From NCBI RefSeq assembly GCF_001922305.1, contig NZ_CP018839.1, positions 3,410,001 to 3,474,000 of the forward strand: a DNA stretch of 64,000 nucleotides. The letters are read 5' to 3'. Shown piece by piece: positions 1-64,000 of the stretch; the first letter of the stretch is position 1, and the number at the start of each line of letters is the position of its first letter. The stretch is from Thauera chlorobenzoica. Lineage in GTDB: Bacteria; Pseudomonadota; Gammaproteobacteria; Burkholderiales; Rhodocyclaceae. The position numbers and the translations under genes are program-made. Under the pieces are notes generated by a model that saw only the letters and a list, made by a program, of their open reading frames with translations, had not been told where the DNA came from and searched no databases.

Positions 1-53
1 GCCAGAATCAAGGGCCAGATCGGCCAGCCAACAGCCTGGATGATCGCGAACAC
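1..53 (-). CDS. ExbB/TolQ/MotA-type proton channel, N-terminal fragment
   Basis: Only the first 17 codons lie in the window; the rest is beyond its left edge. On the minus strand a GTG at 53-51 opens the peptide MFAIIQAVGWPIWPLIL, a hydrophobic start typical of ExbB/TolQ-like inner-membrane proton channels that energise outer-membrane transport. A Shine-Dalgarno-like AAGGGGG lies a few bases upstream. In related Rhodocyclales an exbB-like gene is often divergent from xseA, which fits. The family call rests on 17 residues plus context, so it is tentative. Confidence 0.5.
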   Translation of the reverse strand, partial: MFAIIQAVGWPIWPLIL

Positions 54-410
54 GCATGCCCCCTTGGAACAAAGGCGGCACTCTAGCGCCGCCGGCCGGC
101 GGCAGCAAGCACGGCCGGCGGCAGCCGAGCACTCCCGGCCGGCTTTCGGCCGCCCCCTCCCGGCCCTTGCCAGGCGCCAGACGGGATTGGCGGAGGAATC
201 CACAGAAGCTGTGGATAAGTTTGTGGGTTGTTTTGGGATGTTGCCCGCAAAGCCGGTCGCCACAAGCCTTCGGACACTCCGATGAAAAATTGTGCAACAT
301 TTTAAACTGTTTGTTTTCAACGAGTTGCAGATCAACCCCTTTCCCCTCAAGGACTTGCAGACAGGCCCTTGACAGGCCGCCGCAGCTGTGGATTCCGCTA
401 CAATCCAGCC
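54..410. other. Divergent intergenic region between exbB-like gene and xseA
   Basis: No gene is supported in these 357 bases. The left half is GC-rich; 281-330 is AT-rich and is the likeliest place for divergent promoters. A perfect DnaA-box sequence (TGTGGATAA, complement of TTATCCACA) sits at 210-218, and a 7-of-9 copy in opposite orientation at 196-204. A -10-like TACAAT lies at 399-404 just before xseA. Confidence 0.5.
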
Positions 411-1796
411 ATGAATCCGTCCCCCGCCGCCCCTCCTCCCGATGCCGAAAACCCGGCAAGAACGCTGTCCGCCCCGGTACTTAGCGTCTCCGAACTCAAC
501 CGCCTGGCACGCGAGGCACTGGAATCCGCACTTCCCCTGCTATGGGTCGGCGGCGAAATTTCCAACCTCACCCGGGCGGCCTCCGGTCATGTGTATTTCA
601 CCCTCAAGGACGCGAACGCCCAGGTACGCTGCGCGATGTGGCGCAACCGCGCACAGCTGCTGCCGTTCCGCCCGGAAAACGGCATGCGGGTCGAAGCGCG
701 CGCGCTGGCAACCCTGTACGAGGCGCGCGGCGACTACCAGCTCAACGTCGAGGCGCTGCGCCCGGCCGGCATCGGCGCGCTGTTCGAGGCCTTCAACCGG
801 CTCAAGAACCGGCTCGCCGCCGAAGGCCTGTTCGACCCGGCGGGCCGCCGCCCCCTGCCGCGCTTTCCGCGCGCGATCGGCATCGTCAGCTCGCCGCAGG
901 CGGCGGCGCTGCGCGACGTGCTGGTCACCCTGCACCGGCGGGCGCCTCATCTGGCGGCGGTTCTCTATCCCGCCCCGGTGCAGGGCGCGGACGCCGCAGC
1001 CCGCCTGCGCGACGCGGTCGCGACCGCAGGCCGGCGGGCGCGCCAGGACGGCATCGAGCTGCTGCTGCTGGTGCGCGGCGGCGGCAGCATCGAAGACCTG
1101 TGGGCCTTCAACGACGAATCCCTGGCCCGCGCCCTGCGCGCCTGCCCGCTGCCGGTGGTGAGCGGCATCGGCCACGAAACCGACTTCACCATCGCCGATT
1201 TAGCCGCCGACCTGCGCGCGCCCACGCCGACCAGCGCAGCCGAACTCGCCAGCGCCGGCTGGCATGCGGTGCGCGCCGAACTGGCGGCGCTCGAACCCCG
1301 CCTCGGGCGCGCCATCGGCCGCCGTCTCGAAACCCTGGCCCAGCGCCTCGACCGCGCCACCCTGCGCCTGATCCATCCGCGGCAGCGCCTGGAGCGCGAA
1401 CGGGAACGTCTCGCGCTCGCCGCGCGCCATCTGCGCGCGGCGCTCGAACGCCGGCTCGAGCGCGCTGCGCTGCGTTGCGCCCGCGCCGGCACCCGCCTGG
1501 ACGCGGCGCGGCCCGAACTCGCCTCGTACCGGCAGCGGGTCGACGCCCTCGGCCTGCGCCTGCGCCAGGCGATGCACACCCAGGCGGAACTGCGCCGGGT
1601 GCGGCTCGCGGCGCTCGCCGCCCACCTCCAGCACCTCGCCCCCGAGGCCGTGCTCGCCCGCGGCTACGCCATCGCGCGCGACCCCCACGGCCGCGTGCTG
1701 CGCTCCGCGGCAGAAGTCGAAAACGGCGCCACGGTCAGCGTGCAGCTGGCCCGCGGCCGCCTCGACACCTCCGTTATCGGGCACCACGACGACTGA
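411..1796 (+). CDS. xseA: Exodeoxyribonuclease VII large subunit
   Basis: Large subunit of exonuclease VII, which degrades single-stranded DNA to oligonucleotides in the cytoplasm together with XseB. The 461-residue product has the family order: an N-terminal OB-fold starting at LSVSELNRLAREAL with WVGGEISNLTRAASGHVYF, a nuclease core with GIVSSPQAAALRD, LLLVRGGGSIEDLWAFNDE and VSGIGHETDFTIADLAAD, then a long Arg/Ala/Leu-rich helical region and a C-terminal RGYAIARDPHGRVL segment. ATG 411 is preferred over an in-frame codon at 369 because the family starts close to this point. No Shine-Dalgarno is visible; TACAAT at 399-404 would place transcription start on or next to the ATG. xseB is not adjacent. 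Confidence 0.95.
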   Translation: MNPSPAAPPPDAENPARTLSAPVLSVSELNRLAREALESALPLLWVGGEISNLTRAASGHVYFTLKDANAQVRCAMWRNRAQLLPFRPENGMRVEARALATLYEARGDYQLNVEALRPAGIGALFEAFNRLKNRLAAEGLFDPAGRRPLPRFPRAIGIVSSPQAAALRDVLVTLHRRAPHLAAVLYPAPVQGADAAARLRDAVATAGRRARQDGIELLLLVRGGGSIEDLWAFNDESLARALRACPLPVVSGIGHETDFTIADLAADLRAPTPTSAAELASAGWHAVRAELAALEPRLGRAIGRRLETLAQRLDRATLRLIHPRQRLERERERLALAARHLRAALERRLERAALRCARAGTRLDAARPELASYRQRVDALGLRLRQAMHTQAELRRVRLAALAAHLQHLAPEAVLARGYAIARDPHGRVLRSAAEVENGATVSVQLARGRLDTSVIGHHDD

Positions 1797-1890
1797 CTGC
1801 GGTCGAATCCTGTGCAAACGCCCACCGACCCGGGGCTTGCCGATAGCGTTTCACAAACAGCCCGATAGTCTTAACATTCGGGCGCGAGCA

Positions 1891-1920
1891 TTGTCAGCGG
1901 GGCAAAATCCCGACTAGAAT
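1891..1920 (+). promoter_or_regulatory. Sigma-70-type promoter of sodB
   Basis: TTGTCA at 1891-1896 and TAGAAT at 1915-1920 are separated by 18 bases, close to the consensus -35/-10 pair. They lie about 55 bases upstream of the sodB start, which has a strong Shine-Dalgarno (AAAGGAGAA, 1962-1970). The rest of the 179-base gap after xseA shows only a weak CCCGA/TCGGG inverted repeat at 1861-1882. Confidence 0.6.
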
Positions 1921-1975
1921 CCTCGGGCTTTTTCCCCAGCTTCAGACAAAACAAGCCGAATAAAGGAGAACCCGC

Positions 1976-2560
1976 ATGGAACACACCCTGCCCGCCCTGC
2001 CTTATGCCAAGGATGCCCTGGCTCCGCACATTTCCGCGGAAACGCTGGAGTTCCACCACGGCAAGCACCACCAGGCCTACGTCACCAACCTGAACAACCT
2101 GATCAAGGGCACCGAGTACGAGAACCTCGACCTCGAAGCCATCGTCAAGAAGGCCCCCGCCGGCGGCCTCTACAACAACGCCGCCCAGGTCTGGAACCAC
2201 ACCTTCTTCTGGAGCAGCATGAAGCCCGCCGGCGGCGGCGAGCCCAGCGGCGCGCTGGCCGACGCGATCCGGGCCAAGTGGGGTTCCTTCGACGACTTCA
2301 AGAAGGCCTTCCAGGCTTCCGCGGTCGGCAACTTCGGCTCGGGCTGGACCTGGCTGGTGAAGAAGGCCGACGGCGCCGTCGACATCGTCAACATGGGCGC
2401 CGCCGGCACCCCGCTGACCACCGGCGACACCGCGCTGCTCTGTATCGACGTGTGGGAGCACGCCTACTACATCGACTACCGCAACCGCCGCCCCGACTTC
2501 GTCGCCACCTTCCTCGACAAGCTCGCCAACTGGGACTTCGCGGCGAAGAACTTCGCCTGA
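1976..2560 (+). CDS. sodB: Superoxide dismutase, Fe type
   Basis: Converts superoxide to hydrogen peroxide and oxygen in the cytoplasm. The 194-residue protein matches the normal Fe/Mn-SOD length. Metal ligands are visible: His27 in EFHHGKHH, His75 in [11 protein letters not shown], and the Asp and His of [13 protein letters not shown]. Gln71 in [11 protein letters not shown] and the overall motif favour the iron form over manganese. It has its own promoter and strong ribosome site, so it is likely expressed independently of xseA. A 7-bp hairpin follows the stop codon. Confidence 0.97.
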
Positions 2561-2576
2561 ACCCGCCCGAACCTGT

Positions 2577-2594
2577 CCGGCCCTGCGGGGCCGG
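2577..2594 (+). terminator. GC hairpin between sodB and truC-like gene
   Basis: CCGGCCC (2577-2583), loop TGCG, GGGCCGG (2588-2594) form a perfect 7-bp stem. It sits 17 bases after the sodB stop and ends 4 bases before the next start codon, where a Shine-Dalgarno would be expected. No T-run follows, so it may attenuate transcription or cover the downstream ribosome site rather than terminate fully. Confidence 0.4.
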
Positions 2595-2598
2595 TTCC

Positions 2599-3444
2599 AT
2601 GCTCGACATCCTCTACCAGGACGACTGGCTGGTCGCGATCCACAAGCCTTCCGGCCTGCTCGTGCACCGCAGCCCGATCGCCGCCGGTGAGCAGCGCTTC
2701 GCCGTGCAGCTGCTGCGCGACCAGCTCGGTCGTCGCGTGTTTCCCGCCCACCGCCTCGACCGCGGCACCTCCGGCGTGCTGCTGTTCGCGCTCGAGCGCG
2801 AGACCGCCGCGGCCCTTGGCGCCCAGTTCGAGTCGCGCCGGGTGGACAAGCGCTACCTGGCGGTCGTCCGTGGCCGCCCGCCCACCGCCGGCCTCATCGA
2901 CCACCCGCTCGCCCGCCGCCTGGATCCGATCGAACGCAGCCGCGGGCGCGGCGCCGGCGAGCGCGGCCGCCTGCCCGAGGACGAAGAGGACAGCGCAGTG
3001 CAAGCCGCCGCCCCCGACACCGACACCGCCGCCGACGGCCCCAGCCAAACTCCGCCACCGCCAACGCCCTTGCCAGCGCGCACCCAGTACCGTGTACTGG
3101 CCCACGCCGAGCTCCCTTACCGCGTCGACCGCTACCCCAGCAGCCGCTACGCCCTGCTCGAGCTCATCCCCGAAACCGGCCGTCGCCACCAGCTGCGGCG
3201 CCATCTCAAGCACATCGCCCACCCCATCATCGGCGACGCCACGTATGGCAAGGGCCGCCACAACCGCCTGTTCCAGCAGCTGTTCGGCAGCGCCCGCCTG
3301 CTCCTCGCGTGCACCGCACTGGGCTTGCGCCACCCTGTCTCCGGTGCCGTGCTGCAGATCCAGGCCCCGCCGGCGCCGGACTTCGCCGCCGTCCTCGCAG
3401 CCCTGGGCTGGAGCGCCCCCTTCCCCGCCAAGCCACCGGCCTGA
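2599..3444 (+). CDS. TruC/RluA-family pseudouridine synthase
   Basis: Isomerises uridine to pseudouridine in RNA; closest in layout to TruC (tRNA position 65). The 281-residue product begins MLDILYQDDWLVAIHKPSGLLVHRS and carries the catalytic motif HRLDRGTSGV with its aspartate near residue 54. YALLELIPETGRRHQLRRH and HPIIGDATYGKGRHNR are the conserved C-terminal half. Residues about 112-158 are a Pro/Ala/Asp-rich low-complexity insert absent from the compact family core. ATG 2599 is the start because the family's N-terminus begins there; the upstream frame runs inside sodB. No clear Shine-Dalgarno; a hairpin occupies that place. The exact RNA target is not shown by the sequence. Confidence 0.88.
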   Translation: MLDILYQDDWLVAIHKPSGLLVHRSPIAAGEQRFAVQLLRDQLGRRVFPAHRLDRGTSGVLLFALERETAAALGAQFESRRVDKRYLAVVRGRPPTAGLIDHPLARRLDPIERSRGRGAGERGRLPEDEEDSAVQAAAPDTDTAADGPSQTPPPPTPLPARTQYRVLAHAELPYRVDRYPSSRYALLELIPETGRRHQLRRHLKHIAHPIIGDATYGKGRHNRLFQQLFGSARLLLACTALGLRHPVSGAVLQIQAPPAPDFAAVLAALGWSAPFPAKPPA

Positions 3445-3576
3445 GCCGGCACCGGCCCTCGCCGCCCCGCCTCGCCGGCCTCCCCTGGACGCCGATTTCA
3501 GGGCACAATCGGCCTTCCGGTTTGCGCCGCAGCCGCAGCAGCGTCCCGGCCTGTCCATGCTCACCCAGGTAAATCG

Positions 3577-4653
3577 ATGAATCCGTTGCTCCAGGTACGC
3601 CAGCACGGCCAGCAGCTCTGGCTCGACAACCTCTCCCGCACCCTGCTCAACGACGGCCATCTCGCCCGTCTGATCGCCGAAGACGGCATCGCCGGCGTCA
3701 CCACCAACCCTGCGATCTTCCACAAGGCGATCGCCGACGGCCGCTATTACGAGGACGATCTCGACGCCCTGCGCCAGCAGCCGATGGACGCCGAAGGGCG
3801 CTACGAGGCGCTGGTGATCCCCGACGTGCGCCGCGCCTGCGACCTGCTGCTGCCGCTGCACGAAGACAGCCACGGCGATGCCGGCTACGTCAGCCTCGAA
3901 GTCGCCCCCGCGCTCGCGCACGACGCCGACGCCACCGTCGCCGCCGGGCTGCGCCTGAGCGCCACCGTCGACCGCCCCAACCTGCTGATCAAGGTGCCCG
4001 CCACCGCTGCCGGGGTGGAAGTGGTCGAGCGCCTGATCGGCGCCGGAGTCGGTGTCAACGTCACCCTGATGTTCTCCCTCGCCCACGTCGACGCGGTCGC
4101 CGAAGCCTATGTCCGCGGTCTCGAACGCCTGCGCCGCGCCGGCGGCGAGCTCGCCCCGCTGATGTCGGTGGCGAGCCTGTTCCTGTCGCGGGTCGACACC
4201 CTGATCGACAAGCAGCTCGAGGAAACCGGCGGCGAGGCGCTGGCGCTGCGCGGCCGCACCGCAGTGGCGATGGCCCGGCTCGCCTACCAGCGCTACCGCG
4301 AGCGCTTCCACGGCGCCGGCTTCGAAGCGCTGCGCGCCGCCGGCGCCCGCCCGCAATATCTGCTGTGGGCGAGCACCGGCACCAAGAACCCGGCTTACAG
4401 CGACCTGCTCTACGTCGAGCCGCTGATCGGCGCGGAAACGGTCAACACCTTGCCCGACACCACCCTCGCCGCGCTGCGCGACCACGGCCGCATCGCCGCC
4501 ACGCTGGAGGCCGAAACAGGCGCTGCAAGCGCGCACTACGCCGCCCTGCGCGCCCTCGGCATCGACCTCGACGCCGCCGGCGAGCGCCTCCAGCGCGAGG
4601 GCCTCGCCCAGTTCGAGCAGGCGTTCGCCGCGCTGCTCGAACTGGCCGCCTGA
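3577..4653 (+). CDS. tal: Transaldolase
   Basis: Pentose phosphate pathway enzyme that transfers a dihydroxyacetone unit between sugar phosphates. The product has 358 residues, the length of the longer bacterial transaldolase type. It shows GIAGVTTNPAIFHKAI near residues 38-53, the Schiff-base lysine Lys139 in NLLIKVPATAAG, GVNVTLMFSLAHVDAVAEAY and LLWASTGTKNPAYSDLLYVEPLIGAETVNT in several conserved blocks. It is separated by 132 bases from the pseudouridine synthase and has only a weak ribosome site (CAGG). The Nudix gene follows after 25 bases and may be cotranscribed. Confidence 0.95.
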   Translation: MNPLLQVRQHGQQLWLDNLSRTLLNDGHLARLIAEDGIAGVTTNPAIFHKAIADGRYYEDDLDALRQQPMDAEGRYEALVIPDVRRACDLLLPLHEDSHGDAGYVSLEVAPALAHDADATVAAGLRLSATVDRPNLLIKVPATAAGVEVVERLIGAGVGVNVTLMFSLAHVDAVAEAYVRGLERLRRAGGELAPLMSVASLFLSRVDTLIDKQLEETGGEALALRGRTAVAMARLAYQRYRERFHGAGFEALRAAGARPQYLLWASTGTKNPAYSDLLYVEPLIGAETVNTLPDTTLAALRDHGRIAATLEAETGAASAHYAALRALGIDLDAAGERLQREGLAQFEQAFAALLELAA

Positions 4654-4678
4654 CGCCCGCCCGGGGGGACGCCTCGCG

Positions 4679-5227
4679 ATGAAATTCTGTTCGAACTGCG
4701 GCGCCGGAGTCGCCTTCCGCATCCCGCCCGGCGACACCCTGCCGCGCCACGTGTGCGAACAGTGCGGGACGATCCACTATCAGAACCCGAAGATCGTCGT
4801 CGGCGCCCTGCCGGAGTGGGAAGACCGCGTGCTGCTGTGCCGGCGTGCAATCGAACCGCGCCACGGCATGTGGACCCTGCCCGCCGGGTTCATGGAAAAC
4901 GAGGAAACCACCGCCCAGGCCGCGGCCCGCGAAACCCTCGAAGAAGCCTGCGCCCGCATCGAAGTCGGCGAGCTGTATACCCTGATCGACGTGCCGCACA
5001 TCAGCCAGGTCCACATCGTCTATCGCGCCCGCCTGCTCGACCTCGACTTCCGCCCCGGCGAAGAGTCGCTCGAGGTCGCGCTGTTCCGCGAAGAGGACAT
5101 CCCGTGGCAGCAGATCGCCTTCCGCTCGATCCTGATGAGCCTGCGCCACTTCTTCGAGGACCGGCGCAGCGGCCGGTGGACGGTGCACACCGCCAGCCTC
5201 GGCCCGCCGCCGCCCGACTGGCGCTGA
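4679..5227 (+). CDS. Nudix hydrolase with N-terminal zinc ribbon
   Basis: Predicted cytoplasmic hydrolase of a nucleoside diphosphate linked to another moiety. The 182-residue protein begins with a four-cysteine zinc ribbon (FCSNCGAG near 3-10, HVCEQCGTIHY near 24-34), a feature shared with NADH pyrophosphatases. The Nudix box follows: GFMENEE and then RETLEEACA, so the REXXEE core that binds the metal is intact but the usual glycine after it is cysteine, as in some family members. Substrate cannot be read from the sequence. It lies directly downstream of tal and upstream of the rnf promoter. Confidence 0.88.
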   Translation: MKFCSNCGAGVAFRIPPGDTLPRHVCEQCGTIHYQNPKIVVGALPEWEDRVLLCRRAIEPRHGMWTLPAGFMENEETTAQAAARETLEEACARIEVGELYTLIDVPHISQVHIVYRARLLDLDFRPGEESLEVALFREEDIPWQQIAFRSILMSLRHFFEDRRSGRWTVHTASLGPPPPDWR

Positions 5228-5287
5228 ACCCCACCCCCGGACCGCCGCCGGACGTCGCCATGGCATAAGCTTATAAATGCGCCAGGG

Positions 5288-5329
5288 TTGAGTACGCCGC
5301 CTCCGGCGGGCGATAATCCGGCGATTATC
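5288..5329 (+). promoter_or_regulatory. rnf operon promoter with inverted repeat over the -10
   Basis: TTGAGT (5288-5293) and GATAAT (5312-5317) are separated by 18 bases and lie about 30 bases upstream of rnfA. A perfect inverted repeat, GATAATC (5312-5318), CGGC, GATTATC (5323-5329), starts exactly at the -10 element and spans the expected transcription start, the place of a repressor operator. A second small hairpin (CCGCC/GGCGG, 5297-5309) sits in the spacer. The binding protein is unknown. Confidence 0.5.
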
Positions 5330-5344
5330 AACTGCTCGCGGATC

Positions 5345-5929
5345 ATGACCAGCTACATCTTCGTCGTCGTCGGCGCCGTTCTGGTGAACAACGTCGTCCT
5401 CGTCCGCATCCTCGGGCTGTGCCCCTTCATGGGCGTGTCGAAAAAGCTCGAGACCGCGATCGGCATGGGCGCGGCCACCACCTTCGTGCTCACCCTGGGG
5501 GCGGGCACCAGCTACCTGATCGACCATTACCTGCTGCAGCCGCTCGATCTCGCCTACCTGCGCACCCTGTCCTTCATCGTCGTGATCGCGGCGATCGTCC
5601 AGCTCACCGAGCTGGTGATCCAGAAGACCAGCCCGCTGCTGCACCAGGTGCTGGGCATCTACCTGCCGCTGATCACCACCAACTGCGCGGTGCTCGGCGT
5701 GCCGCTGCTCAACGTCGGCATGAAGCACGACCTGCTCGAGTCGCTGCTGTTCGGCTTCGGCTCCTCGCTCGGCTTCACCCTCGCGCTGGTGCTGTTCGCC
5801 GGCATCCGCGAGCGCCTCGAAGGCGCCGATATTCCTGTGCCGTTCAAAGGCACGGCGATCGCCATGATCACCGCCGGCTTCATGAGCCTCGCGTTCATGG
5901 GCTTTGCCGGACTGGACCGCTTCCAGTGA
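5345..5929 (+). CDS. rnfA: Rnf electron transport complex subunit A
   Basis: Integral membrane subunit of the Rnf complex, which couples ferredoxin:NAD+ electron transfer to ion movement. The 194-residue protein is nearly all transmembrane, with the family hallmarks [20 protein letters not shown] near the N-terminus and [13 protein letters not shown] in the middle, each carrying the conserved cysteine that ligates the membrane iron-sulfur centre. ATG 5345 opens the canonical [16 protein letters not shown] start; upstream in-frame codons lie in the promoter. It is the first gene of rnfABCDGE-nth. A 112-base gap separates it from rnfB, unusually wide for this operon. Confidence 0.96.
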
Positions 5930-6041
5930 AGCGCCGGCCCCTGCGCGGGTGCAGCACGGATCAGGACGACGACGCACCAGTCAGCAGCATGGCGCACAAG
6001 CCCGCCCTCGCCCACCAACCCGGACACGACAAGACTCCCCC

Positions 6042-6593
6042 ATGTTGACCGCACTGCTCGTGATGACCGGCATCGCCCTCGTGCTCGGCGCGACCCTGGG
6101 CTATGCCGCGATCCGCTTCAAGGTCGAAGGCGACCCGCTGGTCGAGAAGATCGACGCCATCCTGCCGCAGACCCAGTGCGGCCAGTGCGGCTACCCCGGC
6201 TGCAAGCCCTATGCCGAAGCCATCGCCAACGGCGAAGCCGACATCAACCAGTGCCCGCCCGGGGGCGAGGAAGGGGTCCGCAAGCTCGCCGACCTGCTCG
6301 GGCGCGAATTCAAGCCCCTGTCCGAAGAGCACGGGGTGGAAAAACCCAAGGCGGTGGCGGTCATCGACGAACAGGTATGCATCGGCTGCACGCTGTGCAT
6401 CCAGGCCTGCCCGGTCGATGCCATCGTCGGCGCCGCCAAGCAGATGCACACCGTGGTCGAACCGCTGTGCACCGGCTGCGAGCTGTGCCTCGCCCCCTGC
6501 CCGGTCGACTGCATCGCGATGGTGGCGGTGACCGAGACCGTGCAGACCTGGAAATGGAAATACCCGGTGATCGAAATCAGGAAGGCGGCATGA
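6042..6593 (+). CDS. rnfB: Rnf electron transport complex ferredoxin subunit B
   Basis: Iron-sulfur subunit that takes electrons from ferredoxin and passes them into the membrane complex. The 183-residue product starts with one membrane anchor ([20 protein letters not shown]), followed by the four-cysteine cluster motif [17 protein letters not shown]...NQCPPGG, and two bacterial [4Fe-4S] motifs [16 protein letters not shown] and [19 protein letters not shown] 6042 is chosen because the membrane anchor begins there; longer in-frame reading extends into the rnfA 3' end. Its stop overlaps the rnfC start by four bases (ATGA), indicating translational coupling. Confidence 0.96.
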
Positions 6594-8320
6594 TCGGGCG
6601 CCTGTTCAAGTTTCGCGGCGGCATCAAGCCCGATGCCCACAAGAACGAGTCGGCCGGCGCCCCCATCGGCCGCGCCCCCCTGCCCCCGCGCCTGATCGTG
6701 CCGCTGCGCCAAAGCACGCGTGCGAGCGCGAACTGCATCGTCGAAGTGGGCCAGCGCGTGCTCAAGGGCGAGCGCATCGGCGCGCCCGAAGGCTTCCTCG
6801 GCACCGCGGTCCATGCCCCCACTTCGGGCACGGTGGTGGACCTGGGGCACTATCCGATGGCCCATGTTTCCGGGCTCGACACTCCCTGCGTGGTCATCGC
6901 CCCCGACGGCGAAGAGCGCTGGATCGAGCACGCCCCGTTCGATTACCACGCCGCCAGCCGCGAACAGGCGCTCGCCTGGCTGCGCGATTGCGGCATCGTC
7001 GGCCTTGGCGGCGCGACCTTCCCCAGCCACGTCAAGCTCGGCAAGGGCGCCGGCATCGAGACCCTGATCCTCAACGGCGCCGAGTGCGAGCCCTGGATCA
7101 CCTGCGACGACCGCCTGATGCGCGAGCGTGCCGCCGACATCCTCGCCGGCGCGGCGATCCTGCGCGAGCTGATCGGCGCGCGCGAACTGGTCGTCGGCAT
7201 CGAGGACAACAAGCCCGAGGCGATCGCGGCAATGCGCGAGGCAGCGGCAGCGGCAGCGGCCGGCGATATACGCATCGTGCCGGTGCCGGCGCTCTACCCC
7301 GCGGGCGGCGAAAAGCAGCTCATCCGCGTCCTCACCGGGGTCGAAATCCCCTACGGCAAGCTCGGCGGCGACTACGGCGTGCAGTGCTTCAACGTCGGCA
7401 CCGCGCACGCGGTGTATCGCGCCATCGTCCACGGCGAGCCGCTGCTGAGCCGCGTCGTCACACTCACCGGCAACGTCGCCCGCACCGGCAACTGGGAAGT
7501 GCTGATCGGCACTCCGGTCGCAGACCTGCTCGCGCTCGCCCAGCCGAAGGCCGACACCGACCGCACCCTGATGGGCGGACCGATGATGGGCTTCGCCCTG
7601 CCGCGCCTGGACGTGCCCATCGTCAAGGGCAGCAACTGCCTCATCTCGGCCTCGCCGACCCTGTTCCCGCCCGCCCCGGCCGAGCAGCCCTGCATCCGCT
7701 GCGGCGAATGCGCCCGCGCCTGCCCGGCCGAACTGCAGCCGCTCGAGCTGTACTGGTTCGGCCGCTCGAAGAACTTCGGCAAGGCGCAGGAGTACCACCT
7801 CTTCGACTGCATCGAATGCGGCTGCTGCGCCTACGTATGCCCGGCCCACATCCCGCTGGTGGACTACTTCCGCTTTTCCAAGAGCGAGATCTGGGCGCGC
7901 GAACGCGAAAAGGCCGCTGCCGACCAGGCCCGCGAGCGTTTCGAGTTCCGCAACTTCCGCCAGGAGCGCGAAAAAGCCGAAAAAGCCGCCCGGCTCGCGG
8001 CCAAGGCCGCCGAGACCCACGCCCGGCTCGACAGCGAAAACACGGCACCGCCTGCCGCGGCCGATACCGCCGAGGAAGACCCGAAGAAAGCCCTGATCGC
8101 CGCCGCGCTCGCCCGCGCCCAGGCGCAAAAGGCCGAAACCCGGCCGCGCAACACCGACAACCTGAGCCCCGAGAAACAGGCCGAGATCGCCGACATCGAA
8201 GCCCGCCGCAAGGTGCTGGAGGCGGTGCATGCGATCGACCACCGCCGCGCGCCCGAACTGTCGGCCGCCGACGCGCCGCCCCCGGGCACGCCCGACGACG
8301 GCTCCGAGCCCCGCCACTGA
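6590..8320 (+). CDS. rnfC: Rnf electron transport complex subunit C
   Basis: Peripheral subunit with NADH- and FMN-binding folds related to the 51-kDa subunit of complex I. The product has 576 residues. Visible landmarks are [16 protein letters not shown] and [19 protein letters not shown] near residues 135-175, a SLBB-like segment, and two ferredoxin motifs [18 protein letters not shown] and [21 protein letters not shown]. From about residue 440 to the end it carries a charged, Ala/Lys/Glu-rich coiled tail, as in the long proteobacterial RnfC forms. It starts in an ATGA overlap with rnfB, and rnfD follows after seven bases. Confidence 0.95.
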
Positions 8321-8327
8321 CCCCGCC

Positions 8328-9347
8328 ATGATCCATTCACCCTACGTCCGCAAACCGGTCAGCGTGCAGCGCACGATGGGCCTGGTGCTGATCGCGCTGC
8401 TGCCCGGAATCGCCGCCTACGTGTGGCAAGTTGGCGCCGGCGTGCTGATCAACCTCGCCCTCGCCACCGTCACCGCGGTGCTCGCCGAAGCCCTGATGCT
8501 GCGCCTGCGCCGCCGCCCGGTCGGCATCGCCGTCACCGACCTGTCGGCCGTCGTCACCGCCTGGCTGGTGACGCTATGCTTCCCGCCGATCGTGCCGTGG
8601 TGGCTCACCGTCACCGCCGTGCTGGTCGCCATCGTCGCCGTCAAGCACCTCTACGGCGGTCTCGGCCAGAATCCGTTCAACCCGGCAATGGTCGCCTACT
8701 GCACGATGATCGTCGCCTTTCCGGCGCTGATGTCGCAGTGGCCGCCGGCCGGGCAGTTGCCCTTCGACACCCAGCTCGCGCTGATCCTGGGCGGCGCCCG
8801 CGAGCTCGACGGCATCACCGGCGCCACCGCCCTCGATGCCCTGCGCACCGGCCTGCGCACCGGCGTCGGATCGGTCGATGCCGTGCGCGAGGGCTCGGCC
8901 TTCGGCCTGCTCGGCGGCCGCGGCTGGGAATGGATCGCGCTCGGCTACATCCTCGGCGGGCTCTTCCTGCTCGCCACGCGGATCATCACCTGGCACATGC
9001 CGGCGGCCTTCATCGCCACCCTCGGCGGGGTCTCGGCGCTGTTCTGGCTGCTCGATCCGGCGCAGTTCGCCTCGCCGCTGTTCCATCTCGCCAGCGGCGG
9101 CGCGATGCTTGCCGCCTTCTTCATCGTCACCGACCCGGTCTCGGGTGCCACCACCCCACGCGGCAAGCTCCTGTTCGCTGCCGGCATCGCGCTGATCGCC
9201 TGGCTCATCCGCAACTTCGGCGCCTACCCCGAGGGGATCGCCTTCGCCGTGCTGCTGATGAACATGTGCGTGCCGCTGCTCGACATGAAGACCCAGCCCC
9301 CGGTCTTCGGCCACCGCAACGGGACCCCCGGAGGCGACGGCCGATGA
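8328..9347 (+). CDS. rnfD: Rnf electron transport complex subunit D
   Basis: Membrane subunit of the Rnf complex with covalently bound FMN, 339 residues, NqrB/RnfD family. It begins HSPYVRKPVSVQRTMGLVLIALLPG, the family start, and has many transmembrane segments. The motif DGITGATALDALR holds the threonine to which FMN is attached in characterised members. YGGLGQNPFNPAMVAY and FIVTDPVSGATTPRGKLLF are further family blocks. It overlaps rnfG by four bases (ATGA). Confidence 0.95.
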   Translation: MIHSPYVRKPVSVQRTMGLVLIALLPGIAAYVWQVGAGVLINLALATVTAVLAEALMLRLRRRPVGIAVTDLSAVVTAWLVTLCFPPIVPWWLTVTAVLVAIVAVKHLYGGLGQNPFNPAMVAYCTMIVAFPALMSQWPPAGQLPFDTQLALILGGARELDGITGATALDALRTGLRTGVGSVDAVREGSAFGLLGGRGWEWIALGYILGGLFLLATRIITWHMPAAFIATLGGVSALFWLLDPAQFASPLFHLASGGAMLAAFFIVTDPVSGATTPRGKLLFAAGIALIAWLIRNFGAYPEGIAFAVLLMNMCVPLLDMKTQPPVFGHRNGTPGGDGR

Positions 9348-10015
9348 GCATGCGCTATTCCGCCCCCCGCACCGCGCTGCGCACCGCGGCGATCATGGTG
9401 GTCTTCACCCTGGTGTTTACCGCGTTGATGTCAGCGACCTACGGCCTCACCCGGCCGGCGATCGAAACCGCGAAGCAGGATGCCCAGCTGCGCCTGATCA
9501 ACGAGGTGCTCCCCCCCGACAGCTACGACAACGCCCTGCTCGACGACCTCGTGCGCTTCGGCCCGGCACCCGCGATCGGCATGGACGGCGGCGGCCGCGC
9601 CTGGCGCGCGCGCAAGGCTGGCCAGCCGGTGGCGCTGGTGATCGAGGCCGCCGCCAGCGACGGCTACGCCGGGCGCATCGCCCTGGTGGTGGCGGTCGCC
9701 GTCGACGGCCGGCTGTCCGGGGTACGCGTCACCGAGCACAAGGAAACCCCCGGCCTGGGCGACTACATCGACCCGAAGAAGGACCGCCGCAAGGACATGC
9801 CGTGGATCGGCCAGTTCGCCGTCGCCAGCTGGAAGGATGTGGACACCGCGGCGTGGAAAGTACGCAAGGACGGCGGCAGCTTCGGCTACCGCAGCGGCGC
9901 CACCATCAGCGCACGCGCGGTGGTCGGCGCCGTCGGCCGCAGCACCGCGTTCGCCGTCGAGCACCTGGACGCCTTCTTCGCCGCACCTGCCGGCAGCCTG
10001 CTCGGAGCCCCGTGA
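9344..10015 (+). CDS. rnfG: Rnf electron transport complex subunit G
   Basis: Periplasm-facing flavoprotein subunit, 223 residues, with a single N-terminal membrane anchor (AAIMVVFTLVFTALMSATYGLT). The FMN-binding domain ends in the motif SGATISARAVVGAV, where family members attach FMN to the threonine. TEHKETPGLGDYI is the conserved block before it. Start and stop both overlap neighbours: ATGA with rnfD, and the last base of the stop with the rnfE ATG, which shows tight coupling. Confidence 0.95.
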   Translation: MSMRYSAPRTALRTAAIMVVFTLVFTALMSATYGLTRPAIETAKQDAQLRLINEVLPPDSYDNALLDDLVRFGPAPAIGMDGGGRAWRARKAGQPVALVIEAAASDGYAGRIALVVAVAVDGRLSGVRVTEHKETPGLGDYIDPKKDRRKDMPWIGQFAVASWKDVDTAAWKVRKDGGSFGYRSGATISARAVVGAVGRSTAFAVEHLDAFFAAPAGSLLGAP

Positions 10016-10722
10016 TGACCCCCACCGAATTCCGCGACCTCGCCTGGAACGGGCTGTGGAAGCAGAACCCCGGCCTTGCCCAGCTGCTCGGCCTGTGCCC
10101 GATCCTCGCGGTGAGCACGACGATGGTCAACGCGGTGAGCCTCGGCCTCGCCACCATCCTCGTCATGGCGCTGGCCAACCTCGCAGTGTCGGCGCTGCGC
10201 AACCTCATTCCCTACGAGATCCGCATTCCGGTGTTCATCCTGATCATCGCCGCGCTGGTCACCGTCGTCGATCTCGCCTTCAACGCCTGGCTGCACGACC
10301 TCTATCTGGTGCTCGGCATCTTCATTCCGCTGATCGTCACCAACTGCATCGTGCTCGCCCGCGTCGAAGCCTATGCGGCCAAGAACGATCCGCTCACCTC
10401 CACCGTCGACGGCCTGATGATGGGCCTCGGCCTGGTGTGGGTACTGGCGGTGCTGGGCGGGCTGCGCGAGCTGCTCGGCGCCGGCACGCTGTTTTCCGGC
10501 ATCGACATGATCCTGCCCGGGGCCTCGGCGCTGTCGGTGTTCGGCGACGACTACCCCGGCTTCCTGATCGCGATCCTGCCGCCCGGCGCCTTCTTCGCCC
10601 TCGGCGTGCTGATCGCCGTATTCAATGCGCTCAACGTCCGCCTCGCGGCCCGGGCCCGGCGGATGCCGCCGCCCGCGGCCGCCGTGCACGAAGCCGAAAG
10701 CGGATCGGCCGCCGCCGGCTGA
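10015..10722 (+). CDS. rnfE: Rnf electron transport complex subunit E
   Basis: Integral membrane subunit, 235 residues, paralogous to RnfA. It carries NPGLAQLLGLCPILAVSTT and PLIVTNCIVLARVEAYAAKN, which include the two conserved membrane cysteines. The C-terminal 20 residues form a hydrophilic tail. It starts within the rnfG stop codon (TGATG) and is followed after five bases by nth, the gene order also known from E. coli rsxABCDGE-nth. Confidence 0.95.
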   Translation: MTPTEFRDLAWNGLWKQNPGLAQLLGLCPILAVSTTMVNAVSLGLATILVMALANLAVSALRNLIPYEIRIPVFILIIAALVTVVDLAFNAWLHDLYLVLGIFIPLIVTNCIVLARVEAYAAKNDPLTSTVDGLMMGLGLVWVLAVLGGLRELLGAGTLFSGIDMILPGASALSVFGDDYPGFLIAILPPGAFFALGVLIAVFNALNVRLAARARRMPPPAAAVHEAESGSAAAG

Positions 10723-10727
10723 GCCCG

Positions 10728-11369
10728 ATGCCGACGATGAAGCGCGAGGCGATCCGCGAATTCTTCCGCCGCCTCCACGACGCCGACCCGAACCCGCGGA
10801 CCGAGCTCGAATACGCTTCGCCCTACCAGCTGCTGGTCGCGGTCGTGCTCTCGGCGCAGGCCACCGACCGCAGCGTCAACCTCGCCACCCGCAAGCTGTT
10901 CGCCGCCGCCCCGACCCCCGAAGCGATGGTCTCGCTGGGCGAGGAAGGCATCGCCGGATACATCAAGACCATCGGCCTGTTCCGCACCAAGGCGAAGCAC
11001 ACCCTGGCCCTGTCGCGCCAGCTGCTCGAACGCCACGGCGGCGAAGTGCCCGCCGAGCGCAACGCGCTCGAAGCCCTGCCCGGGGTCGGGCGCAAGACCG
11101 CCAACGTGGTGCTCAACACCGTGTTCCGCCAGCCGGTGATGGCGGTCGACACCCACATCTTCCGCCTCGCCAACCGCAGCGGCCTGGCCCCCGGCAAGGA
11201 TGTGCTCGAAGTCGAGCAGGCGCTGATGCGGCGCATCCCCAAGGACTACCTGCTCGATGCCCACCACTGGCTGATCCTGCACGGGCGCTACGTGTGCACC
11301 GCGCGCAAGCCCCGCTGCGGCGCCTGCCGCGTGCGCGACCTGTGCCTGTTCCGCGACAAGACCGATTGA
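10728..11369 (+). CDS. nth: Endonuclease III
   Basis: DNA glycosylase/AP lyase that removes oxidised pyrimidines in base excision repair. The 213-residue protein has the helix-hairpin-helix LPGVGRKTANVVL with the catalytic lysine, the catalytic aspartate in AVDTHIFRLANR, and a C-terminal [4Fe-4S] loop Cys-x6-Cys-x2-Cys-x5-Cys (CTARKPRCGACRVRDLC). It is the last gene of the rnf unit, five bases after rnfE. ATG 10728 and ATG 10737 are both possible starts; the first is given. Confidence 0.96.
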   Translation: MPTMKREAIREFFRRLHDADPNPRTELEYASPYQLLVAVVLSAQATDRSVNLATRKLFAAAPTPEAMVSLGEEGIAGYIKTIGLFRTKAKHTLALSRQLLERHGGEVPAERNALEALPGVGRKTANVVLNTVFRQPVMAVDTHIFRLANRSGLAPGKDVLEVEQALMRRIPKDYLLDAHHWLILHGRYVCTARKPRCGACRVRDLCLFRDKTD

Positions 11370-11390
11370 CCCGGGAGAGGCTGCTCCCAT

Positions 11391-11437
11391 GGGGTTGCGG
11401 CCCTTATCGGGTTGCGGCCCCCACGGGGTTGCGCCCC
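11391..11437 (+). repeat. Three short self-complementary repeats after nth
   Basis: GGGGTTGCGGCCC (11391-11403), GGGTTGCGGCCCC (11409-11421) and GGGGTTGCGCCCC (11425-11437) follow each other at 18- and 16-base steps. Each can fold into a small GGGG/CCCC hairpin. They lie between nth and the DUF1841 gene and could act together as a transcription or RNA-end signal for the rnf operon. Confidence 0.55.
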
Positions 11438-11490
11438 TCTTCCCACCCTGCCCCGCCTCCCGCACGGGCGCACAACAACGAGGTTATGCG

Positions 11491-11925
11491 ATGTTCAACC
11501 CCAGCCGTGACCAGGTGCGCAGTTTCTTCATCGACACCTGGCGCAAGTACCGCAGCAAGGAAGTGCTGACGCCGATGGAAACGATCGCGGCCGACATCCT
11601 CACCCTGCACCCCGAATACCACGCCGTGGTCGAGGACCCGGAGTCGATCGACCGCGACTTTCCGCCCGAGGCCGGCCAGGTCAACCCCTTCCTCCACCTG
11701 TCGCTGCACCTGGCGATCGAGGAACAGCTGTCGATCGACCAGCCCCCCGGCATCCGCGCCGCCTTCGATGCCGCCTGCAGCCGTCGCGGCGAACGCCACG
11801 ACGCCGTCCACGACGCCCTCGAATGCCTCGGCGAGATGCTGTTCACCGCCCAGCGCAATGGCACCCCGCCCGACGGCGCCGCCTACGTCCGCTGCCTGCG
11901 CAAGAAGGCGGGCGTACCCGGCTGA
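11491..11925 (+). CDS. DUF1841 family protein
   Basis: A 144-residue cytoplasmic protein of the conserved betaproteobacterial/gammaproteobacterial DUF1841 family; function unknown. It begins MFNPSRDQVRSFFIDTWRKY and contains NPFLHLSLHLAIEEQLSIDQP, the family signature with paired histidines that might bind a metal. No signal peptide or membrane segment. ATG 11491 is chosen because the family starts with MFNPSR and an ACGAGG ribosome site lies 8-13 bases before it; the frame upstream crosses the repeats. Confidence 0.85.
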   Translation: MFNPSRDQVRSFFIDTWRKYRSKEVLTPMETIAADILTLHPEYHAVVEDPESIDRDFPPEAGQVNPFLHLSLHLAIEEQLSIDQPPGIRAAFDAACSRRGERHDAVHDALECLGEMLFTAQRNGTPPDGAAYVRCLRKKAGVPG

Positions 11926-12135
11926 GCGCACCGCACCCGGCGCCGCCCCGCCCCCGTCCGGCGGTCGCGTCTGCCGTCCGCCGCGCCCTTCCGGGGCACC
12001 TCGAGCAGGTGCGCACAGGCGGGCGCGAGCCGATAGAATGATGCTTTTGCGCCAATGCGCCGCGCGAAGCCTGGCCGCAAGCAATGGCCGGCCTGCACCG
12101 CGCGCCCATCACGTCCATTTTTTCTGGAGGTTTCC
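11926..12135. other. Intergenic region before aminotransferase gene
   Basis: 210 bases without a supported gene. GATAGAATG (12031-12039) includes a -10-like TAGAAT about 100 bases before the aminotransferase start, which itself has the ribosome site TGGAGG (12125-12130). Nothing else is recognisable. Confidence 0.4.
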
Positions 12136-13263
12136 ATGCCCGGACTGCTGCCCGATGTCGATCCCGATGGCCTGCTCGAATATTCCGTTGTCTATACCGA
12201 CCGTTCGCTGAACCACATGTCGAAGAGCTTCCAGGGCGTCATGCGCGGCCTGTCGGCGCTGCTGAAAAAGGTCTACCACGCCCAGGCGGTGGCGATCGTG
12301 CCCGGCAGCGGCACCTTCGGCATGGAAGCGGTGGCGCGCCAGTTCGCCACCGGCAAGAACACCCTGGTGATCCGCAACGGCTGGTTCAGCTACCGCTGGA
12401 CCCAGATCTTCGAGGCCGGCAACATCCCCGCCGCCTCGGTCGTGTTGAAGGCCCGTCCGCTCGCCGCCGGCCCGCAGGCGCCGTTCGCCCCGGCACCGAT
12501 CGACGAAGTCGTCGCCGCGATCCGCGAGCACAAACCCGACCTCGTGTTCGCCCCCCACGTCGAGACCTCCTCCGGCATGATCCTGCCCGACGCCTACCTG
12601 CGCGCGGTGGCCGACGCGGTGCATGAAGTGGGCGGCCTGTTCGTGCTCGACTGCATCGCCTCCGGCACGATCTGGGTCGACATGGAAGCGACCGGCGTCG
12701 ACGTCCTCATCAGCGCCCCGCAGAAGGGCTGGACCGCCTCGCCGTGCTGCGCGATGGTGATGCTGAGTGCGGTCGCGCGCGCACGCCTGGACGCCACCAC
12801 CAGCACCAGCTTCGCCTGCGACCTGAAAAAGTGGCTGCAGATCATGGAAGCCTACGAAGGCGGCGCCCATGCCTACCACGCCACGATGCCGACCGACGGC
12901 CTGGTCAAGCTGTACGAGGTGATGCGTGAGACCGAAGCCTACGGCTTCGACAAGGTCAAGGCCGAGCAGCTCGAACTCGGCGCCCGCGTGCGTGCTGCCC
13001 TCGAAGCGCGCGGCATCCGCAGCGTCGCCGCCGACGGTTTCCAGGCCCCCGGGGTGGTGGTCAGCTACACCGACGACGACGCCATCAAGAGCGGCGCCAA
13101 GTTCGCCGCCGCCGGGCTGCAGATTGCCGCCGGCGTACCGCTGCAGTGCGACGAACCGGCCGAGTTCAAGACTTTCCGCCTCGGCCTGTTCGGCCTCGAC
13201 AAGCTGCACAACGTCGACCGCTGCGTGGCGACGCTGGAAAAGGCGCTCGACCAGGTACTGTAA
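12136..13263 (+). CDS. Class V PLP-dependent aminotransferase
   Basis: Predicted cytoplasmic aminotransferase of the alanine-glyoxylate/serine-pyruvate group; 375 residues. Visible are the cofactor-phosphate region IVPGSGTFGMEAVARQF, the FAPHVETSSGMILPD block, the aspartate in FVLDCIASGTIWVDME, and the Schiff-base lysine in ISAPQKGWTASPCCAMVML. The C-terminal domain has VPLQCDEPAEFKTFRLGLFGLDKL with a conserved arginine for the substrate carboxylate. The amino donor and acceptor cannot be told from sequence. Strong ribosome site TGGAGG; a weak GC hairpin (13265-13278) follows the stop. Confidence 0.88.
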   Translation: MPGLLPDVDPDGLLEYSVVYTDRSLNHMSKSFQGVMRGLSALLKKVYHAQAVAIVPGSGTFGMEAVARQFATGKNTLVIRNGWFSYRWTQIFEAGNIPAASVVLKARPLAAGPQAPFAPAPIDEVVAAIREHKPDLVFAPHVETSSGMILPDAYLRAVADAVHEVGGLFVLDCIASGTIWVDMEATGVDVLISAPQKGWTASPCCAMVMLSAVARARLDATTSTSFACDLKKWLQIMEAYEGGAHAYHATMPTDGLVKLYEVMRETEAYGFDKVKAEQLELGARVRAALEARGIRSVAADGFQAPGVVVSYTDDDAIKSGAKFAAAGLQIAAGVPLQCDEPAEFKTFRLGLFGLDKLHNVDRCVATLEKALDQVL

Positions 13264-13354
13264 GCCGCCTTCCGGCGGGCGGGCGCAGCACCCCGCCCGG
13301 GGCCGCGGCCCCCCCGCCCCCTCTTCCGGACTTGCGCCCTCCAGGCCCCACACC

Positions 13355-13981
13355 ATGGATTCGCTACAACTTCTGCCCGGCTTCGCTGCAGCGGCCTTCG
13401 CCGTGATCCTGATTCCCGGCCCGACCGTGCTCCTGGTCACCGGCCATGCCCTGTCGGCAGGGCTGCGCAACGCCCTGTTCAGCATCCTTGGCGTCTGCCT
13501 CGGCGACATCGTGGCGATGTCCCTCACTTTCCTCGGCCTCGGTGCAGTGCTGGCGACGTCGGCCGAATGGTTCCTGGTGCTGAAATGGCTCGGGGCGGCG
13601 TATCTGATTTATCTCGGCATTACCCTGTGGCGTGCGCCGGTGCCCCCCGAAGCGGGCACCGGCAATCAGGAGACGCGCCCGGCCCGGATCATCCTCCGGG
13701 CCTTCACGGTGAATGTGCTGCACCCGAAGGGGCTGGCCTTTTACGCCGCCTTCCTGCCCCAGTTCATCCGCCCGGCCGACCCTGCCCTGCCGCAGATGCT
13801 GCTGCTCGGCACGACGTTCACGGCCATCGCCTTTAGCGTCCTGCTCGGCTACGCCATCACCGCGGCCCGCTTCCGCAGCCGCCTGGCCCGACCGGACGTT
13901 CGCCGGTTCTGCAACCGCAGCGGCGCCGGCTGCCTGGTCGGGGCTGGAATGTACACGCTGTCCATGCAACGATCAGGCTGA
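13355..13981 (+). CDS. LysE/RhtB-family amino acid exporter
   Basis: Inner-membrane exporter of amino acids or derivatives; 208 residues, about six transmembrane helices. Family signatures are IPGPTVLLVTGHALSAGLRNALFSILGVCLGD near the N-terminus, WLGAAYLIYLGITLWR, and the central block FTVNVLHPKGLAFYAAFLPQFI. It follows the aminotransferase after 91 bases in the same direction and may be cotranscribed. Substrate unknown. Confidence 0.9.
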   Translation: MDSLQLLPGFAAAAFAVILIPGPTVLLVTGHALSAGLRNALFSILGVCLGDIVAMSLTFLGLGAVLATSAEWFLVLKWLGAAYLIYLGITLWRAPVPPEAGTGNQETRPARIILRAFTVNVLHPKGLAFYAAFLPQFIRPADPALPQMLLLGTTFTAIAFSVLLGYAITAARFRSRLARPDVRRFCNRSGAGCLVGAGMYTLSMQRSG

Positions 13982-14061
13982 TGCCGCGCCGCAACCACCC
14001 TGCCCTCCCCCGCACGCACAGAGGCGAACGCCCCGTATCCCGTTTCCCAGGAGAACGCACC

Positions 14062-14517
14062 ATGTCCCCCCCGCTCATCCGCTCGCGCCGCCTGCTCGCC
14101 ACCGCCCTGTTCGCCCTCGCCGGCATCGCCCCGGCCTTCGCTGCCGGCGACGCAGTCACCATGTACAAGGATCCGAACTGCGGCTGCTGCGGCAAGTGGG
14201 CCGAGCACATGCGCGCCCACGGCTTCAGCGTGAAGGAGATCGCCACCCCGCAGATGGGCGAGGTCAAGCGCACCGCCGGCGTGCCGCAGGCGCTCGGTTC
14301 CTGTCACACGGCGAAGGTCGGCGGCTACGTCATCGAAGGCCACGTCCCGGCCGCCGACGTCAGGCGCATGCTCACCGAGAAGCCCGCAATCGCCGGCCTC
14401 TCCGCACCCGGCATGCCGCAGGGCTCGCCCGGCATGGAAGGCCCCTACCCGGCCGACCGCTACGATGTCGTCAGCTTCGACGCCGAGGGCAAGAGCGCGG
14501 TTTTCGCCAGCCACTGA
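14062..14517 (+). CDS. Exported DUF411 metal-binding-type protein
   Basis: A 151-residue periplasmic protein with a cleavable signal peptide (RRLLATALFALAGIAPAFAA) and a DUF411 domain. The domain begins TMYKDPNCGCCGKWAEHMRAHG, whose CGCC motif is thought to bind copper or another soft metal, and continues with GVPQALGSCHTAKVGGYVIEGHVPA. DUF411 proteins often go with copper resistance genes, but the copper genes of this window are 40 kb away. Good ribosome site CAGGAGAA before ATG 14062. Confidence 0.88.
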   Translation: MSPPLIRSRRLLATALFALAGIAPAFAAGDAVTMYKDPNCGCCGKWAEHMRAHGFSVKEIATPQMGEVKRTAGVPQALGSCHTAKVGGYVIEGHVPAADVRRMLTEKPAIAGLSAPGMPQGSPGMEGPYPADRYDVVSFDAEGKSAVFASH

Positions 14518-14557
14518 CCGGATCCGGCCTGCCCGGCAGCGGCCCGCCCGGCGGCGC

Positions 14558-15451
14558 TCAGGCGGGCGCCGCCAGCGTCCACAGGTGGGCGGCGACCAGC
14601 GCCCGCCACGGGCTGAAAGGCGCAAGCCAGCACCGGGTCTGATCCGCGCTCGGGCGCTCCGCCGTGCCGAGCAGCGCCTGCAGACCACGGCGCACCGCGG
14701 CATCGCCGTGCAGCGAGCCGTCGACCCAGCCGAAACCGCGCAGCAGCGCGTAATCGACCGTCCATGGCCCGATGCCGCGCAGGCGCAGCAACTCGGTACG
14801 GATCTCGTCCGCCGGCGGGTCTTCCACCCAGCGCTCGAGCGGCAGCCGCCCCTGCATCACGGCGTCGGCCAGCGCACGCAGCGCCTGCCCCTTGGCCCGC
14901 GAAAAACCGGCGGCGCGCAGCGTCTCCTCGCCCAGCCGCAGCAGGCTGCGGGCGTCGGGATAGCAGGCGAGTCCACCCGAATGGCGCAGGCCCGCAGCCG
15001 CGATCAGGCGGCGACGCAGCGACACCGCCGCACTGAGGCTGATCTGCTGGCCGGTGATCGCCCAGCTCAAGGCCTCGAACGGCGTCGGCGCAAGCGGCAC
15101 GCGCAGGCCGCGGTTGCGCGCGATCAAGGGGCCGAGCTGCGGATGACGGGCATGGGTATGTTCGAACTCGGCGACCGGCTGCATCAGCCCGAGCATGCGC
15201 CGGGCAAGCCGCTCCAGCACCGCTGTCGCAAGCGTCGGCGTCGGCAGGCCGTCAATGGCGAGCACGAGCTCTGCCCGCTGCGCCTCGAAACGAATCGTCA
15301 GGCAGGCGGGCCGCCCTTCCCAGGCGATGCCCTTGCGCAGCAGGCCGGCTTCGACGCGCTCAGCCAGTTGCTGCGGATCGCGGCGGTGGAAGGCGAGCAC
15401 GTCGGCGGGGTGAAAGTCCCGCGGCAGCGCGATCTCGCAGCGCAACGCCAT
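14558..15451 (-). CDS. alkA: DNA-3-methyladenine glycosylase, AlkA type
   Basis: Base-excision glycosylase for alkylated purines; 297 residues. The catalytic helix-hairpin-helix domain shows ALSWAITGQQISLSAAVSLRRRLI, LLRLRGIGPWTVDYALLRGFG and then GDAAVRRGL with the candidate catalytic aspartate, aligning with LRGIGPWTANY and the active-site Asp of E. coli AlkA. The N-terminal about 90 residues form the AlkA-N fold. ATG 15451 lies two bases after the stop of the upstream methyltransferase gene, so the two repair genes are translationally coupled. A longer in-frame reading exists but overlaps that gene. Confidence 0.9.
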   Translation of the reverse strand: MALRCEIALPRDFHPADVLAFHRRDPQQLAERVEAGLLRKGIAWEGRPACLTIRFEAQRAELVLAIDGLPTPTLATAVLERLARRMLGLMQPVAEFEHTHARHPQLGPLIARNRGLRVPLAPTPFEALSWAITGQQISLSAAVSLRRRLIAAAGLRHSGGLACYPDARSLLRLGEETLRAAGFSRAKGQALRALADAVMQGRLPLERWVEDPPADEIRTELLRLRGIGPWTVDYALLRGFGWVDGSLHGDAAVRRGLQALLGTAERPSADQTRCWLAPFSPWRALVAAHLWTLAAPA

Positions 15452-15453
15452 GC

Positions 15454-16029
15454 TCAGCCCTTCGCTTCGCGCTCGAGCAGCGCGCGCTTGCGCTCGACGC
15501 CCCAGCGGTAGCCGGCAAGGCCGCCGTCGCTGCGCACGACCCGGTGGCAGGGAATCGCGACCGCGATCGCGTTCGCCGCGCAGGCCGCGGCCACCGCACG
15601 CACCGCCGTCGGCGCGCCGATACGCGCGGCCAGCTCGCGGTAGCTCAAGCTCGTGCCAGGAGGGATCTGCCGCAGCGCCTGCCACACGCGCTGCTGGAAA
15701 GCGGTACCGCGGAGGTCGAGCGGCAGCTCGAGGCCGAGTCGCGGCGTCTCGACGAAACCGGCCACCTTCGTCACTAACTGCGCGAACTCCACGTCACCAC
15801 CGATCAGGGGCGCGCGCGGGAAGCGGTCCTGCAGCTCGCACATCAGCACGTCAGGGTCGTCGCCGAGCAGGATCGCGCACACGCCCTGCGCGCTGGCGGC
15901 AACCAGGATGGCACCGAGCGCGCACTGGCCGACGGCGAAGCGGATCTCGCTCCTGGCGCTGCCGCTGCGGTAGCGGCTTGCACGCCCCCCCGGCGTGGCG
16001 GCGGCGCGATGTTCGGTATCAGCGGCCAT
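15454..16029 (-). CDS. O6-methylguanine-DNA methyltransferase (C-terminal Ada part)
   Basis: Suicide repair protein that moves the alkyl group of O6-methylguanine to its own cysteine. The 191-residue product aligns with the C-terminal half of E. coli Ada: SEIRFAVGQCALGAILVAAS, GVCAILLGDDPD, LDLRGTAFQQRVWQALRQIP, then the active site IPCHRVV and LAGYRWGVERKRALLERE. The first 30 residues resemble the end of an AraC domain plus linker (RYRSGSARSEIRF). The methylphosphotriester domain and AraC helix-turn-helix of Ada are missing, so transcription control by this protein is unlikely. ATG 16029 has an AAGGAG ribosome site ten bases upstream and is preferred to a TTG at 16071. Confidence 0.88.
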   Translation of the reverse strand: MAADTEHRAAATPGGRASRYRSGSARSEIRFAVGQCALGAILVAASAQGVCAILLGDDPDVLMCELQDRFPRAPLIGGDVEFAQLVTKVAGFVETPRLGLELPLDLRGTAFQQRVWQALRQIPPGTSLSYRELAARIGAPTAVRAVAAACAANAIAVAIPCHRVVRSDGGLAGYRWGVERKRALLEREAKG

Positions 16030-16039
16030 GGTTGGCGGA

Positions 16040-16239
16040 TCTCCTTGCTGCAATCGGGGCGGTGAGGGCAATCAGCGCCTTGCGGCCCGACCGGCGCTCT
16101 GCGGCGTGTTTCGGAATTACCCCGGCCGCCTTCGCCTCGGCGAAACCGCTCAAATGCCGGCAGGGCGCGCGTTGTGCAACCTGCGGAACAGCATGTGGTG
16201 GTTCGGACCCGTTCCACCTTGTAGAAATACGACTCGAGA
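16040..16239 (-). pseudogene. Possible eroded N-terminal Ada domain
   Basis: Upstream of the methyltransferase, in two reading frames, weak Ada-like segments can be read on the minus strand: VRTTTCCSAGCTTRALP (compare VRTTGIFCRPSCRARHALR of E. coli Ada) and, after a frame change, GFAEAKAAGVIPKHA (compare the ASEALAAGFRPCKRC block). The cluster-binding cysteines of the second block are lost. This suggests a decayed ada whose AraC part has been deleted. The match is by eye and short, so it may be chance. Confidence 0.3.
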
Positions 16240-17601
16240 TCAAGAGGACGTCTCCGGAATGGCGTACCGGCGGTTGACGGCATCACCGAAGGCTTGGTCG
16301 AGACGTGCTCTTTGGTTTTCCATCCCCCAGTGGGTGAGTGTACCGTCGGCGAGCTGAACAGCCGCTGCGCCCACCGTGCTGCCGGCGACCCCGCCGGCCG
16401 CTACCGCCAACGGATTGGCTGTCGCGAGCCCGGCAAGGCTACCGCCGAGCCATCCGCCCGCAGCAGCACCGGCGAACTGGACGGACGCTTTAAGGGCGCT
16501 TTGCCAAAGCCGCTCGGAAGACAGCGCCCCGCTTCGATAGCGCTGTACATCAATCGCCACGCCCGCGCCGAGTGCCGCCACGGCTGCCAGCCCACCGACT
16601 TTCGCGAAGCCGAAAAGCCGGTTTTGTGCCAACTCGCCGAAGCGTGGCGCGAACGTGAGCGCGCTGCCGGAGGCCGCCAGGCCCGCCGCACCCAGGCTGT
16701 AGCTGCTGCTGCTCGCCAGTCGCAGGCGCGCGTCGGTCGAGGCTGGCCCGGGGACCGAGACCGCATCCAGGGCGTCCCGGGCCTCGGGCAAGGTGTGGGT
16801 CAGCAGGGCCATGCCGATCCCGATCATTGAGCCGCCGGCGATCGCCCGGTCACGCGCGAGACGCCCAAACTGCGCGTCCATGCGCGCGAGGGCGGAATCG
16901 AAGGATTGGACGTTCGGGGGAAGCCGGCGGCCGGTGGCGACGCGCTCCATCGTGACCACGCCGGCGCGCATCGCATGGCTCCGAAGCTGCGGCGTGATGC
17001 CGTGGCGGTTGATCCAGAACTGGGGCTGGCCGGTGAGCCTGCCTTCACGGGCCATCTTGTCCATCTGGATCTTGAGCTTGGCCTCGTTGGTGATCTGCGA
17101 GCGCAGCGAGTAGTCCTTCACCTCGATCCGGCCATACAGGCCGGTACGACGATTCCGGATGACGATATCGGCGTCGGTCTTGCCCCATGGGCGGTCGAGC
17201 TTGCGGCTCATTTCCACGAGCTGGTTGCGACCGTCGTTGTCGAGCCGGATCGCGTAGAGCAATTCCCGCGTGTGCCCCTTCACTTGCGCGCGGTTCGAGG
17301 AGGCCAGCAGGCGGGCGATTTTCTCGACGCCGGGAATCGACGGGTCGATCGCCATCCGGCCTGCGAAGTTGTTGAAGATGCGGCGCAGGCCGCGCTCGCC
17401 GAGTCTTCCGGAGCGGACGATCGTACGCAGGGCGTCGACTCTCGCCGCACGACTTGGCGAACTGGCTAGGTGTTGCTCGTGCCAGATCCGAATGGCCTGG
17501 TAGTTGGCGGGTCCGGCCTCGATCGGGAGCGTGGCGCCCTGGGCGGCTGCGACGGCGGGGAAGGTGGTCGCCGCGAGCACCATGAGCAGCGAGGATTTCA
17601 T
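16240..17601 (-). CDS. Exported PD-(D/E)XK nuclease-like protein with hydrophobic Gly-rich C-terminus
   Basis: No family recognised for the full protein of 453 residues. It has a signal peptide (SLLMVLAATTFPAVAAA). Residues about 105-185 have the order of a PD-(D/E)XK nuclease core: Glu113 in KGHTRELLYAIRL, Asp145 in GKTDADIVIRN, Glu160-x-Lys162 in GRIEVKDYS and Gln179 in KLKIQMDKM. Residues about 250-430 alternate hydrophobic and Gly/Ala-rich stretches (for example AAVAALGAGVAIDV, AAGGWLGGSLAGLATA), which look able to insert in a membrane. It overlaps the upstream coiled-coil gene by four bases. A nuclease outside the cytoplasm would suit an effector or DNA-uptake/defence role, but that is inference. 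Confidence 0.6.
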   Translation of the reverse strand: MKSSLLMVLAATTFPAVAAAQGATLPIEAGPANYQAIRIWHEQHLASSPSRAARVDALRTIVRSGRLGERGLRRIFNNFAGRMAIDPSIPGVEKIARLLASSNRAQVKGHTRELLYAIRLDNDGRNQLVEMSRKLDRPWGKTDADIVIRNRRTGLYGRIEVKDYSLRSQITNEAKLKIQMDKMAREGRLTGQPQFWINRHGITPQLRSHAMRAGVVTMERVATGRRLPPNVQSFDSALARMDAQFGRLARDRAIAGGSMIGIGMALLTHTLPEARDALDAVSVPGPASTDARLRLASSSSYSLGAAGLAASGSALTFAPRFGELAQNRLFGFAKVGGLAAVAALGAGVAIDVQRYRSGALSSERLWQSALKASVQFAGAAAGGWLGGSLAGLATANPLAVAAGGVAGSTVGAAAVQLADGTLTHWGMENQRARLDQAFGDAVNRRYAIPETSS

Positions 17602-18878
17602 GGCAGGTCCTCCGGCGTGCGCTTGGTGGCGTTCGCGAAACCTTGGACGACCTCGGCCTGACGGGTTTCATCCAGGCTCCCGAATCGGTCGCTGAAAACC
17701 CGGCGGTGCCACTCGCCGACCGCGTCATCCAGCAGGCGCGTGTCGATGACCGCCAGGCGTTCGATGAGGGCGCGGATGAGTTCGTCCTCGGCCCGCTCGA
17801 TCGCGTCCTGTCGTTCCGCACCGAGTGGGTTGTTGCGATCGACGCGGCTGTCAATCTCCGCGAGCTTCGTCTCCTCGATCGCCTTCCGTTTCGCAACGCT
17901 GTTGATCTGCTCCAGCGCCCACAGCTGATATTTGCGTGATGAGGCCTGCTGCTCACGCGCCGCGTCGGCGCGAACGCGCTCGACCCGTTCGGCAGCGGCG
18001 GCGGCCAACGCCTCGACGCGTTGAGCGAGCGCGGCATCGTCGAGTGGGTGCGCGTGCGCAGCGATGCGCAGATCCAGGGTTGCGGTGTGGATCACGCTCC
18101 CCAGCCGGGCCTTCAGTTCCGGATCCGCGAGCCGCTCGAAGAGGCTCGCGTCCTGTTCGAGCGCCGCGATCTGCGTAGCGAGGCGCTGCCGCAGTGCTTC
18201 TTTGGCCTCTTCGGCAGCCTGTGCCTCGCGGGCCTGCTCGACTTCTCGAGCAAGTTTATCGGTGCGCTCGAGCAGGCGCGCCCCGAGTGCATCGGGCGCA
18301 CCCTGGGGGCGATTCAGTGCATGTTCGGCGAGTTCCTCGATCAGGTCCTGCAACGCGTCGAGGTCCTTCTCGGGCGTCGTTCGTTGCAGCAGGCGAAGGG
18401 CATCGAGTTGCCAGCGCGCGGGAAGGATTCGTGGAAACAGCTCCGACTGCACCCACACCGGCAGGCCCTCGACGAGCGCAGCCAGCGCAGCGGTGAGCGA
18501 CGCCGTTTCCTCCGGCGAGGCGATCAACACGTCGTGCTGGACCAGTGCCGCCTCGATGCGAGCAAGCGCCTGCTCGGCCCCCTCGGGGAGCTTGATCGGC
18601 ACGACAGTACCGATGACGCGCTCCACGAGTGTGCCTTGCTGCTCGATGCCGGCGCCCAGGTCGCGCACGGTGGTTCCGAGGGCTTCGAACTGGGCCTTGT
18701 TCGTCTCTGCGGCGCGCAGCTGTTGCGCTTCAAACTGACGCAACTGTTCGTTCTGGCGCTCCAGGTGGAGCCAGCCCAAGCCAAAGCCGCCGACGGTCAA
18801 GGCGAGCAGGAGCGCAAGGAGCCGCGTGTCGGTTCGTGGAGCAACGGGCAGGGATGTGGGGAGGTGCTCATCGGGCAT
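17598..18878 (-). CDS. Membrane-anchored coiled-coil protein of unknown function
   Basis: A 426-residue protein not recognised as any named family. After a short cytoplasmic start it has one transmembrane segment (LLALLLALTVGGFGLGWLHL, near residues 18-38), followed by long Glu/Ala/Gln/Arg-rich helices that read as coiled coil (for example LERQNEQLRQFEAQQLRAAE and REVEQAREAQAAEEAKEALR). In-frame starts exist upstream at 18935 and 19040, the first adding 19 residues; none has a good ribosome site. It overlaps the next gene in ATGA, so the two products are made together and probably act together. Confidence 0.6.
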   Translation of the reverse strand: MPDEHLPTSLPVAPRTDTRLLALLLALTVGGFGLGWLHLERQNEQLRQFEAQQLRAAETNKAQFEALGTTVRDLGAGIEQQGTLVERVIGTVVPIKLPEGAEQALARIEAALVQHDVLIASPEETASLTAALAALVEGLPVWVQSELFPRILPARWQLDALRLLQRTTPEKDLDALQDLIEELAEHALNRPQGAPDALGARLLERTDKLAREVEQAREAQAAEEAKEALRQRLATQIAALEQDASLFERLADPELKARLGSVIHTATLDLRIAAHAHPLDDAALAQRVEALAAAAAERVERVRADAAREQQASSRKYQLWALEQINSVAKRKAIEETKLAEIDSRVDRNNPLGAERQDAIERAEDELIRALIERLAVIDTRLLDDAVGEWHRRVFSDRFGSLDETRQAEVVQGFANATKRTPEDLP

Positions 18879-19494
18879 GGGAGGCTCGGACGGAAGGGGG
18901 AGGGGGGCGGATCCTTCGTCATGACCGCAACTCATCAACGTTCCGGACTGTTTGACGTCGCGATGGCAGCGAAAGCACGCTGAAATACTTACGACCCTTG
19001 CGCCGGCGGCCGAAGCAGATCGCCCACCACTCCGTTGCACCAGGTTCGGTTCCGCACGATGGCCAGTAACGCATACCGGTTACCCTTCTGTGTCTCGTAA
19101 GGAAGTAGCAAGTTACCCGGTTTGGGGAGTGCAGCAGTGCGTGAATCCTTGGCATGAGCGGGCATGGAGCTGGCAGGTGGTGCCGCAAGTGATCCACGAC
19201 TCTAGCATAATCCGAGAGCTCGGAAACAGACGCTACAAGTTGGGAAGCCGGGCACCATGAGGTACCGCCCGAGCGTTTCCAACGTGATTGGAGGGGAAGC
19301 CATTCGTCGTCATGGAGACCTTCGACGAACAGCGCCTGCATACTTGGACTGCATGAAAGCTAGCATTAACTGTTGCCACTATGTTACTTTCTGAAGAACC
19401 GGCTAGCAGGATGTTGATTTAATAGGTTTTCCAGCATCCATGCGGGTTGTGAGGCTGATATAATTACATCTGCATTAAGAAACTGATTATTCTC
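18879..19494. other. Gene-free stretch between coiled-coil gene and transposase
   Basis: About 600 bases with no supported gene. Base composition is lower in GC than the chromosome around it. A minus-strand open frame of 140 codons (18919-19341) has no family resemblance, no ribosome site and an irregular composition, so it is not called. The promoter of the leftward two-gene unit should lie here but no convincing hexamers were found. The left end of the insertion sequence is probably between about 19380 and 19494. Confidence 0.4.
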
Positions 19495-20580
19495 ATGCGC
19501 GGCATCGACCATAAACAGAACGCCCTGTTCAGCTACGTCAATATCGAAGACCGCATTGACCGGGATCATCCGTTGCGCCGGATCAAAACGCTGGCCGATA
19601 TGGTTCTGCGCACGATGTCGCCGCAATTCGATGCGTTGTATGCCGATGGCGGCCGCCCGTCGATTGCACCGGAACGCTTGTTGCGGGCGTCGCTGTTGCA
19701 ATGTCTGTTTTCGATTCGCTCGGAGCGTGCGCTGGTCGAGCATATCGATTTCAACATGATGTTCCGGTGGTTCGTCGGCATGACGCTGGACGAGCCGGTC
19801 TGGGATCACTCGACGTTCAGCGCCAATCGCGAGCGGCTCCTCAAGGAGAGCGTGACGCGCGAGTTCTTCGGTGGCGTGGTGGCGATCGCCGAATGGGCCG
19901 AGCTGGTGTCGGACGAGCATTTCAGTGTCGACGGCTCGCTGTTGCGGGCGTGGGCCTCGCACAAGAGCATGATGGCCCGGGACGGCTCCGACGAGCCGCC
20001 CGGACCGGATCAGGGACGCAACCCCGAGGTGGACTTTCGCGGCAAGAAGCGCTCGAACAAGACGCACGTCTCGCGCACCGACCCGCAGGCCTTGCTCGCC
20101 AGCAAGGGCGGCGGCGTGGCGTACCTGAGCTACACCACGCATGCGTTGGCCGAGAATCGTCACGGTCTGATCGTCGATGTCCACACTACGACCGCCACCG
20201 GAACCGCTGAGCGTGAGGCGGCGTTGGTGATGGCCAGGCGCAGCATCAAGCCCGGCAATTCGGCGCACAAGCCGACGCTGGCGGCCGACCGGGGGTACGA
20301 CACCGCCGAGTTCATCGCCGCGCTCGAGCCGCTGGGCATTGCCCCGCATGTCGCGGCCAAGGTCAAGGGCAGCGCCGTGCCCAATGAGGTGAAGTCGTCC
20401 CCCGGTTACGCGGTCAGCCTGCGCCGACGCAAGATGATCGAAGAGGCCTTTGGCTGGGCGAAGGATATCGGCACGCTGCGCCATGCGATGGCGCGTGGGC
20501 TGGATCGAATCCGTGCGCATGCGTTGCTCAATTTCTCGGCTTATAACCTGACGAGATTGGGCAATCTGCTGGCGCCGTAA
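19495..20580 (+). CDS. IS5-type DDE transposase
   Basis: Transposase of an IS5/IS1182-like insertion sequence, 361 residues and apparently intact. It starts MRGIDHKQNALFSYVNIEDRIDRDHPLRRIK, typical of this group. The catalytic triad is visible: Asp146 in HFSVDGSLLRAW, Asp265 in TLAADRGYDT and the glutamate near 316 in RRRKMIEEAFGWAK. The helix RPSIAPERLLRASLLQCLFSIRSERAL is the N-terminal DUF772-type region. Terminal inverted repeats and target duplication could not be resolved, so the outer limits of the element are open. Confidence 0.92.
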   Translation: MRGIDHKQNALFSYVNIEDRIDRDHPLRRIKTLADMVLRTMSPQFDALYADGGRPSIAPERLLRASLLQCLFSIRSERALVEHIDFNMMFRWFVGMTLDEPVWDHSTFSANRERLLKESVTREFFGGVVAIAEWAELVSDEHFSVDGSLLRAWASHKSMMARDGSDEPPGPDQGRNPEVDFRGKKRSNKTHVSRTDPQALLASKGGGVAYLSYTTHALAENRHGLIVDVHTTTATGTAEREAALVMARRSIKPGNSAHKPTLAADRGYDTAEFIAALEPLGIAPHVAAKVKGSAVPNEVKSSPGYAVSLRRRKMIEEAFGWAKDIGTLRHAMARGLDRIRAHALLNFSAYNLTRLGNLLAP

Positions 20581-21626
20581 TTCGCGGGCGCCCTGGCGCC
20601 CTGCGGATGGGAAACGTTGTAGTCGAAAAACCATGTCTTTGCGGCGACAGGAGCGCTGCTGATTTGCGGTAGCACAATCGACGGAAAAGTCAGCTTGAAT
20701 CGGCATGATCACGGGGAAAGCGGGCGATTTTCAAAGTCGATTTTTCCCCGGGGACTGGAAACCGAAGGTGAACCCGAGATTTTCAACACCCTGCTAGAGG
20801 GTAAAGATATCAAGGGAACTCGGCTTATGGCTTGGCTGCGCACGAGCGTGCGCAAGCGAGTCAGTTTCGCAGGCCCGTTTCCCAGACCATGGCCTAGACG
20901 GTGTCATGTCAGTGCCTGGAGGTGACTGCGCGTTCTCGACAGCAGAAATTGACTCGACAGCTTACGTCGTTGCCAGAGCCCAAACGCCCGGATCCTGATC
21001 GCGACCGTACGCCCGATGAGCCATCTGATCGAAGCCCACTACACTACCATGCTGGCCTTGCAGCCACTTGGGCAGTTCGCCAGGGCCGTGCCCAACCACG
21101 GGAAGAAAGTGATCGATTCAGGGATTGAGCACACCGGTCATGACGTAGCCTGGCCGGCGAGTGGGGACCGCCAGCAGGCTGCCACGAACATGGGCGGCGT
21201 AGTTGAGGGAGGTCGAGTCGGCTACGACGCCGAGCTTGTGTAAGTAAAGGTCGATACGATGTTGGTGTCGTATGTACGCCCCAACGAAAGCTGGGCCAAG
21301 TGGGAACACGGTCACCTCATCGCCGCGCATGACATGGATGACTGGCGTCTGCTGTTCATCACGCAGGCTCTCGATCACACCACTCTGCAAGCAGCTGCTA
21401 AAGACTTGCATGTATACAGCGGCAAGTTCGACCAGGCCGAGCATGTCTACGTCGGCACGAGTGCGGCCTGCGCCAAGGGAATCGCAAATCAAGAAATAGC
21501 CCTGCGCGGTGATCCACGAGATCATCAATGAGCGTACCGCCACCTACGTCAAACCGATGGGCGGCAAAGTTCGCCGTGCGGTTTTATTGAAAGAGACTCG
21601 AAAATTACTTGAAACGAGGTGCTGGA
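20581..21626. other. One kilobase without a recognisable gene after the transposase
   Basis: Covers the probable right end of the insertion sequence and scrambled DNA. A minus-strand open frame of 141 codons (21118-21543) reads as plausible protein in its second half (YIRHQHRIDLYLHKLGVVAD) but matches no family by eye and has no ribosome site; it may be a gene remnant. Short plus-strand frames at 20695, 20901 and 21259 look random. TCGAAAAACC at 20623-20632 is a ten-base match to the ends of the 101-bp element at 23171. Confidence 0.4.
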
Positions 21627-22082
21627 ATGTCCAAGGCTCCAATCAAATACTATCCGCTTGCAGTGGTTTTAATAGCCTCTCTGAGTGCTTGCCAGCCAGC
21701 TGCATATCACCGTGCACAGGTTCAAGACGACTCAAGCGATCGGCTAACCGTTGGGAAAGTTCAACGTGAGATAAGGGTCGGAATGAGCGGCGCCGATGTT
21801 GCTCAGGTCCTCGGATCGCCGAACATCGTCTCCACGGACGATCAGCGAAGGGAGGTTTGGATTTATGACAAGATAGCTACCGACAGAGTCTACTCATCCA
21901 GCAGTGGTGGAGTCAGCGCGCTGATTCTTGGTTTCGGTGGAGCTGCGGTGGGTGGGCTTGGAGGCAGCGGCACTTCGTCAGCCGGAGCATCATCAACGAG
22001 CCAGCGAACCATGACTGTGATTGTCAAATTTGATGACCAAGGCAAGGTTCGTGATTTTGCATACCACACGTCAAGGTTTTGA
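21627..22082 (+). CDS. Small lipoprotein with SmpA/BamE-like fold
   Basis: A 151-residue predicted lipoprotein. The signal peptide ends in a lipobox (IASLSAC), giving an N-terminal lipidated cysteine near residue 21. The following segment, VGKVQREIRVGMSGADVAQVLGSPNIVSTDDQRREVWIYDK, resembles the short repeat fold of SmpA/OmlA (BamE). A Gly/Ser-rich stretch (GFGGAAVGGLGGSGTSSAGA) comes before the last beta strand. ATG 21627 has GAGGTG upstream and is preferred to a TTG at 21609. It is the first of three lipoprotein genes in a row, three bases from the next. GC content is clearly lower than in the surrounding chromosome. Confidence 0.75.
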   Translation: MSKAPIKYYPLAVVLIASLSACQPAAYHRAQVQDDSSDRLTVGKVQREIRVGMSGADVAQVLGSPNIVSTDDQRREVWIYDKIATDRVYSSSSGGVSALILGFGGAAVGGLGGSGTSSAGASSTSQRTMTVIVKFDDQGKVRDFAYHTSRF

Positions 22083-22085
22083 GTC

Positions 22086-22619
22086 ATGAAAAGGTTTGCT
22101 GCGGTTGCACTCTCCCTCGTATTGACTGGCTGCGTTACCGTCCCTCCAAAAACGTTCCTCGTTTCCGAGCAGCAACTACAGAAAAGGCAAATAGAGACAA
22201 GGAAATACGAAGGGATCAATGAAACGGACTTGCTTGTCGCATGCTCAAACGCCCTTCAGGATTTGGGTTTTAATCTCGAAAACTCTGAAACGAAGCTCGG
22301 TGTTTTAACCGCAGCTAAGCAAAGAGATGCAACCAATTCTGGGGAGATTGCCGCTGCAATTGTCGTTGCGCTGCTGGGTGGTGGGGCGATGGCGATCAGC
22401 AAGGATCAATCGATTCGTGTTGCCTTGGTGGTTCGTCCAGCAACAGACGGCGACGGAATTTACCAGGAAAACAGCAACTTCGTTCGGATCACTTTTCAGC
22501 GCGTGGTTAGAAAAACCGACAACTCTGCTTTTGCTGAAACGCTTGACGATCCTGAGTTGTATCAAGAGTTTTTTGATCGTGTTTCAAAGTCCGTATTTTT
22601 TGAGGGGCAGAAGATATGA
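22086..22619 (+). CDS. Small lipoprotein, tandem paralogue 1
   Basis: A 177-residue predicted lipoprotein with lipobox LVLTGC. The mature part contains QLQKRQIETRKYEGINETDLL and NALQDLGFNLENSETKLGVLT, shared in outline with the next gene (QLQKR, LQDLGF, the LG-V/LGS strand). A hydrophobic Gly/Ala segment (IAAAIVVALLGGGAMAIS) lies near residues 95-112 and is absent from the next protein. Function unknown; I infer an outer-membrane or periplasmic-face lipoprotein. It overlaps the following gene by four bases (ATGA). Low GC supports recent acquisition. Confidence 0.75.
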   Translation: MKRFAAVALSLVLTGCVTVPPKTFLVSEQQLQKRQIETRKYEGINETDLLVACSNALQDLGFNLENSETKLGVLTAAKQRDATNSGEIAAAIVVALLGGGAMAISKDQSIRVALVVRPATDGDGIYQENSNFVRITFQRVVRKTDNSAFAETLDDPELYQEFFDRVSKSVFFEGQKI

Positions 22620-23035
22620 TTCGCTTAACTTCGTTGATGCTCATTTCGATCCTTGCGTTGACAGGATGCGTTACGACAAACCAACGAGTTCTCGATTCCG
22701 GTGATCAAACACAACTTCAGAAACGCAGTTATCAGTCGCGTACCTTCGAGACTGCTGACAAGGAGAGGGTTCTTCGTGCCACGATATCGACGCTACAGGA
22801 CCTTGGGTTTGTGATCGACAGGGCCGACTTGACCTTGGGTTCTGTAAGCGGCACTAAACTCGCTGGCCATCAGACAAAAATCACGGTCTCGGTGCGACCA
22901 AAAGGGAATGATCGAATGTTGGTCCGCGCAAACGCGCAGTTCAATATTTCCCCGATCGAGGATCCGCAGCATTATCAAGATTTCTTTACGTCTTTAGAGA
23001 AATCCCTGTTCTTGACTGCGCACGCCGGTGAATAA
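22616..23035 (+). CDS. Small lipoprotein, tandem paralogue 2
   Basis: A 139-residue predicted lipoprotein with lipobox LALTGC. It aligns over most of its length with the preceding protein: QLQKRSYQSRTFETADKERVL and TISTLQDLGFVIDRADLTLGSV, then KITVSVRPKGNDRMLVRANAQF and a C-terminal HYQDFFTSLEKSLFL that matches YQEFFDRVSKSVFF upstream. The pair therefore arose by tandem duplication, with the internal hydrophobic segment present in only one copy. Translation is coupled by ATGA overlap. Function unknown. Confidence 0.75.
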   Translation: MIRLTSLMLISILALTGCVTTNQRVLDSGDQTQLQKRSYQSRTFETADKERVLRATISTLQDLGFVIDRADLTLGSVSGTKLAGHQTKITVSVRPKGNDRMLVRANAQFNISPIEDPQHYQDFFTSLEKSLFLTAHAGE

Positions 23036-23170
23036 CCAATTACTCGACTCCCTGAGGCAGTGAGGGGTCACTTGCTACGCCGTGATCTCGAAACCGGATG
23101 CCATTTCCACACGAAAGTCAACACTTTTAAACGCGGGATGCGAAACGGCTGGCAGCGATAGACCCGCCGA

Positions 23171-23271
23171 GGGGCGCCTCGAAAAACCTCGGTTTTTGCT
23201 CGTTTAGGTTCTGCAAGTGGCGGATTTATATGGAGCAAGTTATTTGAAATCGAGGTTTTTCGAGGCGCCCC
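23171..23271. mobile_element. 101-bp element with perfect 21-bp terminal inverted repeats
   Basis: GGGGCGCCTCGAAAAACCTCG at 23171-23191 is repeated as its exact complement at 23251-23271 (21 of 21 bases). The 59-base centre is AT-rich and has a second inverted pair, TTGCTC (23196-23201) and GAGCAA (23233-23238). It codes for no protein of its own and is flanked by GA on both sides, which could be a 2-base target duplication. This is the form of a miniature inverted-repeat element. It also lies between convergent genes and could work as a bidirectional terminator; its right arm supplies the end of the rlmN-like gene. Confidence 0.7.
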
Positions 23272-24343
23272 GAGCAGAGTGCGCAGTTGAGCCGTAGAGG
23301 GCGAGCTGAGCATGGTCACTGCTGCTGATGGCTTTTGACTGCGGGATGATCAAGCAGCGCGCGCGCAGCTGCCCGCAACCGGCATCGACATCCTGCCCGG
23401 CGGAGCGGCGCAACTTGGTGAGGATGCGATGCTGGTGCAGCCAGCGCGCGATCCCGCTCGCGCGCTCCCAGCTCGGGCGGCGGAAATCCAGTCCATCGAC
23501 GCGGTTGAATGGGATCATGTTCATCACCGCGTATTTTCCCGCGAGCAGGCGGACGATGCCCTCGAGTTCATCCTCACTGTCGTTCACGCCCTCGATCAGG
23601 GTCCACTGGTACTGGATCGGGTAGCCGGTAGCGCGTGCATAGGCCTCGCCGCGCTCGACCAGCTCGGCCGGATCGATGCGCGGCGCGCGCGGCAGCAGCC
23701 AGGCACGACGCTCGGCCCGGGTGGAGTGCAGCGACAAGGCCAGCGCCGGCCTGACCTGCATCTGCGGCAGGCGTTCGAACACCCGCGTATCGCCCACGGT
23801 GGAGAACACCAGGTTCTTGTGCGGAATCGCGCCCTCGGTGCCGAGCAGTTCGATCGCATCGACGACGTTGTCGAGGTTGTGCGCCGGCTCGCCCATGCCC
23901 ATGAAGACGACCTTGTGCACCCGCCGCTGGCGGCGCGCGAGCGCGACCTGGGCGACGATCTCGGCACTGCCGAGCTGGCGCAGCAGGCCGTCACGCCCGG
24001 TCATGCAGAACACGCAGCCCACCGCGCAGCCGACCTGGGTCGACACGCACAGGCCGTCGCGCGGCAGCAGCACGCTCTCGACCGCCTGGCCGTCGCCGAG
24101 GCCGAGCAGCAGGCGGATGGAGCCGTCCTCACCGGGATGGGACGAGCGCAGGCGGGCCAGGGCGTCGAGTTCCTGGGCCAGCCCGGGCAAGGCTTCGAGC
24201 ACCCCTTTGGGCAGGCGGGTGGCGTCGGCGCGCGGGCCGCCATCGAGCACCGTACCCTGCAGCCAGGCGCGCAGCAACCGGGCTTCGTGGGCAGGTTTGG
24301 CGCCAAGCGCACGCAACCGGTGGCGGATGTGTTCGATTTTCAT
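23240..24343 (-). CDS. RlmN/Cfr-family radical SAM RNA methyltransferase
   Basis: Predicted radical-SAM enzyme that methylates adenosine C2 or C8 in RNA. The product has about 367 residues. The cluster motif is Cys-x3-Cys-x2-Cys in VGCAVGCVFCMTGRDGL, preceded by the extra cysteine of LCVSTQ. KVVFMGMGEPAHNLDNVVDAI and the methyl-carrying cysteine near the C-terminus (QDVDAGCGQLRA) match RlmN Cys355. The last nine residues (GASKNLDFK) and the TAA stop are encoded by the palindromic element at 23171-23271, so the natural C-terminus has been replaced. ATG 24343 gives the family start MKIEHIRHRL; a second in-frame ATG is at 24355. Whether this is the main RlmN or a paralogue is unclear. Confidence 0.88.
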   Translation of the reverse strand: MKIEHIRHRLRALGAKPAHEARLLRAWLQGTVLDGGPRADATRLPKGVLEALPGLAQELDALARLRSSHPGEDGSIRLLLGLGDGQAVESVLLPRDGLCVSTQVGCAVGCVFCMTGRDGLLRQLGSAEIVAQVALARRQRRVHKVVFMGMGEPAHNLDNVVDAIELLGTEGAIPHKNLVFSTVGDTRVFERLPQMQVRPALALSLHSTRAERRAWLLPRAPRIDPAELVERGEAYARATGYPIQYQWTLIEGVNDSEDELEGIVRLLAGKYAVMNMIPFNRVDGLDFRRPSWERASGIARWLHQHRILTKLRRSAGQDVDAGCGQLRARCLIIPQSKAISSSDHAQLALYGSTAHSARGASKNLDFK

Positions 24344-24373
24344 GGCGGGGCGCATGCTAGCACCCCCGCAGCC

Positions 24374-24712
24374 TCAGCGCTTGACGTACAGCCCCTGCTG
24401 GGCGGCGAACCAGGCGGCGAGGTCACCGAGATCCTGCTTCGACAGGTTCTCGAGCTGCGCGGCCATGATCGGATTCTTGCGCCGGCCGGCCTTGTAGTCG
24501 AGCAGGGCCTGCAGCAGGTAATCCTCGTGCTGCCCGCCGATGCGCGGGAACGCAGGCGTCGGGCTGTTGCCGTCGGCTCCGTGGCAGGCGGCGCAGACCT
24601 GGGATTTCTCCTTGCCGCGGGCGGCATCGCCAGCCAGGACAGGCATTGCCCAACCCAGCGACAGCAGCGCCAGGCCGGTGGCGCGCCAAACGGAAAGACG
24701 TCCGGATTTCAT
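24374..24712 (-). CDS. Periplasmic class I cytochrome c (c553 type)
   Basis: Small electron carrier of 112 residues with a signal peptide (ATGLALLSLGWAMPVLA) and one covalent haem motif, CAACH, near residue 40. The distal part PIMAAQLENLSKQDLGDLAAWFAAQ carries the likely axial methionine. It lies 12 bases downstream of a paralogous cytochrome gene, so the two form a pair. ATG 24712 is preferred over a GTG six bases earlier; AAGGGGG lies upstream. Confidence 0.9.
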   Translation of the reverse strand: MKSGRLSVWRATGLALLSLGWAMPVLAGDAARGKEKSQVCAACHGADGNSPTPAFPRIGGQHEDYLLQALLDYKAGRRKNPIMAAQLENLSKQDLGDLAAWFAAQQGLYVKR

Positions 24713-24724
24713 CCTCACCCCCTT

Positions 24725-25045
24725 TCAGCGCGTAACGCCGTAATAGGCCGCCAGAGCCGCCATGTCCTCTTCGGACAGGCCCGCGGCGATGCTCTGCATG
24801 GTCGGATGGCTGCGCTCGCCCGCCTTGTAGGCTTTCAGCGCACTGACGATGTATTCGGGATGCTGGCCGCCAAGCTTGGGCACCGAATAGACTTCGGGGA
24901 ACGCGGTGCGATAGCCTTCGATGCCGTGGCAGCCGACGCACATCGACAGTTTTGCCTGCCAGGCGCCGGACTCGTCCCCCGCGCCCTGTACCGGCGACAG
25001 CAGCGCCGCAAGCGCAATACCGCAAACCAGATGACGTCCCTGCAT
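24725..25045 (-). CDS. Periplasmic class I cytochrome c (c553 type)
   Basis: Paralogue of the next gene: 106 residues, signal peptide (LVCGIALAALLSPVQGA), haem motif CVGCH near residue 36, and SHPTMQSIAAGLSEEDMAALAAYYG with the likely axial methionine. Strong ribosome site (ACGGAGG) upstream of ATG 25045. The pair is divergent from the moxR-like gene across a 157-base gap. Their redox partners cannot be read from the neighbourhood. Confidence 0.9.
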   Translation of the reverse strand: MQGRHLVCGIALAALLSPVQGAGDESGAWQAKLSMCVGCHGIEGYRTAFPEVYSVPKLGGQHPEYIVSALKAYKAGERSHPTMQSIAAGLSEEDMAALAAYYGVTR

Positions 25046-25168
25046 GGTGAGACCTCCGTTGGGTAGCTAGCCGTGCGCTCGACTCGAACGGCATCCGGTC
25101 TGTGTGCGGAACCAGGCACGAACAGTCCCCGCTCCACCGCTTTGCCGGTTTTTTCGTAACGCTAGCCC

Positions 25169-25195
25169 TATAATCGCGGGGAAATAATCAGAGGA
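25169..25195 (+). promoter_or_regulatory. -10 element and ribosome site of moxR-like gene
   Basis: A perfect TATAAT lies at 25169-25174, 28 bases before the start codon, followed by the ribosome site AGAGGA at 25190-25195. No good -35 is found at 17 bases; TTGCCG (25142-25147) is 21 bases away, so the promoter may need an activator. Confidence 0.5.
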
Positions 25196-25202
25196 TTCCC
25201 GG

Positions 25203-26054
<852 letters not shown>

Positions 26055-26092
26055 GGCCGGACCGTGTTCGCAGCCCGGAGGACACCACGGCA

Positions 26093-27271
26093 ATGCTGAT
26101 CGACTTTTTCCTGCACCTCAAGGCACGCAAGCTGCCGGTGTCGACACGGGAGTTCCTGACCGTGCTCGAAGGCCTGCGCGACCGCGTCTGCGGTCATTCG
26201 ATCGACGACTTCTATTTCTACGCCCGTACCTGCCTGGTCAAGGACGAGTCGCTCTACGACCGCTTCGACCAGGCCTTCGGCGAGTACTTCAAGGGCGTCA
26301 CCGAGATTCCCGGCCTGGACGCCGAACTGCCCGAGGACTGGCTGCGGGCGATGATGAAGAAGCATCTCTCGGCCGAAGAGCGCGCGAAGCTGGAAAAGCT
26401 CGGCTGGGACAAGCTGATGGAGGAGTTCCGCAAGCGCCTGAAGGAACAGAAGGGACGCCACCAGGGCGGCAGCAAGTGGATCGGCACCGGCGGCAGCTCA
26501 CCCTTCGGCAACAACGGCACCCACCCCGAAGGCATCCGCGTGGGCGGCGAATCGGCGGGCAACCGCACGGCGGTCAAGGTGTGGGACAAGCGCGAGTTCC
26601 GCAATCTCGACGACTCCGTGGAACTGGGCACGCGCAACATCAAGGTCGCGCTGCGCCGCCTGCGCCGCTTCGCCCGCGACGGTGCGGCCGAGGAGCTCGA
26701 TCTCGACGGCACCATCGCCGCCACCGCGCGCAACGCCGGCTGGCTCGACCTGATGATGCGGCCCGAGCGCCACAACGCGGTCAAGGTGCTGCTCTTCCTC
26801 GATGTCGGCGGCTCGATGGACGACCACATCAAGGTGTGCGAGGAGCTTTTTTCCGCCTGCCGGCTGGAATTCAAGCACCTGGAGTATTTCTACTTCCACA
26901 ACTGTGTCTATGAAGGCGTGTGGCGCGACAACCATCGCCGCCACGCCGAGCGCACTCCCGTGCTCGACGTGATCCACAAGTACGGCCCGGACTACAAGCT
27001 GATCTTCGTCGGTGACGCCACCATGAGCCCCTACGAGATCCTGCACCCGCACGGCTCGGTGGAGCACATGAACCCCGAACCGGGTTCCGCCTGGCTGCGA
27101 CGCCTGCTCGACGCCTACCCCGCTGCGGCCTGGCTCAACCCGGAGCCGGAGCGCCTGTGGCCCTACCGTCAGTCGATCGAGCTGATCCACCAGATCATGG
27201 GCACGCGCATGTTCCCGCTGACCCTCGAAGGCATCGCCCGGGCGATGCAAACCCTGTCGAAGAAACACTAA
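26093..27271 (+). CDS. VWA domain protein, CoxE-like
   Basis: A 392-residue partner of the MoxR ATPase. It starts MLIDFFLHLKARKLPVSTREFL, as in CoxE-like proteins. The C-terminal half is a von Willebrand factor A domain with a metal-site motif LDVGGSMDDH near residue 240 (DxGGS rather than the usual DxSxS) and the later threonine/aspartate region FVGDATMSPYE. The centre (KRLKEQKGRHQGGSKWIGTGG) is charged and flexible. ATG 26093 follows a GGAGGA element. The pair probably acts as a maturation machine for an unidentified enzyme. Confidence 0.88.
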   Translation: MLIDFFLHLKARKLPVSTREFLTVLEGLRDRVCGHSIDDFYFYARTCLVKDESLYDRFDQAFGEYFKGVTEIPGLDAELPEDWLRAMMKKHLSAEERAKLEKLGWDKLMEEFRKRLKEQKGRHQGGSKWIGTGGSSPFGNNGTHPEGIRVGGESAGNRTAVKVWDKREFRNLDDSVELGTRNIKVALRRLRRFARDGAAEELDLDGTIAATARNAGWLDLMMRPERHNAVKVLLFLDVGGSMDDHIKVCEELFSACRLEFKHLEYFYFHNCVYEGVWRDNHRRHAERTPVLDVIHKYGPDYKLIFVGDATMSPYEILHPHGSVEHMNPEPGSAWLRRLLDAYPAAAWLNPEPERLWPYRQSIELIHQIMGTRMFPLTLEGIARAMQTLSKKH

Positions 27272-27296
27272 AAAAAGAGGCGGCCTGCCGGCCGCC
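27270..27296 (-). terminator. Intrinsic terminator for marR direction
   Basis: GGCGGCC (27279-27285), loop TGCC, GGCCGCC (27290-27296) form a 7-bp stem. Read on the minus strand the hairpin is followed by a run of Ts (27277-27271), which makes a classical terminator for the leftward marR-like gene; on the plus strand no T-run follows. Confidence 0.6.
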
Positions 27297-27374
27297 CCAA
27301 CTGCTGTCCACACAAGTGCAATGCATTGCGTGAAACACGGTGATCCGGCCGGCCCGCAACGGGACCGCCGTGAA

Positions 27375-27869
27375 TCATTCGGTGAAAGGCAACGGCTGCA
27401 TGCCGAAACCCTCGTCCAGGTGCTTGATCTGGTGCAGCAGATTATCAAGCTCGCTCTGCAGGCTCGACAGGCCGTCCTCGTCCATCAGGCGCAAGGCTTC
27501 GGGCAACACGCCGCGCGCCGGCGAAGGTGCCCGGGCGAGTAGAGCCACCCCCTCGTCGGTGAGGTATAGCCTGACCACGCGCTGATCGGCGCTGGTGCGC
27601 TCCTTGCGCAGCAGGCCGGCCGTTTCGAGCCGGTCGACCATATTGGATGCGGTGGACTGATGCAGCGCCATCCGGTTGGCCAGTTCGCCCACGCGCAGGC
27701 CCGCCGCCTCCTTGAGTTCCTGTAGTGCCCACAGCTGCGCACCGGTTACCCCGCTCTTGCGTTCGATCCACTGGGAGTGGCGCTGTGCGGTACGGATGAG
27801 GATCCTGAAGCGCTGCAGCACGGAAAGCGGTGTTGCCGGTTTCTTCGGTTTGTGTTGCGTTTCCGCCAT
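27375..27869 (-). CDS. MarR-family transcriptional regulator
   Basis: DNA-binding regulator of 164 residues. The winged helix is visible: VTGAQLWALQELKEAAGLRVGELANRMALHQSTASNMVDRLETAGLLRKE, then the wing TSADQRVVRLYLTDEGVALL. It is divergent from the CLC exchanger gene across a 197-base AT-rich gap and may control itself and that gene. The ligand is unknown. Confidence 0.88.
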   Translation of the reverse strand: MAETQHKPKKPATPLSVLQRFRILIRTAQRHSQWIERKSGVTGAQLWALQELKEAAGLRVGELANRMALHQSTASNMVDRLETAGLLRKERTSADQRVVRLYLTDEGVALLARAPSPARGVLPEALRLMDEDGLSSLQSELDNLLHQIKHLDEGFGMQPLPFTE

Positions 27870-28066
27870 TTAAAAATCTCGCTCGAACTATATTTTCTCA
27901 AATCATTATTGTCAAAAAAACATCACGCCCTGCCACAAGCCATATGGTAGCGGTATCGTTGACCCTGCGCATGCGAGGTGCAGCAAAAAGGCTCGTGCCA
28001 CCACCCGGTTTGCCCCACTCACTCGACGCGGCGATCACGGGATCGCGCACCGCAACAGAGGCCACG

Positions 28067-29482
28067 ATGAGCGCCGAATCCAGCCCTGACACTCCCAAAC
28101 CCTCCCCCTCCCGGTGGGCACTCCACCGCGTAGTGCGGGGCGGTCGGCGCTATGCGCTGCCGTGGCTGTCGCTACGGCGCTGGCGGGTGCGGCTCTTGCT
28201 GGTCGGTGCGGCCCTGCTCGCCGGGCTGATCGCCATCGCATTCGCGATCGGCGCCGAACTCGCCATCGAAACCCATGCCGGACTGATGCACGAGCGCCCC
28301 TGGCTGAGCCTGGTCGTCGCCCCCGCAGGCTTTGCCCTCCTCGCCTGGCTGTCCCGGCGGCTGTTCCCCGGCACCGAAGGCAGCGGCATTCCGCAGGCGA
28401 TCGCAGCCGCGATGTCGGACGACAACCACGTGCGGCGGCAACTGCTGTCGCTACGCATCGCCATCGCCAAGGTCTTTCTGACCCTGGGGGGGCTGCTCTC
28501 GGGCGCCTCAATCGGGCGTGAAGGGCCGTCGGTACAGGTCGGCGCATCGATCATGCACCTGCTGGCCGGGCGCAAGCGCCGGCGCATCGCATCGAGCCGC
28601 GACCTGATTGTCGCCGGCAGCGGCGCCGGTATCGCCGCGGCGTTCAACACCCCGCTCGGCGGCATCATGTTCGCAATCGAGGAGATGTGCCGCCACCGCG
28701 CCTTCCGCGCCAACAGCACCACCCTCGCCGCAGTCATCTTCGCCGGCCTGATGTCGCTCGCGGTGCTGGGCAACTACACTTACTTCGGCCGTACTCCGGC
28801 CACCATCGGCTGGCCGGACGGCATCTGGCCGGTACTGTCCTGCGGCATCGCCGGCGGCCTGCTCGGAGGAGGGTTCGCACGCCTGCTGATCGCTTCCTCG
28901 CGCGGGCTGCCGGGGCAGGTCGGGGTGTTCGCGCTGAGCCGGCCGATCACCTTCGCCGCCGCCTGCGGCCTGGCGACCGGAGTCATCGGCCTCGCCAGCG
29001 GCGGCCTCACCTACGGCACCGGCTACGCCGAATCCAAGGCTGCCCTCGAAGGCAGCGCAGCCTTGCCGGTGGCCTTCATGCTGCTGAAGATGGCGGTGAT
29101 CTGGCTCGCCTTCGTCGCACGCATTCCAGGCGGCATCTTCGCCCCGGCGCTGGCGGTCGGCGCGGGCCTGGGATCGGACATCGCGCTGCTGCTGCCGGGC
29201 GAACCCGACCCCGCGATCCTGGTGCTGGGCATGGTCGCCTTCCTCGCTGCGATGACCCAGGCGCCGATCACCGCGTTCGTGATCGTCATGGAAATGACCG
29301 CCAACCACCAGATGCTGCTGCCCCTGATGGCCACCGCGGTGGTCGCCCACGGCATCTCGCGGTCGGTGGCGCCGGTCCCCCTCTACGACGCCCTGTCCCA
29401 CCCCTGGCTGCGCCGTGCGGAAATGCGCCTGCATCGCGCGCTCCCCGCCGGCAGCGAAAGACAGCCGCCCGTCCAGCCCTGA
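28067..29482 (+). CDS. CLC-family chloride/proton exchanger
   Basis: Inner-membrane protein of 471 residues with about a dozen membrane helices. The chloride-binding signatures are present: GTEGSGIPQAIAA, SGASIGREGPSVQVGA with the gating glutamate, AAFNTPLGGIMFAIEEM with the inner proton-pathway glutamate, and ARIPGGIFAPALAVGAG. Retention of both glutamates points to an exchanger rather than a channel. ATG 28067 has AGAGG upstream. Divergent from marR; a GC hairpin after the stop separates it from the vanillate genes. Roles in acid or halide handling are inferred. Confidence 0.93.
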   Translation: MSAESSPDTPKPSPSRWALHRVVRGGRRYALPWLSLRRWRVRLLLVGAALLAGLIAIAFAIGAELAIETHAGLMHERPWLSLVVAPAGFALLAWLSRRLFPGTEGSGIPQAIAAAMSDDNHVRRQLLSLRIAIAKVFLTLGGLLSGASIGREGPSVQVGASIMHLLAGRKRRRIASSRDLIVAGSGAGIAAAFNTPLGGIMFAIEEMCRHRAFRANSTTLAAVIFAGLMSLAVLGNYTYFGRTPATIGWPDGIWPVLSCGIAGGLLGGGFARLLIASSRGLPGQVGVFALSRPITFAAACGLATGVIGLASGGLTYGTGYAESKAALEGSAALPVAFMLLKMAVIWLAFVARIPGGIFAPALAVGAGLGSDIALLLPGEPDPAILVLGMVAFLAAMTQAPITAFVIVMEMTANHQMLLPLMATAVVAHGISRSVAPVPLYDALSHPWLRRAEMRLHRALPAGSERQPPVQP

Positions 29483-29506
29483 ACGCCCTCGACCGCCGCT
29501 GCACCG

Positions 29507-29526
29507 CCCCCCTGGGCGGGGGCGTA
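29507..29526 (+). terminator. GC hairpin after CLC gene
   Basis: CGCCCCC (29507-29513) and GGGGGCG (29520-29526) form a 7-bp stem with a six-base loop, 24 bases after the CLC stop codon. No T-run follows, so termination strength is uncertain. Confidence 0.4.
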
Positions 29527-29547
29527 GGGGGGGAGATAATTTCTGCA

Positions 29548-29618
29548 GTGTATACACACAACAAGCAAAAAATCGATTTTTCGTCTAGAATCGGTCCATA
29601 CAATCACAAATGTATACA
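29548..29618 (+). promoter_or_regulatory. vanR promoter with two TGTATACA operators
   Basis: Two palindromes share the core TGTATACA: GTGTATACAC (29548-29557) and TGTATACA (29611-29618). Their centres are 62 bases apart, about six helical turns, which would put them on one face of the DNA. A -10-like TAGAAT lies between them (29586-29591). The second site ends one base before the vanR start codon. The arrangement fits autorepression by the FCD-type VanR through looping. Confidence 0.55.
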
Positions 29619-29619
29619 A

Positions 29620-30381
29620 ATGGCGATAAAAACGCTTTCCCAGGCGCCTGAAGACAATCCTTCCCAGACGGTACGCGCACTGTTGCGCCTGCGCGAGATG
29701 ATCCTCGACGGTGAATTGCCCGCTGGCGAGCGCATTTCCGAACCGGTCGTCGCCGAACTGACCGGAATATCGCGCACCCCCATCCGCACCGCCCTCGTCC
29801 GCCTGCAGGAAGAAGGGCTGCTCGACCCGATCCGCTCCGGCGGGTTCAAGGTGAAGTCGTTTTCGCTCGATGAAATCTGCGATGCGATCGAGGTCCGCGG
29901 CACGCTCGAAGGCCTCGCCGCACGGCTGGCAGCGGAACGTGGGGTGGCGCCGGAGCTGATCGATGCCTTGCGCGCCTGCACCCGCGACATCGACGCCGCG
30001 CTCGATGCCAGCACCGAACTCAGCGACGAGCGCTTCACCGCCTACGTCGAAGCCAATGCCCGCTATCACGCGCTGCTCGAGCAGGCCTGCGCCAGCGAAG
30101 TCGTACAGCGCCAGCTCGAACGCTGCAAGGCGCTGCCCTTTGCCTCACCCAATGCCTTTCTGCGGGTGCAGGCAGTCTCTCCCGATGCGCTGCTGACGCT
30201 GCAGATCGCCAACGCCCAGCACTGCGCCGTGATCGAGGCGCTGGCGGCGCGTGAAGGCAGCCGTGCCGAAGCACTCATGCGCGAGCACACCCGCATCGCT
30301 CGACGCAATCTCGAGACCACCCTCGCCAATCCCCACATCAAGGCCCTGGTGCCTGGTGCCAGCCTGATCGTGACCCGCTGA
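29620..30381 (+). CDS. vanR: GntR/FCD regulator of vanillate demethylase
   Basis: Probable repressor of the vanAB genes that follow. The 253-residue protein has an N-terminal winged helix-turn-helix (VRALLRLREMILDGELPAGERISEPVVAELTGISRTPIRTAL) and a C-terminal FCD ligand domain (DAIEVRGTLEGLAARLAAERG, then ARYHALLEQACAS with a metal-binding-type histidine). Symbol and ligand are inferred from position upstream of vanA and vanB. ATG 29620 lies directly behind an operator-like palindrome, so translation may start close to the promoter. The gap to vanA is only 77 bases and holds no operator, so vanRAB probably form one unit. Confidence 0.85.
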   Translation: MAIKTLSQAPEDNPSQTVRALLRLREMILDGELPAGERISEPVVAELTGISRTPIRTALVRLQEEGLLDPIRSGGFKVKSFSLDEICDAIEVRGTLEGLAARLAAERGVAPELIDALRACTRDIDAALDASTELSDERFTAYVEANARYHALLEQACASEVVQRQLERCKALPFASPNAFLRVQAVSPDALLTLQIANAQHCAVIEALAAREGSRAEALMREHTRIARRNLETTLANPHIKALVPGASLIVTR

Positions 30382-30458
30382 GGCCGCTTCCCATCGCTCG
30401 CTATGCCAGCGGCCAAGAACGATACGAACGCCCCACCCCCAGCAAGGAGACCTCCGCC

Positions 30459-31508
30459 ATGTTTCCCAAGAACGCCTGGTACGTTGCCTGCACACCGGAT
30501 GAGATCGAGCACAAGCCGCTCGGCCGCACGATCTGCGGCGAGCAGGTCGCCCTTTATCGCGCCCAGGATGGCATCGCCGCTGCAGTGGACGATTTCTGCC
30601 CGCACCGCGGCGCACCGCTGTCACTCGGCCGCGTTGTCGACGGCAAGCTGGTGTGTGGCTACCACGGCCTCGAAATGGGCCGCGACGGCAGGGCCGTGGC
30701 GATGCCGGGCCAGCGCGTGCGCGGCTTCCCCTGCATCCGCAGCTATCCGGTGATCGAGCGCGGCGGCTTCGTATGGATCTGGCCGGGCGACCCGACGCAG
30801 GCCGACCCCGCCCGCCTGCCGCACATGGAATGGGCCGACAATCCGGACTGGGCCTTCGGCGGCGGCCGCTACTACATCCGCTGCGACTACCGCCTGATGA
30901 TCGACAACCTGATGGACCTGACTCACGAAAAATACGTCCACGCAGACAGCATCGGCCAGAAGGAGCTCGACGAAGCCGCACCGACCACCCGGGTCGAAGG
31001 CAACACCGTGATCACCGGCCGCTTCATGGAAAACATCATGCCACCCCCGTTCTGGCAGGCCGCGCTACGGGGCAACAAGCTCGCCGACGACGTACCGTGC
31101 GACCGCTGGCAGATCTGCCGCTTCAGCGCACCGGGCCAGGTCCTGATCGATGTCGGCGTGGCCCACGCTGGCAAGGGCGGCTTCGACGCCGATCCGGCGG
31201 TCAAGGCCGCCGGCACCGTGGTCGACTTCATCACCCCCGAGAGCGAAACCACGATGTGGTACTTCTGGGGGATGGCACGCAACTTCGAGCCCCGCGACGC
31301 AGCGCTCACCGCCCGCATCCGCGAAGCCCAGGGCAAGGTCTTCAGCGAAGATCTGGAAATGCTCGAATCACAGCAACGCAACCTGCTGCGCTGGCCCGAG
31401 CGCAAGCTGCTGAGCCTGAACACCGACCTCGGCGGGGTGCAGGCGCGGCGTATGCTTGAACGCCTGGTCGAGCAGGAACGCAGCACCACCGCACAAACCG
31501 GCACCTGA
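30459..31508 (+). CDS. vanA: Vanillate O-demethylase oxygenase subunit
   Basis: Rieske non-haem iron oxygenase that removes the methyl group of vanillate to give protocatechuate and formaldehyde. The 349-residue protein starts MFPKNAWYVACTPDEIEHKPLGRTICGE. The Rieske cluster ligands are Cys47 and His49 (CPHRGAPL) and Cys66 and His69 (CGYHGLEM). The catalytic domain has DNLMDLTHEKYVHADSIGQ with the iron-binding histidines. Good ribosome site AAGGAGA. Partner reductase vanB follows. Confidence 0.93.
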   Translation: MFPKNAWYVACTPDEIEHKPLGRTICGEQVALYRAQDGIAAAVDDFCPHRGAPLSLGRVVDGKLVCGYHGLEMGRDGRAVAMPGQRVRGFPCIRSYPVIERGGFVWIWPGDPTQADPARLPHMEWADNPDWAFGGGRYYIRCDYRLMIDNLMDLTHEKYVHADSIGQKELDEAAPTTRVEGNTVITGRFMENIMPPPFWQAALRGNKLADDVPCDRWQICRFSAPGQVLIDVGVAHAGKGGFDADPAVKAAGTVVDFITPESETTMWYFWGMARNFEPRDAALTARIREAQGKVFSEDLEMLESQQRNLLRWPERKLLSLNTDLGGVQARRMLERLVEQERSTTAQTGT

Positions 31509-31593
31509 TCCTGCCCCCTCCTATTCAGCCTGTTGCCGCCACACCTTCTTTCCTGCGGGCCAGCCCACGACCCGCCCAACAAGGACGCGCATC

Positions 31594-32559
31594 ATGACCT
31601 CCCCGACCCTGAACGTCCGTGTCGTGCGCAAGGCCGCCGAAGCGGTCGACATCGCCACCTTCGAGCTCGTCGCCGCCGACGGCAGCGCCCTGCCGCCGTT
31701 TTCCGCCGGCGCCCACATCGACGTCCATCTGCCCAACGGCCTCGTCCGCCAGTACTCGTTGTGCAACGACCCGGCGGAGACCCACCGCTACCTGATCGGG
31801 GTACTGCGCGATCCCGCCTCGCGCGGCGGCTCGCAGGCGATGCACGACCAGGTCCGGGACGGCGACCTGCTCCGGATCAGCGCCCCCAAGAACCACTTCC
31901 CGCTCGCCCACGAGGCTCGCCGCAGCCTGTTGCTGGCCGGCGGCATCGGCATCACCCCGATCCTGTGCATGGCCGAACGCCTGGCCTTGACCGGGGCCGA
32001 ATTCACCCTGCATTACTGCGCCCGCACCCCCGAGCGCACCGCTTTCCGCGAGCGCATCCGCCGCTCGGCCTACGCCCCGCGGGTGCACTTCCACTTCGAT
32101 GACGGCGCGCCCGCGCAGAAGCTCGATCTAGACGCCACCCTCGCCCGCCCCGAGGACGGCGTCCACCTCTACGTCTGCGGCCCGAAGGGCTTCATCGATG
32201 CGGTGCTCGCCACCGCCCGCGCCAGGGGCTGGGCGCAAGCGCAGCTGCACTACGAGTTCTTCTCCGCCGAGCCCACGGCCTCGGCCAGCGATGGCAGCTT
32301 CGAGGTCCAGCTCGCCAGCTCCGGGCGCGTCGTCCACGTGGCCAAGGAGCAGACCGTGCTCGCAGCCCTCGCCGCCGCCGGAGTGGAAGTCCAGTCTGCC
32401 TGCGAACAAGGCGTGTGCGGAACCTGCCTGACACGCGTGCTCGAAGGCGAACCCGACCACCGCGACAGCTACCTGAGCCCGGAGGAGCGCGCCGCCAACG
32501 ACCAGTTCCTGCCCTGCTGCTCGCGCGCCAGGTCGGCGCGGCTGGTGCTCGATCTCTGA
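31594..32559 (+). CDS. vanB: Vanillate O-demethylase reductase subunit
   Basis: Class IA reductase that passes electrons from NADH to VanA. The 321-residue protein has an FMN-binding domain (RQYSLCNDPAETHRYLIGVLRD), an NAD-binding domain (LLLAGGIGITPILCMAERL, YVCGPKGFIDAV) and a C-terminal plant-type [2Fe-2S] domain with Cys270, Cys275 and Cys278 (CEQGVCGTC) and a fourth cysteine in FLPCCSRA. ATG 31594 with AAGGA upstream gives the family start; the longer frame overlaps vanA. Confidence 0.93.
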   Translation: MTSPTLNVRVVRKAAEAVDIATFELVAADGSALPPFSAGAHIDVHLPNGLVRQYSLCNDPAETHRYLIGVLRDPASRGGSQAMHDQVRDGDLLRISAPKNHFPLAHEARRSLLLAGGIGITPILCMAERLALTGAEFTLHYCARTPERTAFRERIRRSAYAPRVHFHFDDGAPAQKLDLDATLARPEDGVHLYVCGPKGFIDAVLATARARGWAQAQLHYEFFSAEPTASASDGSFEVQLASSGRVVHVAKEQTVLAALAAAGVEVQSACEQGVCGTCLTRVLEGEPDHRDSYLSPEERAANDQFLPCCSRARSARLVLDL

Positions 32560-32570
32560 CGACAGGCGAC

Positions 32571-32605
32571 AAAAAGGGCGGCACCCATCGCGGTGTGCCG
32601 CCCTT
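32571..32605 (-). terminator. Intrinsic terminator between vanB and htpG
   Basis: AAGGGCGGCAC (32574-32584) and GTGCCGCCCTT (32595-32605) form a perfect 11-bp stem with a 10-base loop. On the minus strand it is followed by a T-run (32575-32571), so it is a good terminator for htpG; it also follows vanB by 14 bases and may stop that transcript. Confidence 0.75.
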
Positions 32606-32653
32606 CCATGCTGCAGCGCGGCAGGCGCAGGCCCGCCGCGCTCGATTGCCACC

Positions 32654-34585
32654 TCAGTTCCCGCTCATCGCCATCATCAGCTGGTTGATGCGCTTCACGA
32701 AGGTCGCCGGGTCGTCGAGGGTGCCACCTTCGGCGAGCAGCGCCTGATCGAACAGCACCGCGGCCCAGTCATCGAAGTTCCTGTCCTCGTACTTCAGGCG
32801 CAGCACCGCCGGGTGGTTGGGGTTGATCTCGAGGATCGGCTTCGACACCGGTGCGTTCTGCCCCGCGGCCTTCAGGATGCGGGCGAGGTTCATGCCGAGG
32901 TCGTGCTCGTCGGCGACCAGGCAAGCGGGCGAATCGGTCAGGCGCAGCGTCACCTTGACGTCCTTGACGCGCTCGCCCAGGCTCGCCTTCATCTTGTCGA
33001 GCAATTCCTTGTACTCGTCGGCAGCCTTCTCGGCTTCCTGCTTCTCCGCCTCGTCCTCGAGCGCGCCGAGGTCAAGGCCGCCCTTGGCCACCGACACCAG
33101 GGCCTTGCCGTCGAACTCGGTGAGGTTGCCGGTCACCCACTCGTCGACGCGGTCGGTGAGCAGCAGCACCTCGATGTCCTTCTTGCGGAACACCTCGAGA
33201 TGCGGGCTGTTCTTCGCCGCATTGAAGGTTTCCGCGGTGACGTAGTAGATCTTGTCCTGGCCTTCCTTCATGCGGCCGATGTAGTCGGCGAGCGAGACCA
33301 CCTCGTCGGGCGTGTCGGCCTTCGTCGAGGCGAAGCGCAGCAGGCCGGCGATCTTGTCCTTGTTGGCGAAGTCCTCGCCGACGCCCTCCTTCAACACCTT
33401 GCCGAAGGCCTTCCAGAAGGTCGCGTACTTCTCCTGGTCGGCGGCCTCGTCGCTGTTGGCGAAGCTTTCGAGCAGGGTCAGCACCTTTTTCGTGCACCCC
33501 GAGCGGATGGTGTCGATGTCCTTGGACTCCTGCAGGATCTCGCGCGACACGTTGAGCGGCAGGTCGGCCGAATCGACCACCCCGCGCACGAAGCGCAGGT
33601 AGGTCGGCATCAGTTTCTCGGCATCGTCCATGATGAAGACGCGCTTCACGTAGAGCTTGATGCCGTGGCGGGCGTTGCGGTCCCACAGGTCGAAGGGCGC
33701 GTTCTTCGGGATGTAGAGCAGGTTGGTGTATTCGTGGCGGCCCTCGACGCGCGAATGGGTCCACGCCAGCGGCTCCTCGAAGTCGTGGCCGACGTGCTTG
33801 TAGAAGGCGGTGTACTCATCGTCCGTGATGTCGTTCTTCGCCCGCGTCCACAGCGCGTTGGCCTGATTGACGGTCTCGTCCTCGTCGGTCGGAACCTGCG
33901 CCTGCTGCTCCTCGTTCCATTCCTCCTTGTTCATCACGATCGGCTGGACGATGTGGTCGGAGTACTTGCGGATCAGGCTCTTCAACTTCCACGACGACAG
34001 CAGGTCTTCCTGGCCCTCACGCAGGTGCAGGATGATCTGGGTGCCGCGGCCGGCCTTCTCGACCTGCTCCACGGTGTAGGCGCCGGCCTCGTCGCCGGCC
34101 ATCGAGCATTCCCATTTCACCCCTTCGGCGGCGGCCAAGCCGGCACGGCGGGTCACCACCGTGACCTTGTCGGCGACGATGAAGGCGGAGTAGAAGCCAA
34201 CGCCGAACTGGCCGATCAGGTGGGCGTCCTTCTTCTGGTCGCCGGTAAGCTGGCCGAAGAACTCCTTGGTGCCCGACTTGGCGATGGTGCCGAGGTGGGC
34301 GACGGCCTCGTCGCGGCTCATGCCGATGCCGTTGTCGGCGACGGTGATCGTCTTCGCCTCGGCGTCGAAGCCGATGCGGATCTTCAGCTCGGCGTCGTTC
34401 TCGTACAGCGCGCCGTTGTCGAGCGCCTCGAAGCGCAGCTTGTCGCAGGCGTCGGAGGCGTTGGAGACCAGTTCGCGCAGGAAGATCTCGCGGTTGGAGT
34501 ACAGCGAGTGGATCATCAGGTGAAGCAGCTGCTTCACCTCGGCCTGGAAATTGAGGGTCTGAGCGGCTGCGGCGGTTTCGGACAT
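32654..34585 (-). CDS. htpG: Chaperone protein HtpG (Hsp90)
   Basis: Bacterial Hsp90, an ATP-dependent cytoplasmic chaperone; 643 residues. The N-terminal GHKL ATPase domain shows [20 protein letters not shown] with the ATP-site asparagine, [28 protein letters not shown], and [16 protein letters not shown]. The middle domain has [19 protein letters not shown] with the catalytic arginine/Gln region. ATG 34585 gives the canonical MSET...[25 protein letters not shown] start; an upstream in-frame codon overlaps greB and is rejected. A strong terminator lies 48 bases downstream. Confidence 0.97.
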
Positions 34586-34667
34586 GGATACGGCTCCAAC
34601 GTTGTTTCGGATCAGTGGAACCTGAGATGGGGATGGCCGCCGGCGTTTCAAGCCCTGGCCGAAGGGT

Positions 34668-35222
34668 TCAGACGTACTGCACGTCGACAATCTCGATCTC
34701 ACGCATTCCTGCCGGGCTCTGGAAGCGCACCACATCGCCGATCTTCGCCTTCAGCACCGCGCGCGCCAGCGGCGAGATCCAGCTGATCCGCCCCTGCGCA
34801 GCGTCGGCCTCGTCCACGCCGACGATCTGCCAGGTCTGGATCTCGTCGGTATCGAGGTCGCAGAAACTGAGCGTGGCGCCGAAGAACACTTGTTCGAGCC
34901 CTTGCTGGCGCTCGGGATCGACCACTTCGGCACTCTCGATGCGCTTGATCAGGAAGCGGATGCGGCGATCGATCTCACGCAGCCGCTTCTTGCCGTAGAT
35001 GTAATCGCCGTTCTCCGAACGGTCGCCGTTACCCGCCGCCCAGGCAACGGTCTCGACCAGTTTCGGGCGCTCGATGCGCACCAGCTGGTCCAGTTCCACC
35101 CGCAGCGCATCGTAACCCCGCCGCGTCATGTAGTTCTTGCTGCCGGCCGGCAGGCGCTGGGCGGGAGCAAGCTCCTCGTCCTCGTCGGCGCCATCACCTT
35201 CCTTCACGAATGCCTTGTTCAC
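34668..35222 (-). CDS. greB: Transcript cleavage factor GreB
   Basis: Rescues backtracked RNA polymerase by stimulating transcript cleavage. The 184-residue product has the N-terminal coiled coil [58 protein letters not shown], with the acidic tip residues in GDRSENGDY, and the C-terminal FKBP-like domain ([34 protein letters not shown]). An unusual acidic N-terminal extension of about 30 residues ([11 protein letters not shown]) comes first. GTG 35222 is preferred because GAGGA precedes it; ATG 35261 is possible. Confidence 0.9.
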
Positions 35223-35447
35223 TGGCGATATCCTCGTACTCGTACTGGACGGAATGCGCATGGTAAGGAATCCCACGCACCGGTGCATGCCACGATGAAC
35301 GCGCCGGAAGTGAAGTTGTCATTCCACAGCGCCACGCATACCATTGGCTACCGGCCGGCAGCGGCCCGCGGACGCACCTGCGCCGTTGGCGCCTGCAGGG
35401 CCTGGCAGGCGCCAGTTCGCCTCCTCTCCACACAGGGCAGCCCCATC

Positions 35448-35663
35448 ATGAGCGATGAAACCTTCGACGAAGTGACCAGCCTGCGCGCACGCCTCGAAGA
35501 GCTGCGCAGCGAACACCGCGACCTCGACGAGGCGATCGCCCGCCTGTCCCAGGCCCCCGGCGACGACGAACTGATGATGCGCCGGCTGAAAAAGCGCAAG
35601 CTGGCGCTCAAGGACCGGATCGCCGGCATCGAGCACCTGCTCAGCCCCGACGAGCGCGCCTGA
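35448..35663 (+). CDS. YdcH-type DUF465 protein
   Basis: A 71-residue protein consisting of two basic and acidic helices: SLRARLEELRSEHRDLDEAIARL and ELMMRRLKKRKLALKDRIAGIEHLL. This is the YdcH/DUF465 pattern of a small antiparallel coiled coil; function unknown. ATG 35448 gives the family's usual short length; the frame upstream is longer but shows no homology. It precedes the hydrolase by 93 bases. Confidence 0.8.
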   Translation: MSDETFDEVTSLRARLEELRSEHRDLDEAIARLSQAPGDDELMMRRLKKRKLALKDRIAGIEHLLSPDERA

Positions 35664-35756
35664 GCGCCGCCACCCTGCGCCCGCCACCGCCCAGCGGACA
35701 GGGCTTCAGCTGCGTCCGCGTCCGCCACGCCGATCTCCGCCACCGCGCCTTTTTCC

Positions 35757-36545
35757 ATGACCGACATCGAAGTCAACGGCCGGCGTGCCGCCCTCGCGGA
35801 TAACGGCCCCCGCAGCGACCCCCACCCCTTGCTGCTGATCCACGGCGCCGGGCATGACCGCGGAGCCTGGCAGGCGGTGGCCGGCGGCCTCGTCACCGGC
35901 GGACGGCGCGTGATCGTGCCCGACCTGCCCGGACACGGCGCCAGCGCCGGGCCCGCGCTGGCCGACATCGCGTCGATGGCAGCCTGGGTACTGGCGCTGG
36001 CCGATGCACTCGGCCTCGAGCGCTTTGCCCTGGGGGGGCACAGCATGGGCGCACTGGTGGCGCTCGCTGCCGCCGCTGCGGCTCCAGCGCGGGTCGCAAC
36101 GCTGTCCTTGCTCGGCTGCCGGGCGCCGATGCCGGTCGCCCCCTTCCTGCTCGACGCCGCGCGCACCGAACCGGCGCAGGCCCATGCCCTGATCAACAAG
36201 TTCTCCTTCGCCCCCGCCGAACGCATCGGCGAAGCGCACCGCCAAGCACTGGAAGCGGCCAACCTCGAGCGCCTGCAGGCCCAACCCGCCGCCGTCCTCG
36301 CCGTCGATCTCGCCGCCTGCGAGCGCTGGCAGGACGGGCTGACCGCCGCCGCACACGTGCGCTGCCCGACCCTGCTGCTGTGCGCCGCGTACGACCGGAT
36401 GACCCCGGTGGAGACATCGCGCCCACTGCTCCAGGCCCTGCAGCCCGGCTGCGATGCCCGCCTGGTCGAACTCCCCGACTGCGGCCATGGCATGATCGAC
36501 GAAGCCCCCGCCGCCGTCATCGAAGCCCTGCGCGGCCCCGGCTGA
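35757..36545 (+). CDS. Alpha/beta-fold hydrolase
   Basis: Cytoplasmic serine hydrolase of 262 residues, no signal peptide. The oxyanion HG motif is LLLIHGAGHDRGAW, the nucleophile elbow GGHSMGALVAL, the acid residue the aspartate of CAAYDRMTPVE, and the base the histidine of LPDCGHGMIDEAP. Substrate unknown; similar enzymes act on esters or C-C bonds in degradation pathways. The next gene follows after 33 bases. Confidence 0.88.
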   Translation: MTDIEVNGRRAALADNGPRSDPHPLLLIHGAGHDRGAWQAVAGGLVTGGRRVIVPDLPGHGASAGPALADIASMAAWVLALADALGLERFALGGHSMGALVALAAAAAAPARVATLSLLGCRAPMPVAPFLLDAARTEPAQAHALINKFSFAPAERIGEAHRQALEAANLERLQAQPAAVLAVDLAACERWQDGLTAAAHVRCPTLLLCAAYDRMTPVETSRPLLQALQPGCDARLVELPDCGHGMIDEAPAAVIEALRGPG

Positions 36546-36578
36546 AGACGGCAAGACCAGCTCCCCGAGGAGAGAGAG

Positions 36579-37409
36579 ATGTCGCCACAGAACGACGAAA
36601 GCCCCCAACCGCCACGTCCCGGTGGCGGGGACGATGCGCACGACAGCGCCGAACGCCCGTTCCCGACCGTGCGCACGGTCGGCCTCGGGGCCCCGCTGCG
36701 CTGGGTCGCACTCGGCGCCGGCGACCTCAGGGCCTGCCCGCTCCCCAGCCTGTTCTACGGCTTCTGCTTCGCCGCGATGGGCCTGCTCGTCACCATGGTG
36801 TTCCGCCGCGCCTACGAATACACCTTCGCCCTCACCACCGGCTTCCTGCTGCTCGGCCCCTTCCTCGCCATGGGCCTGTACGAGATCAGCCGCCGCCGCG
36901 AACTGGGCGCCCCCGCGGTGCTCGCCCCCACCCTCACCGTCTGGCGGCGCAATGCCGGCAACATCGGCGTGTTCGTGGTCGTGCTCGGCATCGTGTTCCT
37001 GGTGTGGGCGCGCGCGTCGATGGTCGTGTTCGCCCTTTTCTACACCACCGAGCTGCCTTCGCTGTCGGACTTCATCGGCCAGGTGCTCAGCCTGCGCAAC
37101 CTCGAATTCCTCGCGGTGTATTTCGGCGTCGGCCTCGTTTTCGCCGTCACCGTCTTCGCCGCCAGCGTGGTCTCGATTCCGCTGATGCTCGACCGCGACC
37201 AAGACGCCGTCAGCGCGGTGATCGCCAGTTTCAACGCGCTGCGGAGCAACCCGGGACCGATGCTGATATGGGCCTTCCTGATCGTGAGCCTCACCGGGGT
37301 CGGCTTTCTGAGCTTCCACGTCGGCCTGGTGGTGGTCATGCCCCTGCTCGGCCACGCCAGCTGGCACGCCTACCGCGATCTGGTCGAACCGCTTGTCATC
37401 GAGCGCTGA
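36579..37409 (+). CDS. DUF2189 multipass membrane protein
   Basis: Inner-membrane protein of 276 residues with about six helices (for example FYGFCFAAMGLLVTMVF, FLLLGPFLAMGLYEISRRRELG, IGVFVVVLGIVFLVWA). The block GPFLAMGLYEISRRRE with SFNALRSNPGPMLIWAFLIV is typical of DUF2189. A 35-residue hydrophilic N-terminus precedes the first helix. Function unknown. Strong ribosome site GAGGAGAGAG before ATG 36579. Confidence 0.85.
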   Translation: MSPQNDESPQPPRPGGGDDAHDSAERPFPTVRTVGLGAPLRWVALGAGDLRACPLPSLFYGFCFAAMGLLVTMVFRRAYEYTFALTTGFLLLGPFLAMGLYEISRRRELGAPAVLAPTLTVWRRNAGNIGVFVVVLGIVFLVWARASMVVFALFYTTELPSLSDFIGQVLSLRNLEFLAVYFGVGLVFAVTVFAASVVSIPLMLDRDQDAVSAVIASFNALRSNPGPMLIWAFLIVSLTGVGFLSFHVGLVVVMPLLGHASWHAYRDLVEPLVIER

Positions 37410-37540
37410 GGCGGCGCTTCGGGCGCCCCGTTCGGGCGGCGATCCACCGCCGGGGCGCCGCCCCCCTTCTGCAGAGGATCGGTCCGGACACCCCTCCGGC
37501 GCACTTGACGAGCATCTGCCAAAAGGCGATTTTTGCACCC

Positions 37541-37634
37541 ATGCGGCCCACTCGTCGCGCCCCTGCGGCCTTCATCCCCCTCTTCTGCCTGTTCACGCTG
37601 GCCCTGTGCCTGCTGCTGCCGGCCCGCGCCGCCG
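37541..37634 (+). pseudogene. Orphan signal-peptide coding fragment
   Basis: ATG 37541 opens a clear Sec signal peptide (RRAPAAFIPLFCLFTLALCLLLPARAA), but right after the cleavage site the sequence becomes the complement of an iron-sulfur protein fragment. The original exported protein is therefore lost and its identity cannot be told. TTGACG at 37506-37511 may be the remaining -35. The 131 bases between DUF2189 and this point hold nothing else recognisable. Confidence 0.55.
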
Positions 37635-37765
37635 ACACAGGTCTCGACGCAGGCCGGAAGCAGGCCGGCATCCACGCGATGGGCGCAGAACATGCACTTG
37701 TCGGCCTTGTTGGTGTCGTGGTTGATGAAGCGCGCGTCGCAGGGAGAATCGGAACAGGATTTCAT
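37635..37765 (-). pseudogene. Fragment of a DmsB-type iron-sulfur subunit
   Basis: On the minus strand about 38 residues read DARFINHDTNKADKC-MFC-AHRVDAGLLPACVETCVGGA in sense, with the Cys-x2-Cys-x11-Cys-x3-Cys spacing of the electron-transfer subunits of molybdopterin oxidoreductases (DmsB, TtrB, PsrB type). Both sides are cut: nothing of the other three cluster motifs is nearby and the frame runs on into the signal-peptide fragment. It marks a deleted or inverted oxidoreductase locus. From 37766 to 37985 no gene is seen. Confidence 0.65.
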
Positions 37766-37985
37766 GGCGGAACTCCAGAAGCCGTTGGCGTGGGAGTCAC
37801 TCTAGGCCTGCGATGGCCGTGCCAAAATTGGTGAAACAAGGCAGCGGACTAGACGGTTTTACCTATTGCGCCGCGCTCCCCTGCCAGGTCCGCCAGCGCG
37901 CGATCGGCGTAGTGCCCCGGAGCACCATCCCCCCCATCCGCGGCTCGCCGCATAATCGAGCCATCGATCACAGGGGCCGCCATCC

Positions 37986-38930
37986 ATGGCAGACGCGCAT
38001 CACGTCCGACATCATCACGACCACGGACACGGACATGACGACCACGCTGCCAGCCGCCACCTGCCGCTGGCCTTGGTTTTGACCCTCGGTTTCGCCGCCG
38101 TCGAGGCGGTGGCGGGCTGGTGGTCAGGCTCACTGGCCCTGCTCGGCGACGCCGGCCACATGGTCACCGATGCCTTGTCGCTCGGCCTCGCGGCCCTTGC
38201 CGCACGTATCGCGTTGCGTCCGGTCAGCCCGCGCCATTCCTACGGACTACGCCGCGTCGAAGCGCTGGCGGCCCTGGTCAACAGCCTTTTCATGCTGGCC
38301 GTCGTCGCCCTGTTGCTGTGGCAGGCGGTGCTCCGCCTGCTCGAGCCGCGCGAGATCGCGGGCCAGACCGTGACGCTGGTGGCGCTCGGCGGCCTCGTCC
38401 TGAATCTGGTCGTCGCCTGGCTGCTGACGCGCGGCGAGGGCGACCTCAACACCCGCGGCGCACTGCTGCACGTGCTCGGCGACCTGCTCGGCTCGGTCGC
38501 GGCACTGGCCTCCGGCCTCGTCATCCAGTTCAGCGGCTGGACGCCGATCGACCCGCTGCTGACCATGCTGATCTGCGGCCTGATCCTGTTCTCCACCTTG
38601 TCGCTGCTGCGCAACGTGCTCCACACCCTGCTCGAAGGCGTGCCCGACGGCCTGTCGCTGCCCGAAGTGGGACGCGCGATGGCCAGCGTGCCAGGCGTGT
38701 GCTCGGTACACGACCTCCACATCTGGAGCCTGGACTCGCGCCGCACCGCGCTCTCGGCCCACATCCTGCTGGCCGATGCGCGGCGCTGGCCCGACGTGCT
38801 GGAGGCCGAGCGTGCGCTTCTGCGTGGGCGTTTCGGTGTGGAACACGCCACACTGCAGCCCGAGATCTCCCTTGCCGAACCGATCATGTTTGCGCCACGG
38901 CGCTCCGGCACCGCCGACGATCGCGACTGA
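37986..38930 (+). CDS. Cation diffusion facilitator (CzcD/ZitB type)
   Basis: Inner-membrane antiporter that exports Zn2+, Co2+ or Cd2+. The 314-residue protein starts with a His-rich tail (HHVRHHHDHGHGHDDH), then six helices. The transport-site pairs are LLGDAGHMVTDALSL in the second helix and LLHVLGDLLGSVAAL in the fifth (HxxxD each). The C-terminal cytoplasmic domain contains VHDLHIWSLDSRRTALSAHI, a metal-sensing fold. No metal regulator is adjacent. Confidence 0.93.
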   Translation: MADAHHVRHHHDHGHGHDDHAASRHLPLALVLTLGFAAVEAVAGWWSGSLALLGDAGHMVTDALSLGLAALAARIALRPVSPRHSYGLRRVEALAALVNSLFMLAVVALLLWQAVLRLLEPREIAGQTVTLVALGGLVLNLVVAWLLTRGEGDLNTRGALLHVLGDLLGSVAALASGLVIQFSGWTPIDPLLTMLICGLILFSTLSLLRNVLHTLLEGVPDGLSLPEVGRAMASVPGVCSVHDLHIWSLDSRRTALSAHILLADARRWPDVLEAERALLRGRFGVEHATLQPEISLAEPIMFAPRRSGTADDRD

Positions 38931-39008
38931 CCGGGGCCCGCTCCGCCGCAGCAGGCCAAAACCCGCGTAAACAGCGGCTTCGAGCGCTCCGCGCACCCAT
39001 CAAAAACA

Positions 39009-39116
39009 TACTACATGTAGTACATAACGAAAAACAAATACACAAATAAAACACTCAACTATTTGTTTTTTAACATTTTTTATTTTTTTGCGAAATCGGA
39101 TTTTCCGCGCTATTCT
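39009..39116 (+). promoter_or_regulatory. AT-rich promoter region of class II ribonucleotide reductase with palindrome
   Basis: TTGCGA (39088-39093) and TATTCT (39111-39116) with a 17-base spacer make a good promoter just before nrdJ. Upstream, TACTACATGTAGTA (39009-39022) is a perfect 14-base palindrome whose core CTACATGTAG resembles NrdR boxes (CwAtATaTwG). Only one clear copy is seen, while NrdR usually binds two. The tract 39030-39090 is very AT-rich, in contrast to the rest of the chromosome. No cobalamin riboswitch was recognised. Confidence 0.5.
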
Positions 39117-39142
39117 TCAGTCCATCCCATGAACCACCACGG

Positions 39143-42061
39143 ATGAAGAAAAAGGCCATGAGCGAGACCAACAGCGCGTCCACGAGCACCCCCATCCAAG
39201 GCAGCGCCAAGCCCACCGCCGCCAACCTGCCGATGCAGGAAATCTCCGGCGAAGTCCTCGTCGAAAAATACGCCAAGGGCGACGAGCAGACCGTCGCCGA
39301 AGTGCGCCGCCGTGTCGCCTGCGCCCTGGCCGCGGTCGAAACCGAAGACAAGCACGCCCACTGGGAAGCGAAGTTCCTCGAAGCGCAGGAAAAGGGCTTC
39401 GTCCCCGCCGGCCGGATCAACAGCGCCGCCGGCACCACGCTCGCCGCCACCCTGATCAACTGCTTCGTGCAGCCGGTCGGCGATTCGGTCACCGAGGCGG
39501 TCGACGGCCGCCCCGGCATCTATACCGCGCTCGCCCAGGCCGCCGAAACCATGCGCCGCGGCGGCGGCGTCGGCTACGACTTCTCCTCCATCCGCCCCAA
39601 GGGTGCGCTGGTCAAGGGCACGGCCTCGAACGCCTCCGGTCCGGTGTCCTACATGCGCGTGTTCGACCGTTCCTGCGAAACGGTGGAATCGGCCGGTGCC
39701 CGCCGCGGCGCGCAGATGGGCGTGCTGCGCTGCGATCACCCGGACATCGAGGAATTCATCCACGCCAAGGATCACGGCGACCTCACCAACTTCAACATCT
39801 CGGTCGGCGTCACCGACCCCTTCATGCAGGCGGTCGAAGCCGACGGCTTCGTCGAACTCGCGCACAAGGCCGAGCCGACCGCCGAGCTGAAGGAAGCCGG
39901 CGCCTACCAGCGCGACGACGGCCTGTGGGTGTATCGCAAGGTGCGCGCGCGCGAGTTGTGGGACCAGATCATGCGGTCCACCTACGACCACGCCGAGCCG
40001 GGCATCCTGTTCCTCGACCGCATGAACCAGGACAACAACCTGTACTACTGCGAAACCATCGAGGCCACCAACCCCTGCGCCGAACAGCCGCTGCCGCCCT
40101 ACGGCTGCTGCTGCCTGGGCTCGATCAACCTGACGCCCTTCGTCAAGCACCCGTTCACCGACAAGGCCGAGTTCGACTACGCGGCCTTCGGCAAGATCGT
40201 CGACATCTCGATCCGGATGCTCGACAACGTGCTTGACAGCACCCACTGGCCGCTCGAGCAGCAGCGCGCCGAAGCCGACTCCAAGCGCCGCGTCGGACTG
40301 GGCTTCACCGGCCTGGGCGACGCCCTGATCATGCTCGGCAAGCGCTACGACACGCCCGAAGCGCGCGACGAGGCACGCAAGATTTCCGAGTACATGCGCA
40401 ACCGCGCCTACCTCGCCTCGTCCGATCTGGCCAAGGAGCGCGGCGCCTTCCCACTGTTCAACGCCGATCTCTACCTGTCGGGTGGCAATTTCGCCTCGCG
40501 CCTGCCGGCCGAGGTCAAGGACCGGATCCGCAAGCACGGCATCCGCAACTCGCACCTGCTGTCGATCGCGCCCACCGGCACCATCAGCCTGGCCTTCGCC
40601 GACAACGCCAGCAACGGCATCGAGCCGCCGTTCTCCTACACCTACACCCGCCGCAAGCGCATGGCCGACGGCACCTTCAAGGAGTACGCGGTCGAGGACT
40701 ACGCCTGGCGCCTGTACAAGCACCTTGGCGGCAACGTCGACAAGCTGCCCGCCCCCTTCGTCACCGCACTGGAAATTTCCGCCCAGGCGCACAAGGACAT
40801 GGTCGCCGCGGTCGCGCCCTACATCGACACCTCGATCTCGAAGACGGTGAACGTGCCGGAAGACTATCCCTACGCCGAGTTCGAGGATCTCTACCTCACC
40901 GCGTGGAAGGCCGGCCTCAAGGGGCTGGCCACCTACCGCCCGAACAGCGTCCTCGGTTCGGTGCTGTCGGTCACCCCGAGCACCGAGCAGAAGCAGCCCC
41001 ACGACGTCGAACTCTCCGACGCCAACCGCCGCCTGTCGATCAAGAGCCTGCCCGCGCCGGTGCTCGCCAGCCTGCGCTGGCCCGGCCGCCCCGAACTGCC
41101 CGACGGCAACCTCGCCTGGACCTACATGCTCAACACCCCGACCGGCGGCTTTGCGCTCTTCGTCGGCCAGGTCGGCAACAACGGCAGCTCGTTCCCGTTC
41201 GAAGTCTGGGTCAACGGCGCCGACCAGCCGCGCGGCCTCGGCGCGGTGGCAAAGACGCTGTCGATGGACATGCGCGCCAACGACCGCGGCTGGCTCAAGC
41301 TGAAGCTCGAGACCCTGGCCCGCACCGTCGGCGAGAAGTCCTTCGAGATGCCCTTCCCGCCGCACGGCGAGAAAAAGCTCGTGCCCGGCGTGGTGTCCGC
41401 CTTCGCCCAGGCGGTCAATTACCGCTGCGAAAAACTCGGCGCCTTCGACCACGAGGACGACACCAACCCGGTGCTCGACACCTTGTTCAGCCTCGACGAA
41501 CCGAAGACCGGCACCGACGGCACGCTGTCGTGGACGGTGGACATCTACAACCCGGCGACCGGCGAAGACTTCGTCCTCGGCCTGAAGGAGATCACCCTGC
41601 CGGCGCAGGACGGCTTCAGCGCCGGCGTCACCCGCCCCTATTCGATGTGGCTGTCGGGCAACTACCCGCGCGCGCTCGACGGGCTGTCGCGCATCCTCTC
41701 GCTCGACATGCGCGTCATGGACCCGGCGTGGATCGGCATGAAGCTCAGGAAGCTGCTCGACTACCCCGAGCCGCTGGGCGACTTCATGGCCTTCGTCCCC
41801 GGCACCCGCCGCCAGCAGAACTATCCCAGCACCGTGGCCTACCTCGCGCAGCTCATCATCCACCGCTATGCGATGCTCGGCGTGCTCGACGAGCGCGGTT
41901 ATCCGACGCGCGAAATGGGCATCCTCGAGTCACCGCGCGACGACAGCGAACCCAAGCTGATGCAGGGCACGCTGTGCGCCGAATGCGGCAACCACACCGT
42001 GATCCGCAAGGACGGCTGCGACTTCTGCACCGCCTGCGGTGCGGTCGGCACCTGCGGCTGA
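39143..42061 (+). CDS. nrdJ: Adenosylcobalamin-dependent ribonucleotide reductase (class II)
   Basis: Makes deoxyribonucleotides with coenzyme B12, with or without oxygen. The 972-residue protein shows [35 protein letters not shown], the active-site loop [21 protein letters not shown] with radical cysteine and glutamate, and [20 protein letters not shown]. After the barrel come two related beta modules (around [18 protein letters not shown] and [17 protein letters not shown]), resembling TSCPD domains, and a C-terminal zinc-type [28 protein letters not shown] tail for thiol exchange. ATG 39143 is given; ATG 39158 has AAAAAGG directly upstream and may be the true start. No class I or III subunits are nearby. 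Confidence 0.93.
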
Positions 42062-42213
42062 GCGCAGGCGGCGCCTCGCGCCGCGGCTGCTGTGGATTTA
42101 CGCATAAGCTGCGAGTTGGGCCCAAAAATCTGTGACTAAAGAAACCATAAATTGCGACATGGGAGCCTCAAGAAACAAAAATAGACGCGACGATTTTCAT
42201 GCCGCGTCCTCGA

Positions 42214-45200
42214 TCAGAATGACTGCGCCAGTGGTGCGCTGGTACAAAAGGCGACCCCTTCGACTAGCCAACCATCGCTGCCGCCGTCATTGAAATCGGC
42301 TGGATCGATCGCGTAACGGTGATTGGCATCGCGCCTCACCCCACCCACCACCTCTCCCGCATGCCCGTTATACGCCCGCAACACGGGGAAGGGGGCGACA
42401 TCCGGGCACTGGCCCAAAGCATCGGGCATGCGGATCGAAAAACCGATCCCCTCAAGATTCCATGCCGGCAACCCCGGCGGCGTCGCTGCCCGAAGCGCCA
42501 CCAGACCAGCGCATTCCAGCGCCGAGCCCGTGAAGAAATGGCTGTTCGGGCCGATCGATGGGTCGCCATAAAAACGACACACGGGGGAAAAACCCGGTTC
42601 GCTGGAATGGGCGGATGCCGCAGCAAACGCCCTGACGGTGGGAAACCATCCGTATTCGGGATGCGCAAGCAAAAGCGCCACCTCGACATCCTCTGCGCTC
42701 AGAAAATAGTGATTGAGGCCGGCGTGGTAAAACTCACGCACCACGGTTTCATCCGCCAGCGCCGGGACCGCCTTCTGCACTGCGATTTCCAGCCTGTCAT
42801 CGCTGCCTCCGGCGACCCTTGTGGCGCGGTACAGGCGCGACAAGGCAGCGCGGTCTCCATTGAGATTGGCGTCCAGGAAGGTCAGGTACCATGCATAGGC
42901 TTCGTCCATCACATCGGGATTATGGCCGTGGGCCATTCCCCGGACAGCCACCAAATAACGCGTTCCCTGAAGCCGGTCGACGGCCTCTTCGGTCATGTCC
43001 AGCGGCGCAACGTCGTCATCGGTGCCGGCAACGCCGATATAGGCGGCAGTCACACCGCGCGTGCCGCGCTGTTCATCACCGAAAGCAGGCAGCACCGACA
43101 CCCCCGAATAAGGTACAAAACCGAGGATCGCGCGCAACCTCGGCTCGCGGGTAACCTCCTTGCGCGAGCGCAGGAAATCGGTGGTCAGCTCGGCCCCGGC
43201 AAGCAACATCAAGCTCTCGCCACCAAGGCTCGCACCAAAACCGGCAACCCGCCCAGAGTCGATGAGAGGCCCGAAATCCGGTCGGGCAAGCAGATGATCG
43301 AGCAGCCCCTGAAGCGCCAGCGGGCGGATGGCCTGCATCTCCACCAGTTCTTCATCGTCCATCAGGAGATAGCGCAGGTCGTCCATGTCCTCGAGCTCGA
43401 TGCGGGAAATCCGCGCGTCAGCATGGAAGGGGGCGGCCACGACATAACCGTACGAGGCAAAACGTGCCATCGTCGATAAATAGTCGCCCCCCAACGGACT
43501 GCCGCCGAGGCCATGCGAATACAGCAGCAAAGGCCACCGAGCGGGTTCCGGACAAGCTTCCTCGCTGCAGCGCTCGGCCAGGATCGGCGCTTCATCTCCA
43601 CGCTGCATCGCCGGCACGCCGCTGCCATCGGGCAGCATGAAAGAGGCGCGCGGGTTGTCATCGGTGGTCGGGTAGCAAACCAGTGCCACGAACTCTACAT
43701 CGCGGGTGCGGAAATTACGGAAAAGCGTCCGGTCGTCCGGCGGGCGAACCACGTACCTGATGGCAAATTCAGGCTCGACCAGCAAATCGAACAGCCGCCC
43801 GAGCGGCTTGATCACCGTCTGGCACTCGCCCAGCAGCCGGTCCACCACGATTCCGGCCTGGCGCCCGGCGAAGCGCACCACCACCACGCTCTGGCGCGCA
43901 GGCGGTGTGCCTTCGATGGCGAACATCCGGCGCAGGCGCACGAAAGGCAGGGCCTGCTTGCGCAGGTTCAGGTAAGCCGCCTCGCCGACGCCGTCGGGCA
44001 GCTCGATGCATTCGAGCACCGCATCGAGCGGCAGGATGAAGCTGGCCTCGCCGACGCCAACCCTGAAACCGTCGATGATCGCCAGCGTCAGCGGCAGGCA
44101 CAGCCGCATCGTCGTGCCCCGCCCGGGCGTGCTGTGGATGTCGAGACTGCCGCGCAGGGCCTCGACATTGCTCTTGACCACGTCCATGCCGACGCCGCGC
44201 CCGGACAGGTTGGTGACCTGGCTGGCGGTGGAGAAGCCGGGCTCGAGGATCAGGCGATGGATCTCCGCCGTCGACAGATGGGCATCGGGCGCCACCAGAC
44301 CGCGCTCGACCGCCTTCGCAAAAATACGCCCGGCATCGAGCCCGGCGCCGTCGTCGGCCACTTCGATGACGATGCTGCCGCTTTCGTGATAGGCATCGAG
44401 CTGCAGCGTGCCGCGCGCCGGCTTGCCCGCCGTGAGCCGGCATTCGGGCGACTCGATGCCGTGGTCGATGGCGTTGCGCACCAAGTGCATCAGCGGATCG
44501 CCGATCTTCTCCACCATCGACTTGTCGAGCTCGGTTTCGGCGCCGCCGATGCGCAGCTCGATGTCCTTGCCCAGCTCGCGCGAGACGTCGCGCACCACGC
44601 GCGGGAAGCGGTTGAACACTTCGCCGATCGGCGTCATGCGCAGGCGCAGTGCGGCGTCGCGCACATCCTCGACCAGGCGCAGCAGGTTGGAGGCGGTCTC
44701 GTGCAGTTCGCGGCTGTTGGTCAGCTGCGCCTGCAACTGGGTCGCGGCGCCGGCGATCACCAGCTCGCCGACCTGGTCGATCAACGCATCGAGGCGGTCG
44801 GCCGGCACCTTGACGCTCTTGGCTTCGCGCGAGCGCCGCTCCTCGGCAGCACGCTGCTTGTCGAGCGCGGCCTCGACCACCTGCGGCTGCACCACCGCCT
44901 GCTCGACCAGCACCTGGCCCAGCCGCTGCGGCGGCACCGCGGCCTGCTGGCACGCCAGCGCCTGTTCCAGTTCGCGCGGCGTCAGCGAACCGCAGGCGAG
45001 CAGGATCTCGCCCAGCCGGCGCGGGTCCTCGTCAAGCGACTCGATCAGGGCGATGAAATCTTCGACGCGGCTGTTCGGCGGCACGATGGTGATCGTCGCG
45101 CTGTCCTGGACGAATTCGAACACGCTCTCGATCTCGGCCTTGCTCGCCGGGCTGCGCAGCGCCACTTCGAACCCCAGCCAGCACGCTTCCGGATCACCGG

Positions 45201-45810
45201 CCTCGAGACCGGGCAGCGCATCGGTGACGGTCTCGACATGGACGAGTTCGCCCAGCGTGCGCAGGTAGTGGATGAAGGACAGCGGGTCCATGCCGTTGCG
45301 CAGCACTTCGGGGCCGAAGCGCAGCGACAGGTGCCAGTGCTCGGCGCCGATCGGCACGCTGCTGCCGGCGTCCACGGTGCACACCGGTTCGCCCGCCGGC
45401 GGCGCGGCCAGCACCGCCCCACCGCCGGCTGCACCGGCGAAGGCCTGCAGCCGTGCCAGCAGCGGCGCCGCCTCGGTCTCCGGCACCGGGTCGCCGGCGG
45501 CGATCGCGGCGATCTGGTGGGCAATGTGGTCCTGCGCTTCGAGCAGCAGGCTCACCAGCTCGCCGGAAAACGCCAGCTCGCCGTTGCGCAGGCGATCGAG
45601 CACGTTCTCCACGCCGTGAGTGAAGCGCACCACCGCGTCCAGCCCGAACAGCCCCGCCGAGCCCTTGATCGTGTGGGCGCAGCGGAACAGGGCGTTCATG
45701 TCCTCGCCCCCCACTTCGTGGCTGTCGGCGTGGAGCAGGATGTCCTCCATCTGCGCGAGCAGTTCGCGGCTTTCTTCGAGGAAGGTGGCCAATGCCAGCG
45801 AAAGATCCAT
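42214..45810 (-). CDS. CheA-type histidine kinase fused to alpha/beta hydrolase and DUF5648-like tail
   Basis: A continuous frame of 1198 codons. Residues 1-674 are a CheA: Hpt domain with phospho-His46 (CAHTIKGSAGLFG), a middle segment, dimerisation helices (VKVPADRLDALIDQVGELVIA), the ATPase with HLVRNAIDHGIESPE, VADDGAGLDAGRI and GRGVGMDVVKSNVEAL, and a CheW-like domain that stops after TVIKPLGRLF, losing its last 60 or so residues. From residue 675 the protein becomes a secreted-type hydrolase without its signal peptide: LLLYSHGLGGSPLGG, nucleophile Ser861 in GFGASLGGES and HGHNP near the end, then an aromatic-rich tail (REFYHAGLNHYFLSA, CRFYGDP, SHFFTG) like DUF5648. Kinase function is doubtful because coupling to receptors needs the CheW fold. 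No frameshift is seen at the joint. Confidence 0.85.
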   Translation of the reverse strand: MDLSLALATFLEESRELLAQMEDILLHADSHEVGGEDMNALFRCAHTIKGSAGLFGLDAVVRFTHGVENVLDRLRNGELAFSGELVSLLLEAQDHIAHQIAAIAAGDPVPETEAAPLLARLQAFAGAAGGGAVLAAPPAGEPVCTVDAGSSVPIGAEHWHLSLRFGPEVLRNGMDPLSFIHYLRTLGELVHVETVTDALPGLEAGDPEACWLGFEVALRSPASKAEIESVFEFVQDSATITIVPPNSRVEDFIALIESLDEDPRRLGEILLACGSLTPRELEQALACQQAAVPPQRLGQVLVEQAVVQPQVVEAALDKQRAAEERRSREAKSVKVPADRLDALIDQVGELVIAGAATQLQAQLTNSRELHETASNLLRLVEDVRDAALRLRMTPIGEVFNRFPRVVRDVSRELGKDIELRIGGAETELDKSMVEKIGDPLMHLVRNAIDHGIESPECRLTAGKPARGTLQLDAYHESGSIVIEVADDGAGLDAGRIFAKAVERGLVAPDAHLSTAEIHRLILEPGFSTASQVTNLSGRGVGMDVVKSNVEALRGSLDIHSTPGRGTTMRLCLPLTLAIIDGFRVGVGEASFILPLDAVLECIELPDGVGEAAYLNLRKQALPFVRLRRMFAIEGTPPARQSVVVVRFAGRQAGIVVDRLLGECQTVIKPLGRLFDLLVEPEFAIRYVVRPPDDRTLFRNFRTRDVEFVALVCYPTTDDNPRASFMLPDGSGVPAMQRGDEAPILAERCSEEACPEPARWPLLLYSHGLGGSPLGGDYLSTMARFASYGYVVAAPFHADARISRIELEDMDDLRYLLMDDEELVEMQAIRPLALQGLLDHLLARPDFGPLIDSGRVAGFGASLGGESLMLLAGAELTTDFLRSRKEVTREPRLRAILGFVPYSGVSVLPAFGDEQRGTRGVTAAYIGVAGTDDDVAPLDMTEEAVDRLQGTRYLVAVRGMAHGHNPDVMDEAYAWYLTFLDANLNGDRAALSRLYRATRVAGGSDDRLEIAVQKAVPALADETVVREFYHAGLNHYFLSAEDVEVALLLAHPEYGWFPTVRAFAAASAHSSEPGFSPVCRFYGDPSIGPNSHFFTGSALECAGLVALRAATPPGLPAWNLEGIGFSIRMPDALGQCPDVAPFPVLRAYNGHAGEVVGGVRRDANHRYAIDPADFNDGGSDGWLVEGVAFCTSAPLAQSF

Positions 45811-45821
45811 GTCGTGCGTTC

Positions 45822-46166
45822 CTAATGCGGCGCGTCCGCGCCGGCGACCAGCAGCGGGTCGCCGAGCACGCCGCCCAGGTTGGCCAGCTCGAGCAGGCGC
45901 AGCACCGCGTCGGCGTGATTGACGAAGCGCACGGTCTTGCCCGCGCAGCGCTTGGCCATCAGCATCAGCTGCAGGCCGGCGGTATCGATCTCTTCGATGC
46001 GGCCGAGGTCGATCTCGATTTCGTCGTGCTCATGCAGCGCCGCCAGCCACTCGGCGCGCAGCCCGGTCACGGAATAGATGCTCAGCTCGCCCTCGGGCTC
46101 GAGGCGGAACGCGGCGGCAGGGGACGGCGGGGTCTGCCCGGCCGGCCGGGTTTGCGTGTTCATCAT
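45822..46166 (-). CDS. STAS-domain protein
   Basis: A 114-residue single-domain STAS protein, the fold of anti-sigma factor antagonists. Motifs are LSIYSVTGLRAEWLAALHEHDEIEIDLGRIEEIDTAGLQLMLMAKRCAGKTVRFVNH; the serine/threonine phosphorylated in SpoIIAA-type proteins corresponds to the threonine of EIDTAGLQ. It lies 7 bases after cheY and 11 bases before cheA, so it belongs to the same operon. Its role in the chemosensory array is unknown. Confidence 0.85.
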   Translation of the reverse strand: MMNTQTRPAGQTPPSPAAAFRLEPEGELSIYSVTGLRAEWLAALHEHDEIEIDLGRIEEIDTAGLQLMLMAKRCAGKTVRFVNHADAVLRLLELANLGGVLGDPLLVAGADAPH

Positions 46167-46173
46167 GCCGCGC

Positions 46174-46539
46174 TCACATGATCAGCTTGGCGACCGCGGC
46201 CAGCATCTGCTGCGGCTGGAAGGGCTTGACCACCCAGGCGCGCGCACCGGCCTCCTGCCCCAGGCGTTTCTTCTCCTCGGCGGCTTCGGTGGTGAGCATG
46301 ATCACCGGCGTGAACTTGTAGGCCGGGTTCTTCTTCACTTCGCGCACGAAGCTGATCCCGTCCATGTTCGGCATGTTCACGTCGGAAATGATCAGGTGCA
46401 CTTTCTGCCCGTTGAGCTTGGCCAGTGCGTCGCGCCCGTCGCAGGCGTCGATGACCTCGTAGCCCGCCCCCTTCAGCGCCATGCTCACCACCAGGCGCAG
46501 CGACGCCGAATCGTCGACGATCAGTACGGTCTTGGACAT
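46174..46539 (-). CDS. CheY-type response regulator
   Basis: A stand-alone receiver domain of 121 residues. Acid pocket residues are in LIVDDSASLR, the phospho-acceptor aspartate in LIISDVNMPNMDG, the switch threonine in VIMLTTEA and the lysine in WVVKPFQPQQ. It lies between the transducer and the STAS gene and is the expected phosphate acceptor of the adjacent CheA. AGGAG ribosome site upstream of ATG 46539. Confidence 0.92.
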   Translation of the reverse strand: MSKTVLIVDDSASLRLVVSMALKGAGYEVIDACDGRDALAKLNGQKVHLIISDVNMPNMDGISFVREVKKNPAYKFTPVIMLTTEAAEEKKRLGQEAGARAWVVKPFQPQQMLAAVAKLIM

Positions 46540-46553
46540 CCATGCTTCTCCTG

Positions 46554-47750
46554 CTAAAAGAATGTGATTTCCCCGCCCGCGGCGGCCTTGGCCGGCGCGC
46601 CCTTGCGGCCATGCTGCTCGAGCGTGGTGTAGGTGCGTTCCAGCTCCGCGACCCAGGCTGCGGCATCGATCGGTGCCGGCAGCTCGCCGCGCCGCCGGCG
46701 CGATTCGTCCTCGGCCACGCGCCCGGCCAGACGCGCCATATCGACGCCGACCGCAGACAGGATCTGGCTGACCCGATCCTGGAATTGCAGGTGGACGATC
46801 ACGCCCTCGACGCGCTGCTGCACTTCGGCACCGTTGCGCTCGAGCGCCTGTGCGCTCTGCTCCATCGCCGAACCGACGCGGTCGAAGCGCTCGAGCACGC
46901 GCCCGATCGCAGCCTGCGACTCATCGACCAGAATCACGTCGCGCTCGGCCATGCGCGCCGCGGCCGCCTGCGCCTCGGCCATCGCGGCGTGCGCCAGCTC
47001 GACCTTTTCGCGGATCCGCTCGCCGGTCGCCGCCGATTCGTTCGAGAGCGTGCGCACTTCGCTCGCCACCACGGCGAAGCCACGCCCGACCTCGCCCGCG
47101 CGCGCCGCCTCGATCGCCGCGTTGAGCGCCAGCAGGTTGGTATGCCTGGCGATCTGGCCGACTTCGCCCGCCATCCGCATCAGGTCTTCCGTCACCTTGC
47201 CCAGGCGCTCCACCGCCTGCGACAGGGTCTGCTTTTCGGCGAGCGCGGCATCGAGCCCGGCGAGCACGCCATCGAGTTCCGCGCGCGCATCGGCGATCAC
47301 GCCGACCACGCTGTCCTCACCGCCACGGGCGGCCGCGGCCTGGGAGCGGGCGAGGGTCTCGCCGAGGCGGTCGAGAATCTCGCCGAACGCCCCGGCGAGT
47401 TCACCGACCGCCGTTTCCATCTGGCTGCGCGAGAGCTCGACATGGCCGCTCCAGCGTTCGAGCGAAACCTGCGCCACCTGCTCCAGGCTCTCGGCATAAG
47501 CGATGTGCCCCCCCGCGGCCTCGTCCGCCGCGGGCCGCGGACGGAATGCGGCGCACCACAACCAGGTGCCCGCGACAAGCGTGAGCAGCGCCAGCAGGGC
47601 CGCCAGCAGTGCGCTCGCCAGCCCCACGCCGAACACGGCCACGGCGCCTGCGCCGAGCAGCCCCGGCCCCAGTGTCGCCGCGCCTCTGGCGACAGCCGAC
47701 GCGCCCCCGATCCGAATGTGTGACAGCACCCGCGACTCCCTTTCGATCAT
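46554..47750 (-). CDS. Methyl-accepting chemotaxis-type transducer without HAMP
   Basis: A 398-residue membrane transducer. A hydrophobic stretch near residues 25-70 ([36 protein letters not shown]) forms one or two helices with almost no periplasmic loop. There is no HAMP domain. The long coiled coil ends at the conserved tip [39 protein letters not shown], which contacts CheA/CheW. After it the molecule continues with [18 protein letters not shown], seen in CheA-associated short transducers. ATG 47750 is chosen over an upstream codon at 48044 because upstream sequence is not protein-like. Confidence 0.88.
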
Positions 47751-48098
47751 TCCGTGATGTGGCCCCGGTTTTCCGTCGCTACCCGCCTTCCACCCGCTGG
47801 GCGAAGGCCCGCGCCGCGCCGCCGCCCGGTGCGAAAAACCGCACAGCGGGCGCAGCGGCCATGGACCGGCCCGCATCCACTGCGATAGCATCCCCGCCTC
47901 GCCAATCGCCGCCTCCGGGAAAAGCCGCCCGCACCGCCGCCCGCCCTGAATGCTGCGGGCAAGCAGCGGGCAGGGCAATCCGGAAAATTCCCCGCCCGCC
48001 TCTAAGGATTTGGCGCGGGCCGGCCGATAGTGTTGGGGCGTCATCCCCCGAACGCGCCATACCGACTACGGCAAAAAGATGAGGAAGAAGGACCCCCC
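47751..48098. other. Divergent intergenic region between transducer and sensor kinase
   Basis: 348 bases without a supported gene. It contains a sigma-28-like promoter for the rightward kinase (48003-48030) and its ribosome site GAGGAAGAAGGA (48081-48092). No promoter for the leftward chemotaxis unit could be recognised. Confidence 0.45.
48003..48030 (+). promoter_or_regulatory. Sigma-28 (FliA)-like promoter
   Basis: TAAGGATT (48003-48010) and GCCGATAG (48023-48030) with a 12-base spacer match the flagellar sigma factor consensus TAAAGTTT-N11-GCCGATAA at 6 of 8 and 7 of 8 positions. It lies about 70 bases before the start of the sensor kinase gene. The neighbouring chemotaxis genes make FliA control plausible. 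Confidence 0.5.
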
Positions 48099-49610
48099 GT
48101 GCTGATTCGCACACAGCAATGGCTGATCGCCGCCGCCACCACCGTGGCCGTGGCGGCGATCGCGTGGGCATGGACGGAGTCATCGGCCGGATTCCGCCTC
48201 GAGCTCGAGCGCAGCCGGCTCGCCACCCGGATCTGGACGGCAGGCACCGCCCACCTTCGCCTGCACACGTCCACCTTTCTCGACAACGCCTCCGTTCAGG
48301 CCCAGGTCGACTGGCGCGAGAGCCACGCCGAACTGGCCCGCCTGCTCGCCACCGATCTGCTCGACGACGCACCGGGTGCGGCGACCCTGGTCGAGTTGCG
48401 CAACGATCACGCCGTCCTCTCCCCGGTGTTCGACACCCTGGTCGAATACCGCGTCGCCGAAACCGCGAGCTGGGTCTTCGACCCGGTGAACCAGGCCCAC
48501 CAGCGCGAGCTGACACGACGGATCGTGGCCCTGACCGAGCGCATCGCCGAAGGCAGCGGGACGCTGATGGCGCAGAGCCAGCAGCGGCTTGCGACGCTCC
48601 AGCACCGGCAGGAAACGCTGATGCTGGGCCTGATCCTCGCCCTCGCCTTCGCCATCGGGCTGAACTTCACCATCGTCCGCCACCAGATCCTGAAACCGGC
48701 ACGTCGGCTCGAACAGGGCGCACGCGCGATCGAAGCCGGGCACTACGGTCACCGCATCGGTCTGCACCGTGCCAACGAGCTCGGCACCCTCGCCCGCGAG
48801 TTCGACCACATGGCCGAATCGCTGTCCACCACCATGGCCGCGCTGCGCCAGCAAGGTGCCCAGCTGGCGCTCGCCAACCGCGAGCTGGAAAGCTTCAGTT
48901 ATTCGGTGTCGCACGACCTGCGCAGCCCCCTGCGCGGCATCGAAGGCTGGACCCGGGCCCTGCTCGAAGACTGCGGCGAACGACTCGATGCCAGCGGCCA
49001 TGAATACCTCGCTCGCGTGCGCGGCGAATGCGCACGCATGAACCTGCTGATCGCCGACCTGCTGCAACTGGCCCGGGTCACCCGCGACGAACTGCAACAG
49101 GAGTGGATCGATCTTCCGGCGCTCGCCGGACAAGTCGCCGCCCGCGCTCTCGAGGCCTGTCGCGGGCGCGACATCCACTTCGATATCCAGCCCGGCATCA
49201 AAGCCTGGGGCGACCGTCGCCTGCTCGAAATCGCATTGACCAATCTGTTCGACAACGCCTGCAAGTTTTCCGCCCGCGAACTGCAGGCCCGGGTCGCATT
49301 CGGGCGCTGCGTGGCCGAAAACCCGGCGACGCAGCAGCGCGAAGAAGCCTTTTTCGTGCGCGACAATGGCGCCGGCTTCGACATGGCCCATGCGCAACGA
49401 CTGTTCGGCGCCTTCCAGCGCATGCACTCCGAGAAGGAATTCCCCGGCACCGGCATCGGCCTGGCGATCGTCCACCGCATCGTCCTGCGCCACGGCGGCC
49501 ACATCTGGGCCGACGCCGAGCGCGGCCGGGGCGCCTGTTTCTACTTCACCCTGCCGCCACCGCCGGGGCCGGCTCCGGCGGCCGTCCGCAGCGCCGGAGG
49601 GCATGGCTGA
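48099..49610 (+). CDS. Membrane sensor histidine kinase with HAMP domain
   Basis: A 503-residue two-component kinase. TM1 is near residues 8-26 (WLIAAATTVAVAAIAWAW), a periplasmic sensor of about 150 residues follows, and TM2 (LMLGLILALAFAIGLNFTIV) leads to a HAMP (PARRLEQGARAIEAGHYGHRI). The phospho-acceptor histidine is in SYSVSHDLRSPLRGIEGW, of the phytochrome-like HisKA type, and the ATPase has NLFDNACKFSAREL and PGTGIGLAIVHRIV. GTG 48099 has GAAGGA upstream. It has no fused receiver; the next gene starts at its last base, so its phosphate probably goes to the downstream receivers. Confidence 0.9.
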   Translation: MLIRTQQWLIAAATTVAVAAIAWAWTESSAGFRLELERSRLATRIWTAGTAHLRLHTSTFLDNASVQAQVDWRESHAELARLLATDLLDDAPGAATLVELRNDHAVLSPVFDTLVEYRVAETASWVFDPVNQAHQRELTRRIVALTERIAEGSGTLMAQSQQRLATLQHRQETLMLGLILALAFAIGLNFTIVRHQILKPARRLEQGARAIEAGHYGHRIGLHRANELGTLAREFDHMAESLSTTMAALRQQGAQLALANRELESFSYSVSHDLRSPLRGIEGWTRALLEDCGERLDASGHEYLARVRGECARMNLLIADLLQLARVTRDELQQEWIDLPALAGQVAARALEACRGRDIHFDIQPGIKAWGDRRLLEIALTNLFDNACKFSARELQARVAFGRCVAENPATQQREEAFFVRDNGAGFDMAHAQRLFGAFQRMHSEKEFPGTGIGLAIVHRIVLRHGGHIWADAERGRGACFYFTLPPPPGPAPAAVRSAGGHG

Positions 49611-51103
49611 TGGGCGAGGCACCGGCAACCGCCCCCCTCGCCGCCCTGCTCGTCGAGGACTCCGAGAGCGACGCCCTGCTCGTGTTCCGCCAGCTGCGGC
49701 GCGCGGGCTTCGACGTCCGCCACGCCCGGGTCGAGACCGCCGAAGAGCTGCGTGCTGCACTGCATCAGAGCCGCTGGGACATCGTGCTGTCCGACTGCAG
49801 CCTGCCCGGCTTCGACGCCCGCGCAGCGCTGGAGGTGCTCCACAGCAGCGGCCAGGACATTCCGTTCATCGTCATCTCGGGCACGATCGGCGACGAGACC
49901 GCGATCGAGCTGATGCGCACCGGAGCCCACGACTACCTGATGAAGGGCAACCTCACCCGCCTGGGTCCGGCCGTGCAGCGCGAGATCGGCGAAGCGCGGA
50001 TGCGCGCCGAGCGCCGGCACACCCTCGCTGCGCTGCGCGACAGCGAAGCGAGCCTGCGCGAAGCGCAGCGCATCGCCGGGCTGGGGCAGTGGCGCATCGA
50101 TCCTCCGGGCGGACGCCTGTGGTGCTCGGACACCTTGTATGCGCTGTTCGGCCTCGAACGCGTCGACGAACAACACGCCCGCCATGCACTGCTGACCCGC
50201 ATCCACCCGGACGACCTTTGCGCCATGCGCCAGGCGCACCGCGAGCTGCAGGCCGGCGCCGAGCGTTTCGACATCGAGTACCGCATCCTCCGCACCGACG
50301 GCAGCCTGCGCCACGTGCGCGAGTGCGCCGCCCGCGCAACGGCGGAAGACGGCAGCGGCACGCGCCTGATCGGCACCCTCTACGACATCACCGCGCAAAA
50401 GGCCGCCGGCGAAGCACTGCAGACGGCAAACGCCCGCCTGCGCCGGCTCTCCGGCCGCATCCTCGACGCCCAGGAGGCGGAGCGGCGCGAAGTCGCGCGC
50501 GAACTGCACGACCAGATCGGCCAGGCCCTGACCGCAGTCAAGCTCGAGCTGCAGGGCATGGCACCCTCGATCGGGGACGATCCGGCTGCCCGCCGGCTCG
50601 CTTCGGCGATCCACATCACCGAGGAAGCGCTCGCCCAGGTCCGCGGCCTGTCGCTCAACCTGCGCCCGCCCCAGCTCGACTACATGGGGCTCGAAGCCTC
50701 GCTGCGCTGGCACGCCGAACGCCAGTGCGAGCGCGCCGGCCTGGCGCTGGCGTTCCGCTCCTCGCTGGGCTCGACACGGCTGGACACGCGCATCGAGATC
50801 GTCTGCTTCCGCCTGATGCAGGAGGCCGTCACCAACATCGTCCGTCACGCGCACGCCGGCCGCGTGGGCATCGAAGTCGGGCTGCACGGCGACCGCCTGG
50901 AGCTGGGCGTGCACGACGACGGCCACGGTTTCGACGTCGACCAGGCGCGCCGGCGCATGCTCGAAGGCAGGAGCGTCGGCCTGTTGGGCATGGAAGAGCG
51001 TGCCGCCCTGATCGGCGGCGAAGTCGCGATCGAATCCACCGCGGGCCGGGGCACCCAGGTCCGGGTCGTGCTGCCGGCAACCGGCGAGAGCCCACAAGGA
51101 TAG
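49610..51103 (+). CDS. Receiver-PAS-NarX-type histidine kinase
   Basis: A 497-residue hybrid with inverted order: an N-terminal receiver (ALLVEDSESDALLVFRQL, phospho-Asp in VLSDCSLPGFDA, DYLMKGNLTRLGP), a PAS domain (EAQRIAGLGQWRIDPPGG to GTLYDITAQKAAGEAL) and a HisKA_3/HATPase module with phospho-His in REVARELHDQIGQALTAVK and MQEAVTNIVRHAHA, VGLLGMEERAALIGG. No membrane segment, so it is cytoplasmic. It is coupled to the upstream kinase by a one-base overlap and followed after 6 bases by its likely NarL-type partner. The design suggests a relay from the membrane kinase through this receiver. Confidence 0.9.
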   Translation: MGEAPATAPLAALLVEDSESDALLVFRQLRRAGFDVRHARVETAEELRAALHQSRWDIVLSDCSLPGFDARAALEVLHSSGQDIPFIVISGTIGDETAIELMRTGAHDYLMKGNLTRLGPAVQREIGEARMRAERRHTLAALRDSEASLREAQRIAGLGQWRIDPPGGRLWCSDTLYALFGLERVDEQHARHALLTRIHPDDLCAMRQAHRELQAGAERFDIEYRILRTDGSLRHVRECAARATAEDGSGTRLIGTLYDITAQKAAGEALQTANARLRRLSGRILDAQEAERREVARELHDQIGQALTAVKLELQGMAPSIGDDPAARRLASAIHITEEALAQVRGLSLNLRPPQLDYMGLEASLRWHAERQCERAGLALAFRSSLGSTRLDTRIEIVCFRLMQEAVTNIVRHAHAGRVGIEVGLHGDRLELGVHDDGHGFDVDQARRRMLEGRSVGLLGMEERAALIGGEVAIESTAGRGTQVRVVLPATGESPQG

Positions 51104-51109
51104 ACCGCC

Positions 51110-51763
51110 ATGGACAAACTGCGCGTACTGCTGGCGGACGACCACAGCCTGGTGAGAGCGGGCATCCGCGCGCTGCTCGAAACGATGGCCCGGGTCGAGA
51201 TCGTCGGCGAAGCCAGCGGCGGGCGGGCAGCGATCGAGCTGGTGCGCGCGCACCGTCCCGGCATCGTATTGATGGACATCGCGATGGACGACATGGATGG
51301 CCTGACCGCCACCCGCGCGATCACCGCAGAGCACCGCGCGGTGAAAGTCATCGTCCTGTCGATGCACGACACCGGCGATTTCTTCGACCAGGCGCTGCGC
51401 TGCGGGGCGCGCGGCTACCTGCTCAAGGACGCGGCGGTGGCCGAGCTGGAAATGGCGCTTTCCGCAGTCGAGCGCGGCGACGTCTACCTGAGCCCGGCGG
51501 TCTCGCGCCACGTGGTCGGCAACCTGCTGGCGCGCGGCACCACCGAAGAACGCCCTGCCGCCGTGCTGACCCCGCGCCAGAACGAGATCCTGCAGCTGAT
51601 CGGCAACGGCCGCGGCACCAAGGAGATCGCCCGCCAGCTCGAACTCAGCGTCAAGACGGTGGAAGCGCACCGGGCCCAGATCATGGAGCGCCTGGGGGTG
51701 CGCGACATCGCCAACCTGCTGCTCGAAGCGGCCCGCCGCGGCCTGATCGTACTGGGACGCTGA
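51110..51763 (+). CDS. NarL/FixJ-type response regulator
   Basis: DNA-binding regulator of 217 residues. Receiver: LLADDHSLVRAGIRALLE, phospho-Asp in GIVLMDIAMDDMDG, VIVLSMHDTGDFF, GARGYLLKDAAVAELEMAL. LuxR-type helix-turn-helix: LTPRQNEILQLIGNGRGTKEIARQLELSVKTVEAHRAQIMERLGV. It is the output for the HisKA_3 kinase encoded just upstream. Target genes are unknown. Confidence 0.93.
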   Translation: MDKLRVLLADDHSLVRAGIRALLETMARVEIVGEASGGRAAIELVRAHRPGIVLMDIAMDDMDGLTATRAITAEHRAVKVIVLSMHDTGDFFDQALRCGARGYLLKDAAVAELEMALSAVERGDVYLSPAVSRHVVGNLLARGTTEERPAAVLTPRQNEILQLIGNGRGTKEIARQLELSVKTVEAHRAQIMERLGVRDIANLLLEAARRGLIVLGR

Positions 51764-51921
51764 TTCCCCGGGTGCCGCCCCCTGACGCACCGGTTCGCCC
51801 CGCCCCTCCCCACCCCTAGGGCCGCCTCGGTAATCCGCCCGATGGACACGAGTGCGGATTGCCGTAGCATCGGCACTCTGACAATCCTGCCTTCACCGGG
51901 CACGAAAGACGGGACACACGG

Positions 51922-54069
51922 ATGACGACCAAACTCGACCTGCTGCTGGTGGAGGACAATGCGAGCGATGCCGGACTGATCGTGCGCCACCTGCGAAAGG
52001 CCGGCTTCGAGTTCGATTACGTGCAGATCGACACCGAGCCGGAGCTGCGCTCGGCGCTGCAGCAGCGCCGCTGGAGTGCGGTGCTGTGCGACTACTCGCT
52101 GTGCGGTTTCGATGCCGGGGTTGCGCTCGACGCCGTGCAGCAGACCGGCTTCGACCTGCCCTTCATCGTCGTTTCGGGCGAAATCAGCGACGACAAGGCA
52201 AGCCGTCTGATGCGCGCCGGCGCCCATGATTACGTGATGAAGGACAACCTCGCCCGGCTCGCCCCCGCGCTCGCGCGCGAGCTCGACGAAGTGCATCAGC
52301 GCCGCGCCCGGCGGGCAGCCGAGCGCAGCGCGGACGAACACGCCCGCCGCCTGCAGCGCTCGCAGCAGGTAATCGACAGCCTGCGCGAAGGGATCACGGT
52401 CACCGACCTGCAGGGCACCATCGTCGACGTCAACCCGTCCTTCGAGCTCATCACCGGCTACAGCCGCGCGGAAGTGCTCGGATGCAACCCGCGCATCCTG
52501 AAATCCGGCCGCCACCCCCCGGCGTTCTATGAAACCCTGTGGCACACCCTGGTCACCACCGGCACCTGGCGCGGCGAGATCTGGAACCGGCGCAAGAACG
52601 GCGAGATCTACCCCGAGCTGCTGACGCTGAGCGCGGTCAGGGGCGACGACGGCCTGCCCACCCACTACGTCGCCGTGTTCAGCGACCTGAGCAAGGAAAA
52701 GCAGACCGAAGCGCACATCCACTGGCTGACCAATCACGACGCCCTCACCGGGCTGGCCAACCGGCAGCTGTTCATGGACCGCCTGCAGCAGGCGATCGAA
52801 GCCGCCGAAAACAGCGATCAGGACGGCGCCGCGGTGCTGCTGCTCGATCTCGACCGCTTCCGCCGGATCAACGAAAGTCTCGGCCAGGAAGCCGGAGACA
52901 AGCTCCTGCAGCACATCGCCGAACGCATTCAGTCCTGCCTCAGGGGGCGGGCCAGCGCGGCACGGCTGGGCAGCGACGAATTCCTCGTGCTGCTTCCCCA
53001 GTTCGCCGACACCGACGCCATCGCCGCCTGCGCACATCGCATCCTCGACGAGATCGCCCGCCCCTGCATGATCGGCGGCCACGAGATCAGCGTCACCGCA
53101 AGCCTGGGCATCAGCGTCTTTCCCGACGACGGGCGCAGCGCGGCCGAGCTGCTGCGCGCGGCCGAAGCCGCCCGGGCGCCGATCCGGCACGGCCATCACA
53201 ACCGCCTGCACTTCTTCACCAGCGGCATGGACAACCAGGCCCGGCGCTGGATGGAAATCGAAAGCGAACTGCGCCAGGCGCTCGAGCGCCGGGAGCTGCA
53301 GCTCTACTACCAGCCGCTGCTCTGCGCCCGCGACGGCCGCATCCGCAGCCTGGAAGCCCTGGCGCGCTGGCACAGCCCGGTGCTCGGCTGGGTCTCGCCG
53401 GCCGAATTCGTGCCTGTCGCCGAGGAATCCGGCCTCATCGTCGACATCGGCGACTGGGTGCTGCGCACCGCCTGCGCCCAGGCCCGGCGCTGGCAGGACG
53501 ACGGGCTGCCGCCGGTGCGGGTGGCGGTCAACGTCTCCGCCCACCAGATCGCCACCGGCGCCCTGCCCGAACGCATCCGCGAAGTGCTGGCACGCACTGG
53601 GCTTCCTGCCGGTCAGCTCGAAATCGAGCTGACCGAAAGCACGATGATGGCGGACACCGAATTCGCATCCGCCCAGGTCGAGACGATCAGCCGCATGGGC
53701 GTCAGCGTGGCGCTCGACGATTTCGGCACCGGGTATTCATCGCTCGCCTACCTCAGCCGGTTCGCGCTCAACAAGGTGAAGATCGACCGCAGCTTCGTGC
53801 ACAAGCTCGCGTCCGACCCGAAAAGCACCACCATCATCGCCGCCACCGTCGGCCTCGCCCGCGGTCTGGGCCTGCAGGTGGTGGCCGAGGGCGTCGAGAC
53901 CGAGGCGCAGCAACGCACCCTGATCGCTGCCGGCTGCGATGCGCTGCAAGGCTATCTGTTCAGCCCGCCGGTCGCCGCTGCCGACCTGTCCCGCCTGACC
54001 GCACTGTTCGCGCCCTGCGAACCCTACGCCACGCCCCTGCCGGGACGCTCCGCCCCCGCACCCGGCTGA
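51922..54069 (+). CDS. Receiver-PAS-GGDEF-EAL protein
   Basis: Cyclic di-GMP signalling protein of 715 residues, cytoplasmic. The N-terminal receiver (LLLVEDNASDAGLIVRHLRKAG, phospho-Asp in VLCDYSLCGFDA, DYVMKDNLARLAP) is closely related to that of the hybrid kinase upstream. A PAS follows (VIDSLREGITVTDLQG, YPELLTLSAVRGDDG). The GGDEF motif reads ARLGSDEFL, so it may not synthesise c-di-GMP. The EAL domain looks complete: SLEALARWHSP, ELTESTMM, LDDFGTGYSSLAYL, KIDRSFVHKL, VAEGVETEAQQ. Net activity is therefore probably phosphodiesterase. It follows the NarL-type regulator after 158 bases. Confidence 0.92.
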   Translation: MTTKLDLLLVEDNASDAGLIVRHLRKAGFEFDYVQIDTEPELRSALQQRRWSAVLCDYSLCGFDAGVALDAVQQTGFDLPFIVVSGEISDDKASRLMRAGAHDYVMKDNLARLAPALARELDEVHQRRARRAAERSADEHARRLQRSQQVIDSLREGITVTDLQGTIVDVNPSFELITGYSRAEVLGCNPRILKSGRHPPAFYETLWHTLVTTGTWRGEIWNRRKNGEIYPELLTLSAVRGDDGLPTHYVAVFSDLSKEKQTEAHIHWLTNHDALTGLANRQLFMDRLQQAIEAAENSDQDGAAVLLLDLDRFRRINESLGQEAGDKLLQHIAERIQSCLRGRASAARLGSDEFLVLLPQFADTDAIAACAHRILDEIARPCMIGGHEISVTASLGISVFPDDGRSAAELLRAAEAARAPIRHGHHNRLHFFTSGMDNQARRWMEIESELRQALERRELQLYYQPLLCARDGRIRSLEALARWHSPVLGWVSPAEFVPVAEESGLIVDIGDWVLRTACAQARRWQDDGLPPVRVAVNVSAHQIATGALPERIREVLARTGLPAGQLEIELTESTMMADTEFASAQVETISRMGVSVALDDFGTGYSSLAYLSRFALNKVKIDRSFVHKLASDPKSTTIIAATVGLARGLGLQVVAEGVETEAQQRTLIAAGCDALQGYLFSPPVAAADLSRLTALFAPCEPYATPLPGRSAPAPG

Positions 54070-54114
54070 GCGCCGCTCCGCGCACCGGGAGGGCCGCGCC
54101 CGCCATCGCCGCCT

Positions 54115-55011
54115 TCATCGCCGCACGCGCCGCACCTGCCACAGCGACCACAGGCTGGTCAGCACCAGCGCACAGCCGATCATCAGCATGCCGCCGAACT
54201 CGGTGCGGCTGGGGCGCTCGCCCAGTTCGACCCAGCCCGCAAGCACACCGACCATCGGAATGCACAGGGCCGACAAGCCCGCCATCCCGGCCGACAGGCG
54301 CTGCAACACGTACAGCCACAGCAACCAGGCCAGGCCGGTGGCGAACACCGCATTGAAGACGAGCGCACCGTAAAAGTAAGGTGTGGGGTCGATCGGCCGC
54401 GACGGCAGCAGTACCGCCACCACGCACAAGGCGAGCGCCCCGAACAGCATCTGCCAGGCAGTCAGCGCCAGCAGGTCGAACTCGCGCTCGCGGCGCATGC
54501 GCTTGGCCAGCACGACCGCCGCCGCCCAGGTCAGACCGGCGCCCAGCGCGAGCGCACTGCTCACCGGGCTGCCGCGCAAGGCCCAGGGCTCGAGGACCAG
54601 CGCCAGGCCGCAGGCGGCAATGGCAAGCGCCACCCACTGCGGGACGGACACCCGTTCGCCCAGCCCGAACCATGCCATCGGTATGACCCAGAACGGCATC
54701 GTATACACCAGCACCGCAGTCTTGCCCGCACCTCCCGCCACCACCGCCCACTGGATCAATGCGGTGAACGCCGCCGTCTGCAGCAGGCCCAGCAGCAGCA
54801 TCTGGCGCGGCGCCGCCAGCGCCAGCGGCCGCCGCAGCACGGCCAGTACGACGAACAGCATCGCTGCGCCGAGGATCGTGCGGATCGCGGAGAAATCGAA
54901 AGGGTCCACGTAGGCGAGCACTTTTTTCAGCACCACCCAGTTGTAGCCCCAGATCAGGGAAAGGAGGATCAGCGCGAAAACGGCAAGGGAGGATGAACGG
55001 GGAGAACTCAT
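54115..55011 (-). CDS. EamA/DMT-superfamily transporter
   Basis: Inner-membrane exporter of 298 residues with ten predicted helices in two EamA repeats: LLSLIWGYNWVVLKKVLAYVDPFDFSAIR opens the first and GAGLTWAAAVVLAKRM the second. Substrate unknown; many relatives export amino acids or drugs. ATG 55011 begins at the family position, an upstream in-frame ATG adds 15 unlikely residues. It is convergent with the GGDEF-EAL gene across 45 bases. Confidence 0.88.
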   Translation of the reverse strand: MSSPRSSSLAVFALILLSLIWGYNWVVLKKVLAYVDPFDFSAIRTILGAAMLFVVLAVLRRPLALAAPRQMLLLGLLQTAAFTALIQWAVVAGGAGKTAVLVYTMPFWVIPMAWFGLGERVSVPQWVALAIAACGLALVLEPWALRGSPVSSALALGAGLTWAAAVVLAKRMRREREFDLLALTAWQMLFGALALCVVAVLLPSRPIDPTPYFYGALVFNAVFATGLAWLLWLYVLQRLSAGMAGLSALCIPMVGVLAGWVELGERPSRTEFGGMLMIGCALVLTSLWSLWQVRRVRR

Positions 55012-55167
55012 TGACTCGGTGACTCTTGCACAAGGAGCGGGGTGCTTGCCTGACATCGTAGCGGATCGGGCAGCGGTTGCCGGATGCGCTCGGCTGCAGC
55101 GCCGGCAACGGGTCCGGCTCGGCGACGAGGGCCCCTTCCCACCCGGCAGATGGCGGCCGTATACGAC

Positions 55168-55192
55168 GAAAGGCCCGCATCACGGGCCTTTC
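55168..55192 (-). terminator. Intrinsic terminator of ppa
   Basis: GAAAGGCCCG (55168-55177), a five-base loop, CGGGCCTTTC (55183-55192): a perfect 10-bp stem 23 bases downstream of the pyrophosphatase stop codon, with U-rich arms at its foot. Confidence 0.7.
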
Positions 55193-55215
55193 GAGTCTGA
55201 CTGCGCAGTACGGGT

Positions 55216-55743
55216 TTACTTCTTGGCCGCAGCCAGGCCGTTGAGGATTTCCTGCCTGGCATCGTCGACCGTGCCCCAGCCCAGCACCTTGACCCACTTG
55301 CCGGGTTCGAGATCCTTGTAGTGCTCGAAGAAATGCACCGTCTGCTTCATCAGCAGCTCGGGCAGGTCGGCGGTGGTCTGCACCTTGTCGTACAGCGGCG
55401 TCAGCTTCGACACCGGCACCGCGACCACCTTGGCGTCGACGCCGCCGTCGTCTTCCATCTTCAGCACGCCGACCGGGCGGCAGCGGATGACCACGCCCGG
55501 AGCGAGCGGGAAGGGCGTGACCACCAGCACGTCCACCGGGTCGCCGTCGCCGGCGATGGTGTGCGGCACGTAGCCGTAGTTCAGCGGGTAACGCATCGAG
55601 GTGCCCATGAAGCGGTCGACGAACACCGCGCCGCTGTCCTTGTCCACTTCGAACTTGATCGGATCGCCCTGCGCGGAGATCTCGATGATGACGTTGATGT
55701 CGTTCGGCACGTCCTTGCCGGCGCTGACCAGATCGAAACCCAT
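55216..55743 (-). CDS. ppa: Inorganic pyrophosphatase
   Basis: Hydrolyses pyrophosphate to phosphate and drives biosynthetic reactions. The 175-residue protein is a family I enzyme: [27 protein letters not shown], the metal motif DGDPVDVLV and [22 protein letters not shown] with the later aspartates. GAGGG ribosome site upstream of ATG 55743. Followed by a strong terminator. Confidence 0.97.
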
Positions 55744-55784
55744 GATGCCCTCCCGTGGAAAAAGTGCGCGGATTATAGGGGGAG

Positions 55785-55997
55785 TCAGCTTGCCGGGGAA
55801 TCGAAACCGGCATTCTCCACTGCCGCGCGCAGCGCCTCGATCGACACTCTGGCCGGATCGTAGCGCACCGTTGCCGAGGCGTTTTCCAGCGAAACCTGCG
55901 CATCGTCCACCCCGGCCAGCGCCTTCAGCACACCGGTCACGTTGTTCACGCAGCCACCGCAGCTCATGCCTTCGACCTTGATCGTCACTTCGCTCAT
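55785..55997 (-). CDS. copZ: Heavy-metal-associated chaperone (CopZ type)
   Basis: A 70-residue HMA domain with the metal site [11 protein letters not shown] near residues 10-20 and the family end [17 protein letters not shown]. It binds Cu(I) and delivers it to a copper ATPase; the ATPase gene copA lies 46 bases upstream on the same strand, which supports the copper assignment. Confidence 0.88.
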
Positions 55998-56043
55998 TGT
56001 TTTGCTCCTTGGTTGAAAATACCGTTCCCCTGCCCCCGTCCGT

Positions 56044-58389
56044 TCAGCGCCCGGCCCGCCAGCGCCGCAGCAGCAGGGAGTTGCTGACCACCGATACCGA
56101 ACTCATCGCCATCGCCGCACCGGCGATCACCGGGTTGAGCAGGCCGGCCGCCGCCAACGGAATGCCCAGGGCGTTATAGACGAAGGCGAAGAACAGGTTC
56201 TGGCGGATCTTGGACAGCGTGGCACGCGACAGGTCGATGGCATCGGCCACGCCGTGCAGGCTGTTGCGCACCAGGGTGATGTCGGCGGCTTCGACCGCGA
56301 CGTCGGCACCGACCCCGATCGCGAACGAGACATCGGCCGCGGCCAGCGCCGGCGCATCGTTGATGCCGTCGCCGGCCATCCCGACCCGCAGCGGCGCCCG
56401 GCCCGAGCCGGCGCCGTCCGCCGCGTGGCCTGAGCGGAGCCCATCCCCGGCGCCCTCTCCGGTTTCGTTCCCCATTCCCGCGTCCAGCACCTGACCGCTG
56501 CGCAGCGCATCCACCACCGCCGCCTTGTCCCCCGGCAGCACGCCGGCACGCCACTCGGCGATGCCGGTCTGGTGGGCGATCGCCGCGGCAGTGGCCGGAT
56601 GATCCCCGGTCAGCATTACCACCCGCACCCCCTTCGCCTGCAGGCGCGCCACCGCCGCGGCGGAGTCCACGCGCACGCGGTCGGCCACGCCGAGCAGGCC
56701 GACGAAGACCCCATCGACCGCGACCGCGACCAGGGTCCGGCCGCCGGCGGCCAGTGCCTCGCAGGCACCGTCAGGCAGGGCCACCCCGCGCCCGGCGAGA
56801 AAGCGCGGCGCCCCCAGCAGCACGGCACGGGATGCACCATCCACCCCGACCCGGCCTTCGACCCCCATGCCGCCCACCGCCCGCACCGCCTCCGCCGCGG
56901 GCAGGGCCGCGCCTTCGGCCTTCGCCGCCGCCACCACCGCGGCGGCAATCGGGTGGGCGCTGCCCTGCTCCAGCGCCGCCGCCACCCCCAGCAGGCGCGC
57001 GCGCGTCCACCCCGCGACCGGGTCCACGTCGCTGAGCGCGGGCTGGCCTTCGGTCAGGGTGCCGGTCTTGTCCACCGCGAGCACGGCGATGCGCTCGGCC
57101 AGTTCCAGCGCCTCGGCGTTCTTCACCAGCATCCCGGCGCGCGCGCCCTGGCCGGTGCCGACCATGATCGCGGTCGGGGTAGCGAGGCCGAGCGCGCACG
57201 GGCAGGCGATCACCAGCACCGCGACGGCATTGATCAGGGCCTGCTGAAAGTCGCCACCGGCGGCATACCAGGCGGCGAAGGTCAGCAGCGCGATCCCCAC
57301 CACCACCGGCACGAACACCGCCGAGATGCGGTCGGCGAGGCGCTGCACCGGCGCCTTCGAGCCCTGGGCCTGCTCGACCAGGCGGATGATGCCGGCGAGC
57401 AGGGTGTGCGCGCCGACCCCGGTGGCGCGGCAGCGCAGCAGGCCGTTGCCGTTGATCGTGGCGGCGAACACGGTGTCGCCGGCGCGCTTGTCGATCGGCA
57501 GGCTCTCGCCGGTGAGCATCGCTTCGCTCACCGCCGACTCACCGCGCTCGACGATGCCGTCGACCGGCACCGCGTCGCCCGGGCGCAGCACGAAGGCGTC
57601 GCCCGGGCGCAGGGACTCGACCGGAACCTCGACCACTTCGCCGTCGCGCTCGATGCGCGCCATCTTCGGCTGCAGCCGCAGCAGGGCGTCGAGCGCCGCG
57701 GTGGTGCGCGCCTTGGCACGCGCCTCGAGCAGCTTGCCGAGCAGCACGAGGGTAATGATCATCGCCGAGGCCTCGAAATAGACGTGCAGATCGTGGCGAC
57801 CGGCAAGGGTCACGAACACGCTGTAGGCGTAGGCCGCACTGGTGCCGAGCACGACCAGCACATCCATGTTCGCCCCCCCGCCCTTCACCGCCGCCCACGC
57901 GCCACGGTAGAAGCGCGCCCCGATCCAGAACTGCACCGGCGTGGCGAGCAGCAGCTGCAGTCCGCGCGGGACGAAGTCGTGGTGGATCTCGCCCCCCGGC
58001 CACAAACCGAACATCGCCGGCATCTGCGCCGCCAGGGGCAGGGTGAGTAGTGCGGCGATCCAGAAATGCCTGAACTCGACGCGCCACACGGCGTGCTGGC
58101 GGGCGCGCTCGGCCTCGCGCTCGAGCCGGCGGGCGTCGCTCGCGCCGAAGCCGGCACGCTCGACCGCGGCGATCGCCTGCTCCAGGCTCAGGGCGCCAGG
58201 GGCGAAGCGCAGGATGGCGCGTTCGGTGGCGAGGTTGACCGCGGCCTGAACCCCGGGCAGGCGGTTGAGCACCTTTTCCAGCCGGCTCGAGCAGGCGGCA
58301 CAGGTCATCCCGGTGATGGCCAGTTCCAGGGAATCAGCGGCCGGCACCGGCGTGGCGTGCGGCGGCAGGTTCAGCGTGGCGTGCGACAT
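56044..58389 (-). CDS. copA: Copper-translocating P1B-type ATPase
   Basis: Exports Cu(I) across the inner membrane; 781 residues. N-terminal HMA domain with GMTCAACSS, membrane motif CPC in VIACPCALGLATPTA, phosphorylation site DKTGTLT, TGES in MLTGESLPID, HP in GSAHPIAAA and hinge GDGINDAPAL. Copper-specific residues of the last helices are YNALGIPLAA and MSSVSVVSNSLLLRR. A Gly/Asp-rich insert of about 35 residues (DAGMGNETGEGAGDG...) interrupts the P-domain just before the GDGIND hinge. It is divergent from a MerR-type regulator and has the matching promoter. Confidence 0.95.
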   Translation of the reverse strand: MSHATLNLPPHATPVPAADSLELAITGMTCAACSSRLEKVLNRLPGVQAAVNLATERAILRFAPGALSLEQAIAAVERAGFGASDARRLEREAERARQHAVWRVEFRHFWIAALLTLPLAAQMPAMFGLWPGGEIHHDFVPRGLQLLLATPVQFWIGARFYRGAWAAVKGGGANMDVLVVLGTSAAYAYSVFVTLAGRHDLHVYFEASAMIITLVLLGKLLEARAKARTTAALDALLRLQPKMARIERDGEVVEVPVESLRPGDAFVLRPGDAVPVDGIVERGESAVSEAMLTGESLPIDKRAGDTVFAATINGNGLLRCRATGVGAHTLLAGIIRLVEQAQGSKAPVQRLADRISAVFVPVVVGIALLTFAAWYAAGGDFQQALINAVAVLVIACPCALGLATPTAIMVGTGQGARAGMLVKNAEALELAERIAVLAVDKTGTLTEGQPALSDVDPVAGWTRARLLGVAAALEQGSAHPIAAAVVAAAKAEGAALPAAEAVRAVGGMGVEGRVGVDGASRAVLLGAPRFLAGRGVALPDGACEALAAGGRTLVAVAVDGVFVGLLGVADRVRVDSAAAVARLQAKGVRVVMLTGDHPATAAAIAHQTGIAEWRAGVLPGDKAAVVDALRSGQVLDAGMGNETGEGAGDGLRSGHAADGAGSGRAPLRVGMAGDGINDAPALAAADVSFAIGVGADVAVEAADITLVRNSLHGVADAIDLSRATLSKIRQNLFFAFVYNALGIPLAAAGLLNPVIAGAAMAMSSVSVVSNSLLLRRWRAGR

Positions 58390-58424
58390 GGCGGCCCCTC
58401 TTGCGCGGATGATCGATGACGCGC

Positions 58425-58456
58425 AGTGTAAACCCCGTACCGAAGTACGGAGTCAA
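58425..58456 (-). promoter_or_regulatory. MerR-type promoter of copA
   Basis: On the minus strand TTGACT (58456-58451) and TTACAC (58431-58426) are separated by 19 bases, longer than the normal 17. The spacer holds a perfect dyad, CCGTAC-CGAA-GTACGG (58435-58450). This is the classical layout where a MerR-family activator twists the DNA to bring the hexamers into phase. The regulator gene starts 6 bases from the other side. Confidence 0.8.
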
Positions 58457-58461
58457 CATCC

Positions 58462-59112
58462 ATGGACCAGAATGTCGCACCGACGTTCACCATCGGCACC
58501 CTGGCCAGGGCCGCCGGGGTCGGCGTCGAGACCATCCGCTACTATCAGCGCCGCGGCCTGCTCGCCGAGCCGGCCCCCGCGCGCGGCGCCTACCGTGCCT
58601 ACGGCACGGCCGAACTCGCCCGCCTGCGGGCGATCCGCCGCGCCCAGCAGCTCGGTTTCTCGCTCGAGGAAATCGACGGCCTGCTGGCGCTCAACGCCGA
58701 CACCGACCGTGAGCGCGCCCGCGCCGCCGCCCAGGCCAAGATCGGGCTGATCGAAGCCCGCATCCGCCAGCTGCAGGAGATGCGCGACGCGCTCGCCGAA
58801 CTGGTGCAGTGCTGCCGCCACAGCGACGCCGCTACCCCCTGCCCGATCCTGCGCGCACTGTCAGGGGACCATGTGTCAGCCGCTGCGGCAGGCTCACAGG
58901 CAGACAATACCGCGCCACAGAGCGCCACCGAGGGTGGGCGCGTGGTACAGGCCGAACAGGCCGAAGCCGAGCACGAGCAGGCCGGAAGCCAGGCGCACCT
59001 TGCTGCTGCGGGTGAACGCGCGGAACTTCAGGAACAGCATCCCCGCCAGCAGCAGGTTGGGCAGCGTGCCCAGGCCGAACGCCAGCATCAGCCCGGCACC
59101 GCGCGCGCCTGA
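58462..59112 (+). CDS. MerR-family metal-responsive regulator
   Basis: Activator for the divergent copA gene. Helix-turn-helix TIGTLARAAGVGVETIRYYQRRGLL and wing AYRAYGTAELARLRAIRRAQQLGFSLEEI are followed by a long dimerisation helix and the metal loop CCRHSDAATPCPILRAL with Cys117, Cys118 and Cys127. A CC-x8-C loop is nearer to ZntR/MerR than to CueR (C-x7-C), yet the target is a copper pump. Family members end near residue 140; here the frame goes on for 75 low-complexity residues that are antisense to the convergent gene, so the extension is probably a lost stop codon. ATG 58462. Confidence 0.85.
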   Translation: MDQNVAPTFTIGTLARAAGVGVETIRYYQRRGLLAEPAPARGAYRAYGTAELARLRAIRRAQQLGFSLEEIDGLLALNADTDRERARAAAQAKIGLIEARIRQLQEMRDALAELVQCCRHSDAATPCPILRALSGDHVSAAAAGSQADNTAPQSATEGGRVVQAEQAEAEHEQAGSQAHLAAAGERAELQEQHPRQQQVGQRAQAERQHQPGTARA

Positions 59113-59601
59113 GCCGCTCACCAGGGCGGTGGCGAGGATCGAGTAGGTGAGCCCGCAGGGGATGAAGCCCCACAGCAGCCCAAGGGGCAAGGCCTGCCGC
59201 ACCGAACGCGCCGGCAGGAAGCGGCGGGTGGCGGGCTTGATCTGCCGCCACACGACATGGCCGGCGCGCTCGAGCGGAGCCAGCGGGCGGGTGAAGCCGG
59301 TGAGGTAGAGGCCGAGCGCGACCAGCATCAGGTTCGCCAGCACGTACAGCGTCATCTGTACCGGCAGCATACCGTCGTAGACCATGCCGACCGACCCGAG
59401 CGCGCCGACCAGCCCGCCCAGCACCGTATAGGTGGCGATGCGGCCGAGGTTGTAGGCCAGATGCAGCGACCATTGCGGCTTGCTGCCCGGCGAGCGCAGC
59501 TGCAGGGTGAGGGCGCCGACGATGCCGCCGCACATCGACACGCAATGCGTGCCGCCGAGCAGGCCGATCAGAAAGACAGCGAAATAGCCGGTATCGGGCA
59601 T
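58894..59601 (-). CDS. TauE/SafE-like (sulfite exporter family) membrane protein
   Basis: Inner-membrane protein of 235 residues, about six helices, often encoded next to cytochrome cbb3 oxidase assembly genes and hemN/fnr, as here. The first helix carries GLLGGTHCVSMCGGIVGAL with two cysteines that may handle copper, and GLLWGFIPCGLTYSILATALVSGS is the second conserved block. ATG 59601 begins at the family start MPDTGYFAVFLIG; an in-frame ATG at 59649 is possible. Its last 219 bases overlap in antisense with the extended end of the MerR regulator gene. No cbb3 genes lie in the window. Confidence 0.85.
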   Translation of the reverse strand: MPDTGYFAVFLIGLLGGTHCVSMCGGIVGALTLQLRSPGSKPQWSLHLAYNLGRIATYTVLGGLVGALGSVGMVYDGMLPVQMTLYVLANLMLVALGLYLTGFTRPLAPLERAGHVVWRQIKPATRRFLPARSVRQALPLGLLWGFIPCGLTYSILATALVSGSGARGAGLMLAFGLGTLPNLLLAGMLFLKFRAFTRSSKVRLASGLLVLGFGLFGLYHAPTLGGALWRGIVCL

Positions 59602-59793
59602 GGCACACGGGGCATGGGGCAGGCGTCTCAGGGATGGCTGAAGCGGCATTTTACGCCGCAGTGCAGCATCCTGCCCGCCCGATTTCGCTTCGCTGAAGCG
59701 GCGGAATCAACGCCCCGCAACCGCTGCTTCCGCCCCGCATGACCGGCCCGTGTCGGCCGCCTGCCGCCCCGGCAGTCGATGCGAAGGGCGGGG

Positions 59794-61185
59794 TCAGATC
59801 ACCCGCGAGTAGCGTGCGCGCTCGCGGTCGGCGCGCAGGTAGCGGTCGAACACCATCGCGATGCCACGCACCAGCAGGCGACCGGCCGGCTGTACGGTGA
59901 TCCAGTCGCCCTCGATCTTCACCAGCCCGGCCTTTTCCATTTCCTTCAGGTCGGCGAGCTCTTCGGCGAAGTAATCGCGGAAATCGACCAGATGGGCGAT
60001 CTCGATCGACTGCATCGACAGCTCGAAGTGGCACATCAGCGCCTGGATGATCGAACGCCGCAGCAGATCGTCGGCAGTCAGCTCGATGCCGCGCAGCACC
60101 GGCAGCTCGTCGCGGTCGAGGGCGTCGTAATACTCGTCCAGGGTCTTGACGTTCTGCGCATAAACCGGGCCGATCTTGCCGATCGCCGACACCCCGAAGG
60201 CGAGCAGATCGCACTCGGCCTGCGTCGAATAGCCCTGGAAGTTGCGGTGCAGGCGGCCCTGGCGCTGGGCCACGGTGAGTTCGTCATCGGGCTTGGCGAA
60301 GTGGTCCATGCCGATGTAGACGTAGCCCGCTTCGGTGAGGCGGCGGATGCCCAGCTGCAGCAGCTGCAGCTTGGTGTCGGCGCTGGGCATGTCGCTGGAA
60401 TGGATGCGGCGCTGCGGCTTGAACAGCCCGGGCAGGTGGGCGTAGCTGTAGAGCGAAATGCGATCGGGCGAGATCTGCAGCACCTGCTCGAGGCTGCGGT
60501 TGAAACTGATCACGTTCTGCTTGGGCAGGCCGTAGATCAGGTCCATGCTGACCGACTTGAACCCGGTCTGGCGCGCGGCATCGATGACGAGCTGGGTTTC
60601 CTCGAAACTTTGCACACGGTTGACCGCCCGCTGCACATCCTCGGCGAAATCCTGCACGCCGACACTCATGCGGTTGAAGCCGAGCTCGGCGAGCAGCTTG
60701 ACGGTATCGAAATCGACCTTGCGCGGATCGACTTCGATCGAGTATTCGCCGTTGGGCACCAGGGTGAAATGCTCGCGCACCGAAGCCATCAGCTCGCGCA
60801 TCTCGTCGTGCGAGAGGAAGGTCGGGGTGCCTCCACCCAGGTGAAGCTGCGTCACCTGCCGGCTGCCCTCAAGGCAGGCAGCCTGCATTTCGATTTCTTT
60901 AGCCAGGTATTTCAGATACTTGGCAGAACGACCGTGATCCTTGGTGATGATCTTGTTGCAGGCGCAGTAGTAGCAGATCGTGTTGCAGAACGGGATGTGG
61001 AAGTATAATGAAAGCGGTCTGCTTACCCCGCCGATGGCCCGTTTTGCCAGCCAGGCCTTCAGTGCGTCGGCGTTGAAGGCCTCGACGAAGCGGTCCGCTG
61101 TCGGGTAAGAGGTATACCGCGGCCCGTTGATATCGAATCTACGGATCAGTTGCGGATCGAAGAGGAGTTCGTTCTGGCTTTTCAT
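59794..61185 (-). CDS. hemN: Oxygen-independent coproporphyrinogen III oxidase
   Basis: Radical SAM enzyme that decarboxylates coproporphyrinogen III for anaerobic haem synthesis; 463 residues. The cluster motif is FCNTICYYCACNKIIT (Cys-x3-Cys-x2-Cys, with the extra cysteine of CAC). QLHLGGGTPTFLSHDEM binds SAM, and YSIEVDPRKVDFD, SVGVQDFAEDVQRAVNR and DLIYGLPKQ are family blocks. A perfect FNR-type box lies 54 bases upstream, so anaerobic induction is expected. Confidence 0.96.
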   Translation of the reverse strand: MKSQNELLFDPQLIRRFDINGPRYTSYPTADRFVEAFNADALKAWLAKRAIGGVSRPLSLYFHIPFCNTICYYCACNKIITKDHGRSAKYLKYLAKEIEMQAACLEGSRQVTQLHLGGGTPTFLSHDEMRELMASVREHFTLVPNGEYSIEVDPRKVDFDTVKLLAELGFNRMSVGVQDFAEDVQRAVNRVQSFEETQLVIDAARQTGFKSVSMDLIYGLPKQNVISFNRSLEQVLQISPDRISLYSYAHLPGLFKPQRRIHSSDMPSADTKLQLLQLGIRRLTEAGYVYIGMDHFAKPDDELTVAQRQGRLHRNFQGYSTQAECDLLAFGVSAIGKIGPVYAQNVKTLDEYYDALDRDELPVLRGIELTADDLLRRSIIQALMCHFELSMQSIEIAHLVDFRDYFAEELADLKEMEKAGLVKIEGDWITVQPAGRLLVRGIAMVFDRYLRADRERARYSRVI

Positions 61186-61238
61186 GATCTAGCTGCTGCT
61201 GTGTGTGACGAACAATGGCAGAACGCCTGATTTTTTTG

Positions 61239-61252
61239 GTTGACGTGGGTCA
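61239..61252. promoter_or_regulatory. FNR/ANR box between hemN and fnr
   Basis: TTGACGTGGGTCAA is a perfect TTGAC-N4-GTCAA dyad, one base per arm different from the FNR consensus TTGAT-N4-ATCAA. For hemN, a site centred at -41.5 would put transcription start near 61204, 19 bases before the start codon, with a weak -10 (CATTGT, 61216-61211). It may also autoregulate fnr. Confidence 0.65.
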
Positions 61253-61324
61253 ACGGGTGTGGAATGCCGGGCGCCCGGGGTCTCCATCGGGGTCATTTGT
61301 CGGGGAGGCCGGATTATCGTGCAG

Positions 61325-62065
61325 ATGAGGGCGACAGTGCCAATTACCGTAAGCGGACTCAAGTCTGCCTGTTCGCAGTGCAATCTGGTGGAGCTGTGCC
61401 TGCCTTTCGGGCTGTCCAACAGCGAGCTGAACCGCCTCGACGAGCTCGTCGGTGCGCGACGCAAGATCAAGCGCCAGCACAACCTTTACCACGCGGGTGA
61501 CCCGTTCGAGGCGATCTACGCCATCCGTGCCGGCTCGTTCAAGACCGATGTGCTGCTCGAAGACGGCCGCGAGCAGGTCACCGGCTTCCAGATGACCGGC
61601 GAGATCCTCGGCCTGGACGGGATCAGCACCGAGGTCCATTCCTGCAATTCGGTCGCGCTCGAAGACAGCGAAGTCTGCGTGATCCCTTACGACAAGCTCG
61701 AGCAGATGTCGCACGAGGTCGAAGGGCTGCAGCTGCAGTTCCACAAGGTGATGAGCCGCGAGATCGTGCGCGATCACGGGGTGATGATGCTGCTCGGCTC
61801 AATGCGGGCCGAGGAGCGCCTGGCGGCCTTCCTGCTGAACATGTCGCAGCGGTTCACCGCGCGCGGCTTCTCCGCCCAGGAGTTCAACCTGCGCATGACG
61901 CGGGAAGAGATCGGCTCCTACCTCGGTCTGAAACTGGAAACGGTGTCGCGCGCGTTCTCGCGTTTCCAGGACGAAGGCCTGATCGCCGTGCAGCAAAAGC
62001 ACGTCCGCCTGCTCGAGCCGGCACGGCTGAAGAGCCTCATCCAGCACCAGCCAGGCGCGCGCTGA
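61325..62065 (+). CDS. fnr: FNR-type anaerobic transcription regulator
   Basis: Global oxygen-sensing activator; 246 residues. The [4Fe-4S] ligands are Cys16, Cys19 and Cys25 (CSQCNLVELC) and Cys118 in EVCVIPYD, exactly the FNR set. The cyclic-nucleotide-type beta roll and the helix-turn-helix MTREEIGSYLGLKLETVSRAFSRFQDEGLI with the FNR DNA-reading residues E--SR are clear. A GTG six bases earlier (61319) is better spaced to the ribosome site GGGGAGG (61302-61308) and could be the true start. Divergent from hemN. Confidence 0.95.
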   Translation: MRATVPITVSGLKSACSQCNLVELCLPFGLSNSELNRLDELVGARRKIKRQHNLYHAGDPFEAIYAIRAGSFKTDVLLEDGREQVTGFQMTGEILGLDGISTEVHSCNSVALEDSEVCVIPYDKLEQMSHEVEGLQLQFHKVMSREIVRDHGVMMLLGSMRAEERLAAFLLNMSQRFTARGFSAQEFNLRMTREEIGSYLGLKLETVSRAFSRFQDEGLIAVQQKHVRLLEPARLKSLIQHQPGAR

Positions 62066-62072
62066 GCGCTGC

Positions 62073-62094
62073 CGGCGGGGAGGTTTTCCCGCCG
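62073..62094. terminator. Hairpin between convergent fnr and SirB-like gene
   Basis: CGGCGGG (62073-62079) and CCCGCCG (62088-62094) form a 7-bp stem with an eight-base loop, between the two convergent stop codons. No clear T-run on either side. Confidence 0.45.
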
Positions 62095-62101
62095 CCCGGA
62101 C

Positions 62102-62482
62102 TCAGGCGAAGAACCCCGCCATGTTCTTGGTGATGGCGATCGACACGATCCAGGCATACACCAGCAGCGCACCGACGAAGGCGGTGGTCCGCACCGCCGG
62201 CGTTCTGCCGCGCTTGAGCGCCACGGTGCCCAGGAGGATGTAGGCGATCAGCCCGAAGACTTTCGCCGTGACCCAGTCGGCCGCAAACGGGTATTGCCCG
62301 ATCATGATCGCGAGGCTGATCGCACTGAGCAGCAACAGGCTGTCGACAACGTGGGGCAGCACCCGGGTCAATGGCCGCTGAAGCAGCGGGCTGCCGGTAA
62401 ACATCCACAGCCCGCGGAGCAGAAAGCCCGTTGCGCTGAGTACGACGCAGGTCACATGAAGATGCTTGATTGTGTAGTACAT
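62102..62482 (-). CDS. SirB-family membrane protein
   Basis: A 126-residue inner-membrane protein with four helices, starting MYYTIKHLHVTCVVLSATGFLLRGLWMFTGSPL, which is the SirB2 family pattern. Function is not established. It lies between two CRP/FNR-type regulator genes and is divergent from the second. Confidence 0.85.
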   Translation of the reverse strand: MYYTIKHLHVTCVVLSATGFLLRGLWMFTGSPLLQRPLTRVLPHVVDSLLLLSAISLAIMIGQYPFAADWVTAKVFGLIAYILLGTVALKRGRTPAVRTTAFVGALLVYAWIVSIAITKNMAGFFA

Positions 62483-62574
62483 CCGTCCCCTTTCAACGAA
62501 AGAAACCCGAGCTCCGGTGCGAGTCCGCGCCCCGGCCTCGATTAAAATTGCGCCTCGATACGGAGAGCCCGCCG

Positions 62575-63258
62575 ATGCCCCCCCATGCCCCGCTCGACAT
62601 ACCCGCCCTGCTCAGACGCATCCCGCTGTTCAGCGAACTGTCCGACACCGACATCGAGCGCGTTTCGCGCTACACCCGCGAACGCCACGTCTCGCGCGGC
62701 GAAGTGCTGTTTCAGCGCGGAGACCAGCCGCACGGCTTCTACTTCGTGGTGTCGGGCCAGGTCAAGCTGGCCTTCTCGTCGTCCCAAGGGACCGAGAAGG
62801 TCGTCGAAATCATCGGCCCGATGCAAAGTTTCGGCGAGGCGGTGATGTTCATGAACCACCCCTACCCGGTGTTTTCCGAAGCCCTTGCCGATACCGTGCT
62901 GGTGCATGTCAGCCAGGCGGTGGTCAGCGAGATGATCGAACAGGATGCGACCTTTGCCAGCAAGCTCCTTGCCGGCCTGTCGATCCGGCTCCACGGCCTG
63001 ATCCAGGACGTCGAAACCTATTCGCTGCGCTCGAGCATGCAGCGCGTGATCGGCTATCTGCTCCAGGTCGCCGACAGTGACGAACCCTGCGAAATTTCGC
63101 TGCCGACGAGCAAGCAGGTGATTGCGTCCCGCCTCAACCTCACCCCTGAAACCCTGTCGCGTATCTTTCACGACCTCAGCGAAGTCGGCCTGATCAGTGT
63201 GCAGGGCAAGCGCATCACCTTGCACGACCCTGCCCGCCTGGCGCGTTACAACGCCTGA
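62575..63258 (+). CDS. CRP/FNR-family regulator, Dnr-like
   Basis: A 227-residue regulator with an N-terminal beta-roll domain (LLRRIPLFSELSDTDIERVSRYTRERHVSRGEVLFQRGDQPHGFYFVVSGQVKLAF) and C-terminal helix-turn-helix (LPTSKQVIASRLNLTPETLSRIFHDLSEVGLI). It lacks the cluster cysteines of FNR, as Dnr/NnrR-type regulators of denitrification do. The link to nitric oxide sensing is inferred from this and from the neighbouring fnr. GGAGAG ribosome site before ATG 62575; TAAAAT at 62543-62548 may be the -10. Confidence 0.85.
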   Translation: MPPHAPLDIPALLRRIPLFSELSDTDIERVSRYTRERHVSRGEVLFQRGDQPHGFYFVVSGQVKLAFSSSQGTEKVVEIIGPMQSFGEAVMFMNHPYPVFSEALADTVLVHVSQAVVSEMIEQDATFASKLLAGLSIRLHGLIQDVETYSLRSSMQRVIGYLLQVADSDEPCEISLPTSKQVIASRLNLTPETLSRIFHDLSEVGLISVQGKRITLHDPARLARYNA

Positions 63259-63407
63259 GCGCGAAACCTCACCCACCGGCCGGCGCTGCGCCCGGCTTCT
63301 TGCCGCGCGCGCGTGCAGGAGCGACGGCGACTCCCCCGCTTCCACGCTGCGCCCGCTGCAGTACCCTTCATCGCTCATCGCGGCGCCCCCTCCACCCGGT
63401 GAGGCGA

Positions 63408-64000
63408 TCAACCCAGAAGGTAGGGGACGAGCGGCTCGGCCACCGTGAGGGCGGGCCAGCCAAGCTCGTGTTCGGCAGCGACGGCGAACGCCGCCGCCGC
63501 TTCGGCCTCGCCATGCACGATGAAAGTCCTGCGCGGCGCCGCCTCAAAATGGCGCAACCAGTTCAGCAGCGCAGGCTGGTCGGCGTGCGCCGACAGACCG
63601 CCGATGGTGTGGATGCGCGCCTGCACCGTGATGCGCTCGCCGAACAGGCTGACCTGGCGTGCGCCATCGACCAGACGCCGCCCCAAGGTGCCCGCCGCCT
63701 GGAAGCCGGTGATGACAATCGCGCATTCGCGGCGGCCGAGGTTGTAGCGCAGATGGTGCCTGATGCGCCCGGCGTCGCACATCCCGCTGGCCGAGATGAT
63801 CACCAGCCCGCCACCGACGCTGTTGAGTGCCATCGACTCCTCGACGTCCTGGACGAAACGCAGCCGGAAGCGGTCCGTGTTGCGCTGTGTCCAGGCGTAC
63901 AACTCGCGAGTCTCGTCGTCCCACAGGTCGGCATGACGAACCGTCAACTGGGTCGCCGCGGCGGCCATCGGCGAGTCGACCACGACATCGAGCCGCTCGA
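63408..64000 (-). CDS. MBL-fold beta-CASP RNA-processing protein, C-terminal part
   Basis: The start lies beyond the right edge; 197 codons are present. The visible part is the beta-CASP and final region of a metallo-beta-lactamase-fold protein related to RNase J-like and CPSF73-like hydrolases: VVVDSPMA, then IISASGMCDAGRIRHHLRYNLGRRECAIVITGFQAAGTLGRRLVDG, and IHTIGGLSAHADQPALLNWL with the metal-binding histidine of SAHAD, and FIVHGEAEAA. The catalytic HxHxDH motif must be in the missing N-terminal half. Confidence 0.85.
   Translation of the reverse strand, partial: ERLDVVVDSPMAAAATQLTVRHADLWDDETRELYAWTQRNTDRFRLRFVQDVEESMALNSVGGGLVIISASGMCDAGRIRHHLRYNLGRRECAIVITGFQAAGTLGRRLVDGARQVSLFGERITVQARIHTIGGLSAHADQPALLNWLRHFEAAPRRTFIVHGEAEAAAAFAVAAEHELGWPALTVAEPLVPYLLG

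Follow-up and report, generated by a model that had tools for sequence, protein, structure and literature searches.

The window analysed here, a 64,000-nucleotide stretch of the Thauera chlorobenzoica genome, carries on its minus strand a single open frame (45810–42214; 1198 codons, 1198 residues, no internal stop) in which residues 1–674 of a CheA chemotaxis kinase are followed by a joint codon, 675, and by the C-terminal 524 residues of an alpha/beta hydrolase. The question raised by this locus is whether the frame is a new enzyme–kinase architecture or the scar of a rearrangement. The initial annotation had described the frame as open through the joint, which it is, and had assigned residues 1–674 to CheA and 675–1198 to the hydrolase; the split stands, with the small correction that codon 675 is the joint codon, whose GA is common to both parents. 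The features concerned are listed below in window coordinates; the sister genome is that of another member of the genus (G012, Thauera aromatica by protein name), and the window's own genome is G000.

37504..37872, no strand: three short remnants of 129, 123 and 127 bp, corresponding to sister-genome pieces at 2397359, 2404475 and 2405014
39143..42061, plus strand: ribonucleotide reductase, named nrdJ by eye, the gene to the left of the hydrolase piece
42167..42214, minus strand: 48-bp probable IS110-family 3' end remnant, adjoining the 3' end of the hydrolase
42214–42216, minus strand: stop codon of the fusion
42214..43788, minus strand: hydrolase part, the last 524 of 597 residues, with Ser861, Asp932, His961 and a DUF5648-like tail (sister-genome alignment, Pfam)
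43786..43788, minus strand: joint codon 675 (GAT), from base-by-base comparison with the sister genome
43787..45810, minus strand: CheA part, codons 1–674 plus two bases (Pfam, sister-genome alignment)
45822..46166, minus strand: STAS-domain protein (Pfam), directly upstream of cheA
46174..46539, minus strand: CheY-like response regulator (Pfam), upstream of cheA
46554..47744, minus strand (the stretch scanned; open frame to 48044): MCP signalling-domain protein with no recognised sensor domain

A Pfam search of the CheA part identified the Hpt, H-kinase_dim, HATPase_c and CheW-like domains, giving the order Hpt (residues 7–96, with His46 assigned by motif), P3, HATPase (438–575) and a truncated CheW-like P5 (582–676). 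The Hpt domain (PF01627, 63.8 bits) contains the motif of the phospho-accepting histidine, HTIKGS, at position 46. The dimerization and ATPase domains (PF02895 and PF02518) are both found, and the latter's motifs at 446, 486, 525 and 537, which we take to be the N, G1, F and G2 boxes, complete the set of CheA motifs looked for, all of which are present. The P5 regulatory domain (PF01584) is incomplete, covering profile positions 3–105 of 138 compared with up to 136 of 138 in the T. aromatica CheA (P0003), so that CheA does stop inside the CheW-like domain, as first reported. It is truncated after about three quarters of its length, the last 48 CheA residues being replaced by hydrolase; the CheA matches of four further genomes (G010, G008, G021 and G024) end at fusion residue 676. 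From 43787 to 47758 the window is 91.9% identical to the sister genome.

In the second half of the protein PF03403 (PAF-AH_p_II) scores above its cut-off. The tail scores 20.0 bits against DUF5648, below the cut-off of 25, as does the sister orthologue (23.2), and a relative, P0002, lies above it at 56.3; the earlier label DUF5648-like is a fair one. Ser861, proposed in the initial annotation as the nucleophile, lies within GASLGG as the GxSxG serine and, like Asp932 and His961, is identical in 13 of 13 aligned hydrolases; this conservation points to a catalytic Ser–Asp–His set in which Asp932 and His961 would fill the two remaining roles. The 73 N-terminal residues of the sister hydrolase (P0122, an alpha/beta hydrolase family protein) are missing, among them a start that by eye resembles an export signal, in keeping with the earlier claim of a lost signal peptide, and the fusion has no N-terminal export signal. 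Hydrolase homologues occur in three of 29 genus genomes, being full-length only in the window's own genome and the sister genome and weak in G017 (E = 9.2e-4, 65 residues). When solved structures were searched by sequence, nothing matched the hydrolase half significantly (best E = 0.22).

In the sister genome each half is an open gene of its own, and the two lie on one strand with 48 kb between them: the CheA half at 2419076–2421103 (93% identity, parent of 723 residues) and the hydrolase half at 2369367–2370938 (97% identity, parent of 597 residues). Downstream of the sister cheA, and on its strand, come genes for MCP, CheW, CheR, CheD and CheB, none of which is present at the window locus, so that the fused CheA has no such partners of its own beside it. 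The comparison with intact relatives recommended in the initial annotation shows two separate genes with che genes after cheA, and its suggestion that cheW/cheR/cheB-type genes had been removed agrees with their absence here. Sister DNA spanning 2369001–2426000 was sought in the window's own genome as three 19-kb pieces, and with 40 of 435, 40 of 743 and 40 of 860 first-look candidates scored only weaker matches were found besides the syntenic blocks, the longer ones at 65–75% identity and the others short. A relocation of the missing DNA within the genome was rejected on these 40 scored candidates per piece. One of the matches, G000 1382458–1385442 to an oxidase-like region of the sister genome (74% over 2985 bp), is taken as a paralogue, by its low identity rather than by a tree.

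The correspondence between the window (left) and the sister genome (right) is as follows.

Left flank to 37390: up to 2368390
37504–37632: 2397359–2397487
37622–37744: 2404475–2404597
37747–37872: 2405014–2405139
38943–42087 (nrdJ): 2405259–2408401
42202–43788 (hydrolase): 2369349–2370935, 96.2% DNA identity
43787 onward (cheA): 2419080 onward

These alignments place the breakpoints to a single base. The GA at the joint is shared by the window and both sister parents (GAG in CheA and GAT in the hydrolase); the base preceding it is identical in the two parents and different in the window. There are no mismatches to the sister hydrolase over 43688–43788 and few to the sister CheA from 43787 upward. 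The joint is an illegitimate joining with 2–3 bp of microhomology. The two alternative phases at the joint reach a stop after 30 and 5 codons, so that an in-frame joint is roughly a one-in-three accident.

Relative to nrdJ, the hydrolase piece is on the right in the window and on the left in the sister genome, and a simple 48-kb deletion was therefore rejected as the whole story. Matches to nrdJ were found in seven of seven other genomes asked (in two pieces in G057). Two of the relatives, G010 and G008, have nrdJ on the plus strand and cheA on the minus strand, as in the window, at distances of about 31 and 66 kb; together with the sister genome, these distances indicate that the close neighbourhood in the window is derived. 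The three short remnants left of nrdJ are further deletion joints and, with the IS110-like end on its other side, mark a rearranged region. Upstream of cheA the MCP-like, CheY and STAS frames are still open.

Between nrdJ and the hydrolase piece, 114 bp do not align to the sister region fetched. The stretch 42167–42214 matches the last 48 bp of a mobile element at 81% and ends exactly at the element end, as defined by four copies (one in G008 and three in G021); its last 13 bp overlap the part aligned to the sister genome. The transposase of the element is of the IS110 type (PF01548 and PF02371). A search with 42070–42215 gave matches in three of seven genomes (the window's own, G008 and G021) and none in the sister genome at E = 0.001. 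The full element was found in neither of the two genomes searched (G000 and G012), and the 48 bp are thus only a remnant, if one at all; they are read here as a probable IS remnant bordering the moved hydrolase piece.

Very probably, the fusion is a lineage-specific rearrangement scar. The ancestor would have resembled the sister genome, with MCP-like, CheY, STAS, CheA, MCP, CheW, CheR, CheD and CheB genes to the right of nrdJ and a gene for a secreted-type alpha/beta hydrolase to its left. A 1.6-kb 3' piece of the hydrolase gene would then have been placed immediately right of nrdJ, possibly by an IS110-type element or by a tandem duplication that took in the hydrolase-to-nrdJ region and was followed by deletions; the two routes would yield the same order. 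Everything between this piece and the last CheA domain would subsequently have been lost by illegitimate joining, with breakpoints that are seen directly and an order of steps that is presumed, and the frame would have been left open by the one-in-three accident described above. Were it expressed, the protein would combine a CheA whose array-coupling domain is broken, and which lacks the partners that the sister genome encodes beside its own cheA, with a cytoplasmic hydrolase lacking its export signal. Its kinase activity towards the CheY next door would most likely be basal at best, and its hydrolase part would most likely serve no useful function.

Further copies of the fusion were sought in the window's own genome and 60 relatives. 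Matches were obtained in 57 of the 61 genomes, and among the matches listed, from which weaker ones were cut, only that of the window itself spans both halves. A search of 5.8 billion proteins aimed at residues 560–1198 (8000 candidates scored) gave no protein with both halves among the best 120 of 1147, and the best match, which covers 83%, has no domains besides hydrolase and DUF5648. These best 120 do not include the fused protein of the window either; this genome may thus be missing from the protein set, whose silence on other strains says little. A scan of GTDB genome contigs, from which records near the window's own genome were possibly left out, returned two loci encoding 42% identical hydrolases in deltaproteobacterial MAGs. 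The search for the same fusion elsewhere, proposed in the initial annotation, has thus produced no second case among the matches listed (60 relatives; best 120 of 1147 proteins), nor did these show the same domain order in independent genomes; with few close relatives compared and one genome per species, this absence is weak evidence. Among the titles and abstract openings listed for the literature on CheA–hydrolase fusions, DUF5648 and Thauera chemotaxis or genomes, none deals with the present fusion.

Constraint on the CheA half was estimated over 667 codons with 1000 codon bootstraps, G010 and G008 serving as outgroups; this gave a branch omega of 0.187 (95% 0.100–0.306) for the window and 0.206 (0.116–0.379) for the sister genome. 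With the sister branch as the intact standard, the possibly neutral part of the window branch is at most 13% (95%) or 17% (97.5%). Pairwise omega between the two genomes is 0.195 for CheA residues 1–672, 0.113 for the hydrolase, 0.076 for nrdJ, 0.023 for CheY, 0.386 for STAS and 0.350 for the MCP-like gene. Polarized amino-acid changes on the window and sister branches number 9 versus 8 in CheA, 3 versus 4 in the MCP-like protein, 1 versus 0 in CheY and 5 versus 6 in nrdJ, and the hydrolase has six on the fusion side, five on the sister side and five that are ambiguous; STAS leans to the window branch (3 versus 0), with few changes. Pseudogene decay was rejected, there being no excess of change on the window branch in either CheA or the hydrolase. 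The absence of relaxed constraint in CheA implies that the fusion is recent or that its kinase half is still used, and both fit the omega data equally well. No decay into a pseudogene is visible in the fused gene, which is young or partly still in use.

Other che genes are present in the genome. A second, paralogous cluster at 436–443 kb contains CheA, CheW, CheR and CheB by Pfam (the Hpt end of this CheA lies beyond the stretch scanned), together with CheY-like and CheZ/FlhB-like frames recognized by eye, and a further CheA and CheW-domain protein are found near 1023–1026 kb. The cluster at 436–443 kb should carry chemotaxis, and with both sets available the loss of the accessory cluster should be tolerable.

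Modelled with AlphaFold from 37 sequences (mean pLDDT 80.7, pTM 0.49), the fused protein is predicted to have two halves folded apart, with a disordered joint at residues 666–704 (pLDDT below 50). In the underlying alignment (A1) the tails of CheA sequences are placed on 38–66 hydrolase columns and the N-termini of hydrolases on 99–126 CheA columns, and these misplaced ends make the model weak evidence at the joint. That a hydrolase strand might complete the broken P5 was rejected on the low pLDDT of the same residues, with this weakness of the model in mind. Among the best 50 Foldseek matches, CheA chains come first, followed by cutinase/PETase-like hydrolases (13–19% identity) amid other histidine kinases.

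Two alternatives concern how the locus arose. An assembly artefact joining two distant sites would account for the near lack of homology at the joint and for its being a singleton; however, the genome is a single contig of 3,735,506 bases that is 99.99% complete, the region shows several local rearrangements with diverged remnants (86.8–94.5% identity) rather than one odd join, and the rest of the genome, with 40 candidates scored per piece, yielded no near-identical copy of the sister DNA that is missing here, a loss that a misjoin alone would not cause. Such an artefact is very improbable. The hydrolase might instead have lain ancestrally to the right of nrdJ and have moved in the sister genome, a variant of the scar that needs just one deletion at the joint in the window lineage. 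The sister hydrolase, however, has on one side a gene (2368459–2369306) whose place is conserved in both G008 and G010 and on the other a divergent S8 peptidase which also has DUF5648, and looks original there, while the window copy is bordered by an IS-like end and by the truncated joint. This variant is accordingly doubtful.

The remaining alternatives concern function. In one, itself compatible with an origin as a scar, the CheA half is still a working kinase that phosphorylates itself and the CheY encoded next to it, possibly with CheW and receptors recruited from the remaining che systems of the genome; the hydrolase would be no more than a passenger tolerated at its C-terminus. The intact motifs, an omega that is not raised on the CheA branch and the open upstream frames, with CheY at 0.023 between the sisters, are what it would predict. 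It has to contend with a P5 domain lacking 48 residues, the loss of the CheW, MCP, CheR, CheD and CheB genes and the lean of the few STAS changes to the window branch, and the low CheA omega would be just as expected of a recent fusion; this reading is possible but unlikely, though less so than the moved-hydrolase variant. The kinase-switched enzyme, the second option of the initial annotation next to a scar, would be a cytoplasmic hydrolase regulated by, or localized through, the sensory kinase. The open frame, the conserved Ser861, Asp932 and His961 and two halves predicted to fold are consistent with it; against it are a single occurrence among the matches searched, truncation of the P5 that couples CheA to CheW and receptors, the missing neighbours, the 73 lost hydrolase residues with their export-signal-like start and a joint modelled as disordered. 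Of these two options only the scar has been supported, and as something more than a single simple deletion; the switched enzyme has no positive support and is most unlikely. It is a similarly long shot that the accident was kept, an array-free CheA core phosphorylating CheY and carrying a cytoplasmic esterase that follows the CheA dimer in its position or oligomeric state, as a newborn enzyme–kinase chimera.

As a rearrangement scar, the locus is a base-resolved example of an accessory chemosensory cluster dismantled in one Thauera-type lineage with its upstream half still open, and it warns that domain fusions seen in a single genome should not be taken for new architectures. Should the fused protein be produced and retained, it would represent a protein fusion of very recent origin whose parents are known.

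Compared with the T. aromatica CheA (P0003, 723 residues) and with solved CheA structures (the Escherichia coli core unit, 6s1k, and CheA-289, 1b3q), the fusion has the same Hpt, P3 and P4 domains and the catalytic motifs looked for. The T. aromatica locus also shares the upstream CheY/STAS/MCP-like gene order, but there P5 is complete and MCP, CheW, CheR, CheD and CheB follow cheA, whereas here P5 is truncated and those genes are gone. Hydrolases named PAF-AH_p_II or 'dienelactone hydrolase' with a DUF5648 tail (P0122 in T. aromatica and P0123–P0129) provide the second comparison. The fusion resembles P0122 in DNA (96% identity over 1587 bp), GxSxG serine, conserved Asp and His and tail, but differs from this group in lacking the first 73 residues and in having a kinase as its N-terminal partner. 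Chimeric open frames also arise more generally where a deletion or rearrangement joins two genes, and the fusion shares with such frames an illegitimate joint with 2–3 bp of microhomology, intact parents in a sister genome and the loss of neighbouring genes; unlike the usual case, it stays open for 1198 codons and one of its partners has also moved across nrdJ.

Left of the ribonucleotide reductase gene nrdJ, two stretches were noted when the window was compared with G012, a sister genome (Thauera aromatica by a protein name):

37390-37872, chain of short remnants (pieces of 129, 123 and 127 bp) from three G012 regions
37986-38930, CDF cation-efflux gene

On the G012 scale, the gaps that set these regions apart measure roughly 29, 7 and 0.4 kb, and on this sequence comparison the chain is the apparent product of deletions that occurred more than once. 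The CDF gene aligns at the equivalent position in the related genomes G008 and G010, and no alignment to it was found within the G012 region compared.

Other features were noted around the fused cheA-hydrolase frame and its comparison loci:

48030-54069, sensor kinase, response-regulator and GGDEF/EAL-type gene run (by eye), adjoining the che remnant
L037:2226-4505 (G012), DUF5648-tailed S8 peptidase, divergent to the G012 hydrolase
L099:1540-2587 (G008), IS110-family copy

The adjacent G012 peptidase and hydrolase are different enzymes with the DUF5648 tail in common. The G008 IS110-family copy borders a short-repeat array, which by eye is CRISPR-like in appearance.
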